In this document: positions 1 through 29,918 of the stretch, one piece after another
Layout of the letters: each line of letters opens with the position of its first letter
Numbering within the stretch: position 1 is the stretch's first letter
Program-made: the position numbers and the translations under genes
DNA from: a virus
IMG/VR virus record: IMGVR_UViG_3300042301_000926
Coordinates: 1 to 29,918 of that record
Direction: 5' to 3' (one strand)
Length of the DNA: 29,918 bases
The notes under the pieces: model-generated
Databases searched by the model: none
What the model was told of the DNA's origin: nothing
What the model saw: only the letters and a program-made list of their open reading frames with translations

Positions 1-43
1 CCACCGTTCTCGTAATATTGGTATTGACTAATGTATGCCATAA

Positions 44-784
44 TTATTGCGATTGTTTTTGTTCTTCAGCACCGCCAAATTGAACAGCCGCTATTTCACG
101 TATGGACATTCCTGCGTATTGAAGTATCTTTGATACAAGTTTATACTCGTCTTCGAGAGGAATCTCAAAGTCCTGATAATCCGGTTGAGATTGATCAAAC
201 ACAGGCTCTCCATTTGCAAGTGTAATATACGTCCATTTTGGATCTTTTGGGTACCTAAAATAATTTGAATCAACTTCGTTAGGAAGATTAATTGTTGATG
301 GGTAAACCGTAAGTATACCACCCTCTTGAGTGTATGCAGGATACTGCTCTGTTGGTGCTGTAAGGTTTGATGTGATTAGCATCGTAATGTGCGTATGCGT
401 TACCTTCTCAGCTTCTCCTTTGAATACTCTTGGACTAACAGATGCGTCATAACACAAGATCTTGTTAATCATAAAGTAATCAAATCCTGTTGTCGTAGAA
501 GATGGAAGAAAGAATCTATTAGTAGCAGGTGCAACCTGTGTCAATGTAGACGTAACTGCAAATACTTCCATGGCTTCCTCTATAGGCTTCCTTAAGTCAG
601 CATAAGACGTACCCGATTGACGGGCATTCTCCATAGTTATGGTCTTATTATATTCTGAGAAGTACTCCTCAAATACCTCAAACTGCGCCTGCTTTGAATA
701 CAGGTTGAAGTCTGATGGTGATATATACCCGTAGTTATTCTTATTAAGAATAGACAGCACGGTATTTCTTACGGAATTTATCAT
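44..784 (-). CDS. Virion protein, probable head-tail connector/adaptor
   Basis: A 246-residue protein, the last gene at the left edge of the head module, after terminase, portal, scaffold, capsid and a 248-residue protein. The N-terminus (residues 1-60) looks helical and contains MINSVRNTVLSILNKNNYGY. The middle is beta-rich, and the C-terminal 40 residues are helical and polar (DEYKLVSKILQYAGMSIREI). A helical protein after the capsid gene commonly serves as the adaptor that docks on the portal, so this role is inferred from position and size rather than from a recognised motif. It has its own upstream signals: a perfect terminator hairpin closes the previous transcript, and a TATCTTTG -7 box lies 14 nt before the ATG. 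Role unproven; a virion protein is likely. Confidence 0.55.
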   Translation of the reverse strand: MINSVRNTVLSILNKNNYGYISPSDFNLYSKQAQFEVFEEYFSEYNKTITMENARQSGTSYADLRKPIEEAMEVFAVTSTLTQVAPATNRFFLPSSTTTGFDYFMINKILCYDASVSPRVFKGEAEKVTHTHITMLITSNLTAPTEQYPAYTQEGGILTVYPSTINLPNEVDSNYFRYPKDPKWTYITLANGEPVFDQSQPDYQDFEIPLEDEYKLVSKILQYAGMSIREIAAVQFGGAEEQKQSQ

Positions 785-797
785 TATATGCTTTTTA

Positions 798-805
798 CAA
801 AGATA
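798..805 (-). promoter_or_regulatory. Bacteroidota-type -7 box (TATCTTTG) for the connector gene
   Basis: The minus strand reads TATCTTTG, an exact match to the Bacteroidota -7 consensus TAnnTTTG, 14 nt before the ATG at 784. It lies just downstream of a terminator, as expected for a new transcription unit. No good -33 TTTG is visible because the terminator occupies that position. Confidence 0.5.
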
Positions 806-837
806 AACAAAAAAAGAGGGTATAAAAATACCCTCTT
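806..837 (-). terminator. Rho-independent terminator after the 248-residue gene
   Basis: A perfect inverted repeat has 10-bp arms, AAGAGGGTAT (814-823) and ATACCCTCTT (828-837), around a four-base loop. On the minus strand the hairpin is followed by a run of seven T residues (807-813). It lies 27 nt past the stop codon at 864. This is the clearest intrinsic terminator inside the head module. Confidence 0.85.
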
Positions 838-863
838 CATAAACCTACGATTAACCTATGAAC

Positions 864-1610
864 CTAAATAATATTGTTCTCAAGCATCTTTAAAGCGTCT
901 ATTCCTTCGTCTGATTTAAGGAACTCTGCCACGGTAAAGTAAGGGTCTTGACCATAAGGAACAGTTACCATCTTCTTCTTGTTTGATCCTGTGTTAAACC
1001 AAACCTCTTTCTGACCATTCCTAAAAGTCAATAATTTATTCTCAAAGAACACATGGACATTTGCTTGAAGTCTTAAGGTAGGGTCCTCAAGTACATTGAG
1101 GAATCCTTTTGGGTCTTTCTTGGCAAATACCAATACGTCTCTCTTTAATTCTGCAGTTGTAAATCTGCTTGGGTCTTTTCCAAACAGCACTCTTGATACA
1201 GTTTCAAGCTGCTCAAGGCTAAGCTGACGAGCTTGAATCAAGGCATCCACCTCAGCACTCAAACTCTCTACTTCTTTTGCAGCGTCTTTCTCATGGTCTA
1301 CCTCAACGAATGTCCTACCGTTTAAAGGGTGGTAGTACAAGAACTCCTGTAATACAGGGTTTGTCTTTGGTACACTTAAAAACCCATTCTCGAATATAAC
1401 CGGCTCCACAATTGCATTCCCGTCTTGCTCATCTTCAAATGCGGTCTTTTGATTAACCGCATATCTGAGTGGTCTGTTCACATTGTTCTGCTCGTCAAAC
1501 CAAAGCAGTGGGTATCTTCTTGTATTTCTTGATGGTAAAGTGTAAGAGAGGGGGGCTACTTCCCCTTTAAGCTTATATATCCTGTCAGCAGGAACTAATT
1601 TCTGTTTCAT
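864..1610 (-). CDS. Conserved phage protein of unknown function, late module
   Basis: A 248-residue soluble protein between the major capsid gene and the connector candidate. Residues 1-100 are beta-rich and contain RNTRRYPLLWFDEQNNVNRP and the ending FLYYHP. A charged helix follows (about 105-140: DHEKDAAKEVESLSAEVDAL). The C-terminal half combines a helical stretch, FTTAELKRDVLVFAKKDPKG, with a beta segment, ANVHVFFENKLLTFRNGQKEVWFN. No signal peptide, membrane segment or catalytic motif is visible. Position suggests a minor capsid or head-completion protein, but I do not recognise a defined family. The start at 1610 is preceded by the AATC-rich leader shared with four other genes. Hairpins flank the gene on both sides, so its expression may differ from that of the capsid gene. 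Confidence 0.6.
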   Translation of the reverse strand: MKQKLVPADRIYKLKGEVAPLSYTLPSRNTRRYPLLWFDEQNNVNRPLRYAVNQKTAFEDEQDGNAIVEPVIFENGFLSVPKTNPVLQEFLYYHPLNGRTFVEVDHEKDAAKEVESLSAEVDALIQARQLSLEQLETVSRVLFGKDPSRFTTAELKRDVLVFAKKDPKGFLNVLEDPTLRLQANVHVFFENKLLTFRNGQKEVWFNTGSNKKKMVTVPYGQDPYFTVAEFLKSDEGIDALKMLENNII

Positions 1611-1630
1611 TAGATTTTGATTTGATTAAA

Positions 1631-1667
1631 TTTAAAATAAGGGGGAGGCTTTTAATGGCCTCCACCC
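1631..1667 (-). terminator. Probable terminator or attenuator after the capsid gene
   Basis: On the minus strand the capsid stop (1684) is followed by a G/C-rich hairpin. GGGTGGAGGC (1667-1658) pairs with GCCTCCCCC (1649-1641), with one bulged base and a seven-to-eight-base loop, followed by TTATTTTAAATTT. The stem is strong but the T tract is interrupted, so partial termination that lowers expression of the 248-residue gene relative to capsid is plausible. Confidence 0.6.
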
Positions 1668-1683
1668 TTTATTGATTGATTGC

Positions 1684-3105
1684 TTATGAACCGTAACGGA
1701 ACAACACGAAGTTGTTAGCACCCAAAGTACAAACGCAACGCTCAGAAAGGAAGTTAACCTCCATTGCATCGAGATCGCTTGTTTGAGCACCACCGGCAGA
1801 ACCTGTGATCCAAGTCTTGTATCTACGATCTTCTGTTTCAGAAGCACGGTAGCGTACGTGTAAGAAAGGACGCTTAGCGTTCTTGCCCATGATTTGGTCG
1901 TACACGGTAGTTGAACCGGCAGGAACCAAAAGACCTGTAACAGTACCTGCAGCTTGTGCACCTGTAGGTAATCCACCACGCATGGTTGGGTCGTTCAAGT
2001 ATTTCCAATCAGACTTGTAGAAGTCGTAACCTCTGCGGAAGCCTGTGAAACCAAGATTCAACGCCATATCCTTATCGTTGTCGAACAAACCATAAGATGT
2101 ACCGTTTGCACCGTAGCTATTTTGAGCAGCCAACATATCGTCAATGTCAAAGCTGAAGGCACGGTTAACGAAGATTACGTTCTCTTCGATAGAACCTTGC
2201 TTGTCAAGACGAGAGATAATGCTGTCAAAGTCAGCAAGAGTAGTTGGGTTACCACCACCCCATACGTTACCACGGCTGTTAACAACGTAGAAGATACCTT
2301 CAGAACCTTTGTTACCAACTTGGCTATTTGCAGTTTGAGTAGCAACACCTGAACCTGTTTCAGCAGGAACAGCCTCGATCATTGCAGTCTCAAGGTAGTC
2401 CTCGAAACGAAGGCGAGTCTCGTGCTCACTCTTCAAATACCAAAGGTATCCGGTAGCACCGTTTTCAGTTGTTACTTCTACCCATCCAATCTGAGCCATG
2501 TCAGAACCGCTTACAGCGTATTTGTCCTTGATGATGATTGGAGAGTTGTCGAAGATTTCATCTTCTGCTTCCAAAGAACCAATCATTCCGTTAGTTCCTT
2601 TTTTGAACTCAGAACCATAAATCCACACAGAAAGTGGGTTTGTTCCCGGGAATGTTTGTCCACCTGCTTCGTAGTAAGCTACGTCAAAAGTACCTGCTGT
2701 GGTGTTAACCGCAGTAACGATACCTTTGTTAGAAAGGCCGGTAGAGTTTTCAGAGATGTATACAGTCTGACCAACACGAATAGCAATACCACTTACGTTA
2801 GGATCAGCTACAGTGATAGTAGCAGTATCTGCTGCTGCTGCTGCATTTGAATCACACACTACATATTTGGTATGCAAACGACCTTGTTCAGCCCACTTAA
2901 TCATGTCTGAGTTAGAAGGCATTTCAGCACCTACCATACGGAGGAAAGATGCTACAGTACGATTACCATAACGCTCAAATTCCTTCTCATAAGTATCAGG
3001 AAGATACTGATTCAAGAAGTTGAAGTTGGTAATATAGTTAGTCGATAATGGCACCTGCTCCGCACTTGGCTGAAGCTGATAGCCGGGATTGTTTAAAACA
3101 GCCAT
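1684..3105 (-). CDS. Major capsid protein
   Basis: A 473-residue protein directly downstream of the scaffold-like gene and followed by a strong hairpin, the usual setting of a major head protein. The N-terminus (about 1-90) is helical and polar, with TNFNFLNQYLPDTYEKEFER and VASFLRMVGAEMPSNSDMIK. A beta-rich domain follows (about 90-165), containing VGQTVYISENSTGL. A long central region contains KSEHETRLRFEDYLETAMIE, which resembles the spine helix of HK97-fold capsids. A glycine-rich loop, NSRGNVWGGGNP, lies near residue 280. The C-terminus is beta-rich (LSERCVCTLGANNFVLFRYG). The HK97 fold is inferred, and the assignment rests mainly on size, composition and gene order. No protease gene was seen between portal and capsid, so head maturation by a phage protease is not evident here. 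Confidence 0.82.
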   Translation of the reverse strand: MAVLNNPGYQLQPSAEQVPLSTNYITNFNFLNQYLPDTYEKEFERYGNRTVASFLRMVGAEMPSNSDMIKWAEQGRLHTKYVVCDSNAAAAADTATITVADPNVSGIAIRVGQTVYISENSTGLSNKGIVTAVNTTAGTFDVAYYEAGGQTFPGTNPLSVWIYGSEFKKGTNGMIGSLEAEDEIFDNSPIIIKDKYAVSGSDMAQIGWVEVTTENGATGYLWYLKSEHETRLRFEDYLETAMIEAVPAETGSGVATQTANSQVGNKGSEGIFYVVNSRGNVWGGGNPTTLADFDSIISRLDKQGSIEENVIFVNRAFSFDIDDMLAAQNSYGANGTSYGLFDNDKDMALNLGFTGFRRGYDFYKSDWKYLNDPTMRGGLPTGAQAAGTVTGLLVPAGSTTVYDQIMGKNAKRPFLHVRYRASETEDRRYKTWITGSAGGAQTSDLDAMEVNFLSERCVCTLGANNFVLFRYGS

Positions 3106-3124
3106 TTTTTTTAAATTTTAAATT

Positions 3125-4252
3125 TTATATTTTTTTGATGCTTCGGATTTTTAGACTCTTTCCTGAGTCCGGTGTCACCGATTTCACCTGCATTCCACCC
3201 TTGTTTGTAACTTCAGGTGCTCTGCGCTCAGACATATTTATGTTCTTGATTTTTCGCAGCTCACTATCCGTTGCATCAGATTTACCTTGTTCGTAAAAGA
3301 ACTTAGCAAACTTGTCGGGATTCATCGCCATCGCCAAAGCCCTGTGGTATCCTGCCGCATCCTTCATAAGACCATTTTCATCTAAGAACTTATTAATAAA
3401 GTTCATTGGACTTGACTGAATCTTTTTGAGCTCTGCTGCTGAACCGGGATTGAACACGAGTTTCTTTTCGTCAAGGTCGAACTCAAAACCTTTGAAGTCT
3501 TTACTAAAGACATCATCTGATTTTTGATCAAACCATTTACGCTTTCGATCCGCTTCCTCCTGTGCAGTCTTGGCCTGTTGCGTATATTGACGGTATGCCT
3601 CGTACTCTTCCTTCTCTTGTTCAGAAAGTCCCATCCCACTTGACTCAAGGGGAATCTTATACTTTTCCTTTTGAGAATTAAAGAAGTTCTTGGCTTCCGC
3701 TATAGCCTTTTTCCTTGCGATCTTTACCTTCTTGACCCTTGACTCATCATCGATCTCCTCGTCATAGGAGTAATCCTCCATGAGGGTATCAATGTCTTCA
3801 TCGTCAAGACCCTGTTGGGTAGTCGAAAGATATTCACGAAGTAACTGATCAGGGTTCATTGCATCAAAGTCCTTCTTCAATTGAAGAAAGTCCTCGAACC
3901 CACGGCCCGTATCCTTCTTGTACTTCATGTAAGCAGCCACATCTTCAGGGAGTGGATCACTCTCCTGACGCTCGGCCATCAACTCATCAAATGAATTGAT
4001 TTGCTTGTTATAACGCTTTCCAATATATGAAAGAACTTTTTCTTCTGATAACTCTTCATCATCATCTTGGCCACCTTCCGGCTCTTGCTGTTGTTGGCCT
4101 TCATTCTTGTCAATAGCAGAGGTATCAATTTTAACCCCTGAATCAACACCCTCACCATTCATCTCCTGTTCATGCTTTTTAAGAAGCTCTTCTTCTATTT
4201 GCTGAACGCTTTTTTCTTCTATGCCATCAAGGGCACGTACTTTGATTTCCAT
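3125..4252 (-). CDS. Scaffold-like protein, acidic and coiled-coil rich
   Basis: A 375-residue, highly charged protein between portal and capsid, the position of phage scaffolding proteins, which guide procapsid assembly and are then removed. Residues 50-75 are strongly acidic and glutamine-rich (EGQQQQEPEGGQDDDEELSE), and a second acidic patch lies at about 145-165 (DDEDIDTLMEDYSYDEEIDD). A long helical, probably coiled-coil stretch covers about 170-245 (KKVKIARKKAIAEAKNFFNS through AQEEADRKRKWFDQKS). The C-terminal 35 residues are basic (APEVTNKGGMQVKS and the ending SLKIRSIKKI), and a basic tail that binds the capsid protein is typical of scaffolds. No protease active site is visible. A TAAATTTG -7 box and the AATC-rich leader precede the ATG, so this gene probably starts a capsid transcript. 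Confidence 0.75.
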   Translation of the reverse strand: MEIKVRALDGIEEKSVQQIEEELLKKHEQEMNGEGVDSGVKIDTSAIDKNEGQQQQEPEGGQDDDEELSEEKVLSYIGKRYNKQINSFDELMAERQESDPLPEDVAAYMKYKKDTGRGFEDFLQLKKDFDAMNPDQLLREYLSTTQQGLDDEDIDTLMEDYSYDEEIDDESRVKKVKIARKKAIAEAKNFFNSQKEKYKIPLESSGMGLSEQEKEEYEAYRQYTQQAKTAQEEADRKRKWFDQKSDDVFSKDFKGFEFDLDEKKLVFNPGSAAELKKIQSSPMNFINKFLDENGLMKDAAGYHRALAMAMNPDKFAKFFYEQGKSDATDSELRKIKNINMSERRAPEVTNKGGMQVKSVTPDSGKSLKIRSIKKI

Positions 4253-4273
4253 TTAATTAGATTTAATTTGATA

Positions 4274-4281
4274 CAAATTTA
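4274..4281 (-). promoter_or_regulatory. Bacteroidota-type -7 box (TAAATTTG) for scaffold and capsid
   Basis: The minus strand reads TAAATTTG, matching TAnnTTTG, 22 nt before the scaffold ATG at 4252 and in the only real gap between portal and scaffold. No -33 TTTG lies at the standard spacing. It would give scaffold and capsid a transcript independent of the terminase-portal operon. Confidence 0.45.
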
Positions 4282-4301
4282 TACAAAAAATACATATTAT
4301 T

Positions 4302-6737
4302 TTAACGAGGTTCAAACTCCGCTAAATCAAACCCATCAAGAGTATCCTCATTCGACTCAAAATTCATCGGAGGTAGGTTATTCTTTCTTTGGTTGATCAG
4401 CTTAGATTGCTGTGTATTTTGCATGCTTACCCTCTTATCCTTAGCCATCTCCTTCATATCCTCACGAGACATGAGCGAAGACTCCTTGATACCGGCTATC
4501 TGCATTTGGTATTGGAACTCCTCATTCATTAGCATACGCTTCATATCAGCTTCTGCTTTGAGTTTCTCAATATCGAACGCCACCTCAGCCTGCTTAAGCT
4601 GCATCTTTGACTGAGACTCCAATTGAATCTTTTGCATAGCCGCCTGAGCTGCCATTTGCTGAGACTGCATTTGTTGCTGAGCCATCATAGCCTGCTTCTG
4701 CATAGCCATCTTTTCCTCTCTCTCCTGCTTCTTGACACGCTTAACCTTCAATAATTGATTGGCAAGCTTAAGGTTCTTAATCTCTCTGATGTCAATAGCA
4801 TCCTCAAGGTTGATGTCTCCTTTAGAAAGAGCCATCTGAATGTTCGCCTCGAGCTGAGCTTTTTGCTCCTCATCCGGAGAGATCTCAATAAATATACCAA
4901 AGTCGTAGATATATAAGTCCTTAATGTCATTAAGGAGGGATACGTTGTACTTGCCAATTTTGTTGGCAAAGTCGTCTTTAAAGTCTGCGTATTCTAAAAT
5001 GTCAGCAACACGGTAGGTAAGGGCCTCAGCAAGCGACCTGTATACAAATAGGCCTCCTTCAAGAATGTGGCGTGTAGCCGTATTGGAGTTAAGTGCTGCA
5101 AGCTTTTGGACCCCTACCAATGAGTTAGGGTCAGGCATAGAGCCATCTCTTGCTTCGTTAAGACCGGTCACAGACCTGATCATATCGAGGTAGTGGTTAT
5201 AATTTGCTATCAGCATCTGCGTCTTAGCTGCACCTGAATTAGATGTAAGTTGCTGAATGGGAACACGGGCATTATTGAAGTCACCATCTTGTGTATAGCT
5301 TCTTCCGATAACGCTACCCGTTTGGAAATAAAGACGCAGTGCATCTTCAGGATTATAGTTTTGTCCTGTACCAAGGTCAACCTCATTGAGACCATCGGCA
5401 TCAATGAATACACCATCAGGAACAGTACGTGCAATAACCTGTTGTAGTTTTAAGTGCGTCAACTGAATCAAGTCTGCAAATGGTATCATCCTGCGCACAA
5501 GCGACTCGATAACACCTTTGTACATTCTTGGTGCAACTGCTACATAATTCGGCAGTGCATGTTGAGAAGTTGACTTTGGTCTCACCATGTTCTCAGCCAT
5601 CTTCCACTTAAGCAAGATGTTGGTTCCCATTACCATGACACCATCATACCATACATCGATGGTCTTCTCAATCTTTTCAAAATTACCTTCCTCCATCATT
5701 TCAGTTGGAGGGTTAAATGTTTCATCCTTCTCAATCATTCTTGAGCCACCACCGTCAAGAATCTTTTTCTTGTATACAATTTTCTTGGTGCTCTTATAGT
5801 TGAAATAAAGAAGGGTTGCTGTATCACGATAGAACAAACTGTTCTCGTAAAACTGCGCTACGTTATAGTAATCATACCAACTCTGTGAGTACATTGAAAT
5901 TTCTTGCAACTGCTCACGAGTAAGTGTTGGATCAATCTTAAGTAATTCAGTTATTGGAAGTGTTTTAATCTCACCCCAATAAAATACATCTTGGAAGAAA
6001 GGATCTTCTGTGTAGCTATATACAATGTTTGCAGGATCAACGTATGATACCTGAACACCTGCTCCGGGAAGGAACTCATGCTTTGCAACACCAATACCAA
6101 CTACTGTTAAATCATAATCAATACGCTTTCGTGTATCCTGATAATGATTCTCGTCAAATATTGTATTGATCGCTTCTTCTTCCGCTATCTCAATTGCAGG
6201 CTTATAGTTAAGCTGCATGTATAATGAAAGTTCTTCGTCTGTTTCAGGAAGTTCATCAGGGTCCATCATAAAAGGATTCGCACCTGTTTCTTCTTGAATA
6301 GTTGTAAGCACATCTTTGGCGGCCATCTGACCTTCAACCATGTCTTGATACTTACTTCGCTTTGATTGAGACATTGCATCTTGCGCATAAGCCTTCACTT
6401 TAAATAAGCGATCGCTCATACCATTTACAACAATATCAACAAACTTTGGAAGAATAGGCACAGGAGTCCAATCGAGATTCAAGTATGACAAATCTCCGTC
6501 TATTGCAAGTTCATTTTTATACTTCTGAACAGGCTGTTCACCACGAGCATATAAACGCAAGCGATGAAAGTCACGCCACTGACTATAGTAGCGACACTGA
6601 TTACCGTCCTTTCGGAACCACTCATATTGTATTGCTTGGCCAACTTGAAGGCCAAACGCATCAGAGGCTTTCTCGGCATCAGATACAAACTGACCCGGGA
6701 AACCTGTTGCGGATATATTTACTACGACATCTTTCAT
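4302..6737 (-). CDS. Portal protein
   Basis: An 811-residue protein directly after the large terminase and before the scaffold, the standard portal position. Portals form the dodecameric ring at one capsid vertex through which DNA is packaged and ejected. The N-terminal and middle parts carry portal-like features: aromatic, charged helices (YEWFRKDGNQCRYYSQWRDF), a segment VDIVVNGMSDRLFKVKAYAQ, and a long helix near HYLDMIRSVTGLNEARDGS that I take as the stem/clip region. The last 170 residues are an unusual glutamine- and methionine-rich coiled coil (MAMQKQAMMAQQQMQSQQMA), longer than in compact portals. The start overlaps the terminase stop by 4 nt (ATGA), which implies translational coupling. 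The length, well above the usual 450-600 residues, suits portals with extended C-terminal barrels or tails. Confidence 0.85.
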   Translation of the reverse strand: MKDVVVNISATGFPGQFVSDAEKASDAFGLQVGQAIQYEWFRKDGNQCRYYSQWRDFHRLRLYARGEQPVQKYKNELAIDGDLSYLNLDWTPVPILPKFVDIVVNGMSDRLFKVKAYAQDAMSQSKRSKYQDMVEGQMAAKDVLTTIQEETGANPFMMDPDELPETDEELSLYMQLNYKPAIEIAEEEAINTIFDENHYQDTRKRIDYDLTVVGIGVAKHEFLPGAGVQVSYVDPANIVYSYTEDPFFQDVFYWGEIKTLPITELLKIDPTLTREQLQEISMYSQSWYDYYNVAQFYENSLFYRDTATLLYFNYKSTKKIVYKKKILDGGGSRMIEKDETFNPPTEMMEEGNFEKIEKTIDVWYDGVMVMGTNILLKWKMAENMVRPKSTSQHALPNYVAVAPRMYKGVIESLVRRMIPFADLIQLTHLKLQQVIARTVPDGVFIDADGLNEVDLGTGQNYNPEDALRLYFQTGSVIGRSYTQDGDFNNARVPIQQLTSNSGAAKTQMLIANYNHYLDMIRSVTGLNEARDGSMPDPNSLVGVQKLAALNSNTATRHILEGGLFVYRSLAEALTYRVADILEYADFKDDFANKIGKYNVSLLNDIKDLYIYDFGIFIEISPDEEQKAQLEANIQMALSKGDINLEDAIDIREIKNLKLANQLLKVKRVKKQEREEKMAMQKQAMMAQQQMQSQQMAAQAAMQKIQLESQSKMQLKQAEVAFDIEKLKAEADMKRMLMNEEFQYQMQIAGIKESSLMSREDMKEMAKDKRVSMQNTQQSKLINQRKNNLPPMNFESNEDTLDGFDLAEFEPR

Positions 6738-8992
6738 CTAATAAGTTGACTTGTTGTTCCACTATTAGTGTACCGTGCGAAATTAATACTAATTTTCGAC
6801 TCTTTTTTCTCAGGTAAATATACATGTTTTTGATTTGCCATAATAGCTAAACCTGAACTAATTGATGCGTCATGCTTAGTTCTGTCATTAATATCGAATT
6901 TTGCCCAATCTTCAAGCGTCCTTGTGAATGGCATAGAGCCTATTTCATCAGACGATCTGTAAGCTCCGGTCGTATCCATCCCTACAAATTTTTCTATATA
7001 AGTCTCAATAGCTGAAGCATGCGCCTGCTTAACTTCTTCCGAAGAGTTGGGTATACCACCAAGCTCCCTTTCGGTTTTACTCAACTTATTGAGTACCCTG
7101 TCGGGTCTGTTCATTGAGAAGTTCCTGTACCCTCTGTTCTTAAAATGGTAAAGGATACGAGCTTTATTGTTCTCCGCAAGCATTGGCATCCCATAAAACA
7201 CACAGGCCATAAGCACATCCTCAAAGAATATCTCAGCCGTCTGAGGACGGGCAATATACTCAAGGAAGAACTGATTAACAGGAGCGTCATCCATGTGATA
7301 CTTGGTCATACCGTGGAGGGATCCGTTAGATCCCCTGCCCCCAACTACTGCCGATATATCGTAAGGGTCGCAGCCAAAAGTCCCAAGATGTTCATTGCCG
7401 GGGTATTTCTGCCCGTTTCTTGTCGATACACTATTTTGCATGTGAGGTGGTGGGAACCAATTAATTAAGAACCTACCCCTAATATCGGGAGTCCATATAA
7501 CCTTGGTATCTTTCTCCCCGTCTTTCCAATGAAAAGATCCACGTGAATAAAGCTGACCTTCTATCTGTGAATCATTATAGTCTATTTGTTGATAAATTTT
7601 TGTCAAATTAAATATGGAAGACTTGCTCTCATCCCTGAAAGCATGGCTCTCGGTACGGGGAAACTGACGGTAAAACTCGTTCAGCGCATCAGCATCACTC
7701 TTTAATGACTCAACCTCAGCCTCCCAATAATCAATGGCTCCATTGATTATCTTCTGTCCGTCAACACCCTTGATCGGCTCAGATGGTTTCCTAAATACCG
7801 GCATCCCGTAGCGGTCGATGAACCCTTCCATGTTCCACTCCATCGGAATGAACAGGGCATAGAGTCCACTCTTGGTCTGACCATTAGCGTTTCTGTTGAA
7901 AACTCTTGAGTCCTCGTATAGCTTCTTGTAGTTATCCCCACCTTTGCTTAACGCATTTGAGGTAGATCCCATCATGCACTTGCCAATTATCTTGCTACCA
8001 ACCCTAAGACAGGTCTTGGTTACCCTCCAATTGTTCAGGATATTGTTTGGCTTAAGCCACTTTGCGCTCTCATCGTGCGCAAGATATAGAAGCTTTTCAC
8101 CGTCATAACTGTTCTCCTCTGTATTCTTCCAATCTATCGTGGTATCCAAACCATCCACAATGTTGCTGTCAGCAGCATTGGTCATGTTCTTTTTGGTGAT
8201 CTTGGATGCCGGTACCCGGTAGGCAAGCTCAGTCTTTGGCTTATCCATACCATCCATGATCGGCCGGAAGAAGAAAGGCAGCCTGCTGTTGATAGGCACC
8301 ACCTTATCCGTGAACATCTTCTTGGCATCGGCACCCGTCTTTGACAGGATACCAACCCTTGAGTCACGAGCAAGGGTAGCTATATTGACGCACTCTGAGG
8401 ATGACATGAATGAGAATCCGGAACGTCTGATCTTAAGATAGATCATCCCAAAGCATCTCGGATCAGCCCTGCACGCCTCCCAAAAGATAAAGAATATCCT
8501 GTTGGCCTCCCGGTAATCAGGATAGCCCACGTCAATACTCGACCATTGTAGGTACATGTAGTGAGATCCGGTAATATAGTTTGGTCTCCCATTGTTCATA
8601 AACCAATAACCATTCTCACGGTTATTGAACTCCTGCTCAATGTAATCTACCCACCGGTCCTTAAACTCGGCAGGCATCTCGTTCCAATGGAATATAGATT
8701 GAATTTTAGATAGCTCCTTTGGCAGATCTTGTCTTTCCCAATACTGCTCAGAAGAAGTTTCACTTCTTTTGTAGCACTCTGTAGGGGCCAATGGTAAGGC
8801 AATAAGCAGCCCGGCCACATTTATAATGTCGCCAATCTGTCCCGTCTTTGATATGACCACCATGTCATACTGCTCGTTATACCCATATTGCCAAGCCTTA
8901 TGGGTGTTCTTTTTAGAGACAGCGTTCTTAGGCACATGGTCACTAACGATTCGATACAGACCTTCGCTCTGCAAATCCTTGCTTTGTATCAT
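6734..8992 (-). CDS. terL: Terminase large subunit (ATPase-nuclease)
   Basis: A 752-residue packaging motor: the N-terminal ATPase drives DNA into the procapsid and the C-terminal nuclease cuts the concatemer. The ATPase domain has an adenine-binding-like region (about 130-165: YWFMNNGRPNYITGSHYMYL), a deviant Walker A at 187-194 (KIRRSGFS) and a Walker B at 301-309 (LLYLAHDES, with D307 and E308). Coupling motif candidates lie at about 341-347 (MGSTSNA). The nuclease domain shows D542 in FGCDPYD and a C-terminal acidic motif at 700-709 (DINDRTKHDA). The Walker A lacks the usual GKT/S; its lysine lies five residues before the glycine, as in lambda gpA. The start at 8992 gives a 50-nt overlap with the preceding gene; the next in-frame ATG (residue 43) would remove conserved-looking sequence, so the upstream start is kept. 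Confidence 0.88.
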   Translation of the reverse strand: MIQSKDLQSEGLYRIVSDHVPKNAVSKKNTHKAWQYGYNEQYDMVVISKTGQIGDIINVAGLLIALPLAPTECYKRSETSSEQYWERQDLPKELSKIQSIFHWNEMPAEFKDRWVDYIEQEFNNRENGYWFMNNGRPNYITGSHYMYLQWSSIDVGYPDYREANRIFFIFWEACRADPRCFGMIYLKIRRSGFSFMSSSECVNIATLARDSRVGILSKTGADAKKMFTDKVVPINSRLPFFFRPIMDGMDKPKTELAYRVPASKITKKNMTNAADSNIVDGLDTTIDWKNTEENSYDGEKLLYLAHDESAKWLKPNNILNNWRVTKTCLRVGSKIIGKCMMGSTSNALSKGGDNYKKLYEDSRVFNRNANGQTKSGLYALFIPMEWNMEGFIDRYGMPVFRKPSEPIKGVDGQKIINGAIDYWEAEVESLKSDADALNEFYRQFPRTESHAFRDESKSSIFNLTKIYQQIDYNDSQIEGQLYSRGSFHWKDGEKDTKVIWTPDIRGRFLINWFPPPHMQNSVSTRNGQKYPGNEHLGTFGCDPYDISAVVGGRGSNGSLHGMTKYHMDDAPVNQFFLEYIARPQTAEIFFEDVLMACVFYGMPMLAENNKARILYHFKNRGYRNFSMNRPDRVLNKLSKTERELGGIPNSSEEVKQAHASAIETYIEKFVGMDTTGAYRSSDEIGSMPFTRTLEDWAKFDINDRTKHDASISSGLAIMANQKHVYLPEKKESKISINFARYTNSGTTSQLIR

Positions 8993-9236
8993 TTCTTACT
9001 ACTCCTTTTTCAATAAGTTCAAGACTCTCCTTCTCTGATTCTACTCGGCTAAGTATTTCAAACGCATCAAAGATCGCAAGCTTTTTGGTTGCCGCAGCAT
9101 TCTTAAGTCTATCTGCCGCAAGCTCGTCATCCGGATCAGGCTTGATAATATTTTCTTCAGCAACCCTTATGAGTTGCTCTACCGCCTTATAACCTGCATC
9201 AATAATCTTCTTCTTTATTTCTATTGCATCACTCAT
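8943..9236 (-). CDS. Small helical protein before terL, candidate small terminase
   Basis: A 97-residue, almost wholly helical, charged protein immediately upstream of the large terminase, overlapping its start by 50 nt. It overlaps the previous gene by 4 nt (ATGA). Residues 35-70 carry the most distinctive sequence, DPDDELAADRLKNAAATKKL followed by AIFDAFEILSRVESEKESLE. The position is that of a small terminase subunit, which recognises DNA and regulates the motor. However, no helix-turn-helix is obvious and the protein is short for a TerS. It could equally be a conserved helical accessory protein. Confidence 0.6.
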   Translation of the reverse strand: MSDAIEIKKKIIDAGYKAVEQLIRVAEENIIKPDPDDELAADRLKNAAATKKLAIFDAFEILSRVESEKESLELIEKGVVRNDTKQGFAERRSVSNR

Positions 9237-9787
9237 AATGTCATGGTTATTTGGTGATCAAATATTCGGTAAAGCTTTTCACCGTCCACGTCAAACTCAT
9301 ATTCACTATCAGGCTTAAAGCACACGGTGTCCCCTTCTCGTACGCCTTGCGCTGCGAGATAGTCGTTTGGATAAACCATGGTGCCCATAAGGGGCTCATT
9401 AGTAAAGGGCTTCTTGATGTAGGATTCAGTAGCAGGGATAGGCTTCACAAAGCAGTAGCGGCTATAGGTATTCCACTTGCCATCACGCTTATACATAAAA
9501 AACTGATCAGGCTCTACAAAGAAGATGTCATCTTTGAAGAAGCTGCGACCACTCTTACGCCTACCCTTGATGTCGTTGTAAAACTTAAATACGTTATGGT
9601 GAACAAGTAGTGTGTCACCTTTTTGGATTGGCCCGTCATAGCCACGTGGTACTTCTACCACCTCGGCATAGCGATTAGAGAAGGTATGATCCTCCTCAGA
9701 GGTATTAACGATAAGCTCTATGCCACCTATCTCTTTTGTATTATTATATCGTTTACCTGTAACAATGAAGTCAAATGGAGATTGCAT
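9233..9787 (-). CDS. Tandem GroES-like protein (two co-chaperonin domains)
   Basis: A 184-residue protein that I read as two GroES-fold domains in tandem. Domain 1 (about 6-98) has a mobile-loop-like segment ending in GGIELIV (21-27), the strand AEVVEVPRG (41-49), the GroES hallmark KGDTLLVH (56-63), and the closing strand KDDIFFVEPDQFF (85-97). Domain 2 (about 109-184) starts with RYCFVKPI, then GTMVYPND (135-142), REGDTVCFKPDSEYEFDVDG (150-169) and KLYRIFDHQITMTL. The last part parallels the GroES ending, in which a GD-V-F strand leads to D-G-E-Y and a closing D/I strand. It lies next to the terminase genes, not next to groEL, and overlaps both neighbours (1 nt and 4 nt). It could be a co-chaperonin for head proteins or a virion protein that reuses the GroES fold. 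The domain call is by eye. Confidence 0.6.
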   Translation of the reverse strand: MQSPFDFIVTGKRYNNTKEIGGIELIVNTSEEDHTFSNRYAEVVEVPRGYDGPIQKGDTLLVHHNVFKFYNDIKGRRKSGRSFFKDDIFFVEPDQFFMYKRDGKWNTYSRYCFVKPIPATESYIKKPFTNEPLMGTMVYPNDYLAAQGVREGDTVCFKPDSEYEFDVDGEKLYRIFDHQITMTL

Positions 9788-10014
9788 TAATAGTCAATAT
9801 TAAATTCAATAGACACAGGCATGTTCTGATTGAAAGACTTCCATAACATCACCTCCTCTTTTTCGTTGATAATGTAAATCTTTACATCTCCCGTTTCAGG
9901 CTCGAACTTAATAAGGTGAATTGAATTTGTCTCTCCAAGGATTTTCTGTCCTACAATATAGTGCATTGCACTACCCTTGTAGTCGGGTCCTATAGATATT
10001 TTCCTGATGTCCAT
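9787..10014 (-). CDS. Small conserved phage protein, first gene of packaging operon
   Basis: A 75-residue protein, predicted to be mainly beta (DYKGSAMHYIVGQKILGETN, then a strand-turn-strand segment VKIYIINEKEEVMLWKSFNQ). It starts at 10014 after an AATC-rich leader and a TAACTTTG -7 box, so it probably opens the operon that runs through the tandem GroES-like protein, the 97-residue protein, terL and portal. Its TAA shares one base with the next ATG. No function is recognised. Confidence 0.65.
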   Translation of the reverse strand: MDIRKISIGPDYKGSAMHYIVGQKILGETNSIHLIKFEPETGDVKIYIINEKEEVMLWKSFNQNMPVSIEFNIDY

Positions 10015-10039
10015 ATTTGATTAGATTAAATTTCATTTA

Positions 10040-10047
10040 CAAAGTTA
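10040..10047 (-). promoter_or_regulatory. Bacteroidota-type -7 box (TAACTTTG) for the packaging operon
   Basis: The minus strand reads TAACTTTG, the same octamer as in the groEL promoter, 26 nt before the ATG at 10014. It overlaps the last codons of the 78-residue gene (stop at 10045). No -33 box at standard spacing is visible. Confidence 0.45.
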
Positions 10048-10281
10048 ATGCACTACGCCCAAATAATCTGTACCGGTTATACGGTACACATTACCTGCCA
10101 CTAAACCTGCAGATAGTGCAGCAGCGTTATTCGCATATACCGGTACACTTGGTAATGGTAGAGCGAGAATATCGCCAACCGTAAAGTTTTTTGTCTTGTT
10201 GCTGTCTTCAGCATCTGTGCCGATCAGTTTATCAGCATAGGTTACGTTGTTGTCTGTTGCGTAAGAATTAATGTTTCCCAT
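10045..10281 (-). CDS. Mini tail-fibre-related protein sharing the fibre N-terminal motif
   Basis: A 78-residue protein at the end of the fibre cluster. Residues 16-38 (ADKLIGTDAEDSNKTKNFTV) closely match residues 17-37 of the 1889-residue fibre (LNDLLIGTDVENLNNTKNFTV). The C-terminal half (VYANNAAALSAGLVAGNVYR) resembles a short module common in phage fibres, in which an Ala/Gly turn precedes a G-x-VYR strand. It therefore looks like an isolated fibre base module without a shaft. It may bind the same virion site as the fibre, cap it, or be a remnant of a longer fibre. Confidence 0.6.
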   Translation of the reverse strand: MGNINSYATDNNVTYADKLIGTDAEDSNKTKNFTVGDILALPLPSVPVYANNAAALSAGLVAGNVYRITGTDYLGVVH

Positions 10282-10285
10282 TATT

Positions 10286-11059
10286 TTAACATTGAACTGA
10301 TGAATAATTTGAAATTATGCCATAACCATCCATGTCCCAACTTGCTTGAGCAAAAACATATAGCTCTGTTACAGGATTAGTTAGGTTTGAATTAAAGTGT
10401 ATTGAGCATCCTGCAGATAATGTAGCACATTCTGAGTAAAGTGTTTTTGGATTAGTACCGGCATCAGAACAAGCTCCTGCTGCGCTTGAGTTACTTATAC
10501 CGCAATTAGTAATTGCATAAGATGTTTGACCTGCACAAAGAGTATAATCTGTAATAGTTGGTATCTCACCTGTTGTATAATACCTAAATGAATAAGTATC
10601 TACTTTAAAATATCCGGGAGTTCCTCCACATAATTCATCACTATACCATTGATTAACTAACCCACTATCAGTATAAAGAAGCGAACCGTTGCCAAGCGCA
10701 AAATCTTCACTATATAGCGTAATTGAAAAAGCGTTTGAACTACACGCTATAGATGCAGAAGGAGCTCCTGCCTCAATATACAAACCATCCCAATAACACG
10801 TGGTATAGTAGTATATCGTGTGTGCGTATGATGTAATGACAGCTTGCAAATCAGATTTCACAACGAGCTGATTACTTGCTTTTGCTGCATACGGTCCGTA
10901 AGACGTATTAATGTTTACGTAGGTATTCGCATCAGTTTTAGTAATCTGCTCGTTGCTTGCAGGTATCGAAGTCTTTGCTGTAAATACGCCATTGTTAACA
11001 GCGCTTTGCAGATTGTTAAATGATACCGTCTGATTATTTGCTAAGCTTGCCCAAGACAT
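10286..11059 (-). CDS. Adhesin-like tail protein, cysteine-containing repeats
   Basis: A 257-residue protein in the fibre cluster. The N-terminus (1-75: SWASLANNQTVSFNNLQSAV, then KTSIPASNEQITKTD) looks like a conserved attachment domain. The rest is beta-rich, with cysteines in a recurring pattern: an AC-S element, then a LYS element, then a glycine-rich turn, a Y/F strand and a terminal polar loop. Copies lie at about 123-155 (IACSSNAFSITLYSEDFALG) and 195-235 (GACSDAGTNPKTLYSECATL). Such repeats occur in Bacteroidota secreted or adhesive proteins, so a role in host-surface binding is inferred. The TAA of the upstream gene overlaps the ATG by 1 nt. No signal peptide is present, consistent with a virion component. 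Confidence 0.6.
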   Translation of the reverse strand: MSWASLANNQTVSFNNLQSAVNNGVFTAKTSIPASNEQITKTDANTYVNINTSYGPYAAKASNQLVVKSDLQAVITSYAHTIYYYTTCYWDGLYIEAGAPSASIACSSNAFSITLYSEDFALGNGSLLYTDSGLVNQWYSDELCGGTPGYFKVDTYSFRYYTTGEIPTITDYTLCAGQTSYAITNCGISNSSAAGACSDAGTNPKTLYSECATLSAGCSIHFNSNLTNPVTELYVFAQASWDMDGYGIISNYSSVQC

Positions 11060-11397
11060 TATTCTTCGATTTCAGTTTCAGGTTGAGTTGGAGGAACAGG
11101 AGGTACCGGTGGTACATAGTTGCCTGTGATAATTAAGTTTAACTGAGCTGCAATCCACTCATAAGCGTATTCATTAGAATCCCAAGCCTCATAAGCGTCT
11201 CCACCCATAACTAAGGTTCCCTGAACAACAGGTTGTGTTATAGCAACACCGCTTCCTGATAAAATAATTTCTTCCAAAAGCATGTATTGAAAGAGCGCTT
11301 GATACTGAAGGTTGTCGTCCTTACAAGCTGCACTAAGAATAGTTGCATTAGTCTCTTGGCCGTTAAACCATACTTTTACCGGTTCAATTGTTTTCAT
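11059..11397 (-). CDS. Small tail-fibre-associated protein with proline-rich tail
   Basis: A 112-residue protein between the 1640-residue fibre and the 257-residue adhesin-like protein. The start overlaps the end of the fibre gene by 14 nt. The N-terminus (TIEPVKVWFNGQETNATILS) is beta-like, and a helical centre follows (LQYQALFQYMLLEEIILSGS). The C-terminus has a proline repeat (YVPPVPPVPPTQP) and ends acidic (ETEIEE). The context suggests a fibre assembly factor or small baseplate component, but no family is recognised. Confidence 0.6.
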   Translation of the reverse strand: MKTIEPVKVWFNGQETNATILSAACKDDNLQYQALFQYMLLEEIILSGSGVAITQPVVQGTLVMGGDAYEAWDSNEYAYEWIAAQLNLIITGNYVPPVPPVPPTQPETEIEE

Positions 11398-14300
11398 TGT
11401 TTTTGTTTTTTAATTGTTGTTCTAAATATAAAATTTTTGCTTTGATTTCTTCTATTGAATCTTCAAGATATGCAATCTTAGCAGTATGAATTTCACGGTA
11501 AGATAAACTTAAATACCCATCTTCACCCACTAAAACAGCATGAGGAAGAATGTCTTGAAAATCCTGAGCATAATAACCAAGCTCTACCTTGCCATTCTTT
11601 TTATAAAGCTTTGGTTTAATAAGTTCTACTCCATTCACCTTATGATTGTCAGAAACAAGTTCTTTAATCCTGCTGTCTGAGCTTTCAAAAAATGAAGTAG
11701 CAGTAACCGATGAAGTAAATGTAGTTGCTCCATTAGATTGGTTAACAGACATAAAGGTAGAACCACCAATTATTGTAATATGAAATCCATTAATACTATT
11801 TGCTGTTCCAAGTCCAAGCTGAAACGATGTAAACGAAGATCTTGCTAAAATTAAATTATCACCTCCTGCATTAATTGTTACGCTTCCACTATATTTACCT
11901 GATCCATTTACATCAAGAGTTGCTGTTGGAGAAGCTTGATTAATGCCTATATTTCCACTATCAAGAATCCTCATTCTTTCTACAGGCTCAACATCAGACC
12001 AACCCGTATTGGTATAGAATACTAAATCTAATCCTCTAACACCTGCGTATCCTGTTGAAGGGTAACCGTTACAACAGTTCCATTTTGCAACTGCAGCAAT
12101 TCTTGCACATATAGGATTGGTATTATTATCTCTCCATCCGGGAAAATCAATACTATAATATCCCGTTGGTGAAGTATCATTAATAGAACCTATATAAATA
12201 CCATTGTTCTGAGAAAGCGTTACGTTGGCATGGATTCTTCTTTGAGAGTTATTACTTGTGCTACCTGCAATAATATTACCACTTGATGACACACCTCCAC
12301 TAACAGCAAATACTGATGTCAAAGAAACATTTACTCCATTGTCATCTCTATACCAATTTGGTGTACCACTACCGTCAAGACCAAAGTACGCACGCCTTAC
12401 GTTATTAGTTAAATTAAAATTTATATAGTTCCATTCATTAGGATCTCCTGCAGGCGCTCTCAACGTCAACTGACCATCTGAGCTTGTAGAAATTGTTACC
12501 GGATTAGTAAAAGAAGACGAACCTGACACACTAAGATTCCCCCCAACTGAAAATGCACCGGGAACATTAACTGTTACAGCTCCCGGGAATGATACACTAC
12601 TCCAACTACTCCAAGATACATCGCCCCAATTAAAAGAAGGAGAGCCTACAATATTTACAAATATACTATTTGTATTTACAGAATAAATAGGGATTGAAAC
12701 ATATCCGTTTTCTATAACGGGCGCACCTAATGCTAAGCTTCCAAGTGCATATCCTGTCGCTGAAGTGACAGTTGTGTTTGCTCCAAATAAACTTGACCCA
12801 TCAAAATAAAATGAAACATCTGCTGATATATACCCGAATGCAGGAGCCCAATTCCAAGTGGAACCGATTGTCATTTTAAACGATATTATTCTTGCTCCTG
12901 ATGAAGTTGGATGAACTCTCATATAAATCCTTCCATTTCCAAAATTAGAAGCCGGCCCTCCTACTGATGTTCCAAATTGAGTGTATCCTCCACCTGTAGA
13001 CAATGCTGCTATATTTGAGAATCCATTAGGGTCTACGTAATATCCTGAATCAACAGAATCATAAAATATTGGTGCTCTAAAATCACCTGATGTCTGATAT
13101 GTTCCTGTACCACCGGTCTTGCTTGTCAAGTTATTAAACGCAACATTAGCAGAACCGCTAACATTAATATTCCAAGTACCACTTGCGCCACCACCCGTTA
13201 AGGTTGGAGCATATTCATTAAAGTTTACATCATTAAGAGTACGTCTCCATGTTTGCCACGTATCAGCACCTTTTCTAAAATACATCTCATTATCAGAATA
13301 ACCACCTGCTATTTGAAAACCCCTACTGTCATTTCCAATTGTTAAAGCACCAACCCAATACTGACTTGTTGCAGGAGGATAGTTTGGAACAGGTGCAGCG
13401 TATCCATCAAAAAGTGTTACACTGTTTGGAACAACAGTAGTATTATTAAGTCCATTGGCGTATGCGCTCGTTGAATTAAATCTAATTGTATAATTAGTAA
13501 AGTTGCCTGCAGATAAAACCTGAGCACTATTTATTGTTAGATTGCTAAAGTTTGTCTGTGAAGTAGTTGCGGAATTACCACTTGTATTGTCTGAAATTCT
13601 TGCACTATCTACACGAACCCCAAAGGTTTGATTTCCGTTCCATCCCATTAAGGTTGGATAAGTTGCTCCCCACGCATTCTGAGAATTTGTATTGTTTATA
13701 GCAGAACCACTTGGAGAAGTACTTGCAGAAGCATCAAATATAACATGATTGCCTCCGTAGTTTTTCCATCCCAACATACCAATAACATTGTTAATAACAG
13801 TGCCATCATTCCAATTTGATACTACTCTTGATTGAACAGCATAAGAACTAAAGTTAGAAGAGTCTAATATTGTCCTCCAAGGAGCTCCTGTATATGAACC
13901 TCCTACTGATTTTCTCCAATAAAAATCACCATTGTATGTAGCCCAAAACTGAACTGATATGTCAGAATTCCATATTCCAAAAAGAGTACCATATAAATCA
14001 CCTAAAGGACCATTTGTATATCCTGCGCCAATATTATAAATTCCTGAAGTAGAAGAAAGTCCAAGAGTGTTTAAATCTCCTGTAAATCTTGTATTAAGTC
14101 CATTAAAGTTTAGTCCATTGAATGTAGTAGCACTTGATGCGCTACCTGTAATGCTGATGCCCCACGTACCTGAATTAGTAACAATCTGTGTTCCATTAAC
14201 AGTTGCTGTGCTTCCAAGAGTAATATATGTTCCTGTTGCATCATTATACCAAGTTGGAACACCTCCTCCATCTGTACCAAAATAAGCATCTCTTACTCCA

Positions 14301-16306
14301 TCAGATCCGTTAAACTCAATATAATTCCATTGACTTGTATCTCCTGATGGTACACGTAATCTTAATTTGAAATCTGATAGAGTTTCAATTGTAAGCAAAC
14401 CTGTTAATGTACCACCTACAATTGGAAGTGCATAGGAACTAAAGTTAGAAGAAGAAAGCATTGTAAGCCAATTGCCCCAACTTCCATTAAAACCCTGTCT
14501 AAAATATAATGTACCATTCCCTGATGTGCCATAAGATCCTTGTGCTTGCCACATGGTATCACCACCACTGACATTTAATACAGGAGCATAAGGTAATGCT
14601 GCACCTAATCCATTTTCATTCCTATAAACAGCAGTATTTGGATTATTTACATTAACAGACCCATTTCCTAAACTTGTTAATGCTAATGTTTGCGTATAGC
14701 CTGCACTCCCTGTTACGTTAATACCCCAAGTACCTGATGCACCTGTACCTGTTAATGTTGGGGCATAAGAATTAAAATTGCCACTATGAAGTACAGTCAA
14801 CCAAGGCAACCAATCTGTATTATATTGCCTTCTGAAATACATATTATCACTATCAAAAGGGAAGGCTACTTGAGTATATCTTGAGTCTTTACCTATCTCA
14901 ATAGTTCTAATATTGGGAGACTGAACAGGAGGAGTACCTGTTGGTATAGGATCGTATTCATAAAGACCGGGAGCCTTTATAGAATTTATGTTGGATTGCC
15001 CAACAAACGCCCATCTTGCAAAATCACTTGCATGAAGACCGTCTACAGTATCCGCATTACCTGCACTTGTAGCAGTAGCTGCATTTCCTGTAATATTAAT
15101 TCCCCATGTTCCTGCATTAGTAACTATTTGAGTGCCATTAACTGTAGCAGTAGAGCCGAGATTAATATATGTGTTTGTGGTATCATTATACCATACAGGA
15201 GTACCACTACTATCAAGCCCAAAGTAAGATCTTCTTGCTCCGCTACTTAAAACAAACTCAATATAATTCCATTCATTTGGTTGTCCGGTAGGATTTCTAA
15301 GTGTTAATTGACCATCTACAGAAGTACTTATTGTTACCTGACTATTGAAAGTAGAGACACCTCCTACCGAAAATTTATTAGGGACTGTAGTCGTAACAGT
15401 ACCGGGAAAAGCTACAGAAACCCAAGGAGAATATGTAACATCAGCCCAATTGTATTGCGGAGTTCCTTCAAGCTTAATTGATATTGCATTTGTATTTACA
15501 GAAAATACAGGAACAGAAACATATCCACTTTCAATTACAGGATTTCCTACAGCTAAATTTATTGCCGCATCACCCGTAGCTGATGTGACAATCGTTGTTG
15601 CATTATAAAATGCACTACCATCGAAATAAAATGATACATCAGCAGTTATAAATCCAAAAGAAGGTGCATAGTTCCAAGTAGAACTAACTATCATTTTAAA
15701 TGATATTATCCTTGGTCCATTTGCTGTTGGGTGTATTCTTAAATAAAATCTTCCATTACCAAAGTTATCAGCAGGTTGATTTACATATACTCCATGTTGA
15801 GTATACGCTCCAAGAGAAATAGCATTAAGATTTGATCTGTCGTTAGGATCTAAGAAATATCCCGGATTGTCAGAATCATAAAATATTGGCGCTCTAAAAC
15901 TTCCCGAAGTTTGATATGTACCTGTACCTCCTGTTTTATCAGTAAGGTTATTAAATGCTACACTACCTGCAGAACCGGTTATAGAAATAGGCCAAGTTCC
16001 ACTTGCATTGCTTCCGTTGGCATTCGCTTTGTTATTAAACGTGTTCCAATCTGTAGAAGAAAGGAATCCACTCAGAGAACTGCTTGATTGCTGAATAGTA
16101 ATATTTGGGGTAGTACCACCGCTTGAAAACAAAGGACTTGTTGCAGTTACATTGGTAACAAAAGTAGGAGCACCGGTGATTTTAGTCCAAGCTAATGCAG
16201 TAATCCATGCAGGATTACTGTATGACCCTGTAGTGACAACAACATTAATGTCGTCAATCCCACTGTCTGCTAATATGTTGTTTACTATCGTTGCTAAATT
16301 CGACAT
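11384..16306 (-). CDS. Giant tail fibre with C-terminal S74 chaperone domain
   Basis: A 1640-residue trimeric-type fibre, very rich in Gly, Ser, Thr and Asn. Recurrent shaft elements are GTQIVTN-GTWGI-ITG and pyocin-knob-like units ending in W-WLTVLHSGNFNSYAPTLTG. Two copies of a 200-residue beta domain lie at 117-316 and 1057-1256. The C-terminus has a GNIGIN-ASPTATLDVNG module and then an intramolecular chaperone of the peptidase S74 family, starting at SSDSRIKEL (1542-1550). That domain includes KLYKKNGKVELGYYAQDFQD, the conserved YREIHTAKIAYL, and a coiled-coil tail. S74 domains drive trimer folding and then cut themselves off at the conserved Ser-Asp near their start, so the mature fibre should end near residue 1542. 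It is probably a receptor-binding protein. Gene order and the overlap with the 112-residue gene suggest co-expression. Confidence 0.88.
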   Translation of the reverse strand: MSNLATIVNNILADSGIDDINVVVTTGSYSNPAWITALAWTKITGAPTFVTNVTATSPLFSSGGTTPNITIQQSSSSLSGFLSSTDWNTFNNKANANGSNASGTWPISITGSAGSVAFNNLTDKTGGTGTYQTSGSFRAPIFYDSDNPGYFLDPNDRSNLNAISLGAYTQHGVYVNQPADNFGNGRFYLRIHPTANGPRIISFKMIVSSTWNYAPSFGFITADVSFYFDGSAFYNATTIVTSATGDAAINLAVGNPVIESGYVSVPVFSVNTNAISIKLEGTPQYNWADVTYSPWVSVAFPGTVTTTVPNKFSVGGVSTFNSQVTISTSVDGQLTLRNPTGQPNEWNYIEFVLSSGARRSYFGLDSSGTPVWYNDTTNTYINLGSTATVNGTQIVTNAGTWGINITGNAATATSAGNADTVDGLHASDFARWAFVGQSNINSIKAPGLYEYDPIPTGTPPVQSPNIRTIEIGKDSRYTQVAFPFDSDNMYFRRQYNTDWLPWLTVLHSGNFNSYAPTLTGTGASGTWGINVTGSAGYTQTLALTSLGNGSVNVNNPNTAVYRNENGLGAALPYAPVLNVSGGDTMWQAQGSYGTSGNGTLYFRQGFNGSWGNWLTMLSSSNFSSYALPIVGGTLTGLLTIETLSDFKLRLRVPSGDTSQWNYIEFNGSDGVRDAYFGTDGGGVPTWYNDATGTYITLGSTATVNGTQIVTNSGTWGISITGSASSATTFNGLNFNGLNTRFTGDLNTLGLSSTSGIYNIGAGYTNGPLGDLYGTLFGIWNSDISVQFWATYNGDFYWRKSVGGSYTGAPWRTILDSSNFSSYAVQSRVVSNWNDGTVINNVIGMLGWKNYGGNHVIFDASASTSPSGSAINNTNSQNAWGATYPTLMGWNGNQTFGVRVDSARISDNTSGNSATTSQTNFSNLTINSAQVLSAGNFTNYTIRFNSTSAYANGLNNTTVVPNSVTLFDGYAAPVPNYPPATSQYWVGALTIGNDSRGFQIAGGYSDNEMYFRKGADTWQTWRRTLNDVNFNEYAPTLTGGGASGTWNINVSGSANVAFNNLTSKTGGTGTYQTSGDFRAPIFYDSVDSGYYVDPNGFSNIAALSTGGGYTQFGTSVGGPASNFGNGRIYMRVHPTSSGARIISFKMTIGSTWNWAPAFGYISADVSFYFDGSSLFGANTTVTSATGYALGSLALGAPVIENGYVSIPIYSVNTNSIFVNIVGSPSFNWGDVSWSSWSSVSFPGAVTVNVPGAFSVGGNLSVSGSSSFTNPVTISTSSDGQLTLRAPAGDPNEWNYINFNLTNNVRRAYFGLDGSGTPNWYRDDNGVNVSLTSVFAVSGGVSSSGNIIAGSTSNNSQRRIHANVTLSQNNGIYIGSINDTSPTGYYSIDFPGWRDNNTNPICARIAAVAKWNCCNGYPSTGYAGVRGLDLVFYTNTGWSDVEPVERMRILDSGNIGINQASPTATLDVNGSGKYSGSVTINAGGDNLILARSSFTSFQLGLGTANSINGFHITIIGGSTFMSVNQSNGATTFTSSVTATSFFESSDSRIKELVSDNHKVNGVELIKPKLYKKNGKVELGYYAQDFQDILPHAVLVGEDGYLSLSYREIHTAKIAYLEDSIEEIKAKILYLEQQLKNKNNENN
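12539..13138 (-). repeat. Copy 2 of a 200-residue fibre domain
   Basis: Encodes residues 1057-1256 of the 1640-residue fibre. It begins FNNLTSKTGGTGTYQTSGDF and ends FSVGG, and aligns without gaps in overall length with the copy at 15359-15958. Conserved blocks include APIFYDS, NFGNGR-Y-R-HPT, ADVSFYFDGS and SVNTN. Confidence 0.8.
15359..15958 (-). repeat. Copy 1 of a 200-residue fibre domain
   Basis: Encodes residues 117-316 of the 1640-residue fibre, beginning FNNLTDKTGGTGTYQTSGSF. It is exactly 600 nt long, as is copy 2, and the protein is more alike than the DNA, which points to an old in-frame duplication kept under selection. Confidence 0.8.
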
Positions 16307-16318
16307 ATCTTATATCTT

Positions 16319-19300
16319 TTATATCATTCCAAGTGTGCGCCAAGTTCCGTTAGCGTAAATATACAACCCAATTGTACCATTTGTCTGATAAACTATCAAT
16401 CCTTCTGCAGGATTTGATATTGCCCCTCTCTGAGTCTGTGTCATACGAGGAGGCAAGAATCCCTTTGAGGTACTATCAATCTGAAATAATGCTGAAGCAT
16501 CAATACTTGCTGTACCCAATCCTAAGCCACTACCACTATCAAAAAGCAAACTATTGGTCAGCGCAGATGTACTGCTCCACTTCGACAAATAATTTGTCGT
16601 ACCTGTACCTGTAACAGGATTAGTCAATACGCTCTGATATTGAGGGATATTTAAGGTAGCCCCAACTAAAGTTGCAGCTCCACTCGTTCCCGTAGTAGTT
16701 AAAGTAATAGCGTTCTGCTTACCATTAAAGGTATTCCAATCAGTGCTACTCAAAAACCCACTTGCAGAAGTAGTGGCTTGCGTAATACCTACTGTTCCAC
16801 TACCGGTAATTGTACCTCCGGTCAACGGACCCGTAAATGTTATTGACGTAACAGTACCTACTGACCATGTGCGGTTAGCACTTAGGTCATAACTTGTACC
16901 GTTAATAGTCAAAGTTCTTGCGTCAGGAACACCTCCCAAACCAATCAAAGTGTAGCTTGGTATATTTAAAGTGGCTCCTACTAAGGTAGCTGAACCATTA
17001 TTTCCTGTGGTTGTAAGCGTAATAGTGTTCTGCTTATTATTGAATGTATTCCAATCAGTAGAACTTAAATAACCATTTGAACTTGTAGTTGCTTGAGTGA
17101 TTCCAATAGTACCGCTTCCTGTAATCGTACCTCCGGTAATTGGACCTGTAGTAGCGATACTTGTTACGGTACCAACGCTCCAACTTCTATTAGCTGAAAG
17201 GTCATAAGCAGTGCCATTAATAGTGAGCTGACGAGTATCAGGAACGCCTCCAAGCCCTGCAAGTGAATACTGAGGAACATTAAGTATACCTGTTATATTG
17301 CTATAGGTAGCAGCTCCACTATTACCTGTGGTAGTTAAACTTATTGCAGAGCGTGCTCTACTATCTGTAAAATAAAGGTTAGTACCCTCAGAAATATTTG
17401 ATGTAGTAAGGTTTACTGCACCGGTAAATCCATTTACAGATGTAACAGACTCAGTATTGTCTACTTTCTGCCAAGCAGATCCATGGAATACTATCCAATC
17501 TCCTACTTGCCATCCACTAACACCATCAATAGTGGTGTTACCTGCTACACTTACGATGTAGAAGTACCCATCGGTACCAACACCTGAAGTAATAGTAGGG
17601 TTATTTGTTGATGCGTTCCAAGTACCTTGATACTGCAATCCACCAACTAAGTCATTTACTTGTCCTTGTAGTTTTCCTAAAGCAGTAAGAATACTATCAG
17701 TAGAAGATATTGTTGTGCCGGTCACTGTAAGACCTGTAAGCACCTTTCCTGTAACAGCAGAGTTACTGAGCGTGACACTTGCTGCGCCCGGTCCACTTGC
17801 TGTGGCTTCACCCGTCAGTGAAGTAATATAGTTGCCCTGAGCTTGGTAGATTGGTATGTTCAGCACGTTGCTTGTAAGCGTAGCCGCACCACTCGTACCT
17901 GTAGTAGTCAGAGATGTAATTCGATTATCGTATGCCGTATCCCAATTGGCTTGCTTAGCATTTGTTGGAAGACTATATCCTGAAGCAAAAGTAAGCGCAA
18001 GCGTTCCGCTTGTAGTTACCGGATTACCACCGATAGCAAACCCCGTAGGAACAGTCATGTCTACTGAAGTCACTGTACCTACCGACCATGTTCTATTTGC
18101 AGAAAGGTCATAAGAAGTTCCATTAATAGTAAGAGTCCTTGACTGAGGGGTATATGCTGTGGTATCTACTACAAGTGTTCCATTTGAGGACGAAGTCCTC
18201 AAAATGCCATTGGTAGTATATCCAAGAAGTTGTACGCTAAGGTCAGCATTAAATGATACGGTGTACTGACCTGCATTAACCTCAAACATCAACTTACCAC
18301 CTGCATTATAGTTTGCAAGAGTAAGTCTGCTTTCAGCAGTATTATAGTATAAAGCACCACTACCTGCCCCCATATCTGTCAGATAATAGGAGAGTGCAGT
18401 AACTGAATTAGTGAACGACTTCGCTCCTCCAATAGTTTGAGCTGTAGCAGTAATCAAACCTCTTGCTGAAGCTGACGCATCAGGAATATTAAACGTATGT
18501 ACAGTACCTGCACTTACAATATTGAAGTCAGTGCCTGATGTTCCGGTAGCAAATGTTTGATTTGAAGATAATGCAAGTCCATTAAGTGTTCTTGTCAAAG
18601 GAACATAGCGTCCATCCAAGTCAACACTTGCAAGACCTGTAACGTGACCAAAGGTATCAAGCGTTACATCTTGAATAACAACGCCACCACTATTGTCTAC
18701 ACTCGCTTGAGATGAAGTATCTGCGTGGCTGATAGTACCTGTAGTTGTAATTGTTCCACCATCAAGTCCTGCGCCTGCAGTAATTGAAGTAACTGTACCT
18801 ACAGACCATGTCCTATCAGCAGATAGGTCATAGGTAGTGCCATTAATCGTCAACTGACGAGTAGTTGGAACAGGTGTGTATCCAAGAGCAGCCGCAATGG
18901 TTTTATTTACCCAAAGTGTAGATGTACTATCGTAGAATAATCCTTGATTATTTGCAGGAGATGTAATTAATACACCCTCGTCATCGTTAATATTTGAACC
19001 ATACGTAGGACGAACAACAATTGTTCCATTGTTCTTAGAGTTCAAAGCTGAAGCAACAACAACAATATTGTTTGGTGCTGATGGAGCTGTAGTTTGGAAT
19101 CCTCCTGCTACAGTTGTTGATGCGTAAAGAATGGAACCTGCAGCATACCCACTTGTATTAATACCTTCAATCTCACCAAAGTGAGTAACTTGACCAAACC
19201 CTCCATTGCCAATGGTCTCGGCAGTAACCCCCATGAAATAATTTGAAGGGTATGTACCATTTGCTAAGAACGGAGCAATAAGAATATGACCACTCGCACC

Positions 19301-21988
19301 ATCAGTACCTGCAAACCTTACAGCAGTACCTTTTGGTATTGAAGTACCTGTGCTATTTTTTACATAGAAATAAGTATCCTGACCAATATGCTGAAGCACA
19401 TCGTTCATTATCAAGGCAACAGTAGAATGGGAGTCGGCCCAATACATTGTACCTTGTGTAGTTGGCGTAGCTGTAGGTGTCAAATCAAACCCAACATATC
19501 CTGCAGTTATTCCATGCTCACCAAGATTAACATTTGTTGTTGCTCCTGTGTATGGAACATAACCTGTTAGAGCAGACCCATAATTAGGAATGTTAAGCAC
19601 ACCCGTAAGGTTGCTATATGTGGCAGCTCCACTTGTGCCTACCGTAGTAAGGCTAATAGCAGAACGTGCTCTGCTGTCTGTAAAATATAAATTAGTGCCC
19701 TCAGTAACAAGGGTCGTTGTGTAATCACCCGACTGAGCTATAATCGCCCCTGTCCTTCCGAACACACTTGTCACCGGGGCTGTATCATAATCAGTCCATG
19801 ATGCAGTAATGGTACCGCCATCCTGCTGATTTAATGTTAATGTCTTTGTTATCGTACCTGTAACTGCAGCAGAAGTAAGACTTCTGTCATAAGCAACATC
19901 CCATTCTCCCTGACTCGCATTAGTAGGTAAAGAATATCCTGAAGCAAATGCTACAGCAAGAGTTCCTGCCCCTGTAACAGGGTTTCCGGAAATGGTAAAT
20001 CCTGTAGGCACACTCATATCAACTGAAGTGACTGTACCTACGCTCCATGATCTATCTGCAGACAGGTCGTATGAGGTCCCATTGATAGTGAGCTGTCTTG
20101 TCGCAGGCACAGCACCAATATCACTGAGAACCTCACTACCCGTCCTATACTTAATAACCCCTGAATCAGATACAATGAATTTATCTGTGTCAGTTGTTGC
20201 GTTTACAATAGTGTCAATATATAAGTCTCCTTCAATAGTTAACTTGTATCCGCTATCTATAATATTATCCCCAAAAACTATATTGCCATTTGAGAATATT
20301 CTTGATACCTGAGTGCCTCCTATAGTCTGAGCGATCTGCCCATCGCTATACTCATGAACCGTAGACCTTGGAGACCCAAAGTTGTTCATCTGTATAGTGT
20401 ATCCATAAGGAGTAAGCCCTGTATTTATGAAGGCAATAGTAGCTCCTGAATTTGTATTAAAGCCTACTGATAAAACATTCGACTGATACGTAACAGGACT
20501 GTTAGTAAGAGTGGTAAGCCCACTCCACATTGGTATAGTATACGCTGTACCTGTACCTGTAACAGGGTTGGTAAGCGCATTTTGCTTGTTATTGAAAGTG
20601 TTCCAATCGGTTGAACTCAAATAACCATTTGAGCTTACACCTGATTGGGTAATTCCGATTACATTCCCTACATAAGTGATAGGGGCAGTAGCGCTCAGGT
20701 CATTAAGCTTCGTATTAAACTCGTTCCAATCAGCAGCACTAAGGTATCCATCTGAAGTAGGGCCTGCTTGCGTGATTCCGATTGTACCTGAAGTAGTAAT
20801 AGTTCCACCCGTAAGCGGTCCTGAAGTAGCAATGCTTGTGATTGTACCTACATTCCACGTCCGATTGGCTGAAAGGTCGTACCCAACACCGTTAATGGTA
20901 AGAGTAGTGCTATCATCAACCGCATCAGTGATGCCATAACCTGCAAGTGTAGTAGGAGTACCCGTAATCTTGCTCCAACCAAGTGAAGTTATCCACGAAG
21001 GGTTGGCATAAGATCCATCTGTCCGCACATCACCTACTGTCCATGACCTATCTGCACTCAGATCGTACCCTGTTCCGTTAATAGTAAGAGTTCTTGTAGC
21101 CGGAGGTGCTCCCACATCACTGTAAGTAAGCACAACCGCACCCGTATATCCATTAACGCTTACAACTGCGTCAGTATTATCAACCTTACTCCATGCTGTC
21201 CCATCAAAAATGGCCCAATCACCAAGGTTCCATGACGTAATTCCGTTCAAATTGGTGTTACCCGGTACACTTACTACGTAGTAGTAGCCCTTTGTACCGA
21301 CAGAACTCTGCAAAAACGGGTCGTTGGTAGCTGCATTCCATGTACCTTGGTACTGAACGCCACCAACAAGACTATTAATTTGGTTCTGCACCTTTCCAAA
21401 AGCCTGAAGAATACTATCAGTTGATAATACAGTACCTCCTGTGATGTTCAATCCGTTCAAAACCTTGGCAATAACAGCATCATTGGTAAGTGTAACGGTA
21501 GCATTACCGGGTCCACTTGCTGTAGCCTCACCTGAAAGCTGCGTAATATAGTTTCCCTGAGACTGATAGATGGGAATATTTAATGTCTTGCCGATATATG
21601 TAGCTGCTCCACCGGTTCCGGTAGTAGTAAGCGAATCAATCGTAGGAAGATCCCACGTTCTATCAGCAGATAAATTATATGTAACACCATTGATGGTGAT
21701 AGTCCGTGTCTCAGGAGTATATGCAGTGCTATCTAAAGAGCCGTCAGCCTTCACAAATTGTGAAGCAAGACCGCCCGGAACGATGAATGCTGCTGCCTCT
21801 ATGCTAAATGCGCCAAGGTTTACATCTCCTGTAGCGCCAACATAAGGAACATAGAACTGACCGATTGTATTGCCAAGCTCGGCAACGGTAAAGTTCTTGG
21901 TATTATTCAAGTTCTCCACATCTGTTCCGATCAATAGATCGTTCAGTGTAGGGGTAACTATTATTGGGTATGTACTTATCCGTGCCAT
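16319..21988 (-). CDS. Giant repetitive tail fibre, 1889 residues
   Basis: A 1889-residue Thr/Gly/Ser-rich fibre and the largest gene in the window. The N-terminus has the motif LLIGTDVENLNNTKNFTV, shared with the 78-residue protein, which may be the virion-binding part. The shaft has eight copies of a motif of the form (R/T)-x-LTING-x-YDLSA-R-WSVG, several STDWNTFN-KQN units, and two copies of a long block with LVGG-QYQGTWNA. The C-terminal 80 residues (GFLPPRMTQTQRGAISNPAE, then GLIVYQTNGTIGLYIYANG) form a small beta module seen at the end of many Bacteroidota fibre and surface proteins. No S74 domain is present, unlike its neighbour. A TATATTTG -7 box lies only 8 nt before the ATG, so the mRNA may be nearly leaderless. 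The expected role is host recognition or a long side fibre. Confidence 0.85.
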   Translation of the reverse strand: MARISTYPIIVTPTLNDLLIGTDVENLNNTKNFTVAELGNTIGQFYVPYVGATGDVNLGAFSIEAAAFIVPGGLASQFVKADGSLDSTAYTPETRTITINGVTYNLSADRTWDLPTIDSLTTTGTGGAATYIGKTLNIPIYQSQGNYITQLSGEATASGPGNATVTLTNDAVIAKVLNGLNITGGTVLSTDSILQAFGKVQNQINSLVGGVQYQGTWNAATNDPFLQSSVGTKGYYYVVSVPGNTNLNGITSWNLGDWAIFDGTAWSKVDNTDAVVSVNGYTGAVVLTYSDVGAPPATRTLTINGTGYDLSADRSWTVGDVRTDGSYANPSWITSLGWSKITGTPTTLAGYGITDAVDDSTTLTINGVGYDLSANRTWNVGTITSIATSGPLTGGTITTSGTIGITQAGPTSDGYLSAADWNEFNTKLNDLSATAPITYVGNVIGITQSGVSSNGYLSSTDWNTFNNKQNALTNPVTGTGTAYTIPMWSGLTTLTNSPVTYQSNVLSVGFNTNSGATIAFINTGLTPYGYTIQMNNFGSPRSTVHEYSDGQIAQTIGGTQVSRIFSNGNIVFGDNIIDSGYKLTIEGDLYIDTIVNATTDTDKFIVSDSGVIKYRTGSEVLSDIGAVPATRQLTINGTSYDLSADRSWSVGTVTSVDMSVPTGFTISGNPVTGAGTLAVAFASGYSLPTNASQGEWDVAYDRSLTSAAVTGTITKTLTLNQQDGGTITASWTDYDTAPVTSVFGRTGAIIAQSGDYTTTLVTEGTNLYFTDSRARSAISLTTVGTSGAATYSNLTGVLNIPNYGSALTGYVPYTGATTNVNLGEHGITAGYVGFDLTPTATPTTQGTMYWADSHSTVALIMNDVLQHIGQDTYFYVKNSTGTSIPKGTAVRFAGTDGASGHILIAPFLANGTYPSNYFMGVTAETIGNGGFGQVTHFGEIEGINTSGYAAGSILYASTTVAGGFQTTAPSAPNNIVVVASALNSKNNGTIVVRPTYGSNINDDEGVLITSPANNQGLFYDSTSTLWVNKTIAAALGYTPVPTTRQLTINGTTYDLSADRTWSVGTVTSITAGAGLDGGTITTTGTISHADTSSQASVDNSGGVVIQDVTLDTFGHVTGLASVDLDGRYVPLTRTLNGLALSSNQTFATGTSGTDFNIVSAGTVHTFNIPDASASARGLITATAQTIGGAKSFTNSVTALSYYLTDMGAGSGALYYNTAESRLTLANYNAGGKLMFEVNAGQYTVSFNADLSVQLLGYTTNGILRTSSSNGTLVVDTTAYTPQSRTLTINGTSYDLSANRTWSVGTVTSVDMTVPTGFAIGGNPVTTSGTLALTFASGYSLPTNAKQANWDTAYDNRITSLTTTGTSGAATLTSNVLNIPIYQAQGNYITSLTGEATASGPGAASVTLSNSAVTGKVLTGLTVTGTTISSTDSILTALGKLQGQVNDLVGGLQYQGTWNASTNNPTITSGVGTDGYFYIVSVAGNTTIDGVSGWQVGDWIVFHGSAWQKVDNTESVTSVNGFTGAVNLTTSNISEGTNLYFTDSRARSAISLTTTGNSGAATYSNITGILNVPQYSLAGLGGVPDTRQLTINGTAYDLSANRSWSVGTVTSIATTGPITGGTITGSGTIGITQATTSSNGYLSSTDWNTFNNKQNTITLTTTGNNGSATLVGATLNIPSYTLIGLGGVPDARTLTINGTSYDLSANRTWSVGTVTSITFTGPLTGGTITGSGTVGITQATTSASGFLSSTDWNTFNGKQNAITLTTTGTSGAATLVGATLNIPQYQSVLTNPVTGTGTTNYLSKWSSTSALTNSLLFDSGSGLGLGTASIDASALFQIDSTSKGFLPPRMTQTQRGAISNPAEGLIVYQTNGTIGLYIYANGTWRTLGMI
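17400..17915 (-). repeat. Copy B of a 170-residue fibre block
   Basis: Encodes LTTTGTSGAATLTSNVLNIP through NGFTGAVNLT, including GEATASGPG, LVGGLQYQGTWNA and GDWIVFHGSAWQKVDNT. It matches the block at about 21120-21640 in order and length. Boundaries are approximate. Confidence 0.7.
21120..21640 (-). repeat. Copy A of a 170-residue fibre block
   Basis: Encodes LTTTGTGGAATYIGKTLNIP through NGYTGAVVLT, including GEATASGPG, LVGGVQYQGTWNA and GDWAIFDGTAWSKVDNT. It is the N-terminal partner of the block at 17400-17915. Boundaries are approximate. Confidence 0.7.
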
Positions 21989-21995
21989 TGTTCAA

Positions 21996-22003
21996 CAAAT
22001 ATA
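21996..22003 (-). promoter_or_regulatory. Possible -7 box (TATATTTG) for the fibre genes
   Basis: The minus strand reads TATATTTG, matching TAnnTTTG, in the 16-nt gap between the spanin and fibre genes. With the usual spacing, transcription would start within a few bases of the ATG at 21988. No -33 box is seen, and A/T-rich DNA can match by chance. Confidence 0.35.
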
Positions 22004-22004
22004 C

Positions 22005-22460
22005 TCATTTTATAAGATAGCGTCTGACTAACCATGCCACTAAAGGTATGAGTAGCAACCACCATAAATTAAAGTAACTCGGCCTCTTATCTACGGACTT
22101 GACAAACGTCTCTTTCTTCTCCTCTTTCTTGACCTCCGTTTGCTTCTGTTCTGATTTTACAACAGTTGTTTTTGTTGTATCAATGACCTCTCTCTTCTTC
22201 TTTTTTATCTTAACCGTTGCGTTAACGTATTCCTTCCCACCAATAACCATTGGCTTTGTGGTATCCAATGGTACTATCTCTATCTCCTCAATATCTTCTT
22301 TGATGCTGATTGCATTCTGTTGAACAGCTACGCTATCCTTTTTCTCCACGACTACACTATCTGTGCGTGTTTCCACGACAGCCTTAGATATAGCCACCTT
22401 CCTTGTTGCACAAGAAAATAAAAAGAGACTAAGGAAGATTAACGTAAGAAGTCTTACCAT
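22005..22460 (-). CDS. Unimolecular spanin (u-spanin), outer-membrane disruption
   Basis: A 151-residue protein with a type II signal peptide and lipobox (LFSC, lipidated Cys at 17), a periplasmic stretch of about 110 residues rich in Val, Thr, Lys and Glu, and a C-terminal transmembrane helix (about 129-145: NLWWLLLIPLVAWLV) followed by RRYLIK. One protein anchored in the outer membrane by lipid and in the inner membrane by a C-terminal helix is the u-spanin layout (as in phage T1 gp11). Spanins fuse the two membranes in the last step of lysis of Gram-negative hosts. The start overlaps the endolysin gene by 32 nt, supporting a lysis role. The alternative is an unrelated lipoprotein, but the C-terminal helix and the neighbour argue against it. 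Confidence 0.8.
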   Translation of the reverse strand: MVRLLTLIFLSLFLFSCATRKVAISKAVVETRTDSVVVEKKDSVAVQQNAISIKEDIEEIEIVPLDTTKPMVIGGKEYVNATVKIKKKKREVIDTTKTTVVKSEQKQTEVKKEEKKETFVKSVDKRPSYFNLWWLLLIPLVAWLVRRYLIK

Positions 22461-22896
22461 TTGTTTTTACAGCTTTTAATTTTTGCTTTCGTTGTTTGCC
22501 TGTGCTTTCGTAAGAAACGTGAACCCAATCAGGATTCTTATCAGTTCCAAACTCCCAAATCAATTGGTCGAAATTTAAGTTGTCCTTAATGAAGTTGTAC
22601 ACGTCAGCATTAGTAACACCACTCCCACTATCATCCATATCGATGTCAATCGCTTCACCCTGACAATGCTGAGAGGACAAACTCCCTCCTATAGCAGTAT
22701 TGAGCTCCTTGCTTCTGTACCCTGACGAGATATGAATAGGTACACCAAAATGCTCACGAATAGGCTCAAATATATTTTCAGCCAACTTCTTAAAGTTTTC
22801 TAAATGCTCAGCAGTTGGGGTGTTGCTTATACCTCTGCGCTTAGCTGTTTCACTTCTACTTACTTCTGCTAATGATAAGTGCTCACTGATTTTCAT
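22429..22896 (-). CDS. Endolysin, peptidase M15 family
   Basis: A 155-residue zinc peptidase of the M15 (VanY/D-Ala-D-Ala carboxypeptidase-like) type, expected to cut peptidoglycan peptides during lysis. The signature is clear: SSGYRSKELNTAIGG (58-71), then SSQHCQGEAIDID (74-86) with zinc ligands H77 and D84, a probable catalytic Glu at 115 (IWEF), and WVHVSY with H126 as third ligand. The N-terminus (HLSLAEVSRSETAKRRGISN) matches the leading helix of the M15_3-type enzymes seen in many Bacteroidota phages. No signal peptide is present, so release needs a holin, and candidates lie directly upstream. It is followed by the overlapping u-spanin gene. The exact bond cleaved cannot be read from the sequence. 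Confidence 0.9.
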   Translation of the reverse strand: MKISEHLSLAEVSRSETAKRRGISNTPTAEHLENFKKLAENIFEPIREHFGVPIHISSGYRSKELNTAIGGSLSSQHCQGEAIDIDMDDSGSGVTNADVYNFIKDNLNFDQLIWEFGTDKNPDWVHVSYESTGKQRKQKLKAVKTNGKTSYVNLP

Positions 22897-22902
22897 ATTG
22901 TT

Positions 22903-24018
22903 TTATTTTTTTTCTTTACTTCCTTCTTGGGTAGCATATTTGATACCCATAATTGTTCCTACTATCGAAAAGGCGTTCGTCAATAATACGCTAAACATAT
23001 TACTCCACGTTGACCCAATTATCTGCGTATCCTTGTTCGTAAGAATTGCCATCCAATAAAGTATTGTTGTAACAACACCAACTCCAACTATTACCGCCAA
23101 AGCAACCTTAACAATTACTTTTATTAATTCGCTTTGACTCTTCTTTATCGTTGCATCCAAATCATTCAGGGCTGCATCCTTCTCCATCTCTATGGCTATC
23201 CTAAGCTTGTTTGAGTTGTCTAACTCTACTTGTAAATTTTTAGATAGCTCACTGATTTTATTTTTACTATTTATAGTTTCAGTAATGTCATTGGCAATTT
23301 TCATTACCTTTTTACAAGTACCATCATTGCTAAGTATTGGATTGTAAGTAGCCTTCAAATAAATAGGAGTGCCATCTACTTTCCTTCTTTCATACTCACC
23401 CTCAAAGAACTTTCCACTGCTTAACTTTGTCCAAAACTCTTTATATTCTTCTGACTTTAAATATTCGTGGCTAACAAAAATACTGTGATGCTTCCCAATA
23501 ATTTTACTCTCATCCTTCTCATCAAAGCCCATTGCTTTTAAGAAGATTGAGTTTGCCCCTAATATGTACCCGTCACAATCAAAATAAATAATGGCGTTGC
23601 TTTTACTCACTGCGCCAATCTCATTCTTTGCTATTACTGTTGTACTCACATCATTGGCGATCTTCATTATCTTGGTAACTTGACCATCCTCATTTAGTAT
23701 TGGATTGTAAGTTGCCTGTAGATAGATGAGACTTCCGTCTGATTTTACTCTCTCAAACTCACCCTCAAAAAACTTTCCTTCCCTTAATTTTTTCCAAAAA
23801 TCTTTATACTGCTCCGACTTTGAATATTCATTAGAAACAAAAATGCTATGGTGTTGACCAATAATTTTTTCGTGTTCCCCATCCTTATACCCCATCGTTT
23901 GCAAAAAGATCGAATTAACCCCAAGAATAATCCCGTTAAGATCAAAGTATATAATGGCATTGCTACGATTAATAGCCTCCATTCTACTCAACAGTTCTTC
24001 TCTACTTAGGTTCTTCAT
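22903..24018 (-). CDS. PAS-PAS sensor fused to a holin-like membrane domain
   Basis: A 371-residue protein from the ATG at 24018; an ATG at 24057 would add 13 residues but increase overlap with the previous gene from 17 to 56 nt. Two PAS domains lie at about 8-128 and 129-250 and are clearly a duplication. Each has SNAIIYFD, then LG-NSIFL-(T/A)MG, IIG(Q/K)HHSIFVS-EY, GKFFEGE-ER and ATYNPIL. This resembles the PAS type in bacterial chemotaxis receptors and BdlA-like proteins. A coiled coil follows (250-295), then two transmembrane helices (about 301-325 and 338-361) and a charged tail (EGSKEKK). No kinase, cyclase or methyl-accepting domain is present. It sits between a holin candidate and the endolysin, so a sensor-controlled lysis or membrane role is inferred. 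Ligand and function are unknown. Confidence 0.8.
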   Translation of the reverse strand: MKNLSREELLSRMEAINRSNAIIYFDLNGIILGVNSIFLQTMGYKDGEHEKIIGQHHSIFVSNEYSKSEQYKDFWKKLREGKFFEGEFERVKSDGSLIYLQATYNPILNEDGQVTKIMKIANDVSTTVIAKNEIGAVSKSNAIIYFDCDGYILGANSIFLKAMGFDEKDESKIIGKHHSIFVSHEYLKSEEYKEFWTKLSSGKFFEGEYERRKVDGTPIYLKATYNPILSNDGTCKKVMKIANDITETINSKNKISELSKNLQVELDNSNKLRIAIEMEKDAALNDLDATIKKSQSELIKVIVKVALAVIVGVGVVTTILYWMAILTNKDTQIIGSTWSNMFSVLLTNAFSIVGTIMGIKYATQEGSKEKK

Positions 24019-24250
24019 CTTTATCAGTAGGTTTCTTAAAGATCTTCTCTGCAGCACTGATGCCTAAAGCAGCAGCAGATAAAGCAGCAACTGAATATAC
24101 TAAAGCTTCTGACGGCTCGTTAACAGAGTCATGGTTGGCATACAATGTCCAACACAATGCTACTGCACTAAACACTCCAACAAATCTCTTGCTTGACGCT
24201 TGTCCGTTTTCTGACAAAAATCCTTTTGCCCATTCTAAAAATTTTCTCAT
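24002..24250 (-). CDS. Two-helix membrane protein, candidate holin
   Basis: An 82-residue protein with a short amphipathic N-terminus (MRKFLEWAKGFLSENGQASS), two hydrophobic helices (about 22-38 VGVFSAVALCWTLYA and 48-66 EALVYSVAALSAAALGIS) and a charged tail (KKPTDKDEEPK). Size, topology and position three genes before the spanin fit a holin that lets the endolysin reach the cell wall. The start codon overlaps the stop of the 40-residue gene (ATGA), and its end overlaps the PAS protein by 17 nt. Other membrane proteins in the same cluster compete for the holin assignment. Confidence 0.65.
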   Translation of the reverse strand: MRKFLEWAKGFLSENGQASSKRFVGVFSAVALCWTLYANHDSVNEPSEALVYSVAALSAAALGISAAEKIFKKPTDKDEEPK

Positions 24251-24369
24251 CTTCCTTGCCCCCTATATTGTTTTGGTTTTGGACTGTGTTTGTTATAAGA
24301 CTTTTTAGCAACGCCTCTTTTGCGCTTGCCAAAGCTTATCTTCTTAGCACTCGATACATTTTTTGCCAT
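24247..24369 (-). CDS. 40-residue basic protein
   Basis: A short gene with an ATG at 24369 and TGA at 24247-24249, encoding a very basic peptide with FGKRKRGVAKKSYNKHSP in the middle and the ending QYRGQGR. The start overlaps the stop of the gene before it by 1 nt and the stop overlaps the next start (ATGA), strong signs of a real coupled gene. The K/R-rich core with a C-terminal YRGQGR recurs, to my knowledge, in small Bacteroidota phage proteins. Function unknown; nucleic-acid binding is possible from charge. Confidence 0.7.
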   Translation of the reverse strand: MAKNVSSAKKISFGKRKRGVAKKSYNKHSPKPKQYRGQGR

Positions 24370-24659
24370 TATAATCCTTTTAGAAAATCAATAATAACTT
24401 TAAGAACTCCAAGTCCAATAAGCGTAACCATGGCATAGAAGTATGCTTTGTACTTTTTTATCTCAGCCTTTAAGGCATACACTTCTTTCTTCATTGTTCT
24501 TAAATCTCCGATCATACCGCTTGAGTCTTTGTCAATCGGATTACCGGATAATAAGTTGTGCATGTCTTTTACGATCGCCTTTACTTCAGCTACATCGCTC
24601 TTTAGAGCATCTAACTCTGCTGCCATATAATCAAGCCTATTGTTTTCTTGAGGATTCAT
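24369..24659 (-). CDS. Coiled-coil plus membrane-anchor protein, holin-like accessory
   Basis: A 96-residue protein with a long N-terminal helix of heptad character (about 8-40: MAAELDALKSDVAEVKAIVK), a second charged helix (50-70) and one C-terminal transmembrane helix (about 72-92: YFYAMVTLIGLGVLKVIIDF). The layout resembles XhlA-type or similar holin-associated proteins, with a cytoplasmic coiled coil and a membrane anchor. It is translationally coupled to the 40-residue gene downstream. It may be a holin, an antiholin or a partner of the PAS protein, which also has a coiled coil beside its membrane helices. Confidence 0.6.
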   Translation of the reverse strand: MNPQENNRLDYMAAELDALKSDVAEVKAIVKDMHNLLSGNPIDKDSSGMIGDLRTMKKEVYALKAEIKKYKAYFYAMVTLIGLGVLKVIIDFLKGL

Positions 24660-24683
24660 TTTATACCTGTATTGTGATAGCTA

Positions 24684-24941
24684 TTACCATAGTGCTAAAA
24701 TATCTGTTGCGTTTGTTGTTGATGCGAATACACGAATCACTTGAACGGGAATGAATGTGCCGTTGGGTACGTTTCTGAAGATAACATCGTCACCTCCTGC
24801 AGTAAGCACACGGAGTATTCCCCCTGTACCAACATACAAAACGCAGCCCTCAACTTCACCATTACCCGGATTCGGAATGTCAACTGTGTCACTTTTAGTA
24901 ACAACAGATGCTCTTGCCGGTTGCAGTTTTTGATATGCCAT
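24684..24941 (-). CDS. Spike-base/decoration-like small structural protein
   Basis: An 85-residue beta-rich protein. From about residue 34 the pattern is LYVGTGGILRVLTAGGDDVI, FRNVPNGTFIPVQVIRVFAS, then TTNATDILALW. The G-D/V-F-NVP-GTF-PV-V-V-T-T-ALW pattern is one I know from small phage proteins annotated as spike base (RCAP_rcc01079 type), which are virion parts. The N-terminus (AYQKLQPARASVVTKSDTVD) is typical of these proteins too. It lies 2 nt after the 59-residue gene and 24 nt before the coiled-coil membrane protein. Confidence 0.65.
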   Translation of the reverse strand: MAYQKLQPARASVVTKSDTVDIPNPGNGEVEGCVLYVGTGGILRVLTAGGDDVIFRNVPNGTFIPVQVIRVFASTTNATDILALW

Positions 24942-24943
24942 TT

Positions 24944-25123
24944 TTAATTTGTTTTTTTAGTTTCGTTGTTCTGATATGGGAACGCACGGTTAAGTGCATC
25001 ACGTCTTTTATTGCAGCCACATTCTTTACCTGTAGCTTTTGCTACTGTCTCGACAACTTTTTTGATGCCGGTAGCAGTAGTGATTTTTTCAATCGTATCT
25101 CCAAGTCCTTTACTTTTTTCCAT
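24944..25123 (-). CDS. 59-residue protein with CxC motif
   Basis: An ATG at 25123 opens a 59-residue reading frame ending at TAA 24944-24946. The sequence starts MEKSKGLGDTIEKITTATGI, continues with a KVVETVAKATGK helix and then CGCNKRRDALNRAFPYQ. The C-x-C followed by a K/R-R-D-x-LN stretch recurs in small Bacteroidota phage proteins as I recall them. A metal-binding or nucleic-acid role is possible but unproven. It is 2 nt from the next gene. Confidence 0.7.
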   Translation of the reverse strand: MEKSKGLGDTIEKITTATGIKKVVETVAKATGKECGCNKRRDALNRAFPYQNNETKKTN

Positions 25124-25201
25124 TTGGCTCTATTTTAAGCAACAATGGCACCAACCCTTTTCGAGCTGATGCCTTGCTACAATTACTAACCTATTAATTC
25201 T

Positions 25202-25609
25202 TTATTGAACTTCTTCATCTTCGGATGGCTTCTCGGCCTCAATGCCTTCTACCCATCCTGCGAGGAAGTGCAAGTCATCAATGCCTTCGGTTGAAAATGT
25301 AAATTGATAAAAATCAAACTCTTTATCAAGAAGCGTCTTCATGTCCTTAGCCATTGCCTTGATGCCATCCTTAGTGAATTTGTATTCACCTTTTTCGTTC
25401 AGCTCTAACACTCCGTTAGCTGCTGTGAAAGCATGGTCAAGACGAATGTCCTCACGTTGTTCGTTGTACTCTTCAAAGAGCTTCTTAATTTTTTCAGCAA
25501 TCTTTTTAAGTTTTGCCTCTTTTTTGCTGCCTTTCTCTGCCGGTGTCATGTTTAATGCACGAACCAACTCAAGTAATTCAGCGTTTGTTTTTGTGACTTT
25601 CTGTGCCAT
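25202..25609 (-). CDS. Helical conserved phage protein (possibly DUF1617-like)
   Basis: A 135-residue, mainly helical and charged protein. It begins with KTNAELLELVRALNMTPAEK, continues with a long Lys/Glu helix (KKEAKLKKIAEKIKKLFEEY), an EYKFTKDGIKAMAKDMKTLL helix, and ends acidic (EAEKPSEDEEVQ). The pattern, including a beginning that counts residues towards an L-x-x-L helix, resembles DUF1617-type phage proteins, but this is only an impression. It starts a transcription unit: a TATATTTG -7 box and an AATC-rich leader precede the ATG. The unit may run on into the lysis cassette. Confidence 0.65.
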   Translation of the reverse strand: MAQKVTKTNAELLELVRALNMTPAEKGSKKEAKLKKIAEKIKKLFEEYNEQREDIRLDHAFTAANGVLELNEKGEYKFTKDGIKAMAKDMKTLLDKEFDFYQFTFSTEGIDDLHFLAGWVEGIEAEKPSEDEEVQ

Positions 25610-25634
25610 TTGATTTGATTTAAGATTTATGAAA

Positions 25635-25642
25635 CAAATATA
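25635..25642 (-). promoter_or_regulatory. Bacteroidota-type -7 box (TATATTTG) upstream of the lysis unit
   Basis: The minus strand reads TATATTTG, matching TAnnTTTG, 25 nt before the ATG at 25609, and is followed by the AATC-rich leader shared with groEL and others. It lies in the only gap (25610-25642) between the 112- and 135-residue genes. No -33 box at normal spacing. Confidence 0.5.
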
Positions 25643-25981
25643 CTAAACTTTGGAAACTTTTCTACCCATTCCTACTCTACTCTTCTCAGCTTTTTTTGCT
25701 GCGAGCTTGGATGGTGATAACTCACTCTTGGTCTTAGGTGTCTCAGAAGATATTCGCTTTGTCGGACGACAGTACTCATTCTTTCCTCCTGCACCACAGG
25801 CCTTACCACTCTTGGTATCAACCCACTTCTCCGCTTGCCATCTTTTCAATGCAGTGCCCTGTTCACTTTTGCGAACAGTACCCGATTGTTTCCTACACTT
25901 AGCAATAGCCTGTGAGGCCCTTGCAGACGGAAACACATCGTAGCTTGCCTTTACTTTTTTATAGCATGCGTCCTTTGGCAT
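25643..25981 (-). CDS. DUF5872-like basic protein
   Basis: A 112-residue basic protein beginning CYKKVKASYDVFPSARASQA, followed by IAKCRKQSG, then RWQAEKWVDTKSGKACGAGG, then EYCRPTKRISSETPK, and a lysine-rich tail (SKLAAKKAEKSRVGMGRK). The combination of a VKASYDVFPSARAS-like N-terminus, W-x-x-EKWVD and a terminal C-G and CRP-KR is what I know as DUF5872, found in phages and large DNA viruses. Conserved cysteines suggest metal binding. Function unknown, with DNA or virion association possible. Confidence 0.7.
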   Translation of the reverse strand: MPKDACYKKVKASYDVFPSARASQAIAKCRKQSGTVRKSEQGTALKRWQAEKWVDTKSGKACGAGGKNEYCRPTKRISSETPKTKSELSPSKLAAKKAEKSRVGMGRKVSKV

Positions 25982-25982
25982 C

Positions 25983-26189
25983 TTAGTAAGATTTACCTAT
26001 GCTTGTGCGCTTACCATCAATCTTCTCTACGCTCTTGTAGCCACGCTTGTTGACAACTTCTTTGCCAACTCTTGTAGAGCCGTCCTCTAACGTAGTGATT
26101 CTTTTGCTCACTATTCTGTTTGGGCCTTCTTTTCTTTTTGTGATCACGTCAATATCTCTATTGCGGAATGGTATGCTGTTATAATCCAT
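25983..26189 (-). CDS. 68-residue basic protein
   Basis: The frame is open further upstream (to 26405), but that part overlaps the 96-residue gene and lacks protein-like sequence. The ATG at 26189 gives MDYNSIPFRNRDIDVITKRK, then IVSKRITTLEDGSTRVGKEV and a KRGYKSVEKIDGKRTS end, with 4 nt between it and the preceding stop (26194). The repeated K-R and K-V strands suggest a small beta, nucleic-acid-binding protein. Function not recognised. Confidence 0.6.
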   Translation of the reverse strand: MDYNSIPFRNRDIDVITKRKEGPNRIVSKRITTLEDGSTRVGKEVVNKRGYKSVEKIDGKRTSIGKSY

Positions 26190-26193
26190 GATC

Positions 26194-26484
26194 TTAATAT
26201 TTTCCTTTTTTCGATTTCGGTGAAGATTGTGTCGATCCCCCCGGACCTGCCCACAAATTTTTGCAAGCCCAATACCTCGCAGATAACTTGTTATCTGCAG
26301 AGGAGCATTTATGTCTTGCTTTGAATGAAGACCGTGCCGCAGCCGAATAGTTGTGGCCGTAGCCTTCGGCACCGAAGTGAATAAGTTTCTCTTGCCCATT
26401 TGCACAGGCCTTCACCATTCTCTTCTTGCCGGGTCTATCAGAAGCCACGACACGGTTACATTTCATTTTGCTTTTGTCAGCCAT
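26194..26484 (-). CDS. Basic protein with FKARH...YWACKNLW motif (DUF6321-like)
   Basis: A 96-residue protein with four cysteines. Its core runs FGAEGYGHNYSAAARSSFKA, then RHKCSSADNKLSARYWACKN, then LWAGPGGST, ending in a basic tail. The SFKARH-KLSARYWA-K-W pattern resembles small phage proteins that I associate with DUF6321. The ATG overlaps the stop of the lysine-rich 44-residue gene by 1 nt. Function unknown; a zinc-binding or virion protein is possible. Confidence 0.7.
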   Translation of the reverse strand: MADKSKMKCNRVVASDRPGKKRMVKACANGQEKLIHFGAEGYGHNYSAAARSSFKARHKCSSADNKLSARYWACKNLWAGPGGSTQSSPKSKKGKY

Positions 26485-26618
26485 TACTTCTTCTTTGCAG
26501 CTTTCTTCATAACGGCTTTAACAACTTTCTTTGCAACAGCTTTCTTTACTGCAGGACCTACAGCAGCAGGTGACTTCAGCATTGAAGAAGCAGGCAAGTT
26601 TGGTTTTGCTTTTTTCAT
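26484..26618 (-). CDS. 44-residue histone-H1-like Lys/Ala peptide
   Basis: An ATG at 26618 and TAA at 26484-26486 define a 44-residue protein, MKKAKPNLPASSMLKSPAAV and then GPAVKKAVAKKVVKAVMKKA, ending AKKK. The second half is a Lys/Ala/Val repeat, like bacterial histone H1-like or TopA tail peptides that bind DNA. It is coupled to the next gene by a 1-nt overlap. A DNA-condensing or internal-head role is inferred from composition only. Confidence 0.65.
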   Translation of the reverse strand: MKKAKPNLPASSMLKSPAAVGPAVKKAVAKKVVKAVMKKAAKKK

Positions 26619-26644
26619 CGTTTTTGATTTTTGAGGGTTAGAAA

Positions 26645-26713
26645 TTATTTTTTAGGTTTTTTTGGCTTCGGCATTGTTATGCTTTTTACCACTTGGGTGC
26701 AAGGCTTGTCCAT
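26645..26713 (-). CDS. Possible 22-residue leader peptide
   Basis: An ATG at 26713 and a TAA at 26645-26647 bound MDKPCTQVVKSITMPKPKKP plus KK. It is the first possible reading frame after the minus-strand -7 box of the divergent promoter, about 15 nt from the expected transcript start. The Pro/Lys end fits the basic character of the cluster. Too short to be sure. Confidence 0.35.
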   Translation of the reverse strand: MDKPCTQVVKSITMPKPKKPKK

Positions 26714-26720
26714 ATTATTT

Positions 26721-26743
26721 TTATATTTGTAGGACAAATATAA
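26721..26743. promoter_or_regulatory. Divergent promoter with -7 boxes arranged as an inverted repeat
   Basis: A perfect inverted repeat has 10-bp arms, TTATATTTGT (26721-26730) and ACAAATATAA (26734-26743), around AGG. Each arm contains an exact TATATTTG -7 box, one on the plus strand (26722-26729) and one on the minus strand (26735-26742). The two transcripts diverge to the regulator (ATG at 26748) and the small-protein cluster. Overlapping opposed -7 boxes in one palindrome should make the two promoters compete and can be an operator. Confidence 0.65.
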
Positions 26744-26747
26744 TTAA

Positions 26748-27200
26748 ATGAAATCAGATTATTTAAAATATTGGAGAGTTATCGCTCAATATACAAAAGT
26801 TCGGTACAATATTGGCCAAGCCGACCTCGATATGATGCTTTTTCTTTACTCAGAACAATACTTCACCATAAGAAAATTTAAGGAATTTGCTGAGCTTGTC
26901 TCATGGGATCGTGGCCGATTCGGCCGACTCGTCAAGGAAGGATGGATCGAAAACTTCAGACCCGGGAATAAAGGGCAGCGTGCGCTATACTGTCTATCGC
27001 TGAAAGCCAAGCGCATGATTCAGTCACTATACAAGAAGCTGAACGGGGAAGAGATCCCGGAAACAGCATGCAATAACCCCATGTTCAAAAAGAATGTTCG
27101 GTACAACGACAAGGTGTACCGCAATATGATCAAGACCATGAACGCCTCTATCAGAGAGTCAAAGGCTACAGGACAAGAACTACATCACGTTCCTGAATGA
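26748..27200 (+). CDS. Winged-helix DNA-binding protein, candidate regulator
   Basis: A 150-residue protein, the only gene on the plus strand. Residues 20-95 look like a winged helix: helices DLDMMLFLYSEQYFTIRKFK and EFAELVSWDRGRFGRLVKEG, then a wing (WIENFRPGNKGQRALYCLS) and a helix (KAKRMIQSLYKKL), similar in layout to MarR-type domains. The C-terminus is basic (KKNVRYNDKVYRNMIKTMNA). Its ATG lies 5 nt after the palindromic divergent promoter, so self-regulation or control of the late cluster is plausible. The 3' end overlaps the groES gene on the other strand by 35 nt. I infer a transcription regulator; the target is unknown. Confidence 0.7.
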   Translation: MKSDYLKYWRVIAQYTKVRYNIGQADLDMMLFLYSEQYFTIRKFKEFAELVSWDRGRFGRLVKEGWIENFRPGNKGQRALYCLSLKAKRMIQSLYKKLNGEEIPETACNNPMFKKNVRYNDKVYRNMIKTMNASIRESKATGQELHHVPE

Positions 27201-27423
27201 TCGTGAACTGCTCGTCATGGATGATCATGGTATAACTCTGCGCACGATCGTAGTAGATTTCATCACCCTCTTGGATGGCCTTCACCTCAGTGCCGGGAGT
27301 AATCACCTTTCCACGCTTATAGCGTAGCTGATTGGTGTCCTCTCCGGATAGGACAAGCCCGGAGGCTGTCTTAATTTCTTCGTCAACATTTCTGATGACA
27401 ATGTTTTTTCCTATTGCTTTCAT
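27166..27423 (-). CDS. groES: GroES co-chaperonin
   Basis: An 85-residue GroES that caps GroEL during folding. It has the start MKAIGKNIVIRNVDEE, the mobile loop region IKTASGLVLSGED (17-29, corresponding to the GGIVLTG element), then YKRGKVITPGTE, EGDEIYYDRA (the GD strand) and the final strands DEQFTIIQERDVVLVL. It is shorter than bacterial GroES (about 97) because the roof-loop segment between the PGTE strand and the GD strand is missing. It is the last gene of the groEL unit. A perfect inverted repeat lies 3 nt before the ATG. The stop region overlaps the convergent regulator gene. Confidence 0.85.
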   Translation of the reverse strand: MKAIGKNIVIRNVDEEIKTASGLVLSGEDTNQLRYKRGKVITPGTEVKAIQEGDEIYYDRAQSYTMIIHDEQFTIIQERDVVLVL

Positions 27424-27425
27424 AC

Positions 27426-27446
27426 ACTTAAAGTTTTACTTTAAGT
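27426..27446 (-). promoter_or_regulatory. Perfect inverted repeat just before groES
   Basis: 9-bp arms, ACTTAAAGT (27426-27434) and ACTTTAAGT (27438-27446), around TTT, end 3 nt before the groES ATG. On the mRNA this would be a hairpin in the ribosome-binding region, and on DNA a possible operator. No -7 box is seen next to it. Confidence 0.5.
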
Positions 27447-27447
27447 A

Positions 27448-27518
27448 GCATAAGGTTGGATTTATTATTAGGCTTTAACCACGTACAATCATTGCTGATT
27501 GGTAGCCGTTCCTTATGC
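27448..27518 (-). ncRNA. Possible structured RNA leader upstream of groES
   Basis: The gap between the zinc-ribbon gene and groES has an outer perfect 8-bp stem, GCATAAGG (27448-27455) with CCTTATGC (27511-27518), that encloses 55 nt. Inside is a further 6-bp hairpin, CAATCA/TGATTG with a TTGC loop (27487-27502). The length of 71 nt is tRNA-like, but no canonical D or T loop is present. It may be a regulatory leader or processing element. Structure only by eye. Confidence 0.3.
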
Positions 27519-27524
27519 CACTAA

Positions 27525-27719
27525 TTAAATTATTGGTGGTTCACCTCTATCGATTTCGGTCCAATGTCCGCACTCGGGACACTCAAGCATATCGCCATGA
27601 TGCAGTTCCACATGAAACTCGCTCCACTCAATCTTACTCGCCTCAACCAAAGCAAGCCATTGGTAGTTGCACCTGTCGCAACTCATAGGATATGCTACGT
27701 TCTCTTGGCCTACTTGCAT
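27525..27719 (-). CDS. Small zinc-ribbon protein
   Basis: A 64-residue protein with two C-x-x-C pairs: CDRC at 14-17 and CPEC at 47-50, separated by a helical stretch (WLALVEASKIEWSEFHVELH). This is a classic zinc-ribbon layout. The pattern YPMSCDRCNYQW and MLECPECGHWTEI suggests a metal-stabilised binding module, perhaps for nucleic acid or protein contact. It lies between groEL and groES, overlapping the 86-residue gene by 10 nt. No catalytic residues are seen. Confidence 0.7.
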   Translation of the reverse strand: MQVGQENVAYPMSCDRCNYQWLALVEASKIEWSEFHVELHHGDMLECPECGHWTEIDRGEPPII

Positions 27720-27970
27720 GGCTCGATCATTTTTGCAAATATTGGAGTATCCTCACCCATGTAAGCCCCTGCAATATTAAAATCAAAGTACTCAATGGCA
27801 TCATCATAGCTCATGTCCTTCATCAGGATCTCCACTATCTTATCAACACTGTAGACCAATCTGAAGTTGGTTACATCAACCCCGACAATAGCCTCGTCCA
27901 TGTCAGTAACCGTCAAAAACGTCTCGTCAGGGTACATCTCAATTATCTCGTCAATCTTACTTTGTCTCAT
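27710..27970 (-). CDS. Small conserved protein within the chaperonin operon
   Basis: An 86-residue acidic protein. The ATG at 27970 (MRQSKIDEIIEMYPDETFLT) is preferred over one at 27997 because it overlaps the groEL end by only 14 nt and the extra residues look unrelated. The pattern EMYPDETFL, DMDEAIVGVD, VYSVDKIVEILMKDM, then DDAIEYFDFNIAGAYMGEDT is one I recall from small conserved phage proteins. The function is unknown. Being sandwiched between groEL and groES could mean a role linked to the chaperonin, or just shared timing. Confidence 0.65.
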   Translation of the reverse strand: MRQSKIDEIIEMYPDETFLTVTDMDEAIVGVDVTNFRLVYSVDKIVEILMKDMSYDDAIEYFDFNIAGAYMGEDTPIFAKMIEPCK

Positions 27971-29555
27971 AGCTTCTTGCCATTGTGATGATAGCATTGG
28001 TTGAAAGAATAGTTGTCGCTACGCTCACTGCATTCTGCAGCGCTGAGCGTGTCACCTTCAATGGGTCAACTACACCCATCTTGATCAGGTCGCCCATCTG
28101 CTTGGTCTTGACGTTTAACCCCATGCCCTCACCAACCTCAAGGGTATAGTAGTCTGAGGCGTTCAACCCTGCGTTCTCAAGGATCTGCTCAAGGGGTGCT
28201 TTAAGTGCACCTTGCAATATCTGAGCTGCGATGTCCTGCTCCTCTTGGGTGATCTCACCCAAAATGTCGAAGACCTCAATCTCGTACAAGGCTTTACCAC
28301 CACCGGGCAATATGCCTTCTTCAAGAGCCGAACGTACCGCACAGATCGAGTCATCGATCCTGTCGTACAATTCCTTCTGCTCAAGGTCAGTATTGCCACC
28401 GGCATAGATCACCCCAATGCCACCCGTAAGTGACGCTATACGCTCGAGCAAGTGGTCCTTGTCAGACTTCTTCTTGGCCTGAGCATGCGCCTCCCAAAGT
28501 TGGGCTACCCTTTCATCGATTCTATCAGGAGCAACTTTTAGGTCGCTCTTCAGGATGATGGTCTTATCTCTTGCCACGATAACCTTGGAGGCATGGCCCA
28601 AATCAGCGTAGCTGATCTGAGACAGATCGTCTCCGGTCTTCTCGCTGAAGTATGTGGCTCCGACACTTATTGCAAGGTCCTGCATCAGCTCATGCTGCTT
28701 ATACCCAAAGCTTGGAGGTTGAACCGCACAAAGCTTCAAGTTGTTCTTCATCACATTAGCCGCAAAGGTATTCACCACATTCACATGGCATGGTGCCACG
28801 ATCAGGAGCTTCTTACCCTCGGTTATAATTGGTTTCAATATGTTCTCAATCTGTAGAATATTGCTGATCTCAATGTCAGCCACAAGGATCATCACGTCCT
28901 CAAACACACACTCGTCCTTTTTCTGATCGTTGATAAATAGCGGACTCAAATACCCTCTGTCAATCTTTAACCCCTTGGTGGTCTCAGCATAGGTGTCAGC
29001 ACTTTGACTGCGCTCTACCGTAACAATGCCATTACGCCCCACGTCCTTATACACCTCGGCTATAATCCTACCAATCTCACGGTCGTTGTTCGCTGAGATG
29101 GAGGCAATGTCGTTAAGCATGCTTGAGGACACTTTCTTAGAACGCCTCCTAAGCTTATCCACCGCCTTTGTGGATATGTCCACCATGTTGCGCAGCACCT
29201 CCGTCCGATTATGGTGTGGCTTCATCAGCTCAAGACCACCAAGCACGAGCGCCTCGGTCAATACAATTGCCGTGGTCGTACCATCACCTGCAGAAGTAGC
29301 CGTCCGATCTGCCGCCTCTTTCATCATCTTAACCGCAAGGTTCTCGACAGGGTCCAACAAGTCAACCGCCTTGGCCACCGTCACGCCATCTTTGGTGACG
29401 GTGATGCCATGCGTATGTTGGGGGGACTCAATAAGAACTGTATTACCATTAGGGCCCAATGTGCTTTTCACAGCACCTGCTATCTTCTTGATACCATTAA
29501 TGAGCTTGTGCCGACCTTCTTCGGCAAAGATTAAGTCTTTAGGAGAGTATTCCAT
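27957..29555 (-). CDS. groEL: GroEL chaperonin (phage-encoded)
   Basis: A 532-residue 60-kDa chaperonin that folds proteins in an ATP-driven ring. It starts at the ATG at 29555 (MEYSPKDLIFAEEGRHKLI); an upstream ATG at 29585 adds 10 residues unlike GroEL and lies inside the promoter. The signatures are intact: STLGPNGNTV (31-40), TKDGVTVAK, the ATP loop DGTTTA (91-96), ISANNDREIG, RGYLSPLFI (LSP motif) and, near 399-420, RIDDSICAVRSALEEGILPG with the catalytic Asp at 402. The C-terminus ends ARSYETK and lacks the Gly-Gly-Met repeats of bacterial GroEL. Two small genes separate it from groES. Phage chaperonins usually help fold capsid or tail proteins, or supplement the host system; here the targets are unknown. 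Confidence 0.95.
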   Translation of the reverse strand: MEYSPKDLIFAEEGRHKLINGIKKIAGAVKSTLGPNGNTVLIESPQHTHGITVTKDGVTVAKAVDLLDPVENLAVKMMKEAADRTATSAGDGTTTAIVLTEALVLGGLELMKPHHNRTEVLRNMVDISTKAVDKLRRRSKKVSSSMLNDIASISANNDREIGRIIAEVYKDVGRNGIVTVERSQSADTYAETTKGLKIDRGYLSPLFINDQKKDECVFEDVMILVADIEISNILQIENILKPIITEGKKLLIVAPCHVNVVNTFAANVMKNNLKLCAVQPPSFGYKQHELMQDLAISVGATYFSEKTGDDLSQISYADLGHASKVIVARDKTIILKSDLKVAPDRIDERVAQLWEAHAQAKKKSDKDHLLERIASLTGGIGVIYAGGNTDLEQKELYDRIDDSICAVRSALEEGILPGGGKALYEIEVFDILGEITQEEQDIAAQILQGALKAPLEQILENAGLNASDYYTLEVGEGMGLNVKTKQMGDLIKMGVVDPLKVTRSALQNAVSVATTILSTNAIITMARSYETK

Positions 29556-29582
29556 TTGATTCGATTTGATTATTACAGGAAA

Positions 29583-29614
29583 CAAAGTTAATATATCGCA
29601 TGCGATATAACAAA
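29583..29614 (-). promoter_or_regulatory. groEL promoter with a palindrome filling the spacer
   Basis: On the minus strand a -33 TTTG (29614-29611), a 20-nt spacer and a -7 TAACTTTG (29590-29583) fit the Bacteroidota consensus very well. The spacer contains the perfect 18-bp palindrome TATATCGCATGCGATATA (29592-29609), which would block RNA polymerase if bound by a repressor or could be an activator site. The AATC-rich leader and the groEL ATG at 29555 follow. Confidence 0.75.
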
Positions 29615-29672
29615 GTTTATTTATCGTTCAATCTTAGTTCAATATTTAAAAGTCGTACATAAATGTCAATTG

Positions 29673-29691
29673 CGTCATACACGGTATGACG
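29673..29691. repeat. Perfect inverted repeat, candidate operator
   Basis: CGTCATAC and GTATGACG are 8-bp arms around ACG. Flanking AATT elements extend the symmetry with one extra base on the left. No T-rich tract directly follows on either strand, so it looks more like a protein-binding site than a terminator. Confidence 0.5.
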
Positions 29692-29766
29692 AATTCTTCT
29701 TTCCCTATATATATATATATATTCCTCCTTTATATTATATTTTTCCCATTAGAAACCGGAATAAAA

Positions 29767-29784
29767 ATCGACATAATCGACATA
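29767..29784. repeat. Tandem 9-bp direct repeat (ATCGACATA twice)
   Basis: Two exact contiguous copies, with a related third element, ATCGACACA, at 29817-29825. Short direct repeats in an A/T-rich gene-free region could be iteron-like or regulator sites; too few copies to be sure. Confidence 0.5.
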
Positions 29785-29857
29785 GTAATTAATAATCAAT
29801 TAGTTAGATAAAAAAAATCGACACAAAATCTGACATCAAATGACAGATAATCGGGAA

Positions 29858-29889
29858 TAAAAAAGGAGAGCCACCTGTGACTCCCCTTT
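29858..29889 (-). terminator. Rho-independent terminator of the gene beyond the right edge
   Basis: On the minus strand AAAGGGGAGTCAC (29889-29877) pairs, with two G-U pairs, with GTGGCTCTCCTTT (29874-29862) and is followed by a run of T to 29859. It lies 17 nt past the TAA at 29907-29909. It isolates the groEL region from the upstream gene. Confidence 0.75.
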
Positions 29890-29906
29890 CTCTTAAGTAG
29901 ACTGAA

Positions 29907-29918
29907 TTACTTTTTCTT
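29907..29918 (-). CDS. Possible 3' end of an upstream gene (partial)
   Basis: The last bases on the minus strand read AAG AAA AAG TAA, a Lys-Lys-Lys stop. Together with the terminator directly downstream this suggests the end of a gene that continues beyond the window. Only three codons are visible, so the frame is not certain. Confidence 0.35.
   Translation of the reverse strand, partial: KKK

Follow-up and report, generated by a model that had tools for sequence, protein, structure and literature searches.

A family of PAS-domain membrane proteins is linked to lysis genes in environmental phages and may sense a signal for lysis timing

The PAS-TM proteins described here form a family that is tied to lysis genes across many unrelated phages. 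In every genuine complete copy listed, one or two PAS domains, assigned by their sequence to the FAD type, come first and a long helix and a two-helix membrane hairpin follow; the second helix of this hairpin is under extreme constraint at the protein level. We lean towards the view that PAS-TM serves the lysis cassette as a membrane-anchored sensor subunit and acts on the timing of the holin.

Results

A PAS-TM gene within a phage lysis cassette

The window, by which we mean the whole stretch of 29,918 nucleotides analysed (IMG/VR virus record IMGVR_UViG_3300042301_000926), carries a PAS-TM gene at 22903–24018 on the minus strand. Its 371 codons start from an ATG at 24018, and the assignment is based on the open reading frame and its translation, Pfam and TIGR profiles, and an AlphaFold2 model. 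In the order of transcription, the minus-strand cassette comprises a gene at 24369–24659, hol2TM (24002–24250), PAS-TM, an M15 endolysin (22429–22896) and a spanin-like gene (22005–22460). Hol2TM is an 82-residue membrane protein and holin candidate without a family match of its own; it lies upstream of PAS-TM, with which it shares a 17-base overlap. The endolysin follows 6 bases downstream of PAS-TM and was identified by Pfam Peptidase_M15_3 (E = 2e-20) and a PHROG endolysin profile (E = 1e-37). These coordinates and profile matches agree with the preliminary description of this DNA, which had placed the PAS gene between a holin candidate and the M15 endolysin.

The spanin-like gene, which overlaps the endolysin frame by 32 bases, was absent from that description. 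Its lipobox (LFSC) and C-terminal membrane helix indicate a probable unimolecular spanin, and it also matches phrog_5885 (E = 5e-9), labelled in PHROGs as of unknown function. The product of the first gene of the cassette is helical and has a single membrane segment at its C-terminus; it is a possible lysis accessory, judging by its position and a weak PHROG hemolysin match (E = 0.008).

The TerL protein of the window is nearest to that of the uncultured podovirus ctfjg026 (76%), followed by those of Flavobacterium and Cellulophaga phages (about 45%), and a Bacteroidota host is therefore likely for this phage. The window also encodes GroEL (27957–29585; Pfam E = 6e-55) and GroES (27166–27423; E = 3e-11), both of which occur in ctfjg026, elemo and immuto as well.

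Domain layout of PAS-TM

Two stretches of the protein were recognised as PAS domains by Pfam (PAS_3, E = 3e-21; PAS_9, E = 9e-20; PAS, E = 4e-19), by NCBIfam (TIGR00229, E = 2e-25) and in the AlphaFold2 model. Domain 1 covers residues 20–124 (23647–23961, minus strand) and domain 2 residues 141–248 (23275–23598, minus strand). In the translation, each copy carries one set of the same motifs, with IIGQHHSIFVSNEY in one and IIGKHHSIFVSHEY in the other, and GKFFEGE and ATYNPIL in both. The tandem PAS arrangement and the duplicated motifs, both read earlier from the sequence, are thus upheld.

A long helix, conserved in the family, leads from PAS domain 2 to the membrane. In the AlphaFold2 model its cytoplasmic part takes up residues 246–304 (23107–23283, minus strand), and its length makes a coiled coil probable. 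Membrane helix 1 (residues 305–327; 23038–23106, minus strand) is hydrophobic and variable in sequence, as seen from hydropathy and alignment. It is followed by an invariant block at residues 331–363 (22930–23028, minus strand), TQIIGSTWSNMFSVLLTNAFSIVGTIMGIKYAT, which was defined from 47 representatives, includes membrane helix 2 and bears a stripe of Ser, Asn, Thr and Gly. The model (mean pLDDT 77.6, pTM 0.39) contains two PAS folds, an unbroken helix at 246–327 and a further helix at 331–366; because the pTM is only 0.39, the relative placement of the domains is unreliable. Hydropathy puts the membrane helices at about 298–328 and 338–360 and, together with the modelled helices, supports the presence of two at the C-terminus, as had been noted. 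The chain ends 9 residues past helix 2, with neither a HAMP nor a kinase-control domain after the hairpin. No signal peptide is apparent in PAS-TM, and the PAS domains should therefore be cytoplasmic.

The PAS domains resemble FAD-binding sensors

The best PDB sequence matches of the PAS-TM PAS domains are MmoS, NifL and Aer, all of which bind FAD. MmoS (PDB 3ewk) tops the Foldseek ranking and is the best match in both sequence and structure over the tandem PAS unit. HMMER alignments set W75 (codon 23794–23796) and W196 (codon 23431–23433) against a Trp of MmoS, NifL and Aer, and H57 (codon 23848–23850) and H178 (codon 23485–23487) against a His of MmoS and Aer. Across the listed PAS-TM copies, both residues are kept in every one of 185 PAS domains (78 first, 78 second and 29 single). 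A Trp at the F-alpha position is the main determinant of FAD binding by PAS domains, to which the AerC (9) and Aer (14) clusters add a His as the second (PMC10468136). The PAS domains of PAS-TM combine three features of the AerC type, namely the PAS fold, the Trp at F-alpha and the second-determinant His.

The best prediction is therefore that these domains are of the FAD type and AerC-like, and that they respond through FAD to a redox or energy signal; it follows by homology from the retained Trp and His and from the matches to MmoS, NifL and Aer. The preliminary description had compared the domains with those of chemotaxis receptors and BdlA-like proteins that report oxygen, redox or ligand state. 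The PAS class can now be named as FAD-type and AerC-like, and among solved structures the best matches are MmoS, NifL and Aer.

The likeness to AerC-type chemoreceptor PAS domains (PAS_FAD2, cluster 9) extends to the frequent tandem arrangement, the Trp at F-alpha with its His, and the typical distance between the two. AerC, however, works as a soluble chemoreceptor and possesses a kinase-control domain, whereas PAS-TM has a membrane hairpin, lacks an output domain and is only predicted to bind FAD. MmoS is a histidine kinase sensor of methanotrophs and, unlike PAS-TM, not a membrane hairpin protein. In the aerotaxis receptor Aer, a cytoplasmic FAD-PAS domain is followed by a two-helix transmembrane hairpin with a short periplasmic loop. 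PAS-TM shares this layout, with cytoplasmic placement and FAD binding predicted in its case, and its PAS sequence matches that of Aer (PDB 8dik). It differs from Aer in having one or two PAS domains, no HAMP or signalling domain beyond the hairpin, and a location in phage lysis cassettes.

Size, architecture and spread of the family

A scan with the C-terminal 117 residues yielded 495 confirmed IMG/VR stretches encoding the C-terminal part of PAS-TM, the best 80 of which were sampled. A second scan, which looked for helix 2 by a degenerate pattern at the DNA level and did not rank by similarity to the window, gave at least 119 stretches. Merging the listed stretches at 95% nucleotide identity or above left 114 groups, on contigs ranging from a few kilobases up to 272 kb.

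Of the 104 complete, non-redundant open reading frames listed, 74 encode two PAS domains and 29 a single one, the last being a broken gene; no genuine copy without a PAS domain was found among them. The broken gene (L139) is the only PAS-less open frame in this set. Its 140-residue frame, considered as a stand-alone C-terminal copy, was rejected because the family N-terminus sits in a 227-residue frame directly ahead of it. The single-PAS copies (for example L082:9602-10354 and L078:9602-10354) resemble PAS domain 1 at both ends and PAS domain 2 in the middle (log-odds +11.5, +7.7, -13.5, -3.5, +7.8 and +5.6 along the domain), and the number of PAS copies has therefore probably been altered by exchange between the repeats.

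At one locus (L002) the PAS-TM protein is 88% identical to that of the window, yet almost no other window gene was matched in 21 kb. The occurrence of such similar PAS-TM copies in otherwise unlike loci indicates that the gene is passed from phage to phage. No bacterial homologue, and no copy of the C-terminus, came up when 84,980 prokaryote species genomes were scanned twice with short exact patterns, which reach close relatives only. One apparent phage homologue, MT836939.1 (L091, labelled Bacteriophage sp.), was set aside: it encodes a 675-residue, bacterial-type chemoreceptor with two PAS domains followed by a GGDEF/EAL gene, and we regard it as a bacterial contig because of this content.

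PAS-TM is linked to unrelated endolysins

Linkage was assessed in those 64 of the listed non-redundant loci in which PAS-TM is flanked on either side by 4 genes or more. Gene neighbours were clustered and then labelled, and endolysin profiles were made from the recurring ones. The homologues do not lie away from lysis genes, a pattern that the preliminary description had counted against a role in lysis: an endolysin is found within 3 genes of PAS-TM in 59 of the 64 listed loci, on the same strand in all 59, in otherwise unrelated phages. As a control, the same profiles were applied to 222 genes at a distance of more than 9 genes, and an endolysin lay within 4 genes of only 0.5% of them, a rate that is somewhat favourable because the profiles derive from recurring neighbours.

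The loci share less than 95% nucleotide identity and are not fully independent by descent. The endolysins near PAS-TM nonetheless belong to four unrelated families (GH19, M15, phage lysozyme and a peptidoglycan-binding type), and the association thus does not stem from a single ancestral gene order. The GH19 cluster matched Pfam at E = 6e-9 and PHROG endolysins at E = 3e-61. Phage lysozyme was recognised at E = 2e-42 and the peptidoglycan-binding domain at E = 7e-14, the cluster with this domain also having endolysin-like PHROGs.

Besides M15, the recurring neighbours include Phage_holin_4_1 and a small family with two membrane helices, to which the window gene at 24002–24250 belongs. A relative of this hol2TM lies within 4 genes in 44 of the 64 listed loci, immediately adjacent in 35; in the other 20 none was seen at that distance, and hol2TM is therefore not a universal partner. 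Phage_holin_4_1 genes occur near PAS-TM in 14 of the 64, and about 17 of the 64 have neither type within 4 genes. PAS-TM is accordingly encoded beside a holin candidate in a lysis cassette, as an antiholin or other regulator would be, and most PAS-TM cassettes carry another holin candidate.

Lysis cassettes with and without PAS-TM

Loci anchored on hol2TM relatives were found in both states, with PAS-TM between hol2TM and the endolysin in 29 and absent in 34. In one locus (L200) the order is hol2TM, PAS-TM, a GH19 endolysin and a holin-like gene, and in the cultured Flavobacterium phage immuto hol2TM, a GH19 endolysin and an annotated holin follow one another with no PAS-TM among them. The immuto hol2TM relative, an unannotated holin candidate, lies directly upstream of the annotated endolysin (NC_055915.1, 43413-43721; L283:3938-4246). 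The phage ctfjg026, which is related to that of the window, encodes a non-homologous protein directly upstream of M15. From this pattern of presence and absence, PAS-TM is an optional insert at the junction of holin and endolysin.

Elsewhere the same slot is held by a 96-residue membrane and coiled-coil protein together with a 119-residue lipoprotein (L206:4239-4891, L207, L221, L225, L233, L242 and L249). The lipoprotein has a weak match to Rz-like spanins (E = 0.007). Inspection by eye rejected both proteins as PAS-less homologues of PAS-TM, and similar 100-residue proteins (cluster 19) co-occur with PAS-TM.

An invariant, amphipathic second membrane helix

Residues 331–363 are identical in 47 representatives, a conservation that is inflated for some residues, as the scan patterns fall within this block; the residues outside the patterns are just as fixed, and membrane helix 1 is free to vary. 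Synonymous codons differ at nearly every position, and a DNA-level element as the source of the invariance was rejected on this ground. With the protein fixed and the codons free, selection must act at the protein level. Helix 2 is also amphipathic, with a moment of 0.295 against 0.131 for shuffled sequences, 1.4% of which reach as high a value. S336, N340, S343, T347, S351, G354 and G358 line one face. Such constraint and amphipathy fit either a helix that lines a pore or one that packs against others within a fixed complex.

No significant match of the C-terminus to holin or antiholin families was found in Pfam, PHROGs or NCBIfam. The comparison with phrog_689 stayed at chance level (E = 0.11; 4 of 34 members). 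Another PHROG family, phrog_1544, labelled as of unknown function, spans the C-terminal region of PAS-TM, and all 34 members scanned match it (best E = 1.6e-4). Kinship of the C-terminus with hol2TM was rejected at an hhalign probability of 9%. The earlier term 'holin-like' for this part of the protein is therefore not supported: it matches no holin family, is unrelated to hol2TM and has no genuine stand-alone copy among those listed.

Discussion

Between a sensory antiholin or lysis-timing regulator on the one hand and a stand-alone holin on the other, we favour the former. A regulator is likelier than a hole-former because cassettes without PAS-TM exist and because most cassettes with PAS-TM hold another holin candidate. 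The preliminary description had proposed that the phage couples an environmental signal to lysis timing or membrane permeabilisation. Membership of the lysis module and the FAD-type PAS class lend weight to this coupling; the holin identity of the C-terminus finds no support here.

In the mechanism that we propose, the PAS domains would sit in the cytoplasm, bind FAD and track redox or energy state in the infected cell. From there a signal would pass along the long helix, in the manner of Aer-type receptors, and would alter the packing of the hairpin with the holin of the cassette, the most likely partner being the adjacent hol2TM. Hole formation might in this way be delayed or triggered, and the effect could run in either direction.

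PAS-TM could instead be the holin itself, a class II hole-former (N-in, C-in) with two helices, gated by its fused PAS sensor. Like a holin, it has two membrane helices and is encoded beside an endolysin gene, and the endolysins that it adjoins show no signal peptide. The hairpin with its short basic tail, the fully invariant helix 2 with its amphipathic Ser/Asn/Thr/Gly stripe, and the loci in which both hol2TM and Phage_holin_4_1 are missing nearby are in keeping with such a role. We nevertheless think it unlikely: the only family matches are at chance level, and the hole-forming part was not seen on its own, with the proviso that divergent forms could escape the scan. Sister cassettes do without PAS-TM, the other cassettes mostly have a further holin candidate, a cytoplasmic domain of 250–300 residues would be exceptional among holins, and holins usually diverge fast, in contrast to the invariant helix 2.

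Somewhat less likely again is that PAS-TM serves in signalling or superinfection exclusion at the membrane and only happens to share the late operon with the lysis genes. PAS-TM is optional and mobile between unrelated phages, as the L002 locus illustrates, and optional genes of late operons often serve host interaction. A free rider, however, should not track four unrelated endolysin families so closely, nor would its frequent same-strand adjacency to hol2TM be expected. That PAS-TM is a truncated Aer-like receptor disturbing the energy taxis or chemotaxis of the host is very improbable: the topology is that of Aer and the PAS domains have matches in Aer and in sensors of the aerotaxis type, but the HAMP and kinase-control domains are missing, the strict linkage to lysis genes is left unexplained, and TerL puts the phage of the window close to those infecting Flavobacterium and Cellulophaga, which are gliding bacteria and to our knowledge usually have no flagellar chemotaxis arrays.

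A different candidate sensor was found in some of the cassettes that lack PAS-TM. These carry a set of three genes, encoding a small protein that resembles holins (in L230, phrog_6384 holin at E = 1.6e-6), a membrane protein of 210–226 residues and an outer-membrane-like protein of 144 residues. In the second of these (L230:2918-3568, plus strand; L284-L342), whose gene lies between the other two, N- and C-terminal membrane helices flank a four-helix domain. An endolysin is nearby in 60 of the 63 loci with this set and PAS-TM in none of the 63; conversely, the four-helix protein had no match among 2192 proteins of PAS-TM loci. The chemoreceptor domain 4HB_MCP_1 of Pfam matches 13 of 14 members, and in the member shown it falls under the curated cut-off (E = 1.6e-5; 25 bits against 27). 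Foldseek gave E values that are not significant (best 0.05, with OspC also among the hits) and TM-scores to chemoreceptor domains of up to 0.73. These matches are no more than suggestive of a chemoreceptor-like, ligand-binding sensor. We tentatively raise the possibility, which we regard as rather doubtful, that lysis cassettes hold interchangeable sensory modules, either a cytoplasmic FAD-PAS domain or a periplasmic, chemoreceptor-like four-helix bundle, and that either sets the time of lysis from the redox state or the surroundings. If true, this would amount to a modular, previously undescribed layer of sensory input for lysis.

Lysis timing is the central decision of a lytic phage, and its known sensory input, in the lysis inhibition of T-even phages and ICP1, reports superinfection. 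Holin timing is coupled to a signal by the T4 antiholins RI and RIII and by ArrA of phage ICP1, which are phage-encoded small proteins of the membrane or of the periplasm/cytoplasm, and we propose a similar coupling for PAS-TM. In contrast to PAS-TM, these proteins sense superinfection, have no PAS or other cofactor-binding sensor and are not homologous to it. In a literature search that covered subscription papers and preprints thinly, we found no report of a PAS sensor tied to a phage holin, to lysis or to an endolysin.

The presence and absence of PAS-TM in closely related cassettes, including that of a cultured Flavobacterium phage, make its role directly testable. If the FAD-PAS domains are wired into lysis, their two Trp residues would offer a cofactor-based handle that can be mutated. 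Our results suggest that hundreds of environmental phages with PAS-TM may read redox or energy state to time lysis. Should this wiring hold, many phages, apparently of Bacteroidota, would also read the redox or energy state of their host.
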